A stretch of 64,000 nt of DNA from positions 1-64,000 of the forward strand of contig NZ_JACHFH010000004.1 of NCBI RefSeq assembly GCF_014201835.1, given 5' to 3'. A program made the position numbers and the translations under genes. Within the stretch, counting starts at the first letter, position 1, and the number at the start of each line of letters is the position of its first letter. The notes under the pieces were generated by a model, which saw nothing but the letters and a program-made list of their open reading frames with translations, was not told the DNA's origin and searched no databases. Shown here one piece after another: positions 1-64,000 of the stretch. The DNA is from Pectinatus brassicae (lineage in GTDB: Bacteria; Bacillota; Negativicutes; Selenomonadales; Selenomonadaceae).

Positions 1-287
1 ATTATACTAAAAACGAGAGGATCATGCTATTTTTATACCAATTATTATTGAATTTTCAAGGTACACAGGTTATTTCACGACTGCGAAGTTTGAGTATATA
101 AGCTTATAGTTCAGCCATTTATTAGTTCTGTTTGTAATATTCCCTTGTAGTTCCTTTTTATAAAAGTGTTCAAATACTACCATCACAAAAATTAAATTTC
201 TTTAATTTTCGATTAATCATCCTCTACTCCTGATCTACACAACTATGTAAAATTCTGGCTAAAAAATTATCTTTTGCTGCTTAACTT
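1..287. other. window-edge noncoding stretch
   Basis: This AT-rich segment lies downstream of the PTS gene and runs to the window edge. I see no open reading frame, clear terminator or repeat in it. It probably holds the 3' end of the phospho-sugar operon transcript. Confidence 0.4.
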
Positions 288-1933
288 TTACTTACGTAAA
301 CGATCTACATATTCTTCAAAATTACTCTTTATAACACTTACCTGCGGACCATAAATAACCTGTATTCCCTCGCCTTTCTTGATGACACCAACTGCGCCAG
401 TACTTTTCAAAATTCCTTCATCAACTTTATTCAGATCATTTAGCGTTAGCCTCAAACGCGTTGCACAACAAGCAATGTTTACAACATTATCAACACCGCC
501 AAGACCTGCTGCAATATCTCTAGACAAAGGATCCTCTTCCACTCCTCCGACTTCTGTTCTCACTGTCTTTTCAGTCTGTTTTTCCTTATAATCCTTCTTT
601 GTATAAAGCTTCACTTCTTCTCCATCGTCACCACGTCCTGGTGTTTTTAAATCAAACTTCAAAATAACAGCCTTAAATACCACATAATACAAAATGAAAT
701 AACCTGCAAACACTGGCAAAATCATCGGCCAATTTGTCTTTGCCGATCCTTGCAACAAACCATACAAAGTAAAATCAATTAAACCACAAGAGAACGTTGT
801 GCCTATACATATATTAAGGAGATGCATAAGCAAAAACGATATACCAGCAAAAACACAATGCAATACATATAAAGCAGGTGCAATGAATAAAAATGTGAAC
901 TCAATTGGTTCTGTAATTCCTGTAAAAAAGGAGGTTAACGCCGCTGAAAGCAAGAGACCCCCAACAATTTTTCGATTGGCTGGTTTTGCACAATGGTACA
1001 TAGCAAGCGCAGCCCCAGGTAAACCAGCCATCATAAATGGGTATTTTCCCGTCATAAAGCGACAAGCATCTACGCTGAATACCTTTGTATTAGGTGAAGC
1101 GAGTTCCGCAAAAAAAATGTTTTGGGCACCAAAAACATGAATACCATCAATAACAGCGGTCCCCCCATACCAGTTTGCCAAAATGGAATATAAAAAACAT
1201 GATGCAAACCAAATGGAATTAGGATTCGCTCAACAAATCCAAAAATAAATGTACCAAAATAACTAGTGGTAAGCACTAAATTACCAATAGCAAAAATTCC
1301 TTTTTGTATCACCGGCCATATAAAGAAAGCTATAATACCTACACCAATAAAAACAAACATTGAAATGAGCGGTACAAAACGAACTCCAGCAAAAAAGGAG
1401 AACACTGCTGGCAACTGCTGTTTATAAAACCGATTATTCAGTACAGCAACTATCATTCCTGTTAAAATGCCACCAAAAACCCCCATCTGCAAGGAATTTA
1501 TTCCACAAACATTGGTAATAGCACCAGCCATAACCGTATCGGCAATTTTTCCATTTGGAAGAATCTGTCCAGTAATCTTCAACATTGTATTAATGCTTGA
1601 ATGCATAACAAAAAAAGAGATACCCGCTGTTAAAACAGCTACTGCTTTTTCTTGCTTGGCTAATCCCAACGCTACTGCCATTGCAAATATAATTGGCAAA
1701 TTTCCAAAAATTGTACTGCCAACCTGTGACATAATCATCAATAGTCCATTGAGCATCGTTCCTGGTCCCAATAAATTAGATAACCCATATGCATTTACCG
1801 TGTTCTGATTTGTAAAAGATGCACCTATGCCCAAAAGTAACCCTGCTCCCGGTAAAATAGAAACCGGTAAAAAAAATGCCGTACCAATCTGTTGTAATAC
1901 AGCAAAGGCTTTTCCATCAGTAATACGCTTCAT
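288..1933 (-). pseudogene. PTS sugar transporter EIICB, split by a frameshift
   Basis: This gene would encode a glucose/alpha-glucoside-family (MalX/GlvC-like) PTS permease that imports a sugar and phosphorylates it. The first part (1933 down to about 1160) carries the EIIC membrane domain with the landmark FGLHHVFYIPFWQT. The reading then moves to the next frame, which continues with FGAQNIFFAELASP, the EIIC signature GITEPIEF, and a C-terminal EIIB domain whose phosphorylated cysteine lies in CATRLR. The switch maps to a run of six C on the plus strand (1161-1166). Seven bases there would restore a single 548-residue protein, a normal length for EIICB. No EIIA domain is present, as in MalX. 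It is the last gene of the operon, 22 bases after the epimerase. Without slippage the product would stop inside EIIC and be non-functional. Sequencing error, true mutation and phase switching are all possible. Confidence 0.85.
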
Positions 1934-1955
1934 GTTGTATACCTCCTATTAAATA

Positions 1956-2829
1956 TTATTCGCTAATCTGTATTCCATAAGATGTTGCAAATTCAGCTCC
2001 TCCCAAAAGTGCATTATCAAATTCGCGTTCTTTCAAGCAATATTCCTTATCAGCAGAATCACAACGTCCAAACCATGGTTCGATACAAATAAACGGTGCA
2101 TTTTTTTTCGGCGGTGACCAGATACCTACAACAGGTGCATGGAAATCCAGCGTCAAATATGGATTTCCATTTTCCCTTAAAATTGAAACCTGTTTTATTT
2201 GATAATCGGGAAAAATCAGTACATCATCATCAAAAATATTTTTTTCAAAGGACCATGTCTTATCTTGAAGGGGCAACTTATAATATGTTTCCTTGCAAAG
2301 ATAGTTATCATCCAATTGCTGATAATTTAATGGTCCTTCCTTATCAAACGATAACCTGCATTTTTTTTTCCGACTCAGTAAATGGACATATAAATGCCGG
2401 GTGCGAACCAATTGAAAAATACATCATCTTATTTCCAGTATTCCTTACCTTCCAATGTACGATAATTTTACTACCCGCAAGTTCATAACTAATGACTAGT
2501 TGAAATTGAAATGGATAAACATTACGTGTCTCTTCATCATCCTGTAATATAAATTCAATTTTAGTTGCCGAATAAGATACTACAGTAAATTCTCTATCTC
2601 GGGCAAAACCATGCTGCTTCATCGGATAGGTTTTTCCCTGATATCGATATTGATTATTCCGCAACCGCCCTACAAACGGAAACAATACCGGAGAAGTACG
2701 ATTCCAGTACACAGGATCTGCCTGCCAAAGATATTCACGGCCTGATTTAATGCCAGACAATGAACAAAGCTCTGCTCCATAGGTATCAATCGATGCTCTG
2801 ATAGATTCATTTTCTAAAATATATCGCAT
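1956..2829 (-). pseudogene. aldose 1-epimerase-like (LacX type), frameshifted
   Basis: Galactose-mutarotase-fold protein that would interconvert sugar anomers, probably helping feed the phospho-glucosidase next door. The 5' frame (from 2829) carries HGFARDREF and GSHPAF, which hold the conserved histidines. The 3' frame carries IEPWFG, with the usual catalytic glutamate. The frames join at a run of nine T on the plus strand (2361-2369); eight bases would give one 290-residue protein of normal length. As it stands the product ends just after the SHPAF motif and lacks the glutamate. It sits 21 bases after the glucosidase gene and 22 bases before the PTS gene, so it is co-transcribed with both. 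It is the second homopolymer lesion in this operon. Confidence 0.83.
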
Positions 2830-2850
2830 TTCCTACAAGCTCCCTTACAA

Positions 2851-4239
2851 TTATTTTCCCTTCGCTAATAAATCTTGTACTGTCTTATCTTGCGGATAGA
2901 CACCCTTAGCCTTAATATTAGCTATTATATTCGCAAATTGCGGCAAATATTTTTCATGTGCTACCAATAGTTCATTTAAAACCTTTTCAGCAACTGCACC
3001 ATTTTCTACCAATGGATTAAGATTAAATGCTTCATAAGCCACTCCATAATCACCTTTAATTGCCGCTTCAATAGTACATTCTTCCATCGCTTTCATCATC
3101 TGTAACCAGCCACGCTCATGTGATTTCATCTCACCCCAAGCTAGTGGTTCAGCTCCCTTGGCGGAAATCAAACTGGTTACTTCAACAATTGCATCAGCCG
3201 GTAAACATGAAATACTGCCACAATTAACTGTACTTACAACCATTGGTTGACGTTTATTATTATAGATAGCATTGATACATTCACAAGCAACATCACTATA
3301 ATAAGCGCCACCACGTTTTTCCAATTCTTTTGGCTTTTCATGCAGCTTCGTATCACGATACAAATCAAATAAGGCATTCTCTACACTTTTTACCTGCTCA
3401 GCTCGAGTCTCCCCTGCTCTAAATTCATCAATACTGTGCTGTAACATTTCTTTTTTCAAGAAATAATATCGATGATAGCCACATGGCAGAAGATTCATCG
3501 TCTGCAAAAGATCAACGGGAAAATCCGCCTGATAGATATTTTTCGGTGTTCCCCCATCTTTATCATTGATATGTTCCAGTAAACTTCCTGTAACATCATG
3601 TCCATCTTTATCAAAAACCTTGTGCCAATGAAAGTGATTCAATCCTGCAAACCGATACTGTAAATCTTCTCTTTTACATCCAATCTTTGCCGGTTCCTTA
3701 ATCATTGATATTTCTGGCACATTACAAAGGCCAATACATTTTTCCCAGCCAAATTGTTTTATAACAGTTTCTGTAATTATTCCACTCGGATTCGTAAAAT
3801 TAATCAACCATGCATTTGGACAAAGATCTTGCATATCCTCTATTATCTGTTTCATCACAGGTATAGTGCGAAATGCTTTAAAAATGCCACCAGCACCATT
3901 AGTTTCTTGTCCTAACATACCATGTGAAAGTGGAATACGTTCATCCTTAATTCTTGCCTCTAACAACCCCACCCGAAACTGTGTTGTAACAAAATCTGCG
4001 TCTTTGAGTGCCACTCGACGATCCAGCGTAAGATGAACCTCAACCGGATATTGTGTCGCTGCCCACATACGTTTTGCAAGTGCACCGACAATCTTTAGCT
4101 TTTCTTCACCATCATGAATATCAACTAACCATATCTCACGAACCGGCAACTCATGATACCTGTTGATTAAACCTTCCATAAGTTCAGGAGTATAGCTGCT
4201 ACCACCACCGATTGTAACAATTTTTAATCCTTTTTTCAT
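2851..4239 (-). CDS. licH: 6-phospho-beta-glucosidase, GH4 family
   Basis: Cytoplasmic NAD- and metal-dependent glycosidase of GH4 that cleaves 6-phospho-glucosides delivered by a PTS. The N-terminus has the Rossmann motif IGGGSSYTPEL. Cys172 lies in CNVP and His202 in GLNHFHW; these are the metal ligands of the family. NFTNPSG and GQETNGAGG are also family landmarks. In GH4 the CNVP form is associated with beta-glucosidases and CDMP with alpha-glucosidases, so I favour a 6-phospho-beta-glucosidase. The length of 462 residues is normal and the frame is intact. It is the first gene of the sugar operon, with the RpiR regulator upstream. The PTS downstream looks more like an alpha-glucoside permease, so the true substrate is uncertain. 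Confidence 0.85.
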   Translation of the reverse strand: MKKGLKIVTIGGGSSYTPELMEGLINRYHELPVREIWLVDIHDGEEKLKIVGALAKRMWAATQYPVEVHLTLDRRVALKDADFVTTQFRVGLLEARIKDERIPLSHGMLGQETNGAGGIFKAFRTIPVMKQIIEDMQDLCPNAWLINFTNPSGIITETVIKQFGWEKCIGLCNVPEISMIKEPAKIGCKREDLQYRFAGLNHFHWHKVFDKDGHDVTGSLLEHINDKDGGTPKNIYQADFPVDLLQTMNLLPCGYHRYYFLKKEMLQHSIDEFRAGETRAEQVKSVENALFDLYRDTKLHEKPKELEKRGGAYYSDVACECINAIYNNKRQPMVVSTVNCGSISCLPADAIVEVTSLISAKGAEPLAWGEMKSHERGWLQMMKAMEECTIEAAIKGDYGVAYEAFNLNPLVENGAVAEKVLNELLVAHEKYLPQFANIIANIKAKGVYPQDKTVQDLLAKGK

Positions 4240-4267
4240 TTTACTCAGCTCCTATCTTTCTTTTTAC

Positions 4268-4298
4268 AACTAAATTATATAAATCCCCTAATTTAGTT
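4268..4298. promoter_or_regulatory. inverted repeat upstream of the sugar operon
   Basis: AACTAAATT (4268-4276) and AATTTAGTT (4290-4298) form a perfect nine-base inverted repeat about 30 bases upstream of the glucosidase start. The position suits an operator for the neighbouring RpiR-family regulator. This is inferred from symmetry and position only. Confidence 0.35.
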
Positions 4299-4379
4299 AC
4301 AATATTCTCAAAACATTCTGGAATAAAAGATTCAAATTATTGATGTTCATTACAAATTATCTGATATTTTTTGAAACAA

Positions 4380-4426
4380 AAGAAAACCCTACCAGTAAAA
4401 TTATAATTTACTAATAAGGTTTTCTT
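4380..4426 (-). terminator. terminator after the rpiR-type gene
   Basis: The arms agaaaaccct accagtaaa and tttactaataaggttttct pair with a short loop just downstream of the regulator stop at 4436. The arm sequences supply T-rich and A-rich flanks, so it fits an intrinsic terminator that separates the regulator from the glucosidase operon. Confidence 0.65.
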
Positions 4427-4435
4427 ATACTTCCA

Positions 4436-5296
4436 TTATTTTTCTAAATTGCGGTCATCGATCAATTCTATTGAATCATTTAGATATACCATATTTTTTT
4501 TATAATCTATTTTAAAGATACAGCTGAATAACAAATCCATCGTATACTGCATTGCAATATGTGACGAAAATTGTGAAAGCCTTGAACGAAAATTTTCCTG
4601 ATCGCTAATATAAAGCTGATAATCCGACTGTCGTTCCATCTTAAGATTACCTGCCCGACCAATCCAAATAATCGGCACATTTCTTTCATGTAATATTTCA
4701 ATAATTGAGGGAATAAATGTTGCCTTACCAGAATATGACAAAATCAATGCTGCATGCTCTTTAGTTGAAAGCAATCCTTGCCTACGTTGTTTATATGATG
4801 ATTCCTGACAACTTACAAATCGACCAATAGAGAGCATTTTATCCTGAAAATTTTCAGCAATGCTACTATTATGTGCATGTGTATAAATATCAATGTATTT
4901 AGCCTTATACAAAATACGGACAATTTCCCATAGTTCCTCCAAATCAATAAAGGCATGGGTATCACGCACGGTGCCCTCATAAAGATGTAAAAGCTTTTCA
5001 GCAATTTTTTGCTGGCTATCCTGCTCTGAAAAAGGAAAATTAACATCAACCGTTGCCAGACTTCTTATATCTGCTGAGTCTTTTGCCAAGCGTACTTTTA
5101 ATTCATTAAAACCACTCAATCCAAGTTTCTTACAAAAACGATGTATAAGCGATTTAGAAACAAATGTTTCCAAAATAATTTCCTGCATTGTAAAATCTAA
5201 AATTTTTTGTCGATTTTCTAAAAAATACTTAGAAAATTGCAATTCAGACGGTGTCAAATCCATGCAATACTTGATTTTACTTTCTATATCCATCAT
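4436..5296 (-). CDS. MurR/RpiR-family transcriptional regulator
   Basis: DNA-binding regulator with an N-terminal RpiR helix-turn-helix (about residues 1-75, including FVSKSLIHRFCKKLGLSGF) and a C-terminal SIS phospho-sugar-binding domain (about 120-260, with LILSYSGKATFIPSI). The 286-residue length is usual. RpiR regulators of GH4/PTS operons sense sugar phosphates, so this one very likely controls the glucosidase-epimerase-PTS genes that follow in the same direction. A terminator between them suggests its own transcript. The start at 5296 is preceded by a GAGAGGG-like ribosome site. Whether it activates or represses cannot be told from sequence. Confidence 0.88.
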   Translation of the reverse strand: MMDIESKIKYCMDLTPSELQFSKYFLENRQKILDFTMQEIILETFVSKSLIHRFCKKLGLSGFNELKVRLAKDSADIRSLATVDVNFPFSEQDSQQKIAEKLLHLYEGTVRDTHAFIDLEELWEIVRILYKAKYIDIYTHAHNSSIAENFQDKMLSIGRFVSCQESSYKQRRQGLLSTKEHAALILSYSGKATFIPSIIEILHERNVPIIWIGRAGNLKMERQSDYQLYISDQENFRSRLSQFSSHIAMQYTMDLLFSCIFKIDYKKNMVYLNDSIELIDDRNLEK

Positions 5297-5447
5297 TTTC
5301 CCTCTCTCTGTAGTATCTTATTTGCTTTGCAGGTTTCTATCTTTCCGCAATTTCATTAATTTAAGTTTCTGTGGAGTACGATTGTCTTTTTCTTTTGTAG
5401 AACCAGTATAATTAATGCAAGTGCCCCATTTGTCAAATGAAGATGAT

Positions 5448-5629
5448 ATTAATCATATTCTTTGATAATTTCAGCCCGTGCTTTTCTTCTGTTATACCTT
5501 TTACCATTTGGTGTTTAAATTCATTAGTAAATGTTCTTTTTGATCGTCTTTCCATCATATAAATCATCCTTTGCTTTTTAATTCATTTATACATGACCCT
5601 ATCTTTTTTGTCCAGTTTATTTTTTGACA
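5448..5629 (-). mobile_element. IS3-family (IS150-like) left-end remnant with orfA fragment
   Basis: On the minus strand from 5558 the sequence reads MMERRSKRTFTNEFKHQMV and, after a one-base frameshift, ARAEIIKEYD. These are typical of the OrfA helix-turn-helix of IS150-group elements. Outside it lies a terminal-repeat-like block, TTGTCC-N10-TTGACA (5608-5629), which resembles the end beside the orfB remnant at 9002-9022. About 35 codons survive, so the element is dead. The rest of 5297-5447 shows no gene. Confidence 0.7.
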
Positions 5630-5772
5630 ATCTATTCAGCAAGTATTAAGAATCTAGTAAAGTCACAGAATAAAAAGGTCTTTGAATATATAAAGTCATA
5701 ATAAAGTATGAAAAATATCTTAAATATGGTGATTGGGGTAAAATGTTAAGCTAATAATTTAAAGAAAAATAG

Positions 5773-5845
5773 TTTGTCTATATTGACAAATATAATAGTC
5801 TCGTATATAGTTAGTTCATACCAACAAACTATATACGAGACTATT
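5773..5845 (+). promoter_or_regulatory. marR promoter with nested palindromes
   Basis: A sigma-A-type promoter is visible: TTGACA at 5783-5788, a 17-base spacer, and TATAGT at 5806-5811. TTTGTC-N6-GACAAA (5773-5790) covers the -35. A perfect 19-base inverted repeat (5794-5812 and 5827-5845, 14-base loop) covers the -10 and the expected start point. Transcription would start inside the loop, so the repeat is better explained as a DNA operator for MarR autoregulation than as an RNA hairpin. Confidence 0.65.
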
Positions 5846-5890
5846 TGTTTTTAAGATAGTTTATAGTATTTAAAAGGAGATGAGAAAATT

Positions 5891-6331
5891 ATGGAAACAG
5901 AAGCTTTAATTGTACAATATATAAATATATTATCTGAATATATGCGACAGACTACACGTGAATATAATCAACAGACAGAATATTCGGCTCTCTTTAATCT
6001 ATCTATAACACAGCTTCATTACCTACATGCTATACAAGAAATAGATGGTCCTACATTCAAACAATTGGCAGAAAAATTTTCTGTACAGAAGTCAACTGTA
6101 ACGGAAAATATTAAAAGACTTATGCAGAAAGACATTGTATTTAGACAACAATCCCAAAAAGACTTACGTGTATTTCATATATATTTAACTCAAAAAGGAA
6201 AAGATTTGTTAGCCGTTGAAAATATGGGCTATTTTGGCTTTGCAAAGAAAATGACTCAATATCTAGATGAAGATCAGAAAAAAAAGTTTACTGAGATTTT
6301 AAAAATTATTACAGATAATATAAAAAAATAA
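5891..6331 (+). CDS. MarR-family transcriptional regulator
   Basis: A 146-residue winged helix-turn-helix repressor of the MarR family. The core ITQLHYLHAIQ...FKQLAEKFSVQKSTVTENIKRL and the wing (QKDLRVFHIYLTQKGKDLL) are clear. Such proteins usually repress their own promoter and adjacent stress or transport genes until a small ligand or oxidant releases them. It begins with a good ribosome site (AAGGAGATG) and heads a small plus-strand group with the exported protein and the nitroreductase-like gene. Large palindromes over its promoter fit autoregulation. The ligand is unknown. Confidence 0.87.
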   Translation: METEALIVQYINILSEYMRQTTREYNQQTEYSALFNLSITQLHYLHAIQEIDGPTFKQLAEKFSVQKSTVTENIKRLMQKDIVFRQQSQKDLRVFHIYLTQKGKDLLAVENMGYFGFAKKMTQYLDEDQKKKFTEILKIITDNIKK

Positions 6332-6370
6332 ATGTATATATAAAAATTAGTAAAGTTTAGGGAGATAATT

Positions 6371-6931
6371 ATGATATTAAAATCATTTGCAGGCGTTGTA
6401 TTATCATTGTTTTTGTTTTCAGGTATAGCATTTGCCTCAGAAGGAGAACAGGTACATAATAATGTGGTAAGCATTCTTGATGAGGGGACTATTATTCCTG
6501 TTGAATCGGTTGAAACGATTAGTTCAAAAAACTGTAGAAAAGGACAAAAAATATTTTTTAAGTCAAAAAATGATATAAAAGCCGACGGTAAAATTGTAAT
6601 TTCTGCAGATACTTTAGTTAAAACGACAGTAATAAAGGCAAAACACAGAGGACCATGGGGGAGTTCTGGTGAGATTGATTTAGTTTTTTCTGAAATAAAG
6701 GCTAAAAATGGACAACTTATTCCAGTAGTAGGAAAACTCGATGTAAAGGGTAAAAAACCAAATTTTTTTGTTAAATATTCATTGTTAGGTGTATTGATCA
6801 GTGGGCAGAATGTAAATATAAAAAAAGGACTAGTAGTTGATTTAAAAGTAGCAAATAATATTATTTATTCAGAGTTGAAAGAAAATGTGATAAAAGATAC
6901 TGCAAAAAGTAAAGTAGCGAATAAGAAATAA
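6371..6931 (+). CDS. exported protein of unknown function
   Basis: A 186-residue protein with a clear signal peptide: a short basic start, the hydrophobic stretch FAGVVLSLFLFSGIAFA, then a likely cleavage after AFA-SE. The mature part is rich in beta-strand-like segments (GKIVISADTLVKTTVI, SGEIDLVFSEI) and has a lysine-rich tail. I do not recognise a family with confidence. It follows marR by 39 bases and precedes the nitroreductase-like gene by a few bases, so all three are probably one MarR-controlled unit. An envelope-stress role would be a guess. Confidence 0.7.
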   Translation: MILKSFAGVVLSLFLFSGIAFASEGEQVHNNVVSILDEGTIIPVESVETISSKNCRKGQKIFFKSKNDIKADGKIVISADTLVKTTVIKAKHRGPWGSSGEIDLVFSEIKAKNGQLIPVVGKLDVKGKKPNFFVKYSLLGVLISGQNVNIKKGLVVDLKVANNIIYSELKENVIKDTAKSKVANKK

Positions 6932-6965
6932 AACTATAATGTCATGTTGCATTAATGGAAAAGAG

Positions 6966-8147
6966 ATGGAGAATATGATACGAATTATTGCCTGGGGAAT
7001 AGGTATACTTGTAATTGCAATATTTATGGCAGATGGTGTTTTTCTTACTCCAACCTACTTGCAACCATGGCAGAAGTCATATAGTAAGCAGTTTGCTGAT
7101 CCAAGAATTAAATTAGTAGCATGTGGATTATTGGCAGCTAATGGTCATAATATGCAACCATGGAAAATTTATCTTGATAAAGATAAAAATGTTTTTTATT
7201 TATTTGCGGATAGTAGTCGTTTAACTCCAATGGTAGATACCGATGCACGTCAAACGATGATAGCACAGGGAACTTTCTTGGAATATGTTCGCGTTGCTGC
7301 AAATTACATAGGATATAAGGCAACATATGTTCTCTTTCCAGAAGGAGAATATGATGAAAATAATCTTATTAAGAGTATGCAGGATAAGCCGGTAGCCAAA
7401 GTAACTATATCTACAATTGATTCATCTAAAAATGATCTTTATAAATATATATTTCAAGCAGATACTAATAGATGGGCGTATGAAAACAATAAATTGACCG
7501 ATGAAGAATTGCAACAACTTTTAAATATAAGTTCGAGTAAAAATGAGAAAATAAGTATATTTCAAGATGAGAAAAATAAAAAAAATTTAGATGGATATGC
7601 TTTGAGAGGAGCAGAGATTGAATCTAGTATTCATCGTATTAGTAAAGAATCAGAATATGTATTCAAAAAAAATGAATACGAAAAGAATAAATACAGATAT
7701 GGCTTTTCTGTGGAAGGACAAGGCATAACTGGAATCAAAAAACATATTGTGCAAGGACTACTTACTTTGTTTCCGTTTATCAACAATGAAAAATATGTTA
7801 CAGACATGTATGTTAAGACTGTAAAGAACGAAGTAGCTCATACCCCTGCTTATGGATTAATTATTACTGAAAATAATAGCCGCGCAGAACAAGTAAAAAG
7901 TGGTATGCTTTATAGCCATATTGTATTAAAAGCACACTCATTAGGATTGGTAGTACAGCCTATGAGTCAAGTTCTTGAAGAATATCCTGAGATGAAGGAA
8001 GAATATAATAAGATTCATAAAGATTATGCAAGTAATGAAAACACAATTCAAATGTTTTTCAGAATAGGAAAACCAGTTGCTGAATTTCCTCGAAGCATGA
8101 GAAGAGACATTATGAATCTAATAAAAAAATCCTCTTTTGGGGATTAA
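6966..8147 (+). CDS. membrane-anchored nitroreductase-like protein
   Basis: About 393 residues, with one N-terminal membrane segment (IIAWGIGILVIAIFMADGVF) and then a domain resembling the nitroreductase/Acg-like flavin fold: LLAANGHNMQPWKIYL near the start, an FADSSRLTPMVDTDARQ-like segment, and a C-terminal MLYSHIVLKAHSLGLVVQPM. Family members bind FMN or have lost the ability. The substrate is unknown; the MarR-linked context suggests a response to toxic or oxidising compounds. I chose the ATG at 6966 because the more upstream start adds an unlikely cysteine-rich leader; 6975 is also possible. A terminator follows. Confidence 0.68.
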   Translation: MENMIRIIAWGIGILVIAIFMADGVFLTPTYLQPWQKSYSKQFADPRIKLVACGLLAANGHNMQPWKIYLDKDKNVFYLFADSSRLTPMVDTDARQTMIAQGTFLEYVRVAANYIGYKATYVLFPEGEYDENNLIKSMQDKPVAKVTISTIDSSKNDLYKYIFQADTNRWAYENNKLTDEELQQLLNISSSKNEKISIFQDEKNKKNLDGYALRGAEIESSIHRISKESEYVFKKNEYEKNKYRYGFSVEGQGITGIKKHIVQGLLTLFPFINNEKYVTDMYVKTVKNEVAHTPAYGLIITENNSRAEQVKSGMLYSHIVLKAHSLGLVVQPMSQVLEEYPEMKEEYNKIHKDYASNENTIQMFFRIGKPVAEFPRSMRRDIMNLIKKSSFGD

Positions 8148-8179
8148 AGGGTAAGCGATTAATCAAAGAGTGTATAGAA

Positions 8180-8227
8180 AAAATGCCGCTAATCCTGTAT
8201 TCTACATACAAGGACTAGCGGCATTTT
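8180..8227 (+). terminator. terminator after the nitroreductase-like gene
   Basis: The arms aaaatgccgctaatcct and aggactagcggcatttt form a long stem with a short loop, A-rich before and T-rich after. It can work in both directions and closes the MarR-linked unit. Confidence 0.75.
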
Positions 8228-8349
8228 ATAACTTTATAATTATTGACTACAGTTATTTTTTATTTCGTCACTCCATGGCAGATAATTTTCTATCAGCGCA
8301 GGATTATGAATAATTGGCTGGTTAGGCAGCTTTTTAAATATATATTCAA

Positions 8350-9022
8350 GATATTTATAAGTATCTTGAATCTGATTTTAAAGAAAAAATCCAACAAATT
8401 TTTCATGATAATCATGACGTATATGGCACAAGAAAAATTAAGCAGGAACTAAAAAATTTAGGTGATATTGTTTCACGTCGTCGTATTGGGCGCCTAATGA
8501 AAAAGCTAGGAAAATATACTATAGCTCAATTTAAAACTCATCGCCAAACCTGTAATGAAGAACCAATAAAAAATGAATTAAATCGCCAATTTAATGGACA
8601 AAAACCATATGCTGTTGTAATAAGTTACTTGACCTATGTTCGAGTTAATTACAAATGGATTTACGTATGCATTTCCCAAAGTTAAAACAGATTTAAGAAA
8701 AATAAAAATCTTTCATTCAAATTGAGGCAGAGAATTTAAAAATGAACTTCTTGATGAAGTTATTTCAGCATTTTCAATTAAACAATTGCTAAGTATGAAA
8801 GGTTGCCCCTACGATAATGCCGTTGCTGAAGCAATATTTAAGATTTTTAAAACCGAGTTTGTACAAGGAAAAAACTTTAAAACTCTGTATCTGTTACGCC
8901 GAGAGTTGGCAGATTATGTAAAATGGTTTAACAACCAGCGAATTAATGGTTCGTTAAATTATTTAACACCAGCTGAATTTCGACGACAGACCTTATAAAA
9001 ATTGTCCGACTAAGTGTTGACA
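8350..9022 (+). mobile_element. IS3-family (IS150-like) orfB remnant with right end
   Basis: Transposase OrfB fragments in one direction: YGTRKIKQEL, VSRRRIGRLMKKLGKYT, SYLTYVRV, then after an internal loss FKNELLDEV and KGCPYDNAVAEA through a normal C-terminus (LTPAEFRRQTL, stop at 8998). About 40 residues are missing around 8685-8715. An in-frame TGA replaces the residue after FHSN. The first catalytic Asp (SDLTYV in live relatives) reads Tyr. A terminal block TTGTCC-N9-TTGACA lies at 9002-9022. The element cannot transpose by itself. Bases 8241-8349 may be its decayed 5' part. Confidence 0.82.
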
Positions 9023-9162
9023 ATCCAAGCTATATTTTTAATCGCACTCACTTCCTTGCATACTTTTACCATTTTTATAAACTTCGTCCTACTCCATCTT
9101 TTTAATCTTCAAATAGGTCTTAAGCAAGTTATTTCTCCAACCTCTATAAAATCAGAACCTAT

Positions 9163-9222
9163 ATACACTCCTCTTTAACGCTGCTATAATAAAGCATATA
9201 AAGGCATGGAGGTACATAGCTT
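9163..9222 (+). promoter_or_regulatory. probable promoter and ribosome site of the restriction gene
   Basis: TATAAT lies at about 9186-9191, with only a weak -35 upstream. A strong GGAGGT ribosome site sits ten or so bases before the ATG at 9223. The restriction gene therefore seems to have its own promoter, separate from the methylase on the other strand. Confidence 0.5.
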
Positions 9223-10689
9223 ATGGTTATCGAACAATATGATCAGACAGATTCACAAAGCATTGAAACCTATGGAAAAGGGATGATTGGCAAAACCTTC
9301 CATGATTTATACAATGCAGCCTTAAATCAGGGGATTTTACGAGAAGCATCAGCAGAATACTCCACAAAACATGCAAGCAAAAACTATAAAGGCGGCATGG
9401 GAAATATTGTCGAAGAGTGCTACTTCGGCTACGCTGCCAATAGTGATTCCGCAGCAGACTTCGCTGATGCCGGTGTCGAATTAAAAGTAACACCATATCA
9501 GCAAAACAAGAATGGCTACAAAGCCAAAGAACGCTTGGTTCTTACGATGATCAACTATATGGATATCGTCAAAGAACGTGACTTCAATCATAGCCATGTA
9601 TGGAAAAAGGCAAAGCTCATGCTGCTGGTATGGTATCTGCACATCAAAGGACAGAATGATATCAATAGCACGATTGACTATGTCCAACTTTTTACGCCAC
9701 CAGCTGAAGATTTGGAAATCATCCGAGCAGACTACGCAAAGATTCTGTCCAAAATACGTGCTGGCAAAGCTCACGAACTATCAGAAAGCGATACTCTCTA
9801 CCTTGGTGCATGCACAAAAGCATCATCCTCCAAGGTTCGAAGAGATCAGCCATTCAGTGATGAGCCAGCCAAACCTAGAGCCTTCTCTCTCAAAGGCTGC
9901 TACATGACGTATGTGCTAAATAACTATATCATGCCACATAAAGCTACCTATGAGCTGATTATGCGTGCCGGAGAACCTGTCACGAATTTTGAGCAGTATG
10001 TTGTTAGCAAGATTGATGCCTTCAAAGGATCAACGGTTGAAGAACTCTGCAAACGATTTGAAATTAAAAATAAATCAAAGTCAATTCCATCCATGCTTGC
10101 CTTCCGAATCCTTGGGTTGAAGGGAAACCATGCTGCAGAATTTGAAAAGGCTGGTATCGTCATGAAGGCAATCAGAATTGGCAGCAACGGCAAAATCAAA
10201 GAAAATATCTCCTTTCCAGCCTTCAAGTATCAAGATTTGGCCGAGGAAACTTGGAAAAACAGCACCTTCGGAAACTACCTGCAGGAAACACGCTTCTTCT
10301 TTGTGATTTACAAGGCTGATGCTGAAGGAAACTTCCATCTTGCCGGCTGCCAATTTTGGAATATGCCGACACAAGATATTGAGGGCGATGTACGTGAGGT
10401 ATGGCAGGAAACCCATGATATTGTAAAAAATGGCCGAATCCAAATTGTGATTGATTCGAATGGCCGAGCCACCAACAACTTTCCGAAGCAAAGCCAACAT
10501 CCAATCTCCCATGTGCGTCCTCACGCACTTACCAAACAAGATCGGTACCCATTACCAGTTGGTACAAAGCTCAACATTGTTGCCGAAGGATTCATTGGCT
10601 GGGACGATCCTAACACATATCCAAAGCATTGCTTTTGGTTGAACAACAGCTATATTTACAATCAGCTCAATCAGAAATTCAAATCATAA
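9223..10689 (+). CDS. Sau3AI-type type II restriction endonuclease
   Basis: A 488-residue enzyme of the MutH/Sau3AI family, close to the usual length of about 490. The catalytic set of MutH-fold nucleases is in place: Glu65 in NIVEE, Asp79 in AADFADAG, and Glu86 and Lys88 in GVELKVTP, with the Asp-x6-Glu-x-Lys spacing seen in MutH. KAKERLVLTMINY follows, as in Sau3AI. Sau3AI cuts before the G of GATC, so the target here is probably GATC; that is inferred from family membership. The second half would be the allosteric DNA-binding copy of the fold. The partner methylase lies convergently at 11131-12348. The DNA is less AT-rich than that around it, which suggests transfer. Confidence 0.88.
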   Translation: MVIEQYDQTDSQSIETYGKGMIGKTFHDLYNAALNQGILREASAEYSTKHASKNYKGGMGNIVEECYFGYAANSDSAADFADAGVELKVTPYQQNKNGYKAKERLVLTMINYMDIVKERDFNHSHVWKKAKLMLLVWYLHIKGQNDINSTIDYVQLFTPPAEDLEIIRADYAKILSKIRAGKAHELSESDTLYLGACTKASSSKVRRDQPFSDEPAKPRAFSLKGCYMTYVLNNYIMPHKATYELIMRAGEPVTNFEQYVVSKIDAFKGSTVEELCKRFEIKNKSKSIPSMLAFRILGLKGNHAAEFEKAGIVMKAIRIGSNGKIKENISFPAFKYQDLAEETWKNSTFGNYLQETRFFFVIYKADAEGNFHLAGCQFWNMPTQDIEGDVREVWQETHDIVKNGRIQIVIDSNGRATNNFPKQSQHPISHVRPHALTKQDRYPLPVGTKLNIVAEGFIGWDDPNTYPKHCFWLNNSYIYNQLNQKFKS

Positions 10690-10690
10690 C

Positions 10691-10764
10691 GACCCGTAAA
10701 ACGGGTGGTTTGCTCTACGGCTGTAAACCGTTATTGTTAGGCCAGCGTCTAAAGGCGCTGGCCT
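10691..10764 (+). ncRNA. hairpin-rich element after the restriction gene
   Basis: Three stems follow closely: ACCCG/CGGGT (10692-10706), GGTTT/AAACC (10707-10729), and a strong nine-base stem AGGCCAGCG/CGCTGGCCT (10739-10764). It starts directly after the restriction stop codon. It could be the 3' end of that transcript, a structured RNA, or the end of a lost mobile element. I cannot name a family with certainty. The rest of 10765-11130 shows no gene. Confidence 0.45.
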
Positions 10765-11042
10765 TAACTTTGTTCAATCCTCTATTGCCTTTAAGACTTT
10801 GGTGCTCCTAAAGAAGCTCTTTTTTATTTTCTAAATGGATTTTGAAGTGTCCAAAAAAAAATTCCATCATTCAGTATAATTAGGATAATGGATTCTCTGC
10901 CATGCATACCGAAGTTAATGACGAATACTGATACAAAAATCTTCCAACGAATTTACTTTCTGCAAATATATAACAATTCCTGTTGGATAATTATCAGCTT
11001 TTTGCCCCATGTTTGGTCGACACCGACTCATATTAATCTGTA

Positions 11043-11068
11043 TATCAGAGAGATTCAACTCTCTGATA
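11043..11068. repeat. perfect ten-base hairpin between the R and M genes
   Basis: TATCAGAGAG and CTCTCTGATA flank a six-base loop. It lies downstream of both convergent genes. No T-run follows on either strand, so it is not a classical terminator, though it may still mark or protect a transcript end. Confidence 0.45.
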
Positions 11069-11130
11069 GTCTCCACCATAACCGTCTCGGCCTAGTTCAC
11101 TTCTTCAGTTAGTTCTTCCAATTTTATGCC

Positions 11131-12348
11131 TCATTTATGAAAATATTTTCCCTCAAAAATTTTATTCAATGTCTTTCCCATTTCACAAACTACGTCCGTG
11201 ACTAGTGCATTCCCCATGCAGAAATAACGGAAACGCTCGCTCATGCCGGTATTCGTCCAACCCTTTGGGAAACCTTGGATTCGATCAGCTTCATCCGGTG
11301 TAAGCAACCGATACTTTCCATTGTCAAGATCAGCCACCACATGCGTACTGCGATTGACAGAGGATTCACTTGTAAGCATCGTCCGTGCTGGCTTGTCAGT
11401 CGGATCTGGAAAAGCAATAGGGCCTTCCGAATAGAAATATTTATGTCCGTTTTTAGCCATGCGCTCTTCATGCTTCGCCCCTTTGAGATATTCCCATTGA
11501 GCAAGATTTTCGCCGAGAAAATACTTCTCATCCACATCATGATCCATGATATCACGAAGAACCATACGCTTTCCATGATACACCGGCACGGCCTTAGTCG
11601 TTGCTATATGGCCATTAGTCATATAGCCAGCCGTTTCAAAACCAAAGGCAAAACACTCTGTAATATCAAGCAAATCCTGAGAAGTCAACTGCCCTTCAGT
11701 TACATTTTCCTGTTCCTGCATTGGGAAGGTGTTCGTAAAGAAACCTTCATGATTCATGATAGCCATAGGATTTTTGCTTGCTTGCCTTTCACCAAACTCG
11801 GTATCGTTCCGATAGGCGAAAATAAAGATTCTCCGTCTACGCTGCACAAAACCATAGTCAGCAGCATTTACAACTCGCCACTCAACACTATAACCGAATT
11901 TCCAAAATGATGCTAAGATAATACCGAAGTCACGGCCACGCTGGGAGGTTGGAGATTTCAGCAGCCGATCCACATTCTCCAGCAACACAAAAGCTGGCTT
12001 CTTTTTCTCCAACACATCATAAATCTGCCACCAAAGAACCCCCTTCTTACCCTCGATTCCCTTTGCACCGGTTGCAGCTACTGAATAGTCTTGGCAAGGA
12101 AAGCCCCCTACCAGCAAATTATGATTAGGAATCTCAAACTTATCGATGGTTCCAATATCCTCATTTACATAAATATCCTTATGTCCACCAAAGTGACTGC
12201 AATAGCACTCAAAGGCATCCTGCCTCTTTCTACTTGGCTCCCACTGATTTGCCCAAACCGTTTGCCATGCAGCATCAGCACGTTCCAGCCCAACACGGAA
12301 ACCGCCAACACCAGCAAACAATTCGCATATAGTCTTATCTAAAAGCAT
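11131..12348 (-). CDS. DNA cytosine-5 methyltransferase of the R-M pair
   Basis: A 405-residue C5-cytosine methyltransferase. Motif I is ICELFAGVGGFRVGLE, motif IV GGFPCQDYSVA (catalytic Cys in PCQ), motif VI LLENVDRLL, motif VIII QRRRRIFIFAYR, and the C-terminal motif YFCMGNALVTDVV matches motif X. The variable target domain lies at about residues 190-330. Beside a Sau3AI-type nuclease it should protect GATC by methylating C5, as M.Sau3AI does; specificity is inferred. It is convergent with the nuclease gene. The start at 12348 is preceded by AGAGGA, which overlaps a GATC (12353-12356), a possible self-sensing site. Confidence 0.92.
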   Translation of the reverse strand: MLLDKTICELFAGVGGFRVGLERADAAWQTVWANQWEPSRKRQDAFECYCSHFGGHKDIYVNEDIGTIDKFEIPNHNLLVGGFPCQDYSVAATGAKGIEGKKGVLWWQIYDVLEKKKPAFVLLENVDRLLKSPTSQRGRDFGIILASFWKFGYSVEWRVVNAADYGFVQRRRRIFIFAYRNDTEFGERQASKNPMAIMNHEGFFTNTFPMQEQENVTEGQLTSQDLLDITECFAFGFETAGYMTNGHIATTKAVPVYHGKRMVLRDIMDHDVDEKYFLGENLAQWEYLKGAKHEERMAKNGHKYFYSEGPIAFPDPTDKPARTMLTSESSVNRSTHVVADLDNGKYRLLTPDEADRIQGFPKGWTNTGMSERFRYFCMGNALVTDVVCEMGKTLNKIFEGKYFHK

Positions 12349-12612
12349 TATCGATCCTCTTTCCTACACATGTTAGTCTATCTATCTTACCATCATTTAC
12401 CCTGTGGATCAAGGTTTATTTTTAAATAAATATCCACCCACGTATCAGGTAGTTTTTCTTTTTCGGGCATAGCCCTTTTTCACAGACTACACATAAATGC
12501 ACTTTTTATTGGCCTGCCAGCATGCAAATTTTATTTACTCCCCATATGCCCCCTTTCTCGATTTGCTATACAAAAATTAGGTACTATAATAAAGAGAAAG
12601 AAGTTTTTTACT

Positions 12613-12921
12613 ATGGAACAACAATCTACTAAAAAATTAGCACCTCACTATGCACATTATGATGATGCATTTAAAGAAGGTGCTATAAAAATGCTTATTG
12701 AACAAAAGCATCCCGTTAAACAAGTTGCCAAAGAACTTGGCATTTGCATAGACACTTTACGTTCTTGACTAAAAAAATCAGGCCTTGATACAGTTATTGA
12801 AAATCACAGTAATACATTAAATAAAAAATTTCATGACATTGAAACTCAAATTCGCATTCTTAATAAAAAGGTCGATTATAAAGATGATGTCATTAAAACC
12901 CTAAAAAATTTCTCGAAATAA
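12613..12921 (+). pseudogene. IS3-family orfA with internal stop
   Basis: It encodes a transposase helix-turn-helix protein: FKEGAIKMLIEQKHPVKQV, then AKELGICIDTLRS, an in-frame TGA at 12766-12768 where relatives have Trp (LRSWLKKSG), then LKKSGLDTV and a leucine-zipper-like IETQIRILNKKV. TGG to TGA is a single-base change. The gene is about 102 codons long apart from this stop. Confidence 0.78.
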
Positions 12922-12939
12922 TTTCCAATCCATGAAACA

Positions 12940-13099
12940 AAAGATTTATTTTGTTGACCATTTCCATACACGCAAACAAGCACAGTCCGCTATTTTTCGT
13001 TATATTGAAACTTATTATAATGCTGTTCGTCCACACAGTGGTATTGGTTGGAAGGCTCCCAATGGTTTAAAAAAATTTTATCTTTTTCCTATTGCATGA
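12940..13099 (+). pseudogene. IS3-family orfB C-terminal fragment
   Basis: The fragment reads TRKQAQSAIFRYIETYYN followed by VRPHSGIGWKAPNGF. This is the conserved tail of IS3 transposases that carries the last part of the rve domain. The catalytic DDE core upstream is deleted. The stop is at 13097-13099. Confidence 0.75.
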
Positions 13100-13230
13100 A
13101 TTATTTAGTACATATATAACTTGTTTGTTTTTTTAAAATTAAAAAAGGGAACAGGAGACTCCGTTCTAAACAGATTAATCCTACTTTATCTTAATATTTT
13201 CTAGTCCTTTTTCATAAAAATGGATAAAAA

Positions 13231-13268
13231 AGCAGACGTTCAATATCGTCCAATATCAAACGTCTACG
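13231..13268 (-). terminator. terminator after rlmD
   Basis: On the minus strand AGACGTT and AACGTCT (13265-13234) pair around an imperfect inner stem and are followed by GCTTTTTTA. It lies 55 bases downstream of the rlmD stop. Confidence 0.65.
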
Positions 13269-13320
13269 ACTTAAAATCTATACTATTGTAGGATAGCCTT
13301 CCCACTTTCTTTAATAAAAA

Positions 13321-14700
13321 TCAACGTTTTGGCGATGCTTTTTGCTCTAGTAATGCCACTGATTCCACGTGGCTAGTCTGCGGGAACATATCAACCGGCT
13401 GGATTTTTTTAGCTTTATAGCCTAAATCAGTCAATATAGCGATATCGCGCGCCAAGGATGCCGGGTTACAGGATACATAAACAATACGTTTTGGTTTCAT
13501 ATTAGCAAAGGTTTGTAATACGGTTGGTGTACAGCCGGCACGCGGCGGGTCAACGACTACAACATCGGCACGCACACCCTGTTTATAAAGGCGCGGCATT
13601 ACAGCAGTAGCATCACCAACGATGAATTCAGCATTTTTTATATTATTGTCGCGGGCATTTTTCTGGGCATCATAGATTGCCGGTTTTACTATTTCTATAC
13701 CATATACTTTACGAGCTTTTCTTGCTAAGAACAGGGTTATTGTTCCGGTACCGCAATAAGCATCGACTACCGTTTCATCACCGGTAAGGTTGGCAAATTC
13801 CAAGGCTTTTTTATAGAGATTTTCGGCCTGGACTGTATTTACCTGAAAGAAGGAACGCGGTGAGATATGGAAGGAAAGTGGCCCGATAGAATCTTTTATA
13901 GTTGGGCGACCCCAAATAAGATTGGTTTCTCTGCCCATAATAACGTTATTACGATAAGTCTGTACATTATGATGCACGCTGACAAGTTTTGGCAGACGCT
14001 TGCGCAAAAGGCTTACGATTTCTCTGCTGCGGCGTAATTCCTGCGTAGCAGTAACAAGGACTATCATACATTCGCCGTTTTTGCCGACACGACCTACTAC
14101 ATGGCGCATTGTCCCAGTATGACGGTCTTCATTATAGACACTGATACCAAGTTTTTGTATTACTTCACGGGCAGCATTTACGATATCATTATTTAATTCT
14201 TTTTGAATATAGCAATTTTCGGTATCGATTATTTTATGACTGCCCTGGGCAAAACAGCCAATTATTATTTTTTTATTATTAATGCCAACAGGGAACTGCA
14301 TTTTATTGCGATAATTCCAAGGATTTTCTGCGCCCAAGGTCGGCAATATAGGAATATTTTTTTGTCCGCCAATGCGTTCTACGGCATCAACTACCTGCTG
14401 ACGCTTAATGTCGAGCTGTGCTTCATATGATAAATGCTGCAGCTGACAGCCACCACAGGTATAGTACAGCTTACATTGCGGTTCTACACGCTGTGGGCTT
14501 TTTTCAATAATGCGGACAATTTTCCCCATGGCATATGTTTTTTTAATTGTATGCACCTGCGCTTCTATTTTTTCGCCGGCTAAAGCATCGGGCACAAATA
14601 CGGTAAAGTTATCGACACGGCCGACACCTTCGCCATTTGTTCCCAATCGGTCTATTGTTATTGTATATTTGCCATTTTTTTGTACAGGTATTTCTTTCAT
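13321..14700 (-). CDS. rlmD: 23S rRNA (uracil-5-)-methyltransferase, RlmD/RumA family
   Basis: SAM-dependent enzyme that makes 5-methyluridine in 23S rRNA. An N-terminal TRAM domain (about residues 5-65) is followed by iron-sulfur cysteines Cys76, Cys82 and Cys85 (CKLYYTCGGC). The SAM motif DAYCGTGTITLFLA, the motif VVVDPPRAGC and the catalytic-cysteine motif YVSCNPASLARD follow. At 459 residues it is full length. Which uridine is modified (RlmC, RlmD or the dual RlmCD type) cannot be decided here. It stands alone, with a terminator downstream and a repeat element upstream. Confidence 0.9.
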   Translation of the reverse strand: MKEIPVQKNGKYTITIDRLGTNGEGVGRVDNFTVFVPDALAGEKIEAQVHTIKKTYAMGKIVRIIEKSPQRVEPQCKLYYTCGGCQLQHLSYEAQLDIKRQQVVDAVERIGGQKNIPILPTLGAENPWNYRNKMQFPVGINNKKIIIGCFAQGSHKIIDTENCYIQKELNNDIVNAAREVIQKLGISVYNEDRHTGTMRHVVGRVGKNGECMIVLVTATQELRRSREIVSLLRKRLPKLVSVHHNVQTYRNNVIMGRETNLIWGRPTIKDSIGPLSFHISPRSFFQVNTVQAENLYKKALEFANLTGDETVVDAYCGTGTITLFLARKARKVYGIEIVKPAIYDAQKNARDNNIKNAEFIVGDATAVMPRLYKQGVRADVVVVDPPRAGCTPTVLQTFANMKPKRIVYVSCNPASLARDIAILTDLGYKAKKIQPVDMFPQTSHVESVALLEQKASPKR

Positions 14701-14801
14701 ATTTTATAAAACTCCATCTTTCTTCTTAAGTTATATACTAATTATATTGTACTAGCTAGAATATATTATTGCCCCTATTCAATTCAAAAGGTTTATGCAG
14801 T

Positions 14802-14847
14802 AACCCCTCAGTCAGCTATCGCTGACAGCTCCCCTAAATGGGAGCCA
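14802..14847. repeat. REP-like double-hairpin repeat
   Basis: Two adjacent palindromes, GTCAGC-tatc-GCTGAC (14811-14826) and GCTCCC-N6-GGGAGC (14828-14845), preceded by CCCCTCA. It is GC-rich against an AT-rich intergenic background. From memory, similar units are scattered between genes in many gut Firmicutes, but I cannot count copies here since only one is in the window. Confidence 0.55.
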
Positions 14848-14909
14848 TTTACAAACAGCATCATATTCACTAATACAATAAAAATATAATATCATCTATA
14901 CGATAATTA

Positions 14910-14949
14910 ATCCGCTCTAATTTTGCCTTTTGGCAAATAAAGAGCGGAT
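14910..14949 (-). terminator. terminator after gph
   Basis: ATCCGCTCT (14910-14918) pairs with AGAGCGGAT (14941-14949), with an inner TTTGCC/GGCAAA stem. It lies 14 bases past the gph stop and closes the five-gene relA/spoT operon. Confidence 0.7.
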
Positions 14950-14962
14950 ATTTTAGTTACTA

Positions 14963-15625
14963 TTATTGATTGATAAAATCCACTTTATCTAAAAGCTCAG
15001 CTGGTTTATTAATAATCACTTGACCACCATTAGCTATAAGTTCTTCTTCATCACGAAATCCCCAGGTTACACCGACTGGCAGCATAGCGGCATTAACGCC
15101 GGTCTGCATATCAACTGAGGAATCACCAACATAGGCTATTTCCTGCGGCTGTAACTGCATTTTTTCGGCAATCATCAGTACTTTTTTAGGATCTGGTTTA
15201 GGCTTAAATCCTGGCAAATCACCAATTACTTCGACAAATTCAACATCGGGAAATAATATATTTACAATATTTTTGGCATCGGCATCAGGTTTATTGGTAC
15301 AGATAGCCACTGGAATATTCTTCTGCTGCAAATCAGCCAGCATTTGCTTTATTCCAGCATATGGCGCAGTTTTTTTGATATTATTCTGCTTATACACTTC
15401 ACGATATCTAGCCAATACAGCAGCTGTTGTTTCTTCGCTGGTACCTGATGGCACAGCCCGCTCGATTAGTTTTTTTACACCATTACCGATTTTCATTCGG
15501 TAGTCATCCAATGAATAAGTAGGAAAATTATACTCACGCATGACGGCATTGGCGCTGTCAGCCAAGTCTTCCAGCGAGTTTATCAGTGTTCCATCCAAAT
15601 CAAAAATTACGGCTTTATATTGCAT
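14963..15625 (-). CDS. gph: HAD-family phosphoglycolate phosphatase-like hydrolase
   Basis: A 220-residue HAD phosphatase with the nucleophile motif FDLDGTLINS at residues 8-17, the second motif CTNKPDADA, and the third motif YVGDSSVDMQTGVNA. A helical cap lies between the first two. Gph-type enzymes clear 2-phosphoglycolate formed during DNA repair, but many relatives hydrolyse other small phosphates, so the substrate is inferred. Its start overlaps the end of ogt by 11 bases, indicating translational coupling, and the DNA-repair neighbour fits a Gph role. Confidence 0.82.
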   Translation of the reverse strand: MQYKAVIFDLDGTLINSLEDLADSANAVMREYNFPTYSLDDYRMKIGNGVKKLIERAVPSGTSEETTAAVLARYREVYKQNNIKKTAPYAGIKQMLADLQQKNIPVAICTNKPDADAKNIVNILFPDVEFVEVIGDLPGFKPKPDPKKVLMIAEKMQLQPQEIAYVGDSSVDMQTGVNAAMLPVGVTWGFRDEEELIANGGQVIINKPAELLDKVDFINQ

Positions 15626-16103
15626 TTTTTATACCTTCTTTTTTTATAACTTCCCGCTCTAAGTCCAATAAAAATTGTTTTACTTTCACACCACCGGCAT
15701 AACCGGACAATTTACCATCAGCACTAATCACACGATGGCACGGTATACAAATAGCAATATTATTTTTATTATTGGCCTGTCCCACAGCCCGCATGGCTTT
15801 AGGCTGACCAATAGCCTGCGCTATCTCCTTATAGGAAACTGTATGCCCATAAGGAATTTTTTGCAGCTCTTCCCAAACTTTTTCCTGAAAATATGTCCCT
15901 TTAGGCTTTAACGGCAAGCGGAATTCTTTCCGTCTTCCTGCTAAATACTCTTCTATCTGGGTAAAGGCTTCTCGCATCAATAGGGTTTCTACTTCTTCTG
16001 CCGGCGTCAGTGGCTTCTTAAAATTAATGCCAACAATAGATGATTTGTCTTCAGTTATATATATATTACCAATTTTTGTCTGATAGGAAAATCTTTTTTT
16101 CAA
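15615..16103 (-). CDS. ogt: methylated-DNA--protein-cysteine methyltransferase
   Basis: A 162-residue suicide DNA-repair protein that removes O6-alkyl groups from guanine. The active-site motif IPCHRVI (Cys at about residue 128) is present, with the usual upstream helix-turn-helix (IPYGHTVSYKEIAQAIG, then RAVGQANNKN) and downstream GYAGG. The length is normal. It sits in a minus-strand operon after the FolP-N-like gene and overlaps gph. Confidence 0.93.
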   Translation of the reverse strand: MKKRFSYQTKIGNIYITEDKSSIVGINFKKPLTPAEEVETLLMREAFTQIEEYLAGRRKEFRLPLKPKGTYFQEKVWEELQKIPYGHTVSYKEIAQAIGQPKAMRAVGQANNKNNIAICIPCHRVISADGKLSGYAGGVKVKQFLLDLEREVIKKEGIKNAI

Positions 16104-16132
16104 TGTAAACTCCTTCCAAAAAAAATTGTAAA

Positions 16133-16477
16133 TTATAGTCCTAGTAGTGTCTTTAAATCAGCTGCAATTTTTTTTAATCCCCATGGCTGCATCAACAGAA
16201 CAGGAATTACCATACGATACTGCTTTAATGTTGCCATAAGTATAACATCTGATGTGGCATGGCTTAAATCAACACAATGCCGGGAAAGAGCCGCTTCACC
16301 GCCTTTACTGAGCATTGTCTGTTTTAGTATATTGGCGGCCTTGGTATTTACATCGGCTAGTTTCACCACACGAAACACCGCTTTTTCCGCCATCATATTT
16401 ACACCTTCAACAGTGCAGTCAATAGCGGCAATTTCTTTTTTGGCATCCTCTGTATTATTTATTTCCAGTATCTTCAT
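16133..16477 (-). CDS. small protein resembling the N-terminal extension of dihydropteroate synthase
   Basis: A 114-residue protein with the core KAANILKQTMLSKGGEAAL, then SHATSDVILMATLKQYR and LMQPWGLKKIA. From memory this resembles the region before the TIM barrel in long clostridial/negativicute FolP proteins (ILKQ.ML..GG.AA......TDVLLMGTLKQ). There is no barrel and no SAM or pterin motif, so it cannot be a synthase alone. It could be a split FolP domain or a freestanding regulator. It lies ten bases after the MBL gene in the same operon. The start is supported by AAAGGGT. Confidence 0.6.
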   Translation of the reverse strand: MKILEINNTEDAKKEIAAIDCTVEGVNMMAEKAVFRVVKLADVNTKAANILKQTMLSKGGEAALSRHCVDLSHATSDVILMATLKQYRMVIPVLLMQPWGLKKIAADLKTLLGL

Positions 16478-16487
16478 ATTTTACCCT

Positions 16488-17105
16488 TTAAAAATACGGA
16501 TTATATTGCTTTTCATAACCAATTGTCGTAGCCGGTCCATGACCTGGATATACTTTTGTTTTTTCATCTAATACCAATACCTTGCTTTGCAGGCTGCCTA
16601 CTAAATCCTCCATTGATCCGCCGGGGAAATCTGTACGGCCAATTGACTGGGCAAATAAAGAATCACCAGAAAACATTGTATCGCCACTGACAAGGCAAAT
16701 GCCGCCGGGGCTATGTCCTGGTGTATGAATTACGGTGAATTCACTTTGTCCAACCTGTATTTTATCATTTTCTTTTAAAGTAAAATCGGCTTTTTGCGAT
16801 AAAATTTCGATTCCCATAAATGCTGATAAATTTAATTTAGCGTCAGTAAGCATTGGCGCATCAAGCTCATGAATGCCGAGCTTAACGGAAAACTCCTGAC
16901 AGACAGCCGTATTAGCTCCAATATGATCGCTATGTCCATGGGTATTAATAACATATTTAACTGTTATATTTGTATTTTTTATCCACTCAATAATTTTTTG
17001 CGGCTCTGAGCCTGGATCGATTACAATAGCTTCATTAGAAGTTTCATCAATGGCCAGATAGCAATTTTCTTCCAGTGGTCCATTTGCCAATGTTTTTACT
17101 CGCAT
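16488..17105 (-). CDS. MBL-fold metallo-hydrolase (glyoxalase II-like)
   Basis: A 205-residue metallo-beta-lactamase-fold hydrolase. The metal motif is THGHSDHIGA, with further ligands in HTPGHSPGG, SGDSLF and the C-terminal PGHGPATTIG. It lacks the C-terminal substrate domain of true glyoxalase II, so it belongs to the short GloB-like group, often annotated as hydroxyacylglutathione hydrolase although Firmicutes usually lack glutathione. The real substrate, perhaps another thioester, is unknown. It is 11 bases downstream of relA/spoT. Confidence 0.85.
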   Translation of the reverse strand: MRVKTLANGPLEENCYLAIDETSNEAIVIDPGSEPQKIIEWIKNTNITVKYVINTHGHSDHIGANTAVCQEFSVKLGIHELDAPMLTDAKLNLSAFMGIEILSQKADFTLKENDKIQVGQSEFTVIHTPGHSPGGICLVSGDTMFSGDSLFAQSIGRTDFPGGSMEDLVGSLQSKVLVLDEKTKVYPGHGPATTIGYEKQYNPYF

Positions 17106-17116
17106 ATATAGCTCCC

Positions 17117-19336
17117 CTATTCTTTTATTATCCCGCCCAAGGCTCTGACCACGCGAAAAACATCCTTATTGCGGCGGAAACGACTCATCAGCATTTCAGC
17201 CTGAGCCATACTTCTGACTTCAAGACTCATAAATATAGTAGATGTTTTATTCTTTTTATTAGGACGGGCCATGACTGAATGTATATTTATCTTTGATTCC
17301 GATGGAATTGCCAAAAGACTGGTCAATACACCGGGACGGTCATTGCAGCTTATTTCAATGGTTACTGTATAATTCTTATCAAGACCAACATCCCAGCTAA
17401 CATCCACAACACGCGATAAGTCATTATCATCACGAATAATATTGGGACAATCAGCCCGATGCACTGACACACCGCGGCCTCTTGTTATATAACCAATTAT
17501 CGGGTCACCGGGAATTGGGTTACAGCAGCGTGCCAAATGAACCAGAAACCCAGTTTCGCCATCAACTAAAATTCCATGACTGCCTTTTTTCTTTTCGCCC
17601 TGTGGTTTTATCTGTTCAAGCATCTGCGAAATATCCGGCGGTGTAACTTCTTTTAAATCTTTTTTATGCAGTTCTATAAGACGTGATATAACACCATTAA
17701 CTGTTATGCCGCCATAGCCAAGCGAAGCCAATAAATCATTATCGCTTTGGATATTCATTTTTTGCGCTACAATTGATAAACGATTATCTTTAAGTAGTTT
17801 TTTGGCCTCATACCCTAAATGTTTAATTTCTTTTTCAATAAGTGCCATACCCGACGTAATATTTTCTTCACGACGCTGGCGCTTAAACCATTGTCTGATT
17901 TTGGTACGTGTTTCCGAAGATGCTACGATATTAAGCCAGTCCTGACTCGGACCATTATTTTGCTTATTGGTTATTACAGAAATAATATCGCCATTATGCA
18001 GCTTATATTCGAGCGGCACAATTTTCCCATTTACATTGGCTCCCACACAATGATTACCAACTTCTGTATGGATACGATAGGCAAAATCAATAGGATTTGA
18101 GCCTTTAGGTAGACCAATAACATCGCCCTGCGGCGTAAATACAAATACTTCATCGGAGAAAATATCCACCTTTAAGGCTTCAACATATTCGTCAGGATCG
18201 CTAAGTTCCGTCTGGAGTGATATTAGCTGACGCAGCCATGACAATTTTTTATCATAGCTGTTATTGGCATCAGCGCTTCGGCCTGATTCCTTATATTTCC
18301 AATGGGCCGCAATCCCGTATTCAGACACCTGATGCATATGAAATGTTCTGATCTGAATTTCAAGGGGATAGCCATTGGCAGCAATAACCGTCGTATGCAA
18401 TGATTGATAGCCATTGCTTTTAGACATCGCAATGTAATCTTTAAAACGTCCCGGAATTGGTTTCCATATATTATGGATAATTCCTAAAATCGTATAACAT
18501 TCCTGCACTGTATTCACAAGAACACGTACAGCCGATAAATCATATATTTCACTGATATCTTTATGGTCACGCTTCATCTTGCGCCAAATGCTGTAAAAAT
18601 GTTTTGCCCTGCCCTGGATTTCCGCTTGAATTGCTGCATTTCGTATTTCAGCACTCATTTCTTTTATTGAACTATCAATAAACTGCTGACGTTCCTGGCG
18701 TTTTTGTTTTACCTTTTCCACCAGATCGTAATATTCTTCGGGCTCTAAATAGCGAAAGCATAAATCTTCCAGTTCCCATTTAATATTGGATATACCAAGA
18801 CGATTAGCAAGTGGTGCATATATTTCGAGAGTCTCTCTGGCAATACGTTTTTGTTTTTCTTCACGTACATATTTTAATGTACGCATATTATGCAGTCTAT
18901 CAGCCAGTTTTATCATAATAACGCGTATGTCCTTGGCCATCGCCAAAAACATTTTGCGATAATTTTCCGATTGTTGAATTTCCTTGGACTGGAAATGAAT
19001 TTTATTTAATTTGGTAACACCATCAATTAATACCGCCACTTCTTCGCCAAATTTTTTCTTCATTTCATCGAGAGTGAAGGTGGTATCTTCTACCACATCA
19101 TGTAAAATAGCTGCAGCAATTGTCACTTCATCAATATTCATCTGAGTCAGTATTGCCGCTACATGCAGAGGATGAATAATATAGTGCTCACCAGAAGCAC
19201 GTTTTTGATCAAAATGAGCTGCATAAGCTAAATCATAGGCCTTTTGGATAATGTCTAAATCAGCATTGGGCTGATTGGCTTTTACCGTATTTTTAATATC
19301 ATCAATAGTTACTACTATCTCATTGTCATCAATCAT
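17117..19336 (-). CDS. spoT: bifunctional (p)ppGpp synthetase/hydrolase (RelA/SpoT, Rel)
   Basis: A 739-residue stringent-response enzyme. The domain order is normal: HD hydrolase (HPLHVAAILTQM and AAILHDVVEDT at about residues 55-90, so hydrolase-competent), synthetase (YDLSAVRVLV, SNGYQSLHTTV at about 265-330), TGS domain (VFTPQGDVIGLPKGSNPIDFA at about 415-480), and a C-terminal zinc-finger/ACT region (ARCCNPIPGDPIIGY, then NDRPGVLTSLLAIPS). Both activities should be present, as in Rel of other Firmicutes. It heads the operon that continues with the MBL protein, FolP-N-like protein, ogt and gph. The start has GAGGGTGATAAT before the ATG. Confidence 0.96.
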   Translation of the reverse strand: MIDDNEIVVTIDDIKNTVKANQPNADLDIIQKAYDLAYAAHFDQKRASGEHYIIHPLHVAAILTQMNIDEVTIAAAILHDVVEDTTFTLDEMKKKFGEEVAVLIDGVTKLNKIHFQSKEIQQSENYRKMFLAMAKDIRVIMIKLADRLHNMRTLKYVREEKQKRIARETLEIYAPLANRLGISNIKWELEDLCFRYLEPEEYYDLVEKVKQKRQERQQFIDSSIKEMSAEIRNAAIQAEIQGRAKHFYSIWRKMKRDHKDISEIYDLSAVRVLVNTVQECYTILGIIHNIWKPIPGRFKDYIAMSKSNGYQSLHTTVIAANGYPLEIQIRTFHMHQVSEYGIAAHWKYKESGRSADANNSYDKKLSWLRQLISLQTELSDPDEYVEALKVDIFSDEVFVFTPQGDVIGLPKGSNPIDFAYRIHTEVGNHCVGANVNGKIVPLEYKLHNGDIISVITNKQNNGPSQDWLNIVASSETRTKIRQWFKRQRREENITSGMALIEKEIKHLGYEAKKLLKDNRLSIVAQKMNIQSDNDLLASLGYGGITVNGVISRLIELHKKDLKEVTPPDISQMLEQIKPQGEKKKGSHGILVDGETGFLVHLARCCNPIPGDPIIGYITRGRGVSVHRADCPNIIRDDNDLSRVVDVSWDVGLDKNYTVTIEISCNDRPGVLTSLLAIPSESKINIHSVMARPNKKNKTSTIFMSLEVRSMAQAEMLMSRFRRNKDVFRVVRALGGIIKE

Positions 19337-19874
19337 ATTATCACCCTCATATTTTGGCTGGCTGGTATTACAAGTTATTCAAATTAAACTTTTGTTATTG
19401 ATTGTATCATATTAAATACTTTTATAGCAATAGAAAAGACATGTTTAGCTGTTATCTTTTAATCTCTTTAACAAGCATCACAGCGGGGATTATGATTGCT
19501 TGACACTATGGCGAAAAACCTTTAAAATATTTATTATGTGATACTAGTATATTTGACCAAATATGGCAGGGATTTTACTATAGTTTAAATACTTATAAAA
19601 TCAGCTATCAAACTGTACTTTGCAGATACATTTGTAAATAAAACTTTAATTATATTTTATATCGTATAATTGGAAAACCGTTAACCTGATAACTTTTTTA
19701 ATTATAATAACTATATCAGGCATTAATAGTGGCATCGTGCAGAAACTTTGCCAAAGGTGGTTAAGTAATCACTATCAAGTAATATTTTGAATACTTGTAA
19801 ATTTTTTATCAATCAATAATGTATTTCTTATATTTTAAGAATACAAACCAAAATTTGAAGGGAGGACGAAGGTT
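19337..19874. other. long divergent intergenic region between rel and rny
   Basis: About 540 AT-rich bases between two divergent genes, presumably holding both promoters. I see no ORF with family resemblance, no clear terminator and no riboswitch I recognise. A GC-richer patch (ATCACAGCGGGG near 19477) and GGCATCGTGCAG near 19731 may belong to an untranslated leader. Confidence 0.4.
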
Positions 19875-21410
19875 ATTATCCAGATAATTTTAGCAGCTCT
19901 TGTTGCTATTATCTTAGGATTTGCTGTTGGCTACGTTATGCGCAAGAAAAAAGCTGAGGAACTAATTGGTTCAGCTGAAGTCGAGTCGCAGCGTATTATT
20001 GATTCAGCACAAAAAGAAATTGATACCAGAAAAAAAGAATCTATACTCGAAGCCAAGGAAGAAAATCATCGTTTAAGACAAGATCTTGAACGGGAAACAC
20101 GTGAACGTAGAAATGATCTTCAACGTCAGGAAAGACGCCTGATGCAAAAAGAAGAGAACCTTGATCGTAAAATAGAGGGGTTAGAAAAAAAGGAAGCATC
20201 ACTTTCCCGCAAGGAAAATGAACTCGATAAAACTCGTGAAGCTGTCAATGCTATGCATGAAAAACAGCTTGCTGAACTCGAAAGAATATCCGGGTTTACA
20301 ATGGAAGATGCAAAATCAATACTTTTAGCAGACGCTGAATCCGCCATAAAACATGATAAAGCACTTATGATAAAAGAATATCTACAGCAAGCCAAAGATG
20401 AAGGCGAAAAGAAAGCAAAAAACATTATTTCCCAAGCAATACAGCGTTGTGCCGCCGATCAGGTAGCAGAAACGACTGTATCTGTTGTAGCATTGCCTAA
20501 TGATGAAATGAAAGGCCGCATAATTGGTCGTGAGGGACGCAATATAAGGGCTTTAGAAACTCTTACCGGTATAGATCTCATAATTGACGATACTCCGGAA
20601 GCCGTTATCTTATCAGGATTTGATCCGGTACGGCGTGAAATTGCCCGCATCGCTTTGGAAAAACTCATTACTGATGGCCGTATTCATCCAGCTCGTATCG
20701 AAGAAATGGTTGAAAAATCAAAAAAAGAAGTCGACCAGCGCATCAAAGAGGCTGGCGAACAAGCTTCTTTCGATACTGGCGTACATGGACTGCATCCTGA
20801 AATCATTCGTCTTTTAGGTCGTTTAAAATATCGTACCAGCTATGGTCAAAATGTTTTGAATCATTCCATCGAAGTTGCACATTTAGCTAGTGTAATGGCA
20901 TCAGAACTTGGTGTTGATGTGCAGCTTGCCAAAAGAGCTGCACTCTTACACGACATTGGTAAAGCCGTCGACCACGAAGTTGAAGGCTCCCATGTAACAA
21001 TCGGTATGGATCTGGCTCGTAAATACCGTGAATCAGCCAATGTATTAAACGCTATTGGCGCCCATCATGGCGATGAAGAACCAAAAACAGTTGAAGCAGT
21101 ACTTGTTGCTGCTGCTGATGCTATTTCGGCAGCCCGTCCAGGTGCCCGCCGTGAAAGTCTTGAATCATATCTCAAGCGCTTGACACGTCTGGAAGAAATT
21201 GCTGAATCATTTGACGGTGTTGAACGTTCATTTGCCATTCAGGCCGGTCGTGAAATTCGCATAATGGTTAAACCTGATAAAATTGATGATGTTACCTCAG
21301 TTGGTTTAGCCCATGATATTGTCAAAAAAGTGGAAAGCGAGCTCGAATACCCAGGACAGATAAAAGTCACTGTTATACGTGAAACTCGTGTTGTTGATTA
21401 CGCTAAATAA
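19875..21410 (+). CDS. rny: ribonuclease Y, apparent AUU start
   Basis: Membrane-anchored endoribonuclease that starts mRNA decay. The frame contains the N-terminal membrane helix ([19 protein letters not shown]), a long coiled coil (about residues 25-160, rich in E, R and K), a KH domain ([15 protein letters not shown]), and the HD domain ([12 protein letters not shown]). The first ATG (19938) would cut off the membrane anchor. Upstream in frame the only plausible initiator with a ribosome site is ATT at 19875, nine bases after GGAGG (19861-19865); no ATG, GTG or TTG is available. I therefore place the start there. A mutation or sequencing error in the start codon is the alternative. With this start the protein is about 511 residues, the family norm. 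Confidence 0.85.
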
Positions 21411-21420
21411 GATTTTTCTA

Positions 21421-21467
21421 AAACAGGTATTGTGCAATTTTTTTTACTTTGCCATGCCTGTTTTTTT
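21421..21467 (+). terminator. terminator after rny
   Basis: AAACAGG (21421-21427) pairs with CCTGTTT (21457-21463), followed by a seven-T run, just past the rny stop. The loop is large. Confidence 0.6.
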
Positions 21468-21546
21468 ATCTGCATATTGCTTGTAGGATACAGCCTTGTT
21501 ATAATAATATTGACTAATATATTTAGTCTTAAAGGTGGTGAATATC

Positions 21547-22059
21547 ATGCAAAAACCCAAAGAAGAAAATACGGTTAACATGGATGGAGTTAATTTGCTA
21601 GTATCTATCTTATTGCGTTACCCTGAAATAGGCACAATAAGTTTTGATCCTGAAACAACTTGTTTAAAAATTACCTTTACCCTGGATAAAATGGTTGTAT
21701 CCGATGAATTTGAAAATTTCAAGACTTTATTAACAAACAGCATATCTGCCTACCATTATTTGGAAAACATACAAGATGCCAAGGTATCTATCAATACTGA
21801 TATTCAGGAAAACACTCTGTTTATGCATATATTGCGTGATATGGATACTGTTTCTCAAAATGAAATAAAACTTATCAGCACGCTTATGAACGAACATTTT
21901 GGTGACGCCATTATAAAAGGCTCAACAAATTCTACTGAAAATGAAAGTATGCAGGAAGATATCATTGACCATATGCTGGGCAGCGTAAAACTTAATCATG
22001 TCAGCGAACGAATTATCGGCATTTGGGAAGAAGGCCGTGTTCTTGTCTTTAATAATTAA
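21547..22059 (+). CDS. conserved hypothetical protein between rny and the YmdB-type gene
   Basis: About 170 residues, acidic, with no membrane segment or signal peptide and no motif I recognise. A short hydrophobic patch (VNLLVSILLRYPEIGTISF) is near the start, and the C-terminus ends with RIIGIWEEGRVLVFNN. I choose the ATG at 21547 because AAAGGTGG sits at a correct distance; GTG codons at 21535 and 21538 lie inside that ribosome site. TATAAT at 21500-21505 suggests its own promoter after the rny terminator. The position between RNA-decay and YmdB-type genes hints at RNA or envelope biology only by association. Confidence 0.6.
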   Translation: MQKPKEENTVNMDGVNLLVSILLRYPEIGTISFDPETTCLKITFTLDKMVVSDEFENFKTLLTNSISAYHYLENIQDAKVSINTDIQENTLFMHILRDMDTVSQNEIKLISTLMNEHFGDAIIKGSTNSTENESMQEDIIDHMLGSVKLNHVSERIIGIWEEGRVLVFNN

Positions 22060-22072
22060 ACACCGTATTAAG

Positions 22073-22113
22073 AAAGCGGATAGGTTAATAATTTTCTATT
22101 GTTAACTATCCGC
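22073..22113. terminator. hairpin after the hypothetical gene
   Basis: AGCGGATAG pairs with CTATCCGCT around an AT-rich loop, 14 bases past the stop. There is no clean T-run, so termination strength is uncertain. Confidence 0.45.
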
Positions 22114-22178
22114 TATTGATTTTGCAACACATAATAGGAAAGGATAGTAATATAGTCCAATTATATTACAAAAAACTT

Positions 22179-22961
22179 ATGAAAATTTTAATGGTTGGCG
22201 ATATTTGCGGCCGTACGGGACGCACAGCATTGTTAAAATATCTGCCAGGAATAAAAAAAGAAAACAATATTGATATTGCCATTGTTAATGGCGAAAATTC
22301 TGCTTCAGGCCGAGGCATAACCAAACGAACCTTAGATGAAATTTATCGGGCTGGTGCTGATATCGTAACCTCTGGCAATCATATTTGGGATAAAAAAGAA
22401 GTCGTAAATTTTATTGATGATGAACCATTTTTAGTTCGCCCCGCCAATTATCCAGAACCGGCTCCGGGCAAAGGTTACTGTATTTATCCATTTAAGGCTA
22501 AAAATATTGGCGTTATAAATTTATCAGGCCGCTCTTTTATGCCGCCTATGGACTGCCCGTTTCAAAAAGTTGATTACATCCTAAAAAAAATCAAAAATGA
22601 ATGTCAGATCATCATTCTCGATTTTCATGCTGAAACTACTTCCGAAAAAATTGCTATGGGCTGGTATCTTGACGGTCGTGCCACATGCGTTTTTGGTACA
22701 CATACCCATGTTCAAACAGCCGATGAACAAATTCTCCCCCAAGGCACAGCCTATATCACTGACCTTGGTATGGTTGGTCCACGTGATTCTGTGCTTGGTA
22801 TGAAAAAAGATGCTGTTCTTGAACGTTTCAAGTATGGACGTCCAGTACGTTTTGAAGCAGCCGAAGGTCCCGCTGTCTTTAGTGCTATGCTTATCGATGT
22901 AGATGACCAAACTAATAAAACAACTGCTATAAAACGCATATTGATAAACGAGCCTTTTTAA
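22179..22961 (+). CDS. YmdB-type metallophosphoesterase (TIGR00282 family)
   Basis: About 260 residues. The start MKILMVGDICGRTGR is typical of the family, with IVNGENSASGRG, TSGNHIWD and the late histidine motif GTHTHVQTADE as metal-binding landmarks. B. subtilis YmdB is a 2',3'-cyclic-nucleotide phosphodiesterase that affects RNase Y activity and biofilm choice; the rny neighbour here fits that link. I use the ATG at 22179 because homologues begin there, but it has no clear ribosome site. An upstream ATG at 22116 would add 21 residues unlike the family. Confidence 0.85.
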   Translation: MKILMVGDICGRTGRTALLKYLPGIKKENNIDIAIVNGENSASGRGITKRTLDEIYRAGADIVTSGNHIWDKKEVVNFIDDEPFLVRPANYPEPAPGKGYCIYPFKAKNIGVINLSGRSFMPPMDCPFQKVDYILKKIKNECQIIILDFHAETTSEKIAMGWYLDGRATCVFGTHTHVQTADEQILPQGTAYITDLGMVGPRDSVLGMKKDAVLERFKYGRPVRFEAAEGPAVFSAMLIDVDDQTNKTTAIKRILINEPF

Positions 22962-22978
22962 TGGCTCGTTTTCTTTTT
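22947..22978 (+). terminator. terminator overlapping the YmdB-type stop
   Basis: AACGAGCC (22947-22954) and GGCTCGTT (22963-22970) pair and are followed by TTCTTTTT. The left arm lies within the last codons of the gene. Confidence 0.8.
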
Positions 22979-23105
22979 ATCTTTTCCATTTTGTAAATAT
23001 TTATTATATTTGCAATAAATAAAGGGAATATGTTTTTTATAGCGAATAATTCTAATATATCCAGTATTTATTTATTTTAGTTATATTATAGGGAGCGTGC
23101 TAATA

Positions 23106-23366
23106 ATGGAAGTATTAAAAGTATCAGCTAAATCCAATCCAAATTCTGTTGCCGGAGCTTTAGCCGGTGTTTTGCGTGAAACCAAGAGTGCTGAAATGCA
23201 GGCCATTGGCGCCGGGGCTATAAATCAGGCAATAAAGTCAATTGCTATTGCCCGAGGATTTGTCGCACCGCATGGAATTGATTTAATATGTATTCCCGCT
23301 TTTACTGATATAGAAATTGACGGTGAAGAACGCACCGCAATAAAATTAATTGTTGAGCCTCGCTAA
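23106..23366 (+). CDS. spoVS: stage V sporulation protein S (SpoVS)
   Basis: An 86-residue Alba-like nucleic-acid-binding protein that begins MEVLKVSAKSNPNSVAGALA and keeps AIGAGAINQAIKSIAIARGF. In B. subtilis it promotes the move from engulfment to coat assembly, but it is widely kept in non-sporulating relatives. The ATG at 23106 follows GGGAGCGTG and matches the family start; the ORF could begin nine bases earlier. Closeness to rny and the YmdB-type gene is common in Firmicutes. Confidence 0.93.
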   Translation: MEVLKVSAKSNPNSVAGALAGVLRETKSAEMQAIGAGAINQAIKSIAIARGFVAPHGIDLICIPAFTDIEIDGEERTAIKLIVEPR

Positions 23367-23491
23367 ATTTACTAAAATATTATTATTTTCTATTATTTCT
23401 CCTCACAATGTTTTATTGATAAAAAGTTTCATTTAGTATATAATATTTTAAAGTACTATTTATAATAAACATTTTGAGGAGACGCCGAACG

Positions 23492-24325
23492 ATGGATGTT
23501 ATTGCATTAATTGGGCCAAGCGGCACAGGAAAAAGCCACCGTGCGCTGATAGTTGCCCACGAAAATAACGCTGATGCTATAATTGATGATGGCATTTTAA
23601 TAAAAGATGGCAAGATTATTGCTGGTCATTCTGCCAAACGTGAATCCAGCAAAATTATGGCTGTTAGACGGGCTATTTTTATTTTACCTGGTCATGCCGA
23701 AGAAGTAACTGCTGCTATCCAAAAAGAAAAGCCTCGTCGCATTTTAGTCTTGGGTACATCGGAAAATATGGCTCATAAAATTTGCAAGATACTGCAGCTG
23801 CCACCAATAGTAAAAATTATTAATATTGAGGATATTGCCACTAAAGTTGAAATGAAAAAAGCTTATATCTGTCGTATGAAAGAGGGTAAGCATATTATTC
23901 CTGTTCCTACAATTGAGCTTAAACCACATTTTTCTGGCTATCTCATTGATCCCATACAATCAATTTTCAAAAAATCACGGACAAAAAGACGTAAATTAGG
24001 CGAAAAATCTATTGTCCGACCAATATTCAGTTATTATGGTCGTCTTATAATTGATGATTCCGCTATTTTGTCAATTATAAGACAGATTTGTTCTGCCAAA
24101 AAGTCCATATGTAAATTTTTTGCAATCCATATCAGCCATATTTTTAAAAATAATGAAGATCAGGGAATTTCCATATCCTTTAAGGTCATATTATCTTATG
24201 GCAAACACATACCTACCCTTCTGCATGATTTGCAGAAAAGAGTTAAGGACTGCATTGAACATATGACTGGAATGGTCGTTCAGAAAGTTGATATCACTGT
24301 TAATGCACTGCAAATAACAACTTAA
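23492..24325 (+). CDS. P-loop protein with a C-terminal Asp23-like domain
   Basis: About 277 residues. The N-terminus has a Walker A motif (ALIGPSGTGKSHRALIVA) and a region resembling small nucleotide-binding proteins, with IDDGILIKDGKIIAGHSAKRE next. The C-terminal third (FSYYGRLIIDDSAILSIIRQ ... VKDCIEHMTGMVVQKVDITV) resembles the Asp23/Gls24 envelope-stress domain. I know of no defined function for this fusion. The start at 23492 is chosen for MDVIALIG and GAGGAG upstream. A likely promoter lies near 23440 (TATAAT). It ends at a strong bidirectional terminator. Confidence 0.65.
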   Translation: MDVIALIGPSGTGKSHRALIVAHENNADAIIDDGILIKDGKIIAGHSAKRESSKIMAVRRAIFILPGHAEEVTAAIQKEKPRRILVLGTSENMAHKICKILQLPPIVKIINIEDIATKVEMKKAYICRMKEGKHIIPVPTIELKPHFSGYLIDPIQSIFKKSRTKRRKLGEKSIVRPIFSYYGRLIIDDSAILSIIRQICSAKKSICKFFAIHISHIFKNNEDQGISISFKVILSYGKHIPTLLHDLQKRVKDCIEHMTGMVVQKVDITVNALQITT

Positions 24326-24334
24326 ATATTAGAT

Positions 24335-24384
24335 CGATAAAAAAGCAGCTATTTTCAATAATGAAAATAGCTGCTTTTTTATCG
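24335..24384. terminator. bidirectional terminator between convergent genes
   Basis: A perfect 23-base stem (24335-24357 with 24362-24384) has a four-base loop and A/T tracts on both sides. It serves the P-loop gene on plus and the HD-GYP gene on minus, whose stop codon lies in the stem region. Confidence 0.9.
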
Positions 24385-25635
24385 TATATCCTGACCTGTT
24401 CCACTCCCCTTTACCAGAAATGAAACTATTTTATAATTTTGGCTTATTATTTTTACCAGCCGCTTATCTATTTTGTTATTATTGACCATTTCTCTCATTA
24501 TAGTCAAAATTTTATCTTCTGACAGCCCTTTTCGATAAGGCCTGTCTTCACGCAATGCCACAAAAATATCAGCCACAGCCATAATTCTCGAACCCATTGG
24601 CAAATTTTCTGCCGTATAATGAAACGGATAGCCGCTACCGTCTAAATATTCATGATGATAAGCTGCCCACTGGGCTATTTGCTCAAATCCGTCAATCTGC
24701 TCAAGTATACGATACGTATAGTAAGTATGCTGACGCATAAGGGCAAATTCTTCATCGTTTAAACCACTTGGTTTTTCCAGCACTGAATTAGGAATTGATA
24801 ACTTGCCAATATCATGCAATAATCCTGCAATCATTATATCCTTTATTTCATTTTCCGAAAATCCTCTTTCTTCGGCTAAAAACACTGCAATCTTCGATAC
24901 ACTGCGTGAATGATTATAAGTAAAACCACTGGCCTCATCGATAATATTAGCATATATACCAGCTATATCAATTATGTCCTCTTCTGTATAAGGCATAGTC
25001 ATACGATAATATTCATTATGCTCAAAAAATGTTTCTGCATAAAATTTATTGACAATATTAAGCCAGAAACTTTCTTTACCTGATGCTGCCAAAAAAGCTG
25101 TTACCAGTTCAGGCATAAATAATCTGCCTGACATTTTTTTTACATCATTTCTAATACATTCTGCCTGCAATAAAACATTTCTCTCGGAATCGATTGCCAG
25201 ATCAACCCAATCGGCTAAATGCAATATACGCGATTGGATAGGTATATTTTTATCATTTTTGCTGTCTCGCCAGCTTTCATGATGATGCAATATTATCTTG
25301 GCAATATTACTGAATCTATCTGAGCCCTTTAAAAATTCATAGCCTTTATAGGCATGTTCTATATAGCGGTTTTCTATTTTTTTTTCTTTATAGGTCTGAC
25401 TCTTTAGACGCAGCTTCATGCGAATATTCCAGCTGGGTGCTGCACCAATATCATGCAGTAATGCTGCCTGCAGTAAAAGTGCACTATCTTCATAGGACAG
25501 CTTCATTTCCTCAGCTATTTCCATAGCAATCATGGCCACTCGCCAATGATGAAAAGACAAATGGCTTGATAATAATTCCAAGGCCATTGACAATGATTTT
25601 ATTACATTTAATGGATTTATATGACGTTCCCACAT
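24379..25635 (-). CDS. double HD / HD-GYP domain protein, probable c-di-GMP phosphodiesterase
   Basis: A 418-residue cytoplasmic protein with two HD domains. The first (about residues 15-185) shows HHWRVAMIAMEIAEEM and LLHDIGAAPSW. The second (about 235-400) is a full HD-GYP unit: HSRSVSKIAVFLAEE, GLLHDIGKLSIPNSVLEKP, RQHTYYTYRILEQI, and HHEYLDGSGYP with the GYP triad. Such proteins usually hydrolyse cyclic di-GMP. No sensor domain or membrane segment is attached, so input may come through the N-terminal HD domain. Monocistronic between terminators. Confidence 0.85.
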   Translation of the reverse strand: MWERHINPLNVIKSLSMALELLSSHLSFHHWRVAMIAMEIAEEMKLSYEDSALLLQAALLHDIGAAPSWNIRMKLRLKSQTYKEKKIENRYIEHAYKGYEFLKGSDRFSNIAKIILHHHESWRDSKNDKNIPIQSRILHLADWVDLAIDSERNVLLQAECIRNDVKKMSGRLFMPELVTAFLAASGKESFWLNIVNKFYAETFFEHNEYYRMTMPYTEEDIIDIAGIYANIIDEASGFTYNHSRSVSKIAVFLAEERGFSENEIKDIMIAGLLHDIGKLSIPNSVLEKPSGLNDEEFALMRQHTYYTYRILEQIDGFEQIAQWAAYHHEYLDGSGYPFHYTAENLPMGSRIMAVADIFVALREDRPYRKGLSEDKILTIMREMVNNNKIDKRLVKIISQNYKIVSFLVKGSGTGQDIR

Positions 25636-25658
25636 AAAAAATCTCCTTATAAAAAACT

Positions 25659-25690
25659 AAGCGGTCAGACACTAATAGTCCGACCGCTTT
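25659..25690 (-). terminator. terminator after fhs
   Basis: AAGCGGTC (25659-25666) and GACCGCTT (25682-25689), with an inner GAC/GTC, form a stem that on the minus strand is followed by AGTTTTTT. It ends the tat-ubi-folD-fhs transcript before the HD-GYP gene. Confidence 0.8.
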
Positions 25691-25741
25691 TGTATCCTTA
25701 CTGATATTATCATATATACTCAGCTTAAATGCAATATAATA

Positions 25742-27409
25742 TTAAAATAATCCTGTTATTTTACCATTTATATCGATATCCATATTTTCTGCTGCTGGTT
25801 TTTTCGGCAATCCCGGCATAGTAAGAACATTACCTGTAAGTGCAACAATAAATCCTGCACCAGCACAAAGGCGAATTTCACGAATTGTTATTTTAAAACC
25901 AGTTGGACGACCTAATTTTGCCATGTCATCACTTAATGAATACTGGGTTTTCGCCATACATACCGGCATGTTAGAAAAACCAAATTCATTAATTTCTGCG
26001 ATTGATTTTTCAGCAGCCTTTGTATATTCAACACTATCAGCACCATATATTTTAGTGGCAATAGCCGCTATTTTGTCCTGTACTGACATATCATCGCTAT
26101 ATATAAGTTTCATCTTAGAAGGTGCATCAGCTGCCTTTATTACTTTTTCAGCTAAATCAAGTGCACCTTTACTGCCATCACTGTAAACGGTCGATAAGGA
26201 GAACTGCGCTCCCATTTTCTGGCATTCTTCTTCTAAAAATGCTATTTCTTCGTCAGTATCAGTCGGAAATTTATTGATAGCAATGACTGCCGGCAAGCCA
26301 AACTGATTGATATTTTCAATATGCTTAGCCAAGTTTTCCATACCAGCCGCTAAAGCTTTAAGGTCTTGTTTTGCCAGCTCCTGTTTGGAAAGACCGCCAT
26401 GCATTTTAAGGGCACGTACGGTTGCTACAATAACTACAGCATCAGGTTCAAGTCCAGCAAAACGGCATTTGATATCCATAAACTTTTCGGCACCAAGGTC
26501 AGCACCAAAGCCAGCCTCCGTAACAACATAATCAGCTAATTTCAGGGCATGTTTAGTAGCCATGACACTGTTGCAGCCATGTGCAATATTAGCAAATGGA
26601 CCGCCATGAATAAATGCTGGTGTTTTTTCCAAAGACTGCACAAGATTTGGTTTTATCGCATCCTTGAGCAGTAATGTCAACGCACCTGTTACATTTAAAT
26701 CATCGGCATGAACAGGCTGTCCAGCATGATTATAGGCAACAACAATACGACCAATACGTTCTTTAGCATCCTGCAAATCACTGGCTAAACATAAAATAGC
26801 CATGAGCTCTGAAGCTACAGTAATGTCAAAACCGGTTTCGCGCGGTACGCCATGCGCTTTACCGCCAAGCCCGCAGATAATATTGCGCAGTGCTCTGTCA
26901 TTTAAATCTACAACACGTTTCCAGGTAACGCGACGAACATCAATGTCAAGCTGATTGCCCTGCTGTAAATGGTTATCGAGAACTGCTGCCAGCAAATTAT
27001 GTGCTGATGTTATAGCATGAAAATCACCGGTAAAATGAAGATTAATATCTTCCATCGGAACAACCTGAGCATAACCACCGCCAGCTGCACCGCCTTTAAT
27101 GCCGAAACATGGGCCTAAAGAAGGTTCACGCAAAGCCAATGCTGCTTTTTTACCTAAGGAATGAAGGGCATCGCCAAGTCCGATACTGGTAGTAGTTTTA
27201 CCTTCCCCTGCCGGAGTCGGATTAATAGCCGTAACTAAAATCAATTTACCATTTTTATTATCTTTAATCTTATTCCATGTATTTATTGATAATTTTGCCT
27301 TATACTTTCCATATAATTCCAAGTCATCAGCATCAAGATCAAGCTGTGCTGCAATCTTTTCAATATGCTCCATTTTTGCTGCCTGAGCAATTTCCACATC
27401 AGTTTTCAT
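25742..27409 (-). CDS. fhs: formate--tetrahydrofolate ligase
   Basis: A 555-residue enzyme that makes 10-formyl-THF from formate, THF and ATP. The ATP motif [18 protein letters not shown] and the family blocks [21 protein letters not shown]-like (partly quoted), [17 protein letters not shown] and [14 protein letters not shown] are all present. It is full length. It follows folD by 25 bases, so the two enzymes together interconvert formate and methylene-THF, supplying one-carbon units for purines and formyl-Met. A GGAGGG ribosome site precedes the ATG. Confidence 0.97.
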
Positions 27410-27434
27410 CTGCTAATCCCTCCACATATTTAAC

Positions 27435-28301
27435 TTATTCTTTTATCAATTGTGCCTGTGCTGCTTCTACAGTATTTTGCATGAGCATGGCAATTGTAAG
27501 TAATCCTACACCGCCAGGAACCGGGGTTATAAAACCAGCCTTTTCTGATACACTGGCAAAATCAACATCACCGACTAATTTTTTTGGTGCAATACGATTT
27601 ATGCCAACATCAATTACGGCAGCGCCTTCTTTTACCATGTCAGCTGTAACAAATTCCGGTCTGCCAACAGCAGCTATAAGAATATCAGCGCTTGCTGCTA
27701 TTTGCGCCAAATTTTTAGTATGGGAATGACATACGGTGACAGTAGCATTACGTGCTAACAGTAAATTGGCCATCGGTTTGCCAACAATATTGCTGCGGCC
27801 GATTACCACTGCGTTTTTGCCATCAATATCAATACCGGCAAGTTCCAGCATTTTAATGCAGCCCAACGGAGTACATGGTACCATGCATTTTTCGCCAATG
27901 GATAATTTACCGACATTTACTGGATGAAAACCATCAACATCCTTTTCTGGTATAATCTTATAGAGTATTTCACTTTCATATTGCTGCAATGCTTTAGGCA
28001 ATGGCAGCTGCAGTAAAATACCATGCACAGCAGTATCATTATTCAGTTTTTCTATATTGGCAATAAGTTCCTCTTTTGATATATCTTGAGGTAAATTCAC
28101 AACCTGAGAATTTATACCCATTTCTTCACAAGTACGATGTTTATTTCTTACATAAACCTGTGAAGCAGGATCTTCTCCCACAATTATTACGGTAAGACCT
28201 GGCTTTATGCCGGTTTTTGCCACCAAAGCATCTAATTTAACTTTAGCTTCGGCTTTTAATTTTTCTGCATATACTTTTCCTGATAAAATTACAGCTGACA
28301 T
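27435..28301 (-). CDS. folD: bifunctional methylene-THF dehydrogenase/cyclohydrolase
   Basis: A 288-residue FolD. The catalytic region [14 protein letters not shown], with the essential Tyr and Lys, is followed by [17 protein letters not shown], the Rossmann segment [18 protein letters not shown], and [14 protein letters not shown]. It interconverts 5,10-methylene- and 10-formyl-THF using NADP(H) or NAD(H). It lies 20 bases after ubiA and immediately before fhs in one operon, with an AGGAGG ribosome site. Confidence 0.97.
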
Positions 28302-28321
28302 CGACAGCCTCCTAAAAATTA

Positions 28322-29170
28322 TTATACTAAAATACTTATAAGCGTAAATATAAATATTACTATGGACACTATGCCATTGCGCATAAAATAAACCTGCGTC
28401 AATCGGCTATAGTCTTTATATGAAACAATCGAATGCTGATAGATAAGTGTTGCTATAGCCACAGCTATACCAATATAATACCAAAAACTTAGCTGATACC
28501 AAAGTCCAACTACTATAAAACAAATTATACTAGCGGCGTGAACAAACCATATTATGGTAAAAACACGACGCGCCGTAAATTTAGTTGCTAATGAATGAAG
28601 CTTATGTTCTTTATCAAACTGCTCATCCTGACTGCCATAAAGAGCATCAAAACCGCCAATCCACAAGCATACACCAATACCAAGTACTACAATCGGTATA
28701 TTGATTGTTCCCTCTATTGCTATATAGCTGCCAATCGGTGCCATAGCCAAAGCGCCACCTAAAACAAAATGGCATAAATATGTAAATCTTTTAGTATAAG
28801 GATACAAAACTAATACAATTACTGCAACCGGCACTAGATAAATGCAAATCGGAGCTAATTGCAATGCCGCATAGATAAATATTGCCAGACTAATACATAA
28901 TAATACTATTGCTTCTGCGGGCTTAACATCACCTGTAACCATTGGCCTTTTCGCCAAACGCGGCTGCAATCGGTCATATTTTAAATCGATAAAATTATCA
29001 AGTACAAGCGCACTGCTTCTGGCGCCTACCATGGCTAAGGTTATAAAAATAAAATCAGATAAGCTTGGCAAAGCCAGCGTTGCCAAAAACATTCCCATAT
29101 AGGCGAAAGGCAAGGCAAATACCGTATGGTGCAACGCTATGTTATTAATATGAGCTGCTATTTTATTCAA
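28322..29170 (-). CDS. ubiA: UbiA-family prenyltransferase (quinone biosynthesis)
   Basis: About 282 residues with seven to nine membrane helices. The first aspartate-rich motif is [22 protein letters not shown], partly the NDxxDxxxD-like core; the second is [19 protein letters not shown]. It attaches a polyprenyl chain to an aromatic ring in the membrane. With UbiD and the polyprenyl synthase nearby it should act in menaquinone synthesis, either as an MqnP-like enzyme of the futalosine route or as a 4-hydroxybenzoate-type enzyme; sequence alone does not decide. I choose TTG 29170, eight bases after AGGA. TTG 29176 is too close to it. The start overlaps ubiD. Confidence 0.85.
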
Positions 29171-30626
29171 GACCAAGTTCCTGCCATTTCTGGTCTACAG
29201 CCATTTTAACTTCATCACTCATATTTATTTCATCAGGCCATTCACGGGTATGACCTTCCTCCGGCCATGTTTTGGTAGCATCAATCCCCACTTTAGTTCC
29301 CCACTTAGCCATTGGTGAAGAGTGGTCAAGCACATCTAAAGGTCCATCAACTGTAATAATATCCTGCTTCGCATCGATATTGTTATAGACACGCCACCAT
29401 ACTTCTTTATGATTCTGCACATCGACATGTTCGTCAACAACAATAATCATCTTGGTAAACATAGCCTGTCCCATACCCCAGATAGCGTTCATTACTCGTT
29501 TAGCCTGCTGCGGATAAGTCTTTTTAATGGATACCATCATGCAGTTATGAAATACACCTTCAAGCGGACAATTTATATCGACAATTTCCGGCAGCATCTG
29601 CTGCATTAATGGCAAAAAGATTCGTTCCGTTGCTTTTGCCAAATAGCAGTCTTCCATCGGTGGTTTGCCGACAATGGTCGTAAAATAAATCGGATTTTTG
29701 CGATGAGTGATACAAGTCACATGAAAAACCGGATAATCATCCGCCAATGAATAATAACCAGTGTGATCACCGAATGGACCTTCACGCCGTTTTTCATCGA
29801 TATCCACATAGCCTTCCAGCACTATTTCACTGGTTGCCGGAACCTCAACATCAACCGTTACACATTTTGTCATTTCCACTGATTTTTTCCGCAAAAATCC
29901 TGCAAAAACCATTTCATCAACATCGCGCGGCAATGGTGCTGTCGCTGCATAGGTCAAAACAGGATCTGTACCAATAGCAACGGCCACTTCCAACCGATTT
30001 TTCCCCAAGCGTTTATATTCACGGTAATTTTCAGCACCATTTTTATGAATATGCCAATGCATTCCCGTTGTCTTGCTATCATATTTTTGCAAGCGATACA
30101 TTCCGACATTCCGTTTACCTGTAACAGGATTTTTCGTAAACACGAGCGGCAAAGTTACAAAAGGACCGCCGTCCTGCGGCCAGCAAGTTAAAATAGGGAA
30201 TTTATCCAAAGATACATCGTCCCCTTTAAGAACAACTTCCTGGCAGGAGGCTTTTTTTACATATTTAGGAAAATTTATTGCCCGTTTAGCCATAGGCAGA
30301 ATATGTATTAAATCCATCTTTTTCTGCAAAGAAATATAAGGCAGTTTTAATATTTCTCTTAAATCATTAGGCACATCTTCCAGTTTTTCCACACCTAATG
30401 CCATAGCCATTCTTTCCATTGAACCAAAGGCATTAATCAAAACGGGTATATCATAGCCCTTTACGTTTTCAAATAATAAAGCAACATTTTTATTGCCTTC
30501 CATCTTACAGACGCGATCAGTTATTTCTGTTATTTCCAAATGACAGTCGACCGGTGTCTTTATCCTTTTTAACAGGTTTTTTTGTTCTAACAGATCTATA
30601 AATTCACGTAAATCATTAAAAGCCAT
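29163..30626 (-). CDS. ubiD: UbiD-family decarboxylase (menaquinone biosynthesis)
   Basis: A 487-residue prenylated-FMN decarboxylase. The family hallmark residues are in EGPFGDHTGYYS (the substrate/prFMN glutamates and arginine region) and GMYRLQKYDSKTTGMHWHIHKNG-type binding loop (GMHWHIHKNG quoted). It removes the ring carboxylate after UbiA prenylation. The TIGR03701/MqnL-type menaquinone decarboxylases have this architecture. No UbiX, which makes the cofactor, is seen in the window. It is 31 bases after tatC. Confidence 0.9.
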   Translation of the reverse strand: MAFNDLREFIDLLEQKNLLKRIKTPVDCHLEITEITDRVCKMEGNKNVALLFENVKGYDIPVLINAFGSMERMAMALGVEKLEDVPNDLREILKLPYISLQKKMDLIHILPMAKRAINFPKYVKKASCQEVVLKGDDVSLDKFPILTCWPQDGGPFVTLPLVFTKNPVTGKRNVGMYRLQKYDSKTTGMHWHIHKNGAENYREYKRLGKNRLEVAVAIGTDPVLTYAATAPLPRDVDEMVFAGFLRKKSVEMTKCVTVDVEVPATSEIVLEGYVDIDEKRREGPFGDHTGYYSLADDYPVFHVTCITHRKNPIYFTTIVGKPPMEDCYLAKATERIFLPLMQQMLPEIVDINCPLEGVFHNCMMVSIKKTYPQQAKRVMNAIWGMGQAMFTKMIIVVDEHVDVQNHKEVWWRVYNNIDAKQDIITVDGPLDVLDHSSPMAKWGTKVGIDATKTWPEEGHTREWPDEINMSDEVKMAVDQKWQELGLE

Positions 30627-30657
30627 TATTTAAACCTCACATTTCAAGCAAAACTAT

Positions 30658-31422
30658 TTATTTCTTTAATGCAAAACGTACAATAAAATAACTGGAAAAA
30701 TATAAAAATATCATGGGAAAAGCTATCATACACTGTGTAAAAATATCTGGTGTTGGTGATATTACAGCTCCCACTACAAATGTCAAAAAAATTACCAGCC
30801 GCCATTTCTTTATAAGAAATTTAGAAGTAACCAAGCCGATTTTCGCTAAAATAACCACAATAAGCGGCAGTTCAAATACAATGCCAAAAGGCAGAATAAA
30901 TGCGATAACAAAGCCAAAATATCGACTGACTGAAAACATGGGTAAAAGCGTGCTGTCAGTAAATCCAATAAAAAACTTCATTGCCGCAGGCAATACCAGG
31001 AAAAAGGCAAAGGCCAAACCACCCAAAAATAAAATCAATGACATTGGTACCACCAGCAGCAAAACCTTTTTTTCCCTTATTGTCAATGCTGGCAGTACAA
31101 AGCACCATATTTGATATAAAACTATTGGCAATGCCAATATAAACCCAGCGAATATCGCTACCTTGATGTACGTGAAAAAAGCCTCTGTCGGCTGCATGTA
31201 ATAAAGTTTTCCCGCCGGTAAAGTCAAATAATGCATTATGTCTTGGACATAATAATAACAAATACCGCCGCCTACGCAGACAGCAATAAGACTGCGTATA
31301 ATTCTTTTACGCAGTTCCTCTAAATGCTGTATCAATGTCATATTGCCTTGAGGAATATCAGCCAATTCTTCAGCTGGTAAATTTTCTTCAGTTGTTATTT
31401 CAGCAGGATATTTTTCTTGCAT
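30658..31422 (-). CDS. tatC: Sec-independent protein translocase TatC
   Basis: A 254-residue integral membrane protein with six predicted helices. The signature near the N-terminus is IQHLEELRKRIIRSL, and the conserved glutamate-containing loop FYIKVAIFAGFILALPIVLYQ and LPFGIVFELPLIVV are present (FTYIKVAIFAGFI in this copy). TatC binds twin-arginine signal peptides and works with the two TatA-type proteins just upstream. TatA starts nearby and ends 10 bases before this start, so they are one operon with ubiD-ubiA. Confidence 0.94.
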   Translation of the reverse strand: MQEKYPAEITTEENLPAEELADIPQGNMTLIQHLEELRKRIIRSLIAVCVGGGICYYYVQDIMHYLTLPAGKLYYMQPTEAFFTYIKVAIFAGFILALPIVLYQIWCFVLPALTIREKKVLLLVVPMSLILFLGGLAFAFFLVLPAAMKFFIGFTDSTLLPMFSVSRYFGFVIAFILPFGIVFELPLIVVILAKIGLVTSKFLIKKWRLVIFLTFVVGAVISPTPDIFTQCMIAFPMIFLYFSSYFIVRFALKK

Positions 31423-31432
31423 TGTTAATTAC

Positions 31433-31645
31433 TCACTTTTTCTTTTCTTCTTTTACATCAATTATCGTCGTCTCTGCAAAAGATTTATTTTCATCAGTTA
31501 CATCTTTTTCTTTATTAGTTTCTTTTTTAAATTCATTAATGCTTTTGCCGATAGCTCTTCCCAATTCAGGCAATTTCCCTGGACCAAAAAATATAAGACC
31601 AATTACCAATATAAGTAATAATTCAGGCACACCTATATCAAACAT
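31433..31645 (-). CDS. tatA: twin-arginine translocase subunit TatA (copy next to tatC)
   Basis: About 70 residues: a short membrane helix ([15 protein letters not shown]), the [14 protein letters not shown] hinge and an amphipathic helix, then a charged tail ([12 protein letters not shown]...KEEKKK). It forms the Tat pore with TatC. I choose ATG 31645 because GGGAGGT lies directly upstream; the ORF extends six codons further but without support. No TatB is visible, as is usual for minimal Tat systems. Confidence 0.92.
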
Positions 31646-31674
31646 TTTTGACCTCCCATACAATACTGTATATT

Positions 31675-31707
31675 AAAAAGCGTCTTTAAAATCCAAAGAC
31701 GCTTTTT
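31675..31707 (-). terminator. terminator between the two tatA genes
   Basis: AAAAAGCGTCTTT (31675-31687) and AAAGACGCTTTTT (31695-31707) form a perfect stem with a seven-base loop. It separates the distal tatA from the tatA-tatC-ubi unit, so dosage of the two TatA proteins can differ. Confidence 0.85.
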
Positions 31708-31709
31708 GC

Positions 31710-32021
31710 TTATTTATCGTTTGTCGTATCCTGCTTTGTTTGTGCTGGTTGAGGCTGTACATTTTTAGTCTGTTCCTGCATTTGCTGCATCTGCTGCTGC
31801 ATTTGTTTCATCTGTTCCTGCATTTGCTGCTGTTGAACCTGCTGCTCATTTTGTTGTGGCTGCTGGGCAACATCATTTATACCCGATGTTGCTTTTTTCA
31901 GTTCATTAATACTTTTGCCGACGGCACGCCCTACTTCTGGTAATTTACCTGGTCCGAATAACACTAAACCAATAATTAAAATGACGATAAGCTCTGGAAC
32001 ACCAATGCCAAACATTTTCAT
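31710..32021 (-). CDS. tatA: second TatA-type protein with a glutamine-rich tail
   Basis: A 103-residue TatA/TatE-like subunit. The first 45 residues (MFGIGVPELIVILIIGLVLF, then [14 protein letters not shown]) match the neighbouring TatA closely. The C-terminus is unusual: about 40 residues dominated by Q and M (repeats of QQQMQEQMKQMQQ type). Tandem tatA genes suggest duplication, with one copy perhaps acting like TatB. An AAGGAG site precedes the ATG at 32021; a second ATG at 32015 is possible. Confidence 0.9.
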   Translation of the reverse strand: MKMFGIGVPELIVILIIGLVLFGPGKLPEVGRAVGKSINELKKATSGINDVAQQPQQNEQQVQQQQMQEQMKQMQQQMQQMQEQTKNVQPQPAQTKQDTTNDK

Positions 32022-32109
32022 TCGCTCCTTTTAAACAAAAGATTATAAACAAAAATTATTAACTATATAACTAGTCATAAATTCTATTCGTATTATAGCA
32101 TACTGTTTT

Positions 32110-33081
32110 TTAAAAATCACGTTTTCCCACAAATTCAGCTATTTCTATAAATGACTGTCGAATTTCTTTTGGTAATGCTGCCGGCAAACTTTCTTTGGCC
32201 ATTTCAAGATAATCATAAACTTTTTTACGGGTATAATCAAGACCATCACTATCTCTTGTTATGGCAACAGCTCTTTTTACCATAGCCTTATCTAAATTTT
32301 CATCTGTTATAATATTTATAAGTTCTTCCCTAACGGGACTTGTTTTAGTTGCCTGAATAACCGGCAGCGTAATTATCCCCTGCAGTATATCATTGCCGGC
32401 GGGTTTGCCAATTTTTTCATCATTGGATGTAATATCTAGTATATCGTCAGTTATCTGAAAAGCCATCCCTAAATACAATCCATATTTATACAGCTTATCA
32501 GTATCCTCACGTCCTAGTCCTGCCAATATGCCACCGATTTCACAGCTGGCAGCAATAAAATCAGCTGTTTTTTTGGCTATAGCATCATAATATTCTTCTT
32601 CCGTTCTCAAACGAAAATGTTTTTCATTTTGATGTATCTCACCCTCACTAAGCCCACAGATAATCTTCGCCAAACGCAATAGTACACGCTTATCATAATC
32701 CTTATCTGCTATTAGAGCAAAAGCTCTGGCAAATAAAAAATCACCGCTTAGTATGGAAACATTATTCCCCCATTTAGCATTGGCCGTTGCAGCCCCCCGT
32801 CTGGTTGACGCATTATCAAGAACATCATCATGCACCAATGAAGCCATATGAATAAGCTCAATTGTTATTGCCAATGGCAATACATATTCTAGCTCATAGT
32901 CTTTTTTGCTGCGGGCCGCCAAAATACAAAGTGCTGGACGCAGTCTCTTTCCACCAGACTTAACCAGATGTGTACCGATATCGGTTATAAGATCAACATC
33001 AGAATGAACTTCGTGGTATAACCCTTGCTCTAAAGCCTGTAAATCTTTTTTTATAACATATAACATTTTGTTTATTAACAA
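32110..33081 (-). CDS. polyprenyl diphosphate synthase
   Basis: A 323-residue trans-prenyltransferase that builds the long isoprenoid tail for menaquinone. The first aspartate motif is SLVHDDVLDNASTRRG, the second FQITDDILDITS, and GGKRLRPAL is the substrate lysine/arginine region. It fits the heptaprenyl/octaprenyl class (HepT/IspB); chain length is not predictable here. The start is probably the TTG at 33081, eight bases after AGGTG; the first ATG (33066) has no ribosome site. It leads the minus-strand tat/ubi block. Confidence 0.92.
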   Translation of the reverse strand: MLINKMLYVIKKDLQALEQGLYHEVHSDVDLITDIGTHLVKSGGKRLRPALCILAARSKKDYELEYVLPLAITIELIHMASLVHDDVLDNASTRRGAATANAKWGNNVSILSGDFLFARAFALIADKDYDKRVLLRLAKIICGLSEGEIHQNEKHFRLRTEEEYYDAIAKKTADFIAASCEIGGILAGLGREDTDKLYKYGLYLGMAFQITDDILDITSNDEKIGKPAGNDILQGIITLPVIQATKTSPVREELINIITDENLDKAMVKRAVAITRDSDGLDYTRKKVYDYLEMAKESLPAALPKEIRQSFIEIAEFVGKRDF

Positions 33082-33482
33082 ATTTAATCACCTACAAGTA
33101 ATTTCATAACTAATTAAGTTTACTACAAAACATGCCCTTTAGTAAACCAGCATAACCATAAAAAAATTTTTTTTGTAAATTTTTTGTAAAATTTTACTTA
33201 TAAACTTCTTATTATATATTAAGTTACTTTTAATACAATTAGCAACATTTTTATAAAGTAATCACTTTATTTATTTCCTAACTTCTTACTTACAATAAAA
33301 ATTATATACAGTTAATATCGGCAATAATTGCATTTTTACTTGTCAATACAGCTATTTCATGCTATTTTTATATTTATCTATTGGTAAAATTTTTACCAAA
33401 AATTTACTTTTATTTCAATAAATATAAGTTTTATAACTTAAATAATATCTTTACTATATATTTATACAAAAGGCGGCGTATT
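33082..33482. promoter_or_regulatory. divergent regulatory region with a palindrome before nadE
   Basis: This very AT-rich 400-base gap separates the polyprenyl synthase from nadE. TTGGTAAAA-T-TTTTACCAA (33381-33399) is a 19-base perfect palindrome 84 bases before the nadE start and looks like an operator. Repeated TTTGTAAA segments lie at about 33170-33195. No gene is seen. Confidence 0.45.
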
Positions 33483-35381
33483 ATGATTAAAGTTTGTTCA
33501 TGTCAATTTGAAGTTGAAGCAGGGCGACCCAGTGATAATTTGGTAAAAATGCTCAGCTTTGTTAAAGAAGCCAAAGGAAATAATGCCGATATAATTATTT
33601 TTCCGGAAATGTCTATTCCCGGCTATTTTATTGGTGATACCTGGGATTCATCAGCATTCCTGCATGAATGTGAAGAATGTGGACAGGAACTTGTTGCTGC
33701 TGCTACTGATATTGTTATCATCTTTGGTAATATTGCTATCGATTGGAAAAAGAAAAATCGTGATGGGCGCTGCCGCAAATATAATGCCTTATTCATGGCA
33801 CAAAATGGACATATTGTTGCTCCTATGGATTCCGTATACCCCTTTGCCATAAAAACACTGCATCCCAATTATCGTGAATTTGATGACAGCCGCTATTTTT
33901 ACAGTACTGCTATGCTGGCCACTGAACTACACACTGAAACAGCTAATCTTATAAAACCATTTACTGTAACAATAAATGACCAAAAGTTAAAGCTTGGCTG
34001 TATATTATGTGAAGACGGCTGGAGTGATGATTATCCCATATCGCCGCTTGATATTTTGTGTGCCAATAATAATCTGGATGCCATTATCAATATATCGGCC
34101 TCCCCTTATACACTCGGTAAAAACAATAAACGTCATCGTGTATTTTCGCAGCATGCTAAAAAAAACAATATTCCTGTCTTTTATGTAAATAAAATTGGTA
34201 TCCAAAACAATGGCAAAACAGTATATACCTTTGATGGTTCAAGCACCGTATATGCTGTCGACGGCTCAATTGCCTCTTATACCCCCGCTTATAGCGAAGC
34301 TGCCAGCTATATTGCCCTCAATAATGAAACTACAGCTGTGCAACCCATTAACAGTGATATTGAGACTAACGATATAAGCTGCATCTATAAAGCCTTATCA
34401 TACGGCATCAGCAAATTTCTGCAAAAAATACATATGAAAAAAGTTGTCATCGGCATTTCCGGCGGTATTGATTCAGCTGTTGCTGCTGCCCTATACTGCC
34501 AGATTATTGGACCAGAAAATGTTCTTCTGGTAAATATGCCCAGCATCTACAATTCTGCTACAACCAAAGACTTATCAAAAGAAATGGCCCAAAATCTTAA
34601 TTGTGCTTATGCCGTTATGCCTATTCAGGAAGTCATTGATTTTACAATAAATCAATTTGAAAATACACCAATACAAAATTTTTCGCAAAATATCCCCGAA
34701 AAAATAAAAATTTCATCATTTGTTGCCGAAAACATTCAGGCACGTGACCGTTCTGCCCGCATCTTAGCTGGTTTAGCCGCTGCTATTGGCGCTGGTTTTA
34801 CCTGTAATGCCAATAAAGCCGAAACTACAGTAGGCTATTCCACACTTTATGGTGATCAATCCGGCTTTTTAGCTGCACTGGCTGATTTATGGAAATACCA
34901 GATATATGAATTAGCCGAATATCTAAATAATGAAATTTATCATAAGCAGGTCATTCCCCAAGCTGTAATTGATATTGTTCCCAGTGCAGAACTTTCGGCC
35001 GAACAAAATGTCAATGAAGGAAAAGGCGACCCAATTAAATATCTTTATCACGATTATCTCTTCCGCTCTTTTGTGGAGCGCTGGGATAAGGCCACTCCGG
35101 AAGATATACTGCAATGGTATAAAGATGGTACCATTGAAAAAGAAATTGGCTGCGCTGATGGTTTAATAAATAAATATTTCCCCACAGCCAATGACTTTAT
35201 CAATGACTTAGAACGCTGGTGGAATCTTTTTTCCGGTATGGCCATTGCTAAAAGAATTCAAGCTCCGCCAATCATGGCTGTAAGCCGGCGTGCCTACGGT
35301 TTTGATCAGCGTGAAGCACAAAACGGTCCCTATTATACAAGAAGATATAAAAAATTAAAGCAGGAATTATTAAGCAAATAA
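33483..35381 (+). CDS. nadE: glutamine-dependent NAD+ synthetase
   Basis: A 632-residue two-domain enzyme that makes NAD+ from deamido-NAD+, ATP and glutamine. The N-terminal nitrilase-type glutaminase (about residues 1-270) has FPEMSIPGY (Glu) and GCILCEDGW (catalytic Cys). The C-terminal synthetase has the P-loop GISGGIDSAVAAALY, then GFTCNANKAETTVGYSTLYGD-like substrate loop (TVGYSTLYGDQ). I choose ATG 33483 with AAAGGCGG upstream; the open frame extends 34 codons further but through low-complexity AT-rich sequence. It is monocistronic or leads the rsmD-coaD genes 66 bases on. Confidence 0.95.
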   Translation: MIKVCSCQFEVEAGRPSDNLVKMLSFVKEAKGNNADIIIFPEMSIPGYFIGDTWDSSAFLHECEECGQELVAAATDIVIIFGNIAIDWKKKNRDGRCRKYNALFMAQNGHIVAPMDSVYPFAIKTLHPNYREFDDSRYFYSTAMLATELHTETANLIKPFTVTINDQKLKLGCILCEDGWSDDYPISPLDILCANNNLDAIINISASPYTLGKNNKRHRVFSQHAKKNNIPVFYVNKIGIQNNGKTVYTFDGSSTVYAVDGSIASYTPAYSEAASYIALNNETTAVQPINSDIETNDISCIYKALSYGISKFLQKIHMKKVVIGISGGIDSAVAAALYCQIIGPENVLLVNMPSIYNSATTKDLSKEMAQNLNCAYAVMPIQEVIDFTINQFENTPIQNFSQNIPEKIKISSFVAENIQARDRSARILAGLAAAIGAGFTCNANKAETTVGYSTLYGDQSGFLAALADLWKYQIYELAEYLNNEIYHKQVIPQAVIDIVPSAELSAEQNVNEGKGDPIKYLYHDYLFRSFVERWDKATPEDILQWYKDGTIEKEIGCADGLINKYFPTANDFINDLERWWNLFSGMAIAKRIQAPPIMAVSRRAYGFDQREAQNGPYYTRRYKKLKQELLSK

Positions 35382-35447
35382 ATTTTGGCAGTATATATTT
35401 TTTCTGCTATACTATAGGATGATAAAATAGTTTAAAAAGGTGACTTA

Positions 35448-36017
35448 ATGAGAATAATAACCGGCTGTGCCCGCGGAACAAAATTAAAAACTCCATCTGG
35501 AATGAATACCCGCCCAACAGCAGATCGCATAAAAGAATCGCTTTTTAATATTTTGCAAAATGATATCATTGACACCAATGTTTTAGATATTTTTGCCGGC
35601 AGCGGTGCTTTAGGCCTTGAGACCTTGAGCCGTGGTGCCGCCAGCGCAGTCTTTATTGATAAATCTGCTGACAGCATTGCTGCTATTGAATACAATGTCC
35701 AGCATACTCGTTTGCAGGATAAAGCTGTTATCAAGCGATTAGATGCCGTTGATGCCGTAAAATTACTGGAACAAAAGAATTATACATTTGATATTATATT
35801 TTGCGACCCACCTTATCATAAAGGACTTTGCCAGAAACTGCTGGATACACTTAATACCAGTAATATCCTAGCCGATAACTGTCTTTTTATTGCTGAAATT
35901 GGCAAAGATGAAGAATTAAATAGTGATAACAGTAATTTTGAATTATTACGCAGCAAGACCTATGGTGCTACAACCAAAATCAATATTTACAAATATATCA
36001 AGGGGATTAAATCATGA
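35448..36017 (+). CDS. rsmD: 16S rRNA (guanine966-N2)-methyltransferase
   Basis: A 189-residue SAM-dependent RNA methyltransferase. It opens MRIITGCARGTKLKTP, has the SAM loop LDIFAGSGALGLETLSRG and the catalytic NPPY-like motif in the form FCDPPYHKG. It methylates G966 of 16S rRNA at the 30S head. Its stop overlaps the coaD start (ATGA), a pairing conserved across many bacteria. Confidence 0.94.
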   Translation: MRIITGCARGTKLKTPSGMNTRPTADRIKESLFNILQNDIIDTNVLDIFAGSGALGLETLSRGAASAVFIDKSADSIAAIEYNVQHTRLQDKAVIKRLDAVDAVKLLEQKNYTFDIIFCDPPYHKGLCQKLLDTLNTSNILADNCLFIAEIGKDEELNSDNSNFELLRSKTYGATTKINIYKYIKGIKS

Positions 36018-36502
36018 CACTTGCATTATGCCCAGGCAGTTTTGACCCGGTGACTAATGGACATATAAATATCTTTGAGCGCACTGCCAAAATGTTTGAT
36101 CATCTAGTAATTGCCGTTTTTAACAATGTACGCAAAACACCCTTTTTATCAATTGAAGAACGTGTACAATTATTACAGCAGGCAACCGCTCATATTGATA
36201 ATGTTACCGTTGATGCTTTTGACGGTCTTTTATCTGATTATATAAACCAAAAAAAAGCTAATGTTGTTGTTCGCGGACTGCGCGACCAAAATGATTTTTT
36301 TTATGAAACTTCGCAGATGCTGATGGTAAAACGTATGGCACCAAATGTTGAAATGATGTACCTTATGAGTGAGCATCAGTACTCTTATGTTAGTTCTTCA
36401 GCTATCAGGGAACTTGCTAATTTTCATGGTGATATTAAAGGACTTGTGCCTGATTGTGTAGAAAATGTCATACGAAGTAAATATAACCTTAGCAATAACT
36501 AG
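36014..36502 (+). CDS. coaD: phosphopantetheine adenylyltransferase
   Basis: A 162-residue hexameric enzyme of coenzyme A synthesis. The nucleotidyltransferase signature is PGSFDPVTNGHINI, with VVRGLRDQNDFFYE and the ISSS-like YSYVSSSAIRELA near the end. It transfers AMP from ATP to 4'-phosphopantetheine. It overlaps rsmD by four bases. A long hairpin surrounds its stop codon. Confidence 0.96.
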   Translation: MTLALCPGSFDPVTNGHINIFERTAKMFDHLVIAVFNNVRKTPFLSIEERVQLLQQATAHIDNVTVDAFDGLLSDYINQKKANVVVRGLRDQNDFFYETSQMLMVKRMAPNVEMMYLMSEHQYSYVSSSAIRELANFHGDIKGLVPDCVENVIRSKYNLSNN

Positions 36503-36522
36503 AGATATTGCTAAGGTTATAT
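36481..36522 (+). repeat. 17-base hairpin around the coaD stop codon
   Basis: ATATAACCTTAGCAATA (36481-36497) and its perfect complement (36506-36522) flank an eight-base loop that contains the stop codon. No T-run follows, so it may set an mRNA 3' end or limit readthrough rather than act as a classical terminator. Confidence 0.5.
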
Positions 36523-36586
36523 GATATAATTAAAGGTAAGTTTTTATTTTATTATTATAAATATAAAGTAAAGGTAGGAAATATAA

Positions 36587-37075
36587 ATGGCTATAAATGA
36601 ACTGCTTGATGAATTGGAAGAATTAGTAGTTGGTTCCAATCGTGTTCCATTTACCAATAAATGCGTTATTGAAGAAGACAACTTAATGCGTTTAGTTGAA
36701 GGACTGCGCAAAGAATTGCCACAAACCATAAAGAGTGCTGAAGATGTTATTCGCAATAAGCAGCAAATTCTTGATCAAGCCAAAAAAGATGCTGATAATA
36801 TGCTGGATCAGGCTAAAGAATATGCTACTAAAATAACTGCCGAAGACCAGATAATGGAACAGGCCCGCACCCAAGCCAAAGAAATCATGGATAAAACCAT
36901 TGAAAATTCTACTCAATTACGAACAGATTCACTTAAATATGCCAATGATGTATTTGAATATGCTTTAGGCAATTTAAACAGTGCCCTGCAGGCTGTCCAG
37001 GAAGCGCAAACAGGTCTTAACGAAAATGTTCAGGCTGCTCCGACAATTACTCCCGTTAAGGAAAATCAAAAATAA
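36587..37075 (+). CDS. coiled-coil protein of unknown function
   Basis: A 162-residue, mostly helical, charged protein. The first 50 residues (LLDELEELVVGSNRVPFTNKCVIEED) look like a small N-terminal domain. The middle is a coiled coil rich in A, K, E and Q (AKKDADNMLDQAKEYATKI), and the C-terminus is Pro/Thr-containing. It has no signal peptide. From memory, similar proteins after coaD in Negativicutes and clostridia are annotated as hypothetical, ATPase-like or DivIVA-like. I cannot assign a function. A good ribosome site (AAGGTAGG) precedes the ATG. Confidence 0.68.
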   Translation: MAINELLDELEELVVGSNRVPFTNKCVIEEDNLMRLVEGLRKELPQTIKSAEDVIRNKQQILDQAKKDADNMLDQAKEYATKITAEDQIMEQARTQAKEIMDKTIENSTQLRTDSLKYANDVFEYALGNLNSALQAVQEAQTGLNENVQAAPTITPVKENQK

Positions 37076-37130
37076 CTTATCTAGGTCAATAAAATATTTA
37101 TTGGCTATCTAATAAATATGTATTTTTTAT

Positions 37131-37168
37131 AAGCTACTGCCTATGCAGATTTTGGCAGCAGCTTTTTT
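37131..37168 (+). terminator. terminator before the radical-SAM pair
   Basis: AAGCTACTGCC (37131-37141) and GGCAGCAGCTT (37154-37164), with one mismatch, are followed by a T-run to 37168. It ends the coaD/coiled-coil transcript. Confidence 0.75.
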
Positions 37169-37194
37169 AATGAAATGATAGGAATGAATTTTAT

Positions 37195-39045
37195 ATGAAT
37201 AAGCTTTCACCGTCTATCTTACAGACGGTTAGTAAACCTGCTCGTTATACTGGTGGCGAAGTAAATGCCATCCATAAAGATTTGAATACTGTAGATTGTA
37301 AGTTTGCATTATCTATGCCCGATGTTTATGAAGTCGGCATGTCCAATCTCGGTCTTAAAATTTTATACGAAATTATCAACAATCGTACTGATACTGCTGC
37401 CGAGCGTGTTTATACGCCATGGCCGGATATGGAAGGAAAAATGCGGGAAAATAAGATTCCACTATATAGCCTTGAATCTTATACCCCACTTAATGAATTC
37501 AACTTTATCGGCTTTACTTTGCAGTATGAATTAAGCTATACCAATATATTAAATATGCTTGATCTTGCCGGTATTCCATTATTTGCTAATGATCGCAGCA
37601 ACGACATGCCATTTATTGTTGGTGGTGGTCCCTGCGTTTATAATGTTGAGCCTATCGCTGACTTTTTTGATTTCTTTATTTTAGGCGAAGGTGAAGAAGT
37701 AATAAATGATGTAATTTCCGCTTTTATTGCCTGGAAAAAAGAAACCTCAACCTGTGACCGTCATGAATTTTTACGTATTGCTGCTAAAATCCCTGGTATC
37801 TATGTTCCAGCTTTTTATGAACCGCATTATGATGAAAATAATAATTTTGTAAAAATCACACCTAAATATGACGATATTCCTGCTGTTATCCATAAACGTG
37901 TTTTAGCCGATTTAGATAGTATTCCCAGCATAGAAAAACCGATTGTGCCATTTATAGATATTGTCCATGATCGTCTTATGCTCGAACTGTTTCGTGGCTG
38001 CAGCCGTGGCTGTCGTTTTTGCCAGGCGGGTATAATTTACCGCCCTGTAAGAGAACGCCGCTCAGAAACATTATTTAAACTAGCTGAAAAAATGATTGAT
38101 AATACCGGTTATGACGAAATGTCCTTAACCTCCTTAAGCTCAGCTGATTATTCCTGTCTGCCAACACTTATTGATGACCTGACTGATAAATACGCTGGGC
38201 AAAAAATGAGTTTTTCACTGCCGTCCCTGCGCATTGACAGCTTTTCCATTGATATTGCCCATAAATTACAGGCGACCCGCAAAAGCGGCCTTACTTTTGC
38301 TCCGGAAGCAGGTACCCAAAGGCTGCGTGATGTTATTAACAAAGGCGTAACTGAAGAAAATCTGCTGGATTCCTGCTCTGCTGCTTTTAAGCATGGCTGG
38401 AAAACCGTTAAATTATACTTTATGATGGGCCTGCCTACCGAAACCGATGAAGATATTATCGGCATCGCTGATTTAGCCCAAAAAGTAGTAAATTTATATA
38501 AAAATATAAAAAACCGCCGCGATGTAAAGGTCACTGTCAGCGTATCCTGTTTTGTACCAAAACCCTATACACCATTTCAATGGTTTGGTCAAAATACCCA
38601 GGAGGAATTTAAGCGTAAACAGCGTTTATTAAAAGACACTATAAAAGATAAAGCTATTAATTTTAACTATCATGATTCAGCTACCAGCAGCCTGGAAGGC
38701 ATTATTGCCCGCGGTGACCGCCGTTTAGCAAAAGTCATCTATAATGCCTATAAAAATGGTGCAAAATTCGATGGCTGGAGTGAAATGTTCAATAATGATA
38801 TTTGGATGCAGGCCTTTGCTGATGCCAATATTGAAACAGCTCCATATAATCTGCGCCAACGTGAATTCGCGGAAAATCTACCTTGGGACCATACCAGTCC
38901 CGGCGTAAATAAACAATTTCTAATAAATGAATATAAAAAAGCTGCTGCCGAACAGCTCACACCAGACTGCCGCCGCGGCAGCTGTACAGGCTGCGGAATT
39001 TGTCAGGAACTCGATGTTGCTGTCACCGACTGGGGGGAAAAATAA
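37195..39045 (+). CDS. B12-binding-type radical SAM protein (TIGR03960 family)
   Basis: A 616-residue enzyme. The N-terminal half (about 1-240) resembles a cobalamin-binding-like domain (LGLKILYEIINNR, PFIVGGGPCVYNVEPIADFFD). The radical-SAM core has FRGCSRGCRFCQAG, whose CxxxCxxC binds the iron-sulfur cluster, followed by SLSSADYS and FAPEAGTQRLRD. The end has CRRGSCTGCGIC, a further Cys-rich motif. The reaction is not known. Partners usually include the TIGR03936 protein that follows, and often Rng or ribosomal proteins; here a terminator follows the pair. Confidence 0.88.
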   Translation: MNKLSPSILQTVSKPARYTGGEVNAIHKDLNTVDCKFALSMPDVYEVGMSNLGLKILYEIINNRTDTAAERVYTPWPDMEGKMRENKIPLYSLESYTPLNEFNFIGFTLQYELSYTNILNMLDLAGIPLFANDRSNDMPFIVGGGPCVYNVEPIADFFDFFILGEGEEVINDVISAFIAWKKETSTCDRHEFLRIAAKIPGIYVPAFYEPHYDENNNFVKITPKYDDIPAVIHKRVLADLDSIPSIEKPIVPFIDIVHDRLMLELFRGCSRGCRFCQAGIIYRPVRERRSETLFKLAEKMIDNTGYDEMSLTSLSSADYSCLPTLIDDLTDKYAGQKMSFSLPSLRIDSFSIDIAHKLQATRKSGLTFAPEAGTQRLRDVINKGVTEENLLDSCSAAFKHGWKTVKLYFMMGLPTETDEDIIGIADLAQKVVNLYKNIKNRRDVKVTVSVSCFVPKPYTPFQWFGQNTQEEFKRKQRLLKDTIKDKAINFNYHDSATSSLEGIIARGDRRLAKVIYNAYKNGAKFDGWSEMFNNDIWMQAFADANIETAPYNLRQREFAENLPWDHTSPGVNKQFLINEYKKAAAEQLTPDCRRGSCTGCGICQELDVAVTDWGEK

Positions 39046-39755
39046 TGACAATCTTTCGCATAGAAATCAGCAAAAAAGAATCGTTACGTTATATTTCCCA
39101 TCTTGATTATGCTAATCTGCTGCAGCGCTGTATACGCCGGGCCAAATTGCCAGCCGCTTATTCTGAAGGCTTTAATCCTCATATGAAAGTATCATTTGCT
39201 TCGGCATTGGCTCTCGGTGTTACTACTGATGCCGAATATGCTGATATTGAGCTTACCCGTGACATGTGTCAACCGGAATTCTTTGATAAGTTAAGCAGTG
39301 CCTTGCCTGAGGGAATTCAGTTATTACAGGCAAAAAAACTAAATACCGAACATCCTAAATCTATGAACGCCTTGGCTGATACGGCTGTTTATGAGCTCAT
39401 TATGCCGGAAGATATTTCATCAGAATTAATAAATGACGCTATCACTAAATTCAATGCTGCTTCTTCCATTACTTTTACCCGCCAGCGTCGCGGCAAAAAA
39501 GCACAAAAGGGACGCATTGTAAAAAAAGATATTGATATTAAGAATTATGTTGCTGTACCTTTGCAATATAATGATGAAACTCACTGTCTATTATTAAAAT
39601 TAAAAGTATCACCTAATGGCAGTATCAAACCTATTGAAGTTTTAGAATCAATAAAAAATGATCATATTGCTGATTTAGATATTTTTGCTGTATTAATAAA
39701 CCGCAAAGCTTTATTATCACAGGGACAGCCGCTTATCAATATCAGCCCGCGCTAA
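39045..39755 (+). CDS. TIGR03936/DUF2344 radical-SAM-associated protein
   Basis: About 236 residues. It begins MTIFRIEISKKESLRYISH and has LLQRCIRRAKLPAAYSEGFNPH and FASALALGV, the family core. It always sits beside or is fused to the TIGR03960 radical-SAM protein, so it is probably a partner subunit or substrate-handling domain. It lacks Fe-S cysteines. The ATG shares its A with the stop codon of the upstream gene, indicating translational coupling. The open frame starts at 39000 but the overlap start is more likely. Confidence 0.88.
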   Translation: MTIFRIEISKKESLRYISHLDYANLLQRCIRRAKLPAAYSEGFNPHMKVSFASALALGVTTDAEYADIELTRDMCQPEFFDKLSSALPEGIQLLQAKKLNTEHPKSMNALADTAVYELIMPEDISSELINDAITKFNAASSITFTRQRRGKKAQKGRIVKKDIDIKNYVAVPLQYNDETHCLLLKLKVSPNGSIKPIEVLESIKNDHIADLDIFAVLINRKALLSQGQPLINISPR

Positions 39756-39774
39756 ACAATATAATATACAAATA

Positions 39775-39826
39775 AAAAACTGGGCCTATCGCACATTAAT
39801 AACAATATATGCCAGTCCCAGTTTTT
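39775..39826. terminator. bidirectional terminator between convergent genes
   Basis: AAAAACTGGG (39775-39784) and CCCAGTTTTT (39817-39826) pair with a long inner loop; the right arm overlaps the stop of the DUF2292 gene. It can terminate from both sides. Confidence 0.7.
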
Positions 39827-40190
39827 ATATTCCTTCGCCATCCATACCGGTAAAATCACTAAACCGATATTTTTCAGTTTTTTCTACTTGTGTTACCTTG
39901 CCAGACTTTATTATGATGGCAATATTGCCAAAAGCTAAATCAGAAAATTCCTGCTGTATTTTTTCGCAAACAGGTGTATAGTCTATATGCTGCGTTTTTT
40001 TGTGATATGCAGCATATTTAGATATATCAACCAACCGCATTTTCTCATTGCGTTCAATTTGTATCAGACAGGAATTTTGCACTATTAAATTTATTTCTCC
40101 GTGAAATATTTCCTGCATTAACGAAGTTATTATTTTTAATGCAGCAGAACTTAGTTTATTATTTTTATTGATAATTTTTTCCCCAGCCAT
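39825..40190 (-). CDS. tandem DUF2292 (YezD-like) protein
   Basis: About 121 residues in two similar halves. Each contains a short beta unit of the type F-G-x-I-x-I-I/V-x-x-x-x-V/I-x-Q-I/V-E-x-x-E-K (HGEINLIVQNSCLIQIERNEK; FGNIAIIIKSGKVTQVEKTEK). That is the DUF2292 small-protein fold, usually a single copy of about 60 residues. DUF2292 genes often lie beside sulfate-assimilation or cysteine genes, and the sulfur cluster starts just across the divergent promoter. I prefer ATG 40190, six bases after GAGGG; 40196 is alternative. Confidence 0.68.
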   Translation of the reverse strand: MAGEKIINKNNKLSSAALKIITSLMQEIFHGEINLIVQNSCLIQIERNEKMRLVDISKYAAYHKKTQHIDYTPVCEKIQQEFSDLAFGNIAIIIKSGKVTQVEKTEKYRFSDFTGMDGEGI

Positions 40191-40349
40191 TTTCATCCCT
40201 CATATTATGATATATTATATTATTTATAATGTATCATAATTATATTAATCATTTCATTGTATGTCAACATAATATTGACAGTATAAGCATATGATGTTAT
40301 TCTATATACAGTTTAGTAAAATTTTATGTAATGGCTTATTAGAAAACTA

Positions 40350-40398
40350 AAGGCCGGGGCAAGTAGGTATTTTGTATCTATTTACCTTGGTCTTTTTT
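40350..40398 (+). promoter_or_regulatory. terminator-like leader hairpin before the E1-like gene
   Basis: CAAGTAGGTA (40360-40369) pairs with TATTTACCTTG (40379-40389) with one bulge, next to a GC-rich AAGGCCGGGG flank, and is followed by TCTTTTTT. It sits 35 bases before the ThiF/MoeB-like gene and after a plausible promoter, so it may act as an attenuator. No known riboswitch is recognised. Confidence 0.5.
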
Positions 40399-40433
40399 AT
40401 TTATTATAAATATATGATGAGTGGTGAATAATT

Positions 40434-41228
40434 ATGTCTCTGACAGATGAGCAGTCAAAACGCTATTCCCGACATATTTTATTGCCGGAAATAGGCATTG
40501 CCGGGCAGGAAAAATTATTAAACAGCAATATTTTGATTATAGGCACTGGTGGACTTGGTTCACCCACAGCAATGTATTTAACAGCTGCTGGTATTGGTCA
40601 CATTGGTCTGGTCGATTCTGATTGTGTAGAACTTTCCAATCTACAGCGGCAAATAGTCCATCTTACCAAAGATATTGGCAAAGCCAAAGTACTATCAGCC
40701 AAAGAAACCCTAAATGAAATGACTCCTGCTGCCGACATTATAACCTACAATGAAATGATAACAGCAAATAATATTACTGACATAATCAATAACAAAAATT
40801 ATGACTTTATCATTGACTGCACTGATAATTTCCCAACAAAATTCTTAATTAATGATGCCTGTGTTTTATTGCACAAACCATTTTCCCATGCTGGTATTCG
40901 TCGTTTTGAGGGGCAGAGTATGACTTATGTACCGGGAAAAGGTCCATGCTATCGCTGTATTTTTAAGAATCCACCACCACCTGAGGTAGTCCCACCTGCA
41001 CGCCAAACAGGTGTATTAGGAGTCATGGGCGGCATTATAGGCAGTATTCAGGCCACTGAAGCCATCAAATATATATTGGGCATTGGCAATTTACTGACTG
41101 GCAGTCTTTTAACCTATAATGCCCTATCCATGCAGTTCAGGAAAATAAAAATTTCTGCCAATGATGACTGTGCTATCTGCGGTACAAATCCCAGTATCAC
41201 TAAGATAATGACCTGCCATAATATCTAA
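40434..41228 (+). CDS. ThiF/MoeB/HesA-family adenylyltransferase (E1-like)
   Basis: A 264-residue E1-like enzyme that adenylates the C-terminus of a ubiquitin-like sulfur carrier. ATP motif: ILIIGTGGLGSPTAMYLTAAG; also LVDSDCVELSNLQRQ, and DCTDNFPTKFLINDAC. Two zinc CxxC pairs are present (CYRC and CAIC). There is no C-terminal rhodanese domain. With the JAMM protease and siroheme reductase that follow, it matches the HcyF role in protein-thiocarboxylate sulfur transfer, but a MoeB or ThiF role is possible. It is the first of three tightly linked genes. Confidence 0.88.
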   Translation: MSLTDEQSKRYSRHILLPEIGIAGQEKLLNSNILIIGTGGLGSPTAMYLTAAGIGHIGLVDSDCVELSNLQRQIVHLTKDIGKAKVLSAKETLNEMTPAADIITYNEMITANNITDIINNKNYDFIIDCTDNFPTKFLINDACVLLHKPFSHAGIRRFEGQSMTYVPGKGPCYRCIFKNPPPPEVVPPARQTGVLGVMGGIIGSIQATEAIKYILGIGNLLTGSLLTYNALSMQFRKIKISANDDCAICGTNPSITKIMTCHNI

Positions 41229-41244
41229 TTCAAGGATAATAATT

Positions 41245-41667
41245 ATGCTTATATTACAACAAAATTATTTTTCGCAAATAGCAGCCTATGCCCGCCAGCA
41301 ATTGCCGCTTGAAGCCTGCGGCCTTATTGCCGGCATCAAAGAAAATGAAAATATTATAGTAAAAAAAATTTATTTTCTAAATAATGTTGATAAGAGTGTA
41401 AGACATTTTTCCCTTGCCCCGCAGGAACAGTTTCAAGCCATTAAAGATATGCGGCAAAACAATTATATATTATTAGGCAATTGGCATAGCCATCCATCTT
41501 CTGCGGCAGTTCCCTCGACTGAAGATATAAAATTGGCTTATGATCCTGCTCTAAGCTATCTAATATTATCATTACAATATTCTACCCCGCTATTAAATAG
41601 TTTTAAAATAAAAAATGGCTTTATAACAAAAGAAATCATACATATTATACCGGAGGAAAAAAGATGA
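41245..41667 (+). CDS. JAMM/MPN+ metalloprotease (Mov34 family)
   Basis: A 140-residue zinc protease. The JAMM ligands are visible: an early glutamate (LPLEACGLIAG), then NWHSHPSSAAVPSTEDI with H-x-H-P and the downstream Ser and Asp. Related small JAMM proteins (HcyD, Mec+) remove C-terminal residues or cysteine/homocysteine from sulfur carrier proteins. It lies between the E1-like gene and the siroheme reductase, whose ATG overlaps its stop (ATGA), a strong sign of joint function. Confidence 0.87.
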   Translation: MLILQQNYFSQIAAYARQQLPLEACGLIAGIKENENIIVKKIYFLNNVDKSVRHFSLAPQEQFQAIKDMRQNNYILLGNWHSHPSSAAVPSTEDIKLAYDPALSYLILSLQYSTPLLNSFKIKNGFITKEIIHIIPEEKR

Positions 41668-42527
41668 CAAATGTAAACTACAAAGAATTGAAGAAAAATG
41701 GCTTTATGCAGCAGATCCAAACGGATAATTTTTCCATGCGCTTAAAATCAGTTGGCGGTCATTTGACGGCTGCCCAGCTGCAAACAATACAGGAAGTGGC
41801 AGAAAAATATGGCAATGGCACTGTTCATCTAACCTCGCGTCAGGGTGTGGAAATCCCTTTTATAAAACTTGCTGACATTGAAACGGTAATTGATTATCTG
41901 CATAAAAATGATATGGAAGTGGGTGCCTGCGGTCCAAGAGTTCGCACCATAACCGCCTGCCATGGCAACAGCATTTGCCGCTGCGGTCTTATAAATACTG
42001 CTGAAGTTGCCCAAGAGCTTGATATTCGTTACGGCGGCAAAGAACTGCCGCATAAATTCAAAATGGGCGTAACCGGCTGTCCTAATAACTGTCTAAAAGC
42101 CGAACAAAATGATATCGGCATCAAGGGCGCATTAAAACCACTCTGGCTGGAAGATAAATGCTGTTTCTGCGGTCTGTGTGCTGCAGCCTGCCCAGGTAAA
42201 GCGATTACTGTTGATAAATCAGCAAAAACATTAACCTTAGATGAAGAAAAATGCATAAACTGCGGTAAATGCAATAAAGTCTGCCCTACCTCAGCTTGGA
42301 CCGGCGAACAAGGCTTTTTGCTATCCTTTGGCGGATTATATGGCAATCGCATAACTGTCGGTAAGCATCTGCTGCCAATTATTCTTTCTCAGGAAATTTT
42401 ATATAAAGCAGTTGATACTGCCTTAAACTTTTTTGCCAAGAATGCCAATAAAGGTGAACGTTTTGCCAATACTTTAAACCGAGTAGGCTGGGAAAAACTG
42501 GAAAAAGATTTGCAACAAATATTATGA
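41664..42527 (+). CDS. siroheme nitrite/sulfite reductase-like protein with two 4Fe-4S motifs
   Basis: A 287-residue compact sulfite-reductase-fold protein. The siroheme/4Fe-4S ligands are in ACHGNSICRCG (C-x5-C) and GCPNNCLKA (C-x3-C). Two ferredoxin motifs follow: CCFCGLCAAACPGKA and CINCGKCNKVCPTSA. It resembles the AsrC or Fsr-C-like small reductases that turn sulfite into sulfide. Placed after E1 and JAMM genes it probably supplies sulfide for a thiocarboxylate carrier. Nitrite is an alternative substrate. Its start overlaps the JAMM stop. Confidence 0.85.
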   Translation: MTNVNYKELKKNGFMQQIQTDNFSMRLKSVGGHLTAAQLQTIQEVAEKYGNGTVHLTSRQGVEIPFIKLADIETVIDYLHKNDMEVGACGPRVRTITACHGNSICRCGLINTAEVAQELDIRYGGKELPHKFKMGVTGCPNNCLKAEQNDIGIKGALKPLWLEDKCCFCGLCAAACPGKAITVDKSAKTLTLDEEKCINCGKCNKVCPTSAWTGEQGFLLSFGGLYGNRITVGKHLLPIILSQEILYKAVDTALNFFAKNANKGERFANTLNRVGWEKLEKDLQQIL

Positions 42528-42534
42528 ATTCTAA

Positions 42535-42566
42535 AAACAGCGTATCAAAATGATGCGCTGTTTTTA
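42535..42566 (+). terminator. terminator after the sulfur cluster
   Basis: AAACAGCGTATC and GATGCGCTGTTT pair around AAAAT-type loop, followed by TTTTATTTT, shortly after the reductase stop. Confidence 0.8.
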
Positions 42567-42645
42567 TTTTTGTCATTATTAAAATAGTAACCTAAATTTT
42601 CGTTGTTTTACTTTAATTTAATTTTATTCTCTTTACTATTTATAC

Positions 42646-42759
42646 CGCCGTAATATATTAATTTTTACGGCGTATCTTTCATTTACAACTTAACAAATAA
42701 TAATTGACTTTATTTTATATAAGTGTTATATTATCAATCACATACCGCAATAGCGGTAT
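42646..42759 (+). repeat. two short hairpins before cstA
   Basis: GCCGTAA/TTACGGC (42646-42671) and ATACCGC-aata-GCGGTAT (42742-42759) lie upstream of the cstA ribosome site. The second is within the presumed leader. They may affect mRNA start or stability. Confidence 0.4.
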
Positions 42760-42787
42760 ATATTTATTTATAAAGGAGTTAATTTCC

Positions 42788-44473
42788 GTGAATGGTATAA
42801 CAATGCTCAGTATTGCAATTATTATTTTTTTAGCTGGCTATTTTATTTATGGCAAATGGCTGGCCCGTACCTGGGGAATAGATGCCCAGGCCTTGACCCC
42901 TGCCTATAAACACGAAGATGGGCAAGATTATACACCAACTTCAAAGTTTATGGCTTTTTCCCATCAGTTTTCTTCTGTTGCCGGTGCCGGACCTGTTACT
43001 GGTCCTATTATTGCTGCGATGTTTGGCTGGCTGCCCGCCTTTTTATGGATTGTTATCGGCGGTATTTTTTTTGGCGGTGTACAGGATTTCGTGGCCCTTT
43101 ATGCCTCGGTTAAAAACGAAGGAAAATCGATGGGTGTTCTCATCGAACAATATATCGGTAAAACCGGCCGAAAATTATTTTTGTTATTTTCCTGGCTTTT
43201 AACGTTACTGGTAATTGCTGCCTTTGCTGATATTGTTGCCAATACCTTTAATGGTTTTGCTGCTGACGGCAGCAAACTTTTGCCTGGTGCTTCGGCTGCC
43301 TCAATCTCAATGATTTATATTATTGGTTCACTGCTGTTTGGCATCTTTGTAAAAAAATCCCATCCTAAGGAATCAGTACGTTTTATCGTTGCCATAATTT
43401 TAATACTTGCCATGATAAGCCTAGGTATCGCCTTTCCTATGTATTTTTCCCGTGATATTTGGATTATAGTTGCACTTACCTACTCTTTTATAGCTTCTGT
43501 CCTGCCTATGTGGCTTTTAATGCAGCCACGTGATTATTTAAGTACATTTTTATTAATTGCTATGATTGCCAGTGCTATTATCGGTATTATCATCGCTAAT
43601 CCTTCTATAAATATGCCTGCCTTCGTTGGTTTTGAAGTACATGGCAAAAGTTTATTCCCAATTTTATTTATAACAATTGCCTGCGGTGCTGTTTCCGGTT
43701 TTCACAGCCTCGTATCATCTGGTACTTCCTCTAAAACCGTTGCCAATGAAAAAGACATGTTGTTTATCGGTTATGGTTCAATGCTTGTGGAATGTATTTT
43801 AGGTGTTGCGGCTCTAATAATTGTTTGTGCTGCTGCTAAAAATGGACAAATGCCCCATGGCACGCCTTTTCAAATTTTCTCCGGCTCCGTTGCGGGCTTT
43901 TTAAGCATGCTGGGTATGCCCAGAATTTATGCCGTATGTATAATAACCATGTGTGTTTCCGCCTTAGCTTTCACAACTCTTGATACCGTTGTCAGAGTCG
44001 GCCGCTTATCTTTACAGGAACTCTGTCAATCGGATGATGCTGCTTCTATGAATATCGTCCAAAAAGCTGGTGCTAATAAATATATTGCTACCTTACTAAC
44101 CATTGGTATTGGTTATCTGCTCTGCCGTATCGGTTATATGAATATATGGCCATTATTCGGCTCAGCCAATCAGCTTTTAAGTGCTTTAGTCTTAATCTGT
44201 ATGGCAGTGTTCCTGCGCATGACTAATCGCAAAGGCTGGATGCTGTTTGTTCCAACCATTGTAATGTTTATTGTAACATTCACTGCTTTAATCCAGGCAG
44301 TATACCATATATTTATTCATATGCTCGATGGACACTTTATCTTTTTAACTGACGGATTACAGCTTATTATCACTTTAGCCCTTATGTTCCTGGCAGCTTC
44401 TGTTGTTAATCACTGCCGTGGTGAGCTTTTTGGTGATAAGAAAAAATCTTCTAATGCCATATTAAGTAAATAG
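42788..44473 (+). CDS. cstA: CstA-family carbon-starvation (pyruvate/peptide) transporter
   Basis: About 561 residues with many membrane helices. The family core is clear: FLAGYFIYGKWLA, YTPTSKFMAFSHQFSSVAGA, GPVTGPIIAAMFGWLPAFLW, GGVQDFVALYAS and GFHSLVSSGTSSKTVANE. CstA relatives import pyruvate or peptides when carbon is short. I choose GTG 42788 because GGAG (42775-42778) is nine bases upstream; the ATG at 42803 is too far. Compared with E. coli CstA (about 700) it is the shorter type. No BtsS/YpdA-like sensor is nearby. A hairpin-rich terminator follows. Confidence 0.9.
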   Translation: MNGITMLSIAIIIFLAGYFIYGKWLARTWGIDAQALTPAYKHEDGQDYTPTSKFMAFSHQFSSVAGAGPVTGPIIAAMFGWLPAFLWIVIGGIFFGGVQDFVALYASVKNEGKSMGVLIEQYIGKTGRKLFLLFSWLLTLLVIAAFADIVANTFNGFAADGSKLLPGASAASISMIYIIGSLLFGIFVKKSHPKESVRFIVAIILILAMISLGIAFPMYFSRDIWIIVALTYSFIASVLPMWLLMQPRDYLSTFLLIAMIASAIIGIIIANPSINMPAFVGFEVHGKSLFPILFITIACGAVSGFHSLVSSGTSSKTVANEKDMLFIGYGSMLVECILGVAALIIVCAAAKNGQMPHGTPFQIFSGSVAGFLSMLGMPRIYAVCIITMCVSALAFTTLDTVVRVGRLSLQELCQSDDAASMNIVQKAGANKYIATLLTIGIGYLLCRIGYMNIWPLFGSANQLLSALVLICMAVFLRMTNRKGWMLFVPTIVMFIVTFTALIQAVYHIFIHMLDGHFIFLTDGLQLIITLALMFLAASVVNHCRGELFGDKKKSSNAILSK

Positions 44474-44498
44474 TATTTCGCCCTAAAAAAAATAAAAA

Positions 44499-44562
44499 AA
44501 GAGAGCCACTTATGCGAATTCACTTAATTTCACTCATTCGCTAAAACGGCTCTCTTTTTATT
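44499..44562. terminator. bidirectional terminator between cstA and dnaJ
   Basis: AAAGAGAGCC (about 44499-44508) pairs with GGCTCTCTTTT (about 44548-44558), with a long inner region. It sits between the convergent cstA and dnaJ ends. Confidence 0.7.
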
Positions 44563-44586
44563 TAAAAAAATCTTTTATTTTATCGG

Positions 44587-45717
44587 TCAGTGTTTTTTTT
44601 TTGTTTCTTTTTTAGGAGAATTACCACTTTCAGCAGCAAATTCTTCCAATAATTCTTTTTGACGATTGGTTAATTTTTCCGGTGTCTTAATTTTTATTTT
44701 TACATGCTGATCACCACGGCCGATGCCGCGCAAATGAGTAATTCCCTTGCCTTTTAAGCGCAGAACAGTACCATACTGCACACCAGCAGGCACAGTTATT
44801 TCAACTTTGCCATCAAGTGTCGGAACCTCAATTTTATCACCAAGTGCTGCCTGAACAAAAGAAACAGATACTTCACAAATGACATCATCACCAGAACGAC
44901 GGAATATTTTATGAGGGCGAACTGTTATATAAACATATAGATCGCCGGTTTCACCGCCGCGTGTGCCTGCTTCACCACCACCAGATACACGGATGCGCGA
45001 GTTATTATCAACTCCGGCAGGAATTTTCACCTTAATTTTACGACGTACACGAACACTGCCCTGTCCATTGCAATCTGGGCATGGATCTTTAATAATCTTG
45101 CCTGTACCATTACATCTGTCACAAGTACGGGCATTTACCATGCGGCCAAATGGTGTATTATGGACATCCTGCACCTGCCCTGTACCATGACATTTAGGAC
45201 ATTCTTCTGGCTGTGTCCCAGGTTTTGCCCCTGTCCCATGGCAGGTTTTGCAATCTTCGGTGCGAGGAATTTCCAGTTCAATTTCCTTGCCAAAAGCCGC
45301 TTCTTCAAATTCAATTTCCAAATTATAGCGCAGATCATTACCACGTTGCGGACCTTGGCGTCTGCTGGAACGTCCGCCACCACCGCCAAAGAATGCATCG
45401 AAAATATCGCCAAAATCGCCTGAATCACTAAAGCCGCCAAAACCGCCAAAGCCACCGAAACCGCCGGCGCCACCACCACCGCCGCCATTTTCAAAAGCAG
45501 CATGACCAAATTGGTCATATTGAGCCTTTTTCTGGGGGTCAGATAAAACCTCATAAGCTTCATTAGCCTCTTTAAATTTCTTTTCCGCTTCAGGATTGTC
45601 TTTATTGAGGTCAGGATGGTATTGGCGGGCTAATTTTCTAAATGCTTTTTTTATTTCAGCCTCAGCAGCACTTTTACTTACACCGAGGACCTCATAATAA
45701 TCTCTTTTTTCGCTCAC
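44587..45717 (-). CDS. dnaJ: chaperone DnaJ (Hsp40)
   Basis: About 376 residues. J domain (residues 1-70) with HPD in RQYHPDLNK, a Gly/Phe-rich linker (about 75-125), four zinc repeats [24 protein letters not shown] and CPDCNGQG, then the two substrate-binding beta domains. It stimulates DnaK ATPase and binds unfolded proteins. I choose GTG 45717, giving the standard [13 protein letters not shown] start, with AAGGTGG upstream; GTG 45726 lies within the ribosome site. It is last in the heat-shock operon. Confidence 0.95.
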
Positions 45718-45744
45718 TTTATCCACCTTGTTATATATAGACTA

Positions 45745-45775
45745 ACCTGATGACTTTATACTAAAGTCATCAGGT
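45745..45775 (-). repeat. dnaK-dnaJ intergenic hairpin
   Basis: ACCTGATGACTTTA and its perfect complement form a stem with a three-to-four-base loop between dnaK and dnaJ. There is no T-run, so it may act as an mRNA processing or stabilising site that adjusts dnaK against dnaJ levels. Confidence 0.55.
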
Positions 45776-45816
45776 CACTTATTTTATTAATACATTTATA
45801 AATTAATAACAGTCAA

Positions 45817-47676
45817 TTATTTTTTATCATCATCGACAACTTTATAATCAGCATCAACAACATCGTCATCAGCCTTAGCATCAGAACCAGCATTTTGTTG
45901 AGCTGCTCCAGCGGCGTCAGCACCAGCAGCACCTTGAGCCTGTTGTGCCTGCTGATAAGCAGCCTGACTCATTTCATAAAGCGGTTTTTGCAATTCTTCA
46001 GTAGCTTTTTTAATAGCTTCAGTATCAGTGCCTTTTAATGCTTCTTTTACTTTATCGCAGGCAGCCTGAATTTTCTCTACTGCAGCTTTATCGGCTTTAT
46101 CACCAAGATCTTTAATTGCTTTTTCAGCCTGGTATACCATGCTTTCAGCAGTATTTCTTGTTTCGATTTGTTCTTTTTGTTTTTTATCATCAGCTGCATG
46201 TGCTTCAGCTTCTTTTACCATGCGGTCAATGTCATCTTTGCTCATACCACTGTCGGACTGAATTGTAATTTTTTGTTCTTTACCAGTACCAAGATCTTTA
46301 GCAGATACATTAACAATACCATTAGCATCAATACTAAAGGTAACTTCGATACGAGGCACACCTCTTGGAGCTGGTGGAATATCGGATAATTCAAAACGCC
46401 CAAGGGTTTTATTGCCAGCAGCCATTTCGCGTTCACCCTGTAATACATGGATATCAACGGAAGGCTGATTATCAGCAGCAGTGGAGAAAGTCTGGCTTTT
46501 TGATGTAGGAATAGTTGTATTTCTTTCAATAATTTTAGTACATACACCGCCAAGAGTTTCAATCCCCAAGGATAATGGTGTTACATCAAGAAGAAGTACA
46601 TCTTTTACATCACCAGCTAGAATACCACCCTGGATAGCAGCACCGATGGATACGCATTCATCTGGATTTACACCACGGTTTGCTTCTTTACCAAGTTCGT
46701 TTTTGATGATGTCCTGAACAGCCGGAATACGGGTGGAACCACCAACAAGAATGATTTTATCAATATCGTTTATAGAAAGGTCAGCATCCTGCAATGCTTT
46801 TCTGGTAGGTTCAATAGTTCTCGCTACCAAATCACCGGTAATTTCATCAAATTTAGCACGAGTAAGTGTTAAATCAAGATGTTTAGGACCGCTGGCATCA
46901 GCTGTGATAAATGGCAGATTAACATTGGTAGAAGTCATGCTGGAAAGTTCGATTTTAGCTTTTTCGGCAGCTTCAATAAGGCGTTGTGCACTCATTTTAT
47001 CCTGTGATAAGTCAATACCATTGGATTTTTTGAATTCAGCTACCATCCAGTTCATTACAGCAATATCAAAGTCATCACCGCCTAAACGGGTATCACCATT
47101 GGTTGCTTTAACTTCAAATACACCATCGCCAAGTTCAAGGATAGATACATCAAATGTACCACCGCCAAGGTCAAATACAAGGATAGTTTCATCCTGATCT
47201 TTATCAAGACCATAAGCCAGGGAAGCTGCTGTTGGTTCATTGATAATACGAAGTACTTCAAGACCAGCAATTTTACCAGCATCTTTTGTAGCCTGACGCT
47301 GGCTGTCATTAAAGTAAGCAGGTACTGTTATAACAGCCTGAGTTACGGTTTCACCAAGATATGCTTCAGCATCAGCTTTTAATTTCTGCAGAATCATTGC
47401 AGAAATTTCTGGTGGTGTATAGCTTTTATCATCAATATTTACTTTATAATTTTCACCCATATGACGTTTAATAGAAGCAATTGTTCTATCTGGATTGGAT
47501 ACTGCCTGTCTTTTAGCAAGCTGTCCTACAAGACGTTCGTTATCCTTAGTAAAACCTACTACGGATGGTGTAATGCGGCTACCTTCTGGATTTGTGATAA
47601 CTGTAGGTTCGCCGCCTTCCATAACGGAAACTACAGAGTTAGTTGTACCTAAATCGATACCAATTATTTTTGACAT
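45817..47676 (-). CDS. dnaK: chaperone DnaK (Hsp70)
   Basis: A 619-residue Hsp70. The ATPase domain starts [11 protein letters not shown], has [17 protein letters not shown], the phosphate motif [13 protein letters not shown] and the adenosine motif [13 protein letters not shown]. The linker is [16 protein letters not shown], followed by the peptide-binding domain and an A/Q/D-rich lid ending in [14 protein letters not shown]. It folds and protects proteins with DnaJ and GrpE. A GGAGG site precedes the ATG. The acidic, low-complexity tail is normal in Firmicutes. Confidence 0.98.
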
Positions 47677-47791
47677 TATAAAACTCCTCCTATATCTTTA
47701 TGTGTTATAAAAATAATAGATTACTTATTAATATCCCCTATTAAGTCAATTTATAATAAATTTCTACCCTTAGCAGGGAATATATTCATCT

Positions 47792-48391
47792 TTAATTATT
47801 AGAAACTACTTTTACCATTGCTGGACGAACAACACGACCTTTTACCATATATCCTTTTTGCAATTCCTGGTCAATGGTATTATCTTCTTTTTCTGCATCT
47901 TCTACACGCATGACAGCCTGATGGAAATTAGGATCGAATTTTTCGCCTTCAGTTTTTATTACTTCAAGGCCATTTTTCACTAATACTTCATTAAATTGTG
48001 TAAAAATCATTTTAACGCCCTCTTTTAAGGCATTATCATCACCCTCGGCTGCTACTGCCCTCTCAAAATTATCGAGAATTGGCAACATATCCTTAACAAA
48101 TCCCTGCAATATAACATTAGAAATTTCTGCTTTTTCCTGATTACTGCGACGACGGAAGTTAACAAAATCAGCCTGTAAACGCTTAAATTGCTCCTGCGCA
48201 TCAGCTAAAGCCTTATCAGCATCTGCAACTGCATCGTTATTTTCATCCGAAGACTTTGTATCAGTGTCGTTATCAGATGACTCAGCAGCTTTAGACTCAT
48301 CTTCGGCAGATATCGCTTCATTGATTTCCTGTTTCATTTCATCCAGTCTATCACTGTCTTTTTTCTTCATTTCATCTTTCATATACGGCAT
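47792..48391 (-). CDS. grpE: nucleotide exchange factor GrpE
   Basis: A 199-residue GrpE. An acidic, disordered N-terminal part (about 1-75) leads into a long dimerising helix (LADAQEQFKRLQADFVNFRRR) and the C-terminal beta domain (VEKTEGEKFDPNFHQAVMRV-type; here VIKTEGEKFDPNFHQAV) ending in GRVVRPAMVKVV. It releases ADP from DnaK. It lies 32 bases after hrcA and 115 before dnaK. Confidence 0.96.
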   Translation of the reverse strand: MPYMKDEMKKKDSDRLDEMKQEINEAISAEDESKAAESSDNDTDTKSSDENNDAVADADKALADAQEQFKRLQADFVNFRRRSNQEKAEISNVILQGFVKDMLPILDNFERAVAAEGDDNALKEGVKMIFTQFNEVLVKNGLEVIKTEGEKFDPNFHQAVMRVEDAEKEDNTIDQELQKGYMVKGRVVRPAMVKVVSNN

Positions 48392-48423
48392 ATTTACCTC
48401 ATCTTTTCTCTAAATATTAGCAG

Positions 48424-49455
48424 CTACAAATACTTTTTAAGCATTTGCGCCATATTTTCATTCATGAATTCCAGTAATGTCATTATCTTACTATATTCCA
48501 TACGAGTCGGACCTAAAACTGCTATTGTACCTAAGGGCTGTCCATCGATATGATAAGTAGCCTTAATAATGCTACAGTCCTGCATCGTACTATATTTATT
48601 CTCTTCTCCTATCGTAACGGTGAGCCCTGCAGTCCCCTGCGCTGTACTATACAATATATCCCTCAGTATAGGTTCCTCTTCTAACATCTTTAAGATATTT
48701 TTTACTTTATTTATATCATGGAATTCCGGCTGATCAAGCAGCTGCGGCATTCCTTCTCTATATATCTGGTTGCGCTTTTCACCCGCCAGTGACTGCTCTA
48801 CTACATCCATTATCTTATTAAAAGCAGCTGTATCAACCATTTCAGTGCGCATGGAATGCAATGCACCAATGCTTATCTCATTTAATTTCTTGCCCGATAA
48901 ATATTCGTTGAGCACTTGCGCCATCTGAACAAAATCTGTAACAGACGCACCATTTGGTATCTTTATTATTTTATTTTCTACATAGCCGGTATCACTCATA
49001 ATGGCTGCAATAACATGCTCATCATCAAGCGGCACAAATTTTATATAATGAAAAACTGATTCAGCCAGCTGTGGTGTTATAACCATGGATATATTATTCG
49101 TCAAATGAGAAATAATTTTTGCTGTCTCGCGAAAAACCTCATCAAGACTCTCTACCTTGGTATCATACCACTGTCCAATCAATTCCATTTCATTACTGCT
49201 AAGTCTTGTCGGTGTTAATAGATCATCAACATAGAGACGATAGCCCTTATATAACGGGATGCGTCCTGAAGAAGTATGCAGATGCTCGATATACCCCAAA
49301 AATTCCAAATCAGCCATTTCATTGCGAATAGTAGCTGGACTTACTCCCAAATCATACTTTCTGGCAATAGTCCTCGAACCTATAGGTTCAGCTGTTGATA
49401 TATAATCATCTATAATCGCTTGCAGTATACGTCGTTTTCTTTCGTTGAGCATCAT
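48424..49455 (-). CDS. hrcA: heat-inducible transcription repressor HrcA
   Basis: A 343-residue repressor. The N-terminal winged helix (ERKRRILQAIIDDYISTAEP, then GSRTIARKYDLGVSPATIRN) binds CIRCE; a GAF-like core follows, with PILRDILYS and ILGPTRMEY-type (VLGPTRMEYSK) ends. It represses its own operon and is kept folded by GroEL in relatives. CIRCE stands directly upstream. The start has AGGTGATGTC before the ATG. Confidence 0.97.
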   Translation of the reverse strand: MMLNERKRRILQAIIDDYISTAEPIGSRTIARKYDLGVSPATIRNEMADLEFLGYIEHLHTSSGRIPLYKGYRLYVDDLLTPTRLSSNEMELIGQWYDTKVESLDEVFRETAKIISHLTNNISMVITPQLAESVFHYIKFVPLDDEHVIAAIMSDTGYVENKIIKIPNGASVTDFVQMAQVLNEYLSGKKLNEISIGALHSMRTEMVDTAAFNKIMDVVEQSLAGEKRNQIYREGMPQLLDQPEFHDINKVKNILKMLEEEPILRDILYSTAQGTAGLTVTIGEENKYSTMQDCSIIKATYHIDGQPLGTIAVLGPTRMEYSKIMTLLEFMNENMAQMLKKYL

Positions 49456-49495
49456 GACATCACCTCACATTGAACGAAATGCCCTTTTTACTTTA

Positions 49496-49522
49496 TTAGC
49501 ACTCTCAATAAGTGAGTGCTAA
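49496..49522. promoter_or_regulatory. CIRCE operator for HrcA
   Basis: TTAGCACTC (49496-49504), a nine-base spacer, then GAGTGCTAA (49514-49522): a perfect match to the CIRCE consensus. It lies just downstream of the hrcA promoter start point. Confidence 0.97.
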
Positions 49523-49534
49523 TTTCTAATTAAA

Positions 49535-49563
49535 AATATACAACCATTTAATCAAAATGTCAA
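49535..49563 (-). promoter_or_regulatory. sigma-A promoter of the hrcA-grpE-dnaK-dnaJ operon
   Basis: On the minus strand TTGACA (49563-49558) and TATATT (49540-49535) are separated by 17 bases, an ideal vegetative promoter. Its start would be near 49528, placing CIRCE in the initial transcribed region. Confidence 0.85.
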
Positions 49564-49617
49564 GAAAGCATCGTAAAATTATTGATATTTTCTCTAATAA
49601 AATATTAAATTTTTCTC

Positions 49618-49664
49618 TGTGATCTTTATCAAGGTGACAAACATCACATCCTATGTTATATAAT
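49618..49664 (+). promoter_or_regulatory. helicase promoter with CRP/FNR-type palindrome
   Basis: GTGA-CAAACA-TCAC (49634-49647) fits the CRP/FNR-family palindrome, with a weaker TGTGAT half 14 bases upstream (49618). TATAAT at 49659-49664 is a good -10. The site overlaps the -35 region, so a repressing or class II-like role is possible. This is inferred from motif only. Confidence 0.45.
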
Positions 49665-49703
49665 AACATATATTGAACACATTACAAATTTCTGGAGGAT
49701 TAT

Positions 49704-52532
49704 ATGAACTTAAATAAGTTTCTTTCTAATAATAATGACACTATGCATTCAGAACTTATTTATAATGATGCTGTTGACAAAAAAAGTGTTATCGCCATTC
49801 TTGAAAAATCTCTTTATAGCTGTACTAAATTTTACTTTATCGTTGCTTTTATCACCAGAAGCGGTGTATTACTATTAAAAGATTGTCTTAAAGCCCTCGA
49901 ACAAAAGCATATTTCCGGCTGTATTTTAACAACAGACTATCTCTGCTTCAGCGAGCCGGAGGCGCTGGAGGAACTGCAGCAATTTTCTAATATCAAAATA
50001 CGAATTTACAATAAGGAAAACTTCCATATAAAAGGCTATATTTTTGAGTATGACAATAGTTTCACCTATCTTATTGGCAGCTCTAACCTTACACAAAATG
50101 CCTTAAAAGCCAATAAAGAATGGAATGTAAAATTAAATTGCCAAACCACTTCATCTTTTCATCAAAAAACATATAAAGAATTTGAAAAACTTTGGCAAAA
50201 TTCCCAAATACTTACTATTGATTGGCTGGAAGAATATAAAAAACACTATAAAAAAGTTATCACATCAACAAATAAAGGAAATATTTTCACAAATACTGCT
50301 GTTTTTCATCCCAATATTATGCAGCAAAAAGCTTTAACCGCCCTAAAAAACCTGCGGCATAATAAGGAAAATAAAGCTTTATTAATATCAGCCACTGGTA
50401 CCGGCAAAACAATATTAAGTGCTTTAGATGTGAAATCATTTAAACCACAGCGACTGCTTTTCATTGCCCATCGGGAACAGCTCTTAAAGCAAGCCGAAAC
50501 AAGTTTTAAACTTGTTCTTGGTAATAATATTAACAGCGGCTTTTTAACAGGACAGCAAAAAAATTATTCTGCCAATTATCTGTTTGCTTCCATAAATATG
50601 CTCGGACGGGCTGATGTTTTAAAACATTTTACCCCGACACATTTTGATTATATTATCATCGATGAATCACATCGCTCAGGTGCTCCTACCTATCAGCAGC
50701 TTATTGCATATTTTAAGCCGCAGTTTATTTTGGGCATGACCGCAACACCAAATAGGACCGATAACTTTATAATCAATAAATTATTTGATTATAATATTGC
50801 TTATGAAATCAGGCTGCAGGAGGCTATGCAGGAAAATCTCCTTTGCCCTTTCCATTATTTTGGTATTGCTGATATTAAAATCAATAATAAAACGATTGAT
50901 GATAATAGCGCCTTTACTGATCTAACTGCAACAGCACGCGTAAATCATATAATTGATAAAGCCAGATTTTACGGACATTCTTCTGAACGGGTACGCGGTC
51001 TTGTTTTTTGCCGCAGTGTTGCTGAAGCAGCGGCTTTATCTCTAGACTTTAATCAGCAGGGATTCTTTACTACTGCCTTATCTGCCACTGACACTCCCGC
51101 TGCCCGCAATACTGCTATAAAAAAACTGGAACAGGTCCCCCGCATTAATGGTCTTGATTATATATTTTCCGTCGATATTTTTAATGAAGGCATTGATATT
51201 CCGGCTGTTAACCAGATAATTATGCTGCGTCCCACAATTTCACCGATCATATTTACCCAGCAACTGGGACGCGGACTACGCAAATATAACAATAAAGACT
51301 ATGTTGTAATTCTTGATTTTATCGGCAATTACAATAATAACTTTATGATTCCCATAGCCTTATTTGGTGATACTTCCTACAATAAGGATAATTTACGCCG
51401 TGTCCTAACAGAAGGTAAGCAAACTTTATATGGTGCCTCTACCGTAAGTTTTGATGCCATTGCCCAAAAACGTATTTATGACGCAATTGATACCGCCCGT
51501 TTAAGTGATACTGCTCTATTAAAAAGAAGTTATGAAGATTTAAAACATAAATTGAACCATATTCCATCATTTAATGATTTTTCTAACTTTGGCAGCATTG
51601 ATATCTTAAAATATATCGAAAAATTTGGTTCTTATCATACTTTTTTGCAAAAATACGAACCTGCGTATAATATTAAATTAAATGAGATTGAAGAAGAAAT
51701 TTTATTATATATCAGCAAACGTTTTGCTGCTGGTAAACGCATCTTAGAAACAGCTGCTTTAATTTTGCTTATTAACAATCCCAATAATTTATTCATCCGA
51801 TTGGAAAATTTTTTACAGCAAAACTATCAGCTTATTTTACCTGTTGCAGCCAAAACATCATTGATAAATAATCTTACCAATAAATTCACCATTAAAAATG
51901 AACAGGAAAAATATCAGCATTGTATTTTTATAAAAAATGCAGGCACTGATTACTCTAGCAGCGAGCAATTTCAGCAGTGCCTGCAAAATCCTTTATTTAA
52001 ACATAAACTTTTATCTTTATTAAATTTTGCCCAAGAACGCTATACCAACAATTATCAGCAGCATTATAACAATACCTGTTTATGCTTATATCAAAAATAC
52101 ACCTATGAAGAAGTTTGCTATCTCTTAAATTGGCCGCATAAAATAAATCCCAATGCCATGGCCGGCTATTTTTATGAAAAAACTACCCATACCATGCCTG
52201 TCTTTATCAACTATATCCCCGCTGATAAAAAACGTGTTGCCTATACCAATGAATTTTTATCGAATCAACAGATAACAGCTTATTCCAAACTCAATCGTAA
52301 ACTCGACTCCACTGATGCCCAGCATATTTATAACGCTACCACTGAAAAAAATAAAATCTATCTGTTTATACGTAAACCATATGAAGATAAAAACAGCAAA
52401 GAATTTTATTTTCTTGGCGAAATAACAGCTGTTGGGCAGCCTGTTTCAGCTCCAGAGTTTAACGGCTTTAAAACAACTTATGAATTGGCTGACCCTGTAC
52501 GAGATGATATATTTAATTACTTAACATCATAA
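49704..52532 (+). CDS. PLD-nuclease / SF2 DEAD-box helicase fusion (DUF3427-type)
   Basis: A 942-residue cytoplasmic protein. Residues about 1-170 form a phospholipase-D-like nuclease unit: FHIKGYIFE gives the H-x-K pair and LIGSSNLTQNAL the following Ser/Asn. Residues about 205-570 are an SF2 helicase: Walker A SATGTGKTILSA, DEAD-type DYIIIDESHRSGA, motif III GMTATPNRTD, motif V SVDIFNEGIDIPAVN and motif VI QQLGRGLRKY. The C-terminal 370 residues resemble DUF3427 (YTYEEVCYLLNWP). Similar proteins are found alone in many bacteria and are suspected of nucleic-acid restriction or repair. It has its own promoter and no partner gene. Confidence 0.85.
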   Translation: MNLNKFLSNNNDTMHSELIYNDAVDKKSVIAILEKSLYSCTKFYFIVAFITRSGVLLLKDCLKALEQKHISGCILTTDYLCFSEPEALEELQQFSNIKIRIYNKENFHIKGYIFEYDNSFTYLIGSSNLTQNALKANKEWNVKLNCQTTSSFHQKTYKEFEKLWQNSQILTIDWLEEYKKHYKKVITSTNKGNIFTNTAVFHPNIMQQKALTALKNLRHNKENKALLISATGTGKTILSALDVKSFKPQRLLFIAHREQLLKQAETSFKLVLGNNINSGFLTGQQKNYSANYLFASINMLGRADVLKHFTPTHFDYIIIDESHRSGAPTYQQLIAYFKPQFILGMTATPNRTDNFIINKLFDYNIAYEIRLQEAMQENLLCPFHYFGIADIKINNKTIDDNSAFTDLTATARVNHIIDKARFYGHSSERVRGLVFCRSVAEAAALSLDFNQQGFFTTALSATDTPAARNTAIKKLEQVPRINGLDYIFSVDIFNEGIDIPAVNQIIMLRPTISPIIFTQQLGRGLRKYNNKDYVVILDFIGNYNNNFMIPIALFGDTSYNKDNLRRVLTEGKQTLYGASTVSFDAIAQKRIYDAIDTARLSDTALLKRSYEDLKHKLNHIPSFNDFSNFGSIDILKYIEKFGSYHTFLQKYEPAYNIKLNEIEEEILLYISKRFAAGKRILETAALILLINNPNNLFIRLENFLQQNYQLILPVAAKTSLINNLTNKFTIKNEQEKYQHCIFIKNAGTDYSSSEQFQQCLQNPLFKHKLLSLLNFAQERYTNNYQQHYNNTCLCLYQKYTYEEVCYLLNWPHKINPNAMAGYFYEKTTHTMPVFINYIPADKKRVAYTNEFLSNQQITAYSKLNRKLDSTDAQHIYNATTEKNKIYLFIRKPYEDKNSKEFYFLGEITAVGQPVSAPEFNGFKTTYELADPVRDDIFNYLTS

Positions 52533-52585
52533 ATATTCCTTTAATCCTATTTTTTCTTTAGTATTCATACGAAATTAAACAAATA

Positions 52586-53998
52586 TTATTTTTTATAATG
52601 CTCTGACCATTCATGGTGGAACACACCACCTTTATCCACCCGCTCAAAGGTATGCGCTCCGAAATAATCACGCTGTGCCTGTATAAGGTTGGCTCCGATC
52701 TGCGGACTGCGATGCGCATCAATATACTGCAGTGCATTAGAAAATGCTGGCACAGGAAGCCCTGTATTCACCGCCGTACATATGATTTTACGCAAATCAG
52801 ACTGATTATTATTTATATTTTCCATGAAAAATTTATCAAACATTAGATTTTCAAGATTTTTATTTTGACTATATGCCTTTGTAATTTTACTTAAGAATTC
52901 GGCCTGAATAATACAACCCGCCCTAAATATTGCAGCTATTTTACCATAGTCAAGCTGCCAATTATATTCTTTACCAGCCGACCGATATAAGGAAAACCCC
53001 TGAGCATACGCAATTATTTTAGCAGCATACAGGCTTTTTCGCACAGCTTCTATAAAATCATTATCTAATTCTTTTTTATATACAGGCGTATCAATTTGCT
53101 GCTGGGCTAATTTCCGTTCTGCTCGTAAATTAGAAAGTACTCTTGTATTACAGGCCGCTGTAATCATGGAAATATCTATCCCCTGCTTTAATGCTTCAAT
53201 GCTTGTCCAGCGACCAGTTCCTTTTTGCCCGGCACTATCGACAATTTTATCAATAATCTGTCCACCAGCTGTATCATCTTCTGCAAAAATATCTGCTGTT
53301 ATGCCAATAAGGTAACTATGCAGTTCTCCCTGATTCCAATCATTAAATATTTCCGCAATTTTTTTATTATCATATCCGCCAACATGACGAAGCAATAAAT
53401 ACGTCTCGCTGATAAGCTGCATATCGGCATACTCTATGCCATTATGAACCATTTTCACATAATGGCCGGCACCATTTTCACCAATATAAGTACAGCATGG
53501 TTCATTATCTACATGAGCTGATATTGCTTCTAATATAGACTGTATATGGGGATATATTTCTTTACTCCCCCCAGGCATTATCGACGGCCCAAACCTAGCC
53601 CCTTTTTCACCGCCCGATATACCAACGCCAAAATAATTTATGCCTTTTTCCTTCAAATAATTGAATCTTCTTATGGTATCTTGAAAAAAAGAATTGCCAC
53701 CGTCAATAATAATGTCACCATTATTAAGCTGCGGTAATAATTCTTCAATTAATAAATCAACCGGTTTGCCGGCTTTAATCATCAGCATTACTTTCCGCGG
53801 TCTTTGTAATGATCCTAAAAATTCGGGCAAATTATAAAATCCCCGCATATTTTCATGCGTATTTTTTTCTATAACCGTTTTAGTAATTTCAGCTGTACGA
53901 TTATAAGCTGCTACCTTGAAACCATGGTCAGCCATATTGAGTGCTAAATTACTGCCCATCACTGCCATGCCTATAACACCAATATCCATTTGTGACAT
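52586..53998 (-). CDS. gnd: 6-phosphogluconate dehydrogenase, decarboxylating
   Basis: About 470 residues. NADP-binding motif IGVIGMAVMGSNLALNMAD, signature IIDGGNSFFQDT, the catalytic GISGGEKGARFGPSIMPGG and KMVHNGIEYADMQLI, and a C-terminal helical tail are all standard. It converts 6-phosphogluconate to ribulose-5-phosphate, CO2 and NADPH in the pentose-phosphate pathway. I choose ATG 53998 with AAAGGATTG upstream; the open frame extends nine codons further. It is monocistronic. Confidence 0.95.
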   Translation of the reverse strand: MSQMDIGVIGMAVMGSNLALNMADHGFKVAAYNRTAEITKTVIEKNTHENMRGFYNLPEFLGSLQRPRKVMLMIKAGKPVDLLIEELLPQLNNGDIIIDGGNSFFQDTIRRFNYLKEKGINYFGVGISGGEKGARFGPSIMPGGSKEIYPHIQSILEAISAHVDNEPCCTYIGENGAGHYVKMVHNGIEYADMQLISETYLLLRHVGGYDNKKIAEIFNDWNQGELHSYLIGITADIFAEDDTAGGQIIDKIVDSAGQKGTGRWTSIEALKQGIDISMITAACNTRVLSNLRAERKLAQQQIDTPVYKKELDNDFIEAVRKSLYAAKIIAYAQGFSLYRSAGKEYNWQLDYGKIAAIFRAGCIIQAEFLSKITKAYSQNKNLENLMFDKFFMENINNNQSDLRKIICTAVNTGLPVPAFSNALQYIDAHRSPQIGANLIQAQRDYFGAHTFERVDKGGVFHHEWSEHYKK

Positions 53999-54104
53999 AT
54001 TATCAATCCTTTCTACAAATGACATTTATTTATAAATATGGAAAGATTCATTCTTTTTAGTTAAATTTTACCATTAAACACTATTTGTAACAATAATATA
54101 CACC

Positions 54105-54151
54105 TAAAAAAAGCAGCACAGGGATTAATTAATCCCTGCGCTGCTTTTTTA
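54105..54151. terminator. terminator downstream of the iolG gene
   Basis: AAAAAAGCAGC...AGGGATTA pairs with TAATCCCTGCGCTGCTTTTTT; the centre GGGATTAATTAATCCC is palindromic (54121-54136). It separates the iol/EIIA unit from gnd and works in both directions. Confidence 0.85.
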
Positions 54152-54307
54152 TAAAGAGGATAATTTATAATATAGGCAATAAATGGTTACTATTTCCGTA
54201 GAAACTTCACAACCATTCCATCTAAAAATTAATTTACTTTAAACTAAATAGTACAAGGGGAGTGGTCAAGCAAATTATAATTAGAAAAGTTACCTTAGGA
54301 GAGCTTT

Positions 54308-55333
54308 TTATAATCCTGCATCTTTTTTTATTTCTGCAATAGTTACAGGACGATTTTTCGCTACTGATTTTTTAGCGGCCAATCCAATAAGTACTGGCTG
54401 TAACCCATCATTTGCATTTACTATTGTAGCAGTATCGTTCACAATAGCTTCAACAAATGAGTCTATTTCAGCTGCATATGCCATCATATAGCGCTGCAGG
54501 AAGAAATACATTGGTTTTTCTCCAGTAACACCATTTTCATTACTCAGTACAGCCAACGAATCGCTATCATTACCAATGGCTATAGATCCTTTACTTCCAA
54601 ACACTTCAGCTCTTTGGTCATAACCATAAACAGCTTTACGGCAATTATCTATTACAGCTGTTGCACCATTTGCTAATTTCATTGTTATAACCGCGGTATC
54701 AATATCGCCAGCTTTTCCAATTTCAGGATCAACTGTCACTGATCCCACTGCATAAACTTCTTCTACTTCACTGTCAGATAAATAGCGCACCATATCAAAA
54801 TCGTGAATTGTCATGTCAAGGAAAATACCACCTGATACTTTAACATATTCGATTGGCGGAGCTTCAGGATCACGTGAAGTAATTTTTATTATCTGCTGTT
54901 TTCCAATTTTTCCAGCCTGAACTGCATCTTTTATTGCTTTAAAATTATGATCAAAACGACGATTAAAACCTACTTGATATTTTAGACCAGATTTTTCAAC
55001 AACATCCAGTACTTCTTTTATTTTCTTTACATCATGATCAATTGGCTTTTCACAAAATACATTTTTACCAGCTTTAATAGCTTCCATTGATATGGAAGAG
55101 TGAGTATCTGTTGATGAACATATTAATACTGCTGAGATATCTTTATCTTCCAATATTTTCTTATAGTCAGTATATGCATTTTCAATTCCCAATGAAGCTG
55201 CCCATTTTTTTCCGTCATCGTTTAAATACGGATCGGCTACTGCCTTAATTTTTGCATTCTTTACGAATTTTGTAATACTTTCACCATGTACTCTGCCAAT
55301 ACGACCAATTCCAATAATTCCAACATTTATCAT
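54308..55333 (-). CDS. iolG: inositol 2-dehydrogenase-like Gfo/Idh/MocA protein
   Basis: A 341-residue NAD-dependent oxidoreductase. Rossmann motif GIIGIGRIGRVHGESI, then EKPIDHDVKKI (the conserved EKP with catalytic Lys) and FLDMTIHDFDMVRYL with the catalytic Asp/His. This pattern fits IolG, which oxidises myo-inositol to scyllo-inosose, the first step of inositol use; IolX or scyllo-inositol forms are alternatives. It lies 72 bases after the EIIA-like gene on the minus strand and across a divergent region from mmsA, the last enzyme of that pathway. The remaining iol genes (iolB, C, D, E) are not in the window. Confidence 0.82.
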   Translation of the reverse strand: MINVGIIGIGRIGRVHGESITKFVKNAKIKAVADPYLNDDGKKWAASLGIENAYTDYKKILEDKDISAVLICSSTDTHSSISMEAIKAGKNVFCEKPIDHDVKKIKEVLDVVEKSGLKYQVGFNRRFDHNFKAIKDAVQAGKIGKQQIIKITSRDPEAPPIEYVKVSGGIFLDMTIHDFDMVRYLSDSEVEEVYAVGSVTVDPEIGKAGDIDTAVITMKLANGATAVIDNCRKAVYGYDQRAEVFGSKGSIAIGNDSDSLAVLSNENGVTGEKPMYFFLQRYMMAYAAEIDSFVEAIVNDTATIVNANDGLQPVLIGLAAKKSVAKNRPVTIAEIKKDAGL

Positions 55334-55405
55334 TTATATCACCTTTATATTAATACTATTTAAACAAATATATATAATCAGATTATTTTATTTATGTAAA
55401 ACAAA

Positions 55406-55717
55406 TTATTGACGAAGTTCCTTATATATATCAATCATTTGTTCAACAATCTTTTTATTTAAAACTGTAGAACTAACATAATCCTGAGCGTGTACTAATA
55501 GTACTGAATACTCATGTTTCTCGCCATTTGCCTCATTTTTAATAAGGTTTGTTTGTAGCTGATGTGCCTTTATCAAAAGTTCATCAGCTTCTTGCAGCTT
55601 CTTCTCTGCTGCTGCAAAATCAGCTTTTTTTACATCTTCCAGCGCTTTAAACTGTAATGCCTGTGCATCTCCTGCCCCTGCAATCATACTGTAAGCAATT
55701 TGATCTAAATTTTCCAT
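55406..55717 (-). CDS. orphan PTS Lac/Cel-family EIIA
   Basis: A 103-residue all-helical phosphocarrier of the lactose/cellobiose EIIA family. The active-site histidine lies in LLVHAQDYVSS. Such subunits normally pair with EIIB and EIIC for chitobiose, cellobiose or lactose. No partner EIIB or EIIC is in the window; the only PTS here is a Glc-family protein 54 kb away. It precedes iolG, so it may have a regulatory role in inositol use or serve an EIIBC elsewhere. Confidence 0.88.
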   Translation of the reverse strand: MENLDQIAYSMIAGAGDAQALQFKALEDVKKADFAAAEKKLQEADELLIKAHQLQTNLIKNEANGEKHEYSVLLVHAQDYVSSTVLNKKIVEQMIDIYKELRQ

Positions 55718-55748
55718 TTTAATGCCCCTTTCTAAACTTTACCTTTAA

Positions 55749-55856
55749 TTGATTATATTGTGGTTATTTATTGATCAACTATTGATTATAAAATATCATT
55801 TTTTTATGCAATGTCAATAATAAAAAAAAGAAAATTTATTTTTATTATCAATTGAC
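55749..55856. promoter_or_regulatory. helically phased TTGATYA repeats in the iol divergent region
   Basis: TTGATTA at 55749, TTGATCA at 55771 and TTGATTA at 55782 are spaced 22 and 11 bases, i.e. on one face of DNA. TCAATTGA occurs near 55848. They sit between EIIA/iolG and mmsA, where a shared regulator would bind. The AraC protein encoded nearby is a candidate. The region also holds the two promoters. Confidence 0.45.
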
Positions 55857-56006
55857 TATTTATACTAAATATACTAAACTTGTAACAAATACATACTCAT
55901 TTTATTACTAAAACAAAACCATATTATAATTAATAGTAAGTAAGTTTGCTATTTGCCTATTTAATAGGTTCAATAGATAATAATATTATTTAATGGGGGT
56001 AACACA

Positions 56007-57521
56007 ATGGCAATAAAAAAACTACAGTATTTCGTAAATGGAACATTTAAGGATTCAAAATCAACCAAAATTGTAAATGTTTATGATCCTAGTACTGGCA
56101 GCATAATTGCTGAAATGCCTTGCTGCACGGAAGATGAAGTAAACGAAGCAGTAGCTGCTGCTAAAAACGCTTTTAAATCCTGGTCTACTACTGCACCCAG
56201 TAAAAGAGCTGCAATAATGTTTAAAGTCAAAGAACTTCTTGATACTCATTTAGATGAACTCACGATGATGGTTGCTAAAGAAAATGGTAAATGTTGGGAA
56301 GAAGCTAAAGGCGATGTTTTAAAAGCCATTGAACCAACAGAACTTGCCTGCGGTATTCCCTCCCTGCTTGCCAGCGAAGGAGAAGCTTTATTTGATGCCT
56401 CGCGCGGCTATGATACCATCCGTTATCGTGAGCCACTTGGTGTTTTTGCCGGTATTGCTCCTTTTAACTTTCCTGCAATGATACCAATGGGTTGGATGAC
56501 CCCAATGTGCATTGCCTGTGGTAATACTATTGTCTTAAAGGTATCCAGCAATACACCTATGACCTCACTGCGTATTGCTGAGCTCTATAAAGAAGCCGGC
56601 GTTCCAGATGGTGTTGTAAATATAGTGCCCTGCACTCGCAACGAAGCTGAAATGCTCTTATCACACCCTGATATAAAAGGTATAACTTTTGTTGGAACAA
56701 CAACTGTCGGCTTACATATTTATTCTGAAGCTGCTAAAACCGGCAAAAGAGTCCAGGCTTTATGCGAAGCTAAAAACCACGCTTTAATTCTTGAGGATGC
56801 CCCTATCGATAGGACTGCTGCCAGTATAATCAATGCATCTTATGGCTGTGCTGGCGAACGCTGCATGGCTCTGCCTGTAATTGTTGTTCAAGACAGTATT
56901 GCCGACAAATTAGTTGCTGCCATTGTTGACCAAGCCAAAAACATGAAAATAGGTCCTGCCTATGATAAAAACAGCAAACTCGGCCCAGTAATAGATGATA
57001 AGCATCGCCAACGCATTATTGCTTGGATTGAAAAAGGTATAAGTGAAGGGGCCAAACTAGTATTAGATGGACGCAATATTATCGTTGACGGCTATGAAAA
57101 CGGCTTTTACCTTGGGCCTACAATTTTAGATCATGTTACTTCTGACATGACTGTCGGACAAAGAGAAATTTTTGGTCCTGTTTTATGTATAAAACGCTGC
57201 AAAGATTTTGAAGACGGTTTAAATATGATGAATGCCAATCCATTTGCCAATGGCTCTGCTATTTTTACACAAAATGGTCACTATGCCCGGGAATTTGCCC
57301 GTCGCACCGATGGCGGAATGGTCGGCATAAATGTAGGCATACCTGTACCAATCGGCATGTTCCCTTTTAACGGACACAAACAATCCTTCTTTGGTGACCT
57401 GCATTGCCTTGGTCGTGATGGTGTTCGCTTCTATACTGAAAGCAAGGTTGTTACTTCACGCTGGTTTGATGAAGAAGCAAAAAAAGAAAAAGAAGTTTCT
57501 ACCTGGGATGGCACTATCTAA
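56007..57521 (+). CDS. mmsA: CoA-acylating methylmalonate-semialdehyde dehydrogenase
   Basis: A 504-residue aldehyde dehydrogenase of the MmsA/IolA group. Catalytic cysteine in YGCAGERCMALPV, substrate segment FNFPAMIPMGWMTPMCIACGN and GITFVGTTTVG nucleotide loop are typical. It turns malonate or methylmalonate semialdehyde into acetyl- or propionyl-CoA, the last step of myo-inositol degradation. The divergent iolG supports that role. It has a good GGGGGTAA ribosome site. Confidence 0.9.
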   Translation: MAIKKLQYFVNGTFKDSKSTKIVNVYDPSTGSIIAEMPCCTEDEVNEAVAAAKNAFKSWSTTAPSKRAAIMFKVKELLDTHLDELTMMVAKENGKCWEEAKGDVLKAIEPTELACGIPSLLASEGEALFDASRGYDTIRYREPLGVFAGIAPFNFPAMIPMGWMTPMCIACGNTIVLKVSSNTPMTSLRIAELYKEAGVPDGVVNIVPCTRNEAEMLLSHPDIKGITFVGTTTVGLHIYSEAAKTGKRVQALCEAKNHALILEDAPIDRTAASIINASYGCAGERCMALPVIVVQDSIADKLVAAIVDQAKNMKIGPAYDKNSKLGPVIDDKHRQRIIAWIEKGISEGAKLVLDGRNIIVDGYENGFYLGPTILDHVTSDMTVGQREIFGPVLCIKRCKDFEDGLNMMNANPFANGSAIFTQNGHYAREFARRTDGGMVGINVGIPVPIGMFPFNGHKQSFFGDLHCLGRDGVRFYTESKVVTSRWFDEEAKKEKEVSTWDGTI

Positions 57522-57617
57522 TTATTAGATAAGCGAACTGTGTTACGCTGGAATCACATATCCTTTAACATATGATTCCAGCATAACAATGATTTTATCT
57601 ATTTTAGGAGAATTATT

Positions 57618-58708
57618 TTGAAAGCTGTTATTTTCAATTCTACACAAGGCATAATAAAAAAAGAAATTCCCTTACCAGCAATGAAAAATAACGAATTATT
57701 ATTAAAAGTGCAAACCTGTGGCATTTGCAGCAGTGATATAAAAACACTTACGCATGCCCGAGAAGCTATCCAATCGCCAATTATATTAGGACATGAATTT
57801 ACTGGTGAAATTGTTGATATAAGTACTGATAATGATAATTTTACGATAGGTCAACGGGTAGTTGTGTCACCGACTATTGGCTGTGGTCAATGTTATTTTT
57901 GTAAAACAGGAAATCAGCATCACTGTATTCATAAAAAAAATTTGCTAGTGATTATAATGGTGGTTTTGCTGAATATGTTAAAATTCCTTCTGCAGCAATC
58001 ACTAACGGGAACATTAATCTTATTCCAGAATCTCTCGATTATCTAAGTGCCACTTTAACAGAACCTTTAGCTTGTGTATTAAATGGCCAGGAAAACTTAC
58101 AAATTAACCCTATGACTTCCGTGGCTGTAATCGGTGCCGGACCAATAGGTTTATTACATGCAGAAACTGCTAAATTATATGGTGCTAATAAAATAATTTT
58201 AATAAATAAAAGTCCGTCACGATTACTGTTGGCAAAAAAATTTAATTATGATGCCTATGTTGATTTATCCAGTTCTTCTACAGATGAATTATTAAACAAT
58301 CATTACTACCAAAATATCGGAGTTATTATTGTTACTGTTGCTTCTCAAGCTGCCATATAATTAGCATTGCAGCTAGCAGCACCATTAGGTAAAATTTGTT
58401 TATTCAGCGGCATGCCTAAAAACAGCGCACAAATTTCATTAGATTTAAACCTTATTCATTACAAACAGCTCTCATTATACGGTACATCATCTTCTTCACC
58501 ATATCATAATCAAACCGCCCTAAATCTGCTAGCCAATAATAAAATAAATGCTCATAAAATTATAAGCCATATTGGTACTTTAGATAAATTTGAAGAATGT
58601 TTTAATTTTGCCCAAACGCATAAAGGTTTAAAAATCATTACGACACCTACCATTGAGGATTTACAGGACAATTTAAAAACTTTTCCTGAACTACATATTA
58701 TAAACTAA
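57618..58708 (+). pseudogene. zinc-dependent sugar-alcohol dehydrogenase, doubly broken
   Basis: The three fragments together give one medium-chain dehydrogenase (sorbitol/threonine dehydrogenase-like). First: CGICSSDIKTL and GHEFTGEIV (catalytic zinc) and CGQCYFCKTGNQHHC (structural zinc). A one-base loss in an A-run (57933-57940; nine As would restore the frame) then shifts it. The middle has GFAEYVKIP, VAVIGAGPIGLLHAE (NAD). An in-frame TAA (58358-58360) interrupts after ASQAAI, then LALQLAAPLGKICLFSG continues to the natural stop. Two independent lesions make a simple sequencing error unlikely for the whole gene. It lies between mmsA and the AraC gene, so it was probably part of the catabolic unit. 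Confidence 0.9.
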
Positions 58709-58722
58709 ATTGGATGTTTACT

Positions 58723-59562
58723 ATGAATAATTTTCTAGATGAGAATAACATTAAATTAAATAACTCTTTTTATGTTGATGAAACCTACAGTAAAGACCAT
58801 ATTCATATGGTCCATTCACATAAAACACTTGAACTGCTGTATATCTATAGCGGCTGTGGCCGATATTTTATTGGCAGCAGAGAATATGCTGTCAATAATG
58901 GCGATATAATTATCTGCAATGCTAATATTTTACATGGTGAATCACCATTACAAAAACATACTATGCAGACCTACTGCTACTCTTATGATAATGTAAAAAT
59001 CAAGCATCTGCCGATAAACACCTTGACTTTGCCCGAAGAAAAACCTCTATTTGTCATATCAAAAGAACTCTTATGTCATTTCAATTCATTAATGCCAATG
59101 ATACATAACTATTTCCATAAAGGAAATTCACAAATAGCAAAACATTTATCTATAAGCTTATTATATATGCTGTACAATGAAATACTAACCCATCAAAAAG
59201 CAAAAACGACTTTATCCGAACAAAAAAATGACAATTTAGTCCGAAATATTACTGCTTTTATTGACGATAATTATAAGGAAAACCTCACACTGGAAAAAAT
59301 CAGTAAAACATTTCATATCAGTCCTTCTCGTCTTTCTCATGTATTCAAGGAAGAAACCGGGCTTTCGCCCATTCAATATGCTATTCATCGCAGAATTGGT
59401 GAAGCTCAAAGTTTACTTATAGAAAGCGATGCCCCTATTCAAGATATTGAAGAATCGCTGGGTTTTTGCAGCAGTGTTCATTTTTGCATGATGTTTAAAA
59501 AATATATTGGCATTACACCAAAAAGCTATCGTCAACACTTTAAAAGATCTTGTAAAAAATGA
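58723..59562 (+). CDS. AraC-family transcriptional regulator
   Basis: About 279 residues. The N-terminus has a cupin-like sugar-sensing domain (VHSHKTLELLYIYSGCGRYF, then NNGDIIICNANILH). The C-terminus has the double helix-turn-helix: LTLEKISKTFHISPSRLSHVFKEETG and IQDIEESLGFCSSVHFCMMFKKYIG. It probably activates the catabolic genes around it in response to inositol or a related compound. I prefer ATG 58723, nine or so bases after GGA, over 58714, but support is weak. A terminator overlaps its stop. Confidence 0.87.
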   Translation: MNNFLDENNIKLNNSFYVDETYSKDHIHMVHSHKTLELLYIYSGCGRYFIGSREYAVNNGDIIICNANILHGESPLQKHTMQTYCYSYDNVKIKHLPINTLTLPEEKPLFVISKELLCHFNSLMPMIHNYFHKGNSQIAKHLSISLLYMLYNEILTHQKAKTTLSEQKNDNLVRNITAFIDDNYKENLTLEKISKTFHISPSRLSHVFKEETGLSPIQYAIHRRIGEAQSLLIESDAPIQDIEESLGFCSSVHFCMMFKKYIGITPKSYRQHFKRSCKK

Positions 59563-59600
59563 TGCCTGATGATTTAAAAAATTCATCAGGCATCATTTTT
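59555..59600 (+). terminator. terminator after the AraC gene
   Basis: AAAAATGATGCCTGATGA (59555-59572) and TCATCAGGCATCATTTTT (59583-59600) pair perfectly and run into T's. The left arm overlaps the stop codon. Confidence 0.9.
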
Positions 59601-59738
59601 TGTCTCAATTCAAGTAATTGCAGTATTTTATAATTCCATTATATTTTTTTCTTATTAATCTATATTCCCCGGTATTAATACAGCAATATCTTAATAACAT
59701 CTATGCACCTATTTTGTTATACTTTAATAAAGTTAGTG

Positions 59739-59781
59739 AATTATTTAAATTATAAAAAAATTTATTTTTATTTAAATAATT
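59739..59781. promoter_or_regulatory. inverted repeat upstream of the second iolG-like gene
   Basis: AATTATTTAAAT (59739-59750) and ATTTAAATAATT (59770-59781) are perfectly complementary, in the promoter region of the 59869 gene. It may be an operator, but strongly AT-rich DNA makes chance more likely. The rest of 59601-59868 holds no gene. Confidence 0.35.
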
Positions 59782-59868
59782 TTGACTGCTATATTTAAAC
59801 AAGATTATATAATGAACTCATCATTAAATTGAAGTTTCATCCATAATCATTTTTAGGAGGTTCTTATT

Positions 59869-60876
59869 ATGAAAGAATTTTTACAGATTGGTGTAGTTGG
59901 GACAGGTGCTATCGGCCGCACCCATATTGAAAGAATTAACCAAACGCTTCAAGGCGCAAAAGTTGTTGCCTGCGCTGATGCAAATATTGATTTTTGCAAA
60001 TCAATTGCGCAAAAATATAATTTAAAAGCTTTTGCAACCGGCGAAGAAATGATCACTGCCAACGAGATTGATGCTGTTGTTGTAACTACTCTTGATCCAT
60101 TCCATGAAGAATATGTAATGGCTGCTATTAAAGCCGGCAAATTTGTTTTCTGCGAAAAACCACTTGCGCCAGAAGCTAAAGCATGTAAAAGAATTGTTGA
60201 TGCCGAAATAGCTGGCGGCAAACAATTAGTTCAAGTTGGTTTTATGCGTCGTTATGATCCAGGTTATGGTCAATTAAAAAAACTTATAACTTCGGGAAAA
60301 TATGGTGCTACCTTAATGCTCCATTGTGCCCATCGTAATCCTACAGCTCCTGGCTTTACCACTGATATGCCTGTTGAAAATTCAATGATACATGAAATTG
60401 ATGTTTTACGTTGGCTTATTGGGGAAAATTATGCAAGTGCTGAAGTTGTTTTCCCTAAAACCACAAAATTTGCTGATGGTGACTTAAAAGATCCTCAAAT
60501 AATGTATCTTACAACTGAATCAGGTATAAGAATTGATGTAGAATCTTTTGTCAACTGTCAATACGGCTATGATATTAAATGTGAAGTCGTTTGTGAAAAA
60601 GGTGTTCTTAATTTACCTGAACCTGCTAATGCTATGGTTCGCAGTGATGCCGCACGCATTACGCCTATCTGCAAAGACTGATCAGAACGCTTTGTTGATG
60701 CATACAATATTGAATTCCAAGAATGGATAAATTCCTGCAAAGAAGGAAAAGTTACTGGTCCATCTGCATGGGATGGCTATTTAGGTCAGATTACTGCCAA
60801 AGCTGCTTCTAAAGCTCGTGATACTCAAACTAAAGTAGAAATTAGCATACCGCAAAAACCTGCATTTTATAAATAA
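59869..60876 (+). pseudogene. second iolG-like dehydrogenase with an internal stop
   Basis: A Gfo/Idh/MocA oxidoreductase, about 335 codons if read through. Rossmann motif GVVGTGAIGRTHIERI, then FCEKPLAPEAKACKRI, RRYDPGYGQL and ENSMIHEIDVLRWLIG (catalytic Asp/His region). An in-frame TGA (60679-60681) interrupts after RITPICKD; the same frame continues SERFVDAYNIEFQEW and SAWDGYLGQIT to a natural stop at 60874-60876. TGA probably replaced TGG (Trp). The first 270 residues contain all catalytic parts, so a truncated protein might still be partly active. It differs clearly from the iolG at 54308. Confidence 0.88.
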
Positions 60877-61024
60877 CTTCCCCTATTTATATCCAAAATA
60901 ATCAAGGAAATATTATATCCTCCCTTCTAAAAAACTTTCTATAAAAAGATTGATTATATTAATTAAATAGTATATAATTTAATTAATAAATATTAGTGTT
61001 GCTTTTATTGATATAACTAAATAT

Positions 61025-61188
61025 AAAATGTGCAGAACATTTTGGTGGGTGGTAGGGATGCAATAATAACCGTATGGTTATATTTGCATCCTTTTTTATA
61101 TTTTAATTAACAAACAATTCTGTTAATTAAGTGATACATCTGCTGTATCTGTTATAAAAGTCAGGATAACAATATCCTGGCTTTTTTT
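61025..61188 (+). ncRNA. array of five hairpins with a G-rich linker
   Basis: In order: AAAATGT/ACATTTT (61025-61043); G-rich linker GGTGGGTGGTAGGG (61044-61057); stem from GGATGCAA to TTGCATCC with an inner ATAACC/GGTTAT (61056-61091) and T-run, a strong terminator; TTAATTAACA/TGTTAATTAA (61103-61130); GATACA/TGTATC (61133-61149); AGTCAGGATA/TATCCTGGCT (about 61159-61181) with a long T-run, a second terminator. Located between the broken iolG-like gene and the XRE gene. Possibly one or two small RNAs. The rest of 60877-61238 has no gene. Confidence 0.55.
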
Positions 61189-61238
61189 TGTATTTAGCAC
61201 ACTAAATTTCAATATTTTTTTCTAGGAGTGGTTAGAAT

Positions 61239-61454
61239 ATGAATATAAAAGTTTATCGTAAAAAACTAAAAATTACTCAATCTGATTTGGCGGCAAAAAT
61301 GAATGTTACACAAGGAGCGATTGTTCAATGGGAATCTGGTATTTGCTTTCCCCGTGCTGATAAATTACCAATGCTGGCTAATATTCTCAACTGCAGTATT
61401 GAAGAACTTATCATGCCCGAGGTAATGCTTTCCAGTACAGCAAAGCTACATTAA
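61239..61454 (+). CDS. small XRE-family helix-turn-helix regulator
   Basis: A 71-residue Cro/CI-type DNA-binding protein: MNIKVYRKKLKITQSDLAAKMNVTQ spans the start and first helices (quoted in part: LKITQSDLAAKMNVTQGAI), then VQWESGICFPRADKLPMLANIL. It has only the DNA-binding domain and a ten-residue tail. The ribosome site AGGAGTGG is good. It stands between the hairpin array and glycerate kinase, with a terminator just before it. Its target is unknown; it is not in an obvious prophage. Confidence 0.88.
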   Translation: MNIKVYRKKLKITQSDLAAKMNVTQGAIVQWESGICFPRADKLPMLANILNCSIEELIMPEVMLSSTAKLH

Positions 61455-61508
61455 ATTTAAAATAAAATTAGCAACTATTAATAATAATTGCCGATATTGG
61501 ATATTATT

Positions 61509-62663
61509 ATGAAAAATAAAAAATTTATTATCATGCCTGATTCATTTAAAGGCACAATGACTTCTATGGAAATCTGTTCTATTATGAAAAAATCATTATT
61601 ACTGCACTTCCCAACAGCCAAAATTATTTCTCTGCCTGTAGCCGATGGTGGTGAAGGAACTGTTGATGCTTTTATTACTGCCAACGGCGGTCAAAAAATT
61701 GACCTTAATGTAACAGGACCATATTTTAAAAAAATTCCTGCATTTTATGGAATTCTTCCTGATAATACCGCCATAATAGAAATGGCCGCCGCCGCTGGAC
61801 TTCCGTTAGTTGGCAATAAGCGTCATGCCGAACAAACTACCACTTTTGGAGTGGGCGAACTTATAAAAGATGCTATTGATAATTATAACTGCCAAAAAAT
61901 TATCATTGGTCTAGGGGGAAGCTGCACCAATGATGGTGGCTGTGGCATGGCCGCCGCGTTAGGTGCTGTCTTCACAGATACTGTTGGTCAACAGTTTATT
62001 CCTATTGGCAAAACCTTACATAATATAGCTTCTATTGATATTTCGGCTATCAAGGAAAATTATTCTGGTGTATGTTTTTCTGCCATGTGTGATATTAATA
62101 ACGAATTATGCGGTTCCAACGGGGCTGCCGCTGTTTTTGCCCCGCAAAAAGGTGCTGATGCAGCAACGGTTGATTTATTAGATAATGGATTGTATCATTT
62201 TGCGGCAATATTAAAAACACAGCTGCAAAAGGACACCCTTCACCTAAAAGGAGCTGGTGCTGCTGGTGGTATGGGAGCTGGTATCTTCGCCTTTCTTAAT
62301 TGTGATTTAAAAAGTGGTATTGATATTATTCTAAATACTGTAAATTTTGATAATATCTGCGAAGATTCTGATATTATATTTACCGGTGAGGGTAAAATAG
62401 ATCAACAATCTATTCAAGGCAAAGTCATAAGTGGCATTGCACAGCGAGCAAAAAAACACGCTATACCTGTTATTGCCGTAGTCGGCAGCATTGATAATGA
62501 TATTGATGCTGTTTATGATTTAGGTGTCACCGCAATATTTAGTATCAATCGTCAGCCACTATCCTTTTCTAAAAGTGCTCCTCACAGCAAAAATAATCTT
62601 TATCTGACTATGGATAATATTGTCCGTTTAATTAAACTGTTCCCAAATAAAAATATTAATTAA
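61509..62663 (+). CDS. glycerate kinase (GarK/GlxK family)
   Basis: About 384 residues. Family hallmarks include PDSFKGTMTSMEIC at the start, VADGGEGTVDAF, GLGGSCTNDGGCGMAAALG and the late ATP-site region FTGEGKIDQQSIQGKV. It phosphorylates D-glycerate, usually to 2-phosphoglycerate, linking sugar-acid or inositol-derived breakdown to glycolysis. I choose ATG 61509 since the family begins MKNKKFIIMPDSFKG-like; the frame opens with a TTG at 61488. No strong ribosome site is seen. Its neighbours point to sugar-acid use. Confidence 0.92.
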   Translation: MKNKKFIIMPDSFKGTMTSMEICSIMKKSLLLHFPTAKIISLPVADGGEGTVDAFITANGGQKIDLNVTGPYFKKIPAFYGILPDNTAIIEMAAAAGLPLVGNKRHAEQTTTFGVGELIKDAIDNYNCQKIIIGLGGSCTNDGGCGMAAALGAVFTDTVGQQFIPIGKTLHNIASIDISAIKENYSGVCFSAMCDINNELCGSNGAAAVFAPQKGADAATVDLLDNGLYHFAAILKTQLQKDTLHLKGAGAAGGMGAGIFAFLNCDLKSGIDIILNTVNFDNICEDSDIIFTGEGKIDQQSIQGKVISGIAQRAKKHAIPVIAVVGSIDNDIDAVYDLGVTAIFSINRQPLSFSKSAPHSKNNLYLTMDNIVRLIKLFPNKNIN

Positions 62664-62825
62664 TATACTTAGCATTTTTTTACTATATCTTTATAAAATT
62701 TAATATATTTTTATATTTTTTTTATATACTTATGAGTTTTTAGTAAATACTTGCAAAATATACTATAAACCCCTAGACAAACACAAATAGATATGCTAAG
62801 ATATGAATCGTAAACATGTTAACAA

Positions 62826-62898
62826 GGCAATGGGGCCATATGATGTTCTGATTTCTACATATTATTATGAGGGATTAGTGTATTCATATGGTTTTTTT
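62826..62898 (+). promoter_or_regulatory. glnA leader: ANTAR-type hexaloop hairpin overlapping a terminator
   Basis: GGC-AATGGG-GCC (62826-62837) is a hairpin with a six-base loop that has A at loop position 1 and G at 4, the hallmark of RNA targets of ANTAR antiterminators. Its 3' side overlaps the left arm CCATATGA (62836-62843) of a terminator whose right arm TCATATGG (62884-62891) is followed by seven T's. The two structures exclude each other, as in EutV-type control. I could not find a convincing first hexaloop hairpin upstream. Confidence 0.6.
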
Positions 62899-62934
62899 AT
62901 TGCTTAATTTCTAAAATATAAAGGTGGTTTTCTT

Positions 62935-64000
62935 ATGGACGATTTACTTCTCGTTATCCCTGCTAATTCTGAAAAAGAAGATATTTTAAGCAAATTAAAA
63001 GAACATCCGGAAATTAAATTTGTTTCATTAGTAGGTATTGATTTAGCTGGTAATGATACAGATGAAAAAATCCCTGTAGAATTATTCTTAGACGATATTG
63101 ATAAATTCTATGAAGGTTCGGCAGTACAAACTGATGGTTCTTCTGTTGTCCTGACTAACATTGCAACTTTGAATAATGCTAAAGTTGATATGCCAGTTGA
63201 CCCTGCTGTTAATTGGTTTGTTGATTATAACTGGGAATATGGCGATGAAGCAACCGGCAAACCTGTTGGTACCCTTCGCATTCCGGCATTTTTAATTCAT
63301 GAAGGCAAACGTGTTGATTCACGTGCTGTTCTTACTGATACTTTATCTTTTGTAAAAGAAAAATTAATGGCATTATTTGCTAAAAATGATACTATCTCTG
63401 GCCTTGAACATATCAAAGGCAGCGATGTTGAAGATGTTTTATTCACCTCTGCTACTGAACTCGAATTTTGGGTAAAAACGCCACTTGCTGAAGCTGATAT
63501 TCCTGAAATGAGCGCATCTCAGGTTATGCAGGAACAATACTGGCAGCGTACCCGCGGCGCAGTTCGTTCTGCACTTGAACAGACAATCATGTTCATGCAG
63601 GAATACGGACTTGAACCAGAAATGGGTCATAAAGAAGTTGGCGGCATGAAAGGTCATATGGACAGTGATGGTCATATGGGACATGTTTGCGAACAAATTG
63701 AAATTGACTGGAAATTTGCTAACGCCGTTCAAGCTGCTGATAACGAATTATTCGTTCGTACTTTAGTAAAAGAAGTTTTCCGTTCTAACGGTCTTGAAGT
63801 GAACTTCAAAGCAAAACCAATGATCGGTCTTGCTGGTAACGGTGAACATACTCATATTGGGATAGCTGCTAAACTAAAAAGCGGTAAAATCATTAACTTG
63901 TTCTCTCCTAAAGAAATGACCAAAGATTTCATGAGTGCAATTGGTTATGGTGCAATCATGGGTCTTTTGAAAAACTATGAAGTAATTAATCCATTCGTTT
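62935..64000 (+). CDS. glnA: glutamine synthetase, 3' end outside the window
   Basis: The frame from ATG 62935 stays open to the window end, giving 355 residues. It contains SATELEFWVKTP (metal-binding Glu region), HVCEQIEIDWKFANAVQAAD, KPMIGLAGNGEHTHIG (family PKP..G..G.G.H.H motif) and LFSPKEMTKDF. It makes glutamine from glutamate, ammonia and ATP. The N-terminal part differs from classical GlnA, so it may be one of the longer or divergent forms found in anaerobes. A likely ANTAR-type leader precedes it; AAGGTGG is the ribosome site. Confidence 0.9.
   Translation, partial: MDDLLLVIPANSEKEDILSKLKEHPEIKFVSLVGIDLAGNDTDEKIPVELFLDDIDKFYEGSAVQTDGSSVVLTNIATLNNAKVDMPVDPAVNWFVDYNWEYGDEATGKPVGTLRIPAFLIHEGKRVDSRAVLTDTLSFVKEKLMALFAKNDTISGLEHIKGSDVEDVLFTSATELEFWVKTPLAEADIPEMSASQVMQEQYWQRTRGAVRSALEQTIMFMQEYGLEPEMGHKEVGGMKGHMDSDGHMGHVCEQIEIDWKFANAVQAADNELFVRTLVKEVFRSNGLEVNFKAKPMIGLAGNGEHTHIGIAAKLKSGKIINLFSPKEMTKDFMSAIGYGAIMGLLKNYEVINPFV

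Follow-up and report, generated by a model that had tools for sequence, protein, structure and literature searches.

The leader of the glutamine synthetase gene glnA in Pectinatus brassicae is, in our reading (to which we give a probability of roughly 0.82), a transcription attenuator opened by the single ANTAR response regulator of the genome, without the first hairpin (P1) of the canonical ANTAR target, and the same regulator would serve about 17 leaders. The finding is larger than the one leader described in an earlier note on this DNA, as the genome has about 17 such attenuators, mostly before nitrogen genes.

The glnA leader

The window (the whole stretch of DNA that was analysed, 64,000 nucleotides) ends within glnA, and the closest named GlnA proteins are those of Pectinatus haikarae and P. 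cerevisiiphilus (88-89%). The gene before glnA encodes, judging by its sequence, a glycerate kinase-like protein, and the AT-rich spacer between the two genes contains the predicted promoter, the hexaloop and the terminator:

62774..62802, + strand: predicted glnA promoter (TAGACA 62774-62779, 17-nt spacer, extended TG, TAAGAT 62797-62802)
about 62808-62810, + strand: predicted +1 of the glnA transcript, placed from the promoter
62809..62825, + strand: transcribed segment from the predicted +1 to the hairpin, ~17 nt, with no A1/G4 hexaloop hairpin (P1)
62826..62837, + strand: putative antiterminator hairpin, a P2-type ANTAR hexaloop, GGC-AATGGG-GCC (from sequence, relatives and folding)
62834..62898, + strand: intrinsic terminator, 5' arm GGCCATATGA, beginning within the hexaloop hairpin and exclusive of the hexaloop
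62848-62878, + strand: internal helix of the terminator
62884-62891, + strand: terminator 3' arm TCATATGG, running on into T7 (62892-62898)
62920..62927, + strand: ribosome-binding site AAAGGTGG, from sequence reading
62935..64000, + strand: glnA, glutamine synthetase, 628 aa, continuing beyond the window end (PF00120, 1.3e-35)

The promoter assignment rests on the recurrence of the same arrangement before glnA in relatives, since a consensus promoter scan of the glnA upstream region alone was not above shuffles. The hairpin consists of GGC (62826-62828), the loop AATGGG (62829-62834, with A at position 1 and G at position 4) and GCC (62835-62837), and its 3' strand doubles as the beginning of the T-tailed terminator, in which CCATATGA (62836-62843) pairs with the 3' arm before the T7 tract. 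The hexaloop thus overlaps a mutually exclusive intrinsic terminator, as P2 does in an ANTAR-target RNA.

The whole glnA leader folds at z = -3.06 against shuffles. When a growing transcript was folded in silico, the hexaloop was the first stable structure (from 62839, -4.2 kcal/mol) and was kept until the terminator 3' arm was nearly complete, the last terminator bases displacing it. The end state is the terminator, at -25.1 kcal/mol compared with -19.6 kcal/mol when the hexaloop is enforced (a gap of 5.5 kcal/mol). The enforced hexaloop takes away the G-C pairs beside the U tract, which is the manner in which an antiterminator would have to work. The 3-bp hexaloop stem alone folds no better than shuffles, so the hexaloop rises above chance because it is conserved. 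The earlier note had proposed both a GGC-AATGGG-GCC hairpin with an A1/G4 hexaloop, whose letters are exact, and its competition with a T-tailed terminator, which the sequence overlap and the growing-transcript folding bear out.

Elsewhere in the window, an alcohol dehydrogenase-like gene (57618-58708) is broken up into three short ORFs (57618-58046, 58112-58360 and 58367-58708) and is either a pseudogene or the result of a sequencing error.

Conserved hexaloops and the ANTAR protein

The comparison covered 124 glnA upstream regions, from 41 genomes of the class (Negativicutes) and 80 named loci. An unbiased search of these regions for hairpins of any loop length or sequence overlapping the terminator 5' arm returned mostly 6-nt loops, nearly all of them RNNGNN. 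A rule-based pick, which demanded R at position 1, G at position 4 and a closing C:G (all three independently supported by the unbiased search), found the hexaloop in 97 regions, representing 83 distinct leaders; two of these (L219 and L252) have no terminator and are probably chance matches, so that about 81 remain. Loop position 1 is A in 72 and G in 11 of the 83 leaders, position 4 is G in all, position 2 is mostly A and position 3 mostly T. The second stem pair is G-C in 74 leaders and T-A in eight; changes at the second and third pairs preserve the pairing, and the closing C:G and a stem of at least three pairs are retained. In the T-A group (other Negativicutes families, with GTC/GAC for GGC/GCC) the terminator 3' arm is generally altered to match. 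In 65 of the 70 leaders that were scored, the terminator arm begins with the first base of the hexaloop 3' strand.

In 19 out of 81 glnA leaders (3.7 in shuffles) the strand just after the T tract can form at least five Watson-Crick pairs with the 5' side of the hexaloop, GGCAATG. Here this strand is TATTGCTT (62898-62905); the pairing covaries in two genomes (G008 and G026), and the strand might lock the hexaloop away in read-through RNA. A YGTAA-like transcript start (here CGTAA, 62809-62813) is common in many Selenomonad-type glnA leaders. A 7-nt loop (GGC-AATGAGA-GCC, L028), which amounts to a natural test of loop size, is found in the glnA leader of one ANTAR-bearing genome, G030, and a SAM riboswitch lies downstream of glnA in G010 (L012 3598-3708).

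The P. brassicae genome encodes one ANTAR protein (G000:C5:18100-18258, PF03861, E 2.4e-19, 70.9 bits against a cut-off of 27.3), a 202-aa REC-ANTAR response regulator whose gene overlaps a GAF_PdtaS/HisKA_2 kinase gene on contig C5. It aligns along its length with Mycobacterium tuberculosis PdtaR (1s8n) and Enterococcus faecalis EutV (6wsh). Among 23 proteins of the class (EutV numbering), the RNA-contacting residues R142, K143, K149, E160, M172 and R175 of EutV and the phospho-acceptor D54 are invariant, Y164 is Y or F and K147 is mostly R; all of them have Q in place of R168, and neither N173 nor R177 is retained.

All 34 class genomes (out of 41) with a glnA hexaloop have an ANTAR protein above the cut-off. 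Among the seven without it, three lack ANTAR (none in G011 and G022, a sub-threshold remnant only in G015), G029, G033 and G038 have ANTAR without the hexaloop, and G030 has ANTAR and the 7-nt loop. In a second set, chosen from named loci and partly overlapping the first, ANTAR is found in 21 out of 21 hexaloop-bearing genomes but only in one out of 17 hexaloop-less genomes. Many of the 16 ANTAR-less genomes look like members of a single Quinella-like group, and draft metagenome bins account for some of them, so the losses are clustered and the counts represent a few events rather than sixteen independent ones.

The earlier note had suggested that the ANTAR gene might lie after glnA, beyond the window. 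In P. brassicae none of the ORFs in the next 10 kb is such a gene, and it sits instead beside the PdtaS-type kinase gene on contig C5; in two relatives (G005 and G021) it does lie on the glnA-bearing contig, on the same strand and just downstream of glnA. The note had also made its proposal, control of glutamine synthetase by an ANTAR antiterminator, depend on the presence of an ANTAR protein in the genome and on conservation of the hexaloop before glnA in relatives. Both are found (E 2.4e-19 for the protein and about 81 distinct leaders), and such control is supported, as judged from sequence, by this protein together with the conserved hexaloop.

A genome-wide search for GCAANGNNGC with a T6 tract 20-50 nt downstream gave 39 matches in P. 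brassicae (overlaps included), whereas the reversed control gave 0 and 1. In 17 places, including glnA (itself from an earlier pattern), an intergenic hexaloop overlaps a terminator; the list comes from pattern searches that miss other stems and is a lower bound. Besides glnA it contains:

C9:35039: ammonium transporter (amtB)
C26:3462: P-II protein (glnB), then an ammonium transporter-like ORF
C11:67728: urea ABC UrtA (urtA)
C40:20347: nitrogenase iron protein nifH
C6:74866: xanthine permease
C21:16841: M20 hydantoinase/carbamoylase-family amidohydrolase
C2:28660 and C9:61817: amino-acid ABC genes
C36:4817: lyase, aspartase/fumarase type
C42:2923: aminotransferase
C11:64108: sensor kinase
C23:1595: Na/sulfate-dicarboxylate symporter family
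C21:4322: ABC permease-like ORF (no Pfam match)
C11:6705, C54:2160 and C54:9577: corrinoid methyl-transfer genes

Several members of this set have orthologues in P. cerevisiiphilus (G003) and a congener (G002) whose leaders keep the hexaloop while the terminators have changed, and two other families have it before nifH-family genes as well (G029, L171; G031). Occurrences of GGCAATG within coding sequence (C2:7969, C2:11026, C33:21914 and others) were set aside as mid-gene and without a terminator, C10:50179, C23:43899 and similar are chance matches in coding sequence, and C3:25777, whose terminator does not overlap the hexaloop, was kept only as a weak match. We do not claim a loss of classical NtrC-type control, as the genome has sigma-54 activators.

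Absence of P1 and alternative readings

A canonical ANTAR target has a P1 hexaloop upstream; none is found at glnA, in agreement with the one-hairpin variant that the earlier note had considered. A search for P1 (A1/G4 hexaloop, at least three pairs, linker 3-14) gave no candidates in the 83 glnA leaders compared with 3.8 expected from shuffles. The transcribed part alone gave four against 3.8 in shuffles, and no hairpin with a G-C pair was seen in the 45 nt upstream of P2. Whether position 1 was restricted to A or opened to A/G, whether or not a G-C pair was demanded, and also in the transcribed part alone, the scans did not rise above shuffles at glnA. From the predicted start to the hexaloop stem there are 20 nt (median of the 83 leaders; 10-90% range 16-25). 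As a positive control, the same kind of scan found P1 in hexaloop-terminators of other classes of the phylum (L265, L266, L268, L270, L286, L287, L312, L313, L316 and L320, some being the same element). A dual-hexaloop pattern gave 41 candidates in a sample of the phylum, seven of them with a terminator overlapping the second hexaloop, and 27 candidates in 200 genomes of the class, none with such an overlap; the pattern sees only P1 stems ending in GC, so this is a contrast between samples and not a census. One P1-less hexaloop-terminator (L311) was seen in another class, in a genome (G208) where dual elements occur as well, which suggests that the single-hexaloop form occurs outside Negativicutes too.

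The leader might still be a two-site target in which a degenerate or unstructured upstream segment (such as an AU hairpin or the GTAA conserved close to the 5' end) acts as P1. We consider this unlikely, though published work on other systems counts against a P1-less reading: EutV induction in vivo is lost without P1 or with an altered linker (5-12 nt in eutP; PMC3369931), a single hexaloop is bound by EutV at any one time and P1 is proposed to be a recruitment hairpin (PMC8934654), and the affinity of NasR for P2 alone is low (about 12 uM; PMC7496416). In P. brassicae itself, four out of 18 elements (before genes for a corrinoid protein, P-II, a RACo-like and an MtaA-like protein) have a weak A1/G4 hairpin of two to four AU/GU pairs beside P2, compared with 0.8 in shuffles at a minimum stem of two, a threshold picked after seeing the four. 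The motif RTAYYGTTAT stands directly before the hexaloop in these leaders (C11:6705, L114; C26:3462, L125; C54:2160, L040; C54:9577, L159), which have longer upstream parts and precede corrinoid methyl-transfer genes in three cases and a P-II gene in one; the hairpins may be relic P1s or the site of another protein. YGTAA also recurs just past the predicted start in glnA leaders. Against a hidden P1, the other 14 own-genome elements have no P1-like hairpin within 14 nt of P2, upstream hairpins at glnA are at chance level as given above, and some glnA leaders (G032, G016 and L197) have only 5-9 nt before P2.

Two further readings dispense with the ANTAR protein. That the hairpin-terminator attenuates without regulation, or responds to a metabolite or to a different RNA-binding protein, seems very improbable: binding of the hexaloop by the ANTAR protein is something we infer, and one ANTAR-less genome (G011) keeps a terminator-like hairpin after its glnA promoter, but the loop rules (A1, G4 and closing C:G) are the ones that ANTAR targets follow, genomes lacking ANTAR also lack the hexaloop, and the gene set is nitrogen-related. 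Nor does a known RNA family cover the glnA hexaloop element; Rfam, with its glnA RNA (the cyanobacterial glutamine riboswitch) and all other families, gave no gathering-level match in the window, and relaxing the E limit to 5 brought no meaningful match on the leaders. It is hardly credible that the hairpin arose by chance beside a terminator that simply serves the glycerate kinase-like gene before it. The shortness of the stem, and its folding alone no better than shuffles, would fit such an origin, but conservation already refutes it, as the roughly 81 leaders keep the element with compensatory changes; the genome-wide matches also far exceed their control.

Proposed mechanism and known ANTAR systems

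On present sequence evidence the ANTAR protein very probably opens the glnA leader switch. RNA polymerase would start about 17 nt before the hexaloop (at the predicted start), and the hexaloop hairpin would fold first; unless held, it would be displaced by the more stable terminator, with a stop at the T tract. The PdtaS-like kinase would phosphorylate the ANTAR protein, which presumably dimerizes and would hold the hexaloop through G4. The held hexaloop would withhold the GCC that the terminator needs beside the U tract, and glnA would be transcribed. No upstream recruitment hairpin would take part, a single hexaloop close to the transcript 5' end being sufficient, and one ANTAR protein would serve the roughly 17 leaders as a nitrogen regulon. 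The direction of control would be activation of nitrogen genes under need, with ammonium or glutamine status as the presumed signal, received via the kinase. The missing P1 may be offset by affinity, by protein abundance or by a hexaloop that lies right at the transcript 5' end.

On balance we lean towards a more general picture, in which Negativicutes have a large nitrogen regulon (from glnA, amtB, glnB and urtA to nifH) run by one ANTAR regulator through single promoter-proximal hexaloops; P1 would then be no general requirement, with nearness to the 5' end or higher affinity substituting for it. ANTAR antitermination through a single hexaloop was not found in the open-licence papers searched, and an earlier report is possible. 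The EutV structure paper states that antitermination needs two hexaloops and that the role of single-hexaloop motifs is still to be determined (PMC8934654). Given some 80 natural attenuators of the single-hexaloop type, together with the proteins that belong to them, this question becomes testable with short synthetic leaders, and published dual-hairpin searches would undercount ANTAR targets. The set is also a candidate nitrogen-control circuit for rumen, gut and beer-spoilage Negativicutes, for which no such circuit was found in the open-licence literature searched.

The eut leaders of E. faecalis, controlled by EutV/EutW, share with the glnA leader the A1/G4 hexaloop, the closing C:G and the overlap of the 3' strand with the terminator 5' arm, and there too a REC-ANTAR protein is paired with a cognate histidine kinase. 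However, eutP needs P1 5-12 nt upstream (PMC3369931), whereas P. brassicae glnA has no P1 and its hexaloop lies ~20 nt from the predicted 5' end, and the P. brassicae regulon, unlike the eut leaders, concerns general nitrogen metabolism. The nasF leader of Klebsiella, bound by NasR, is similar in its hexaloop overlapping a terminator, its ANTAR protein and its nitrogen genes, but needs two hairpins for full affinity (PMC7496416), and NasR senses nitrate through a NIT domain where P. brassicae has a separate kinase. M. tuberculosis PdtaS/PdtaR provides the closest solved structure of the ANTAR protein and the same GAF_PdtaS kinase domain; actinobacterial ANTAR targets, however, are reported to be dual stem loops, for the most part without overlap with a terminator (PMC8164766). 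The predicted ANTAR nitrogen regulons of Desulfotomaculum and Pelobacter (Ramesh et al. 2012, PMC3369931) likewise have many ANTAR leaders per genome before nitrogen genes, including those for glutamate and glutamine synthases, but were found with a dual-hairpin model that would miss single-hexaloop leaders.
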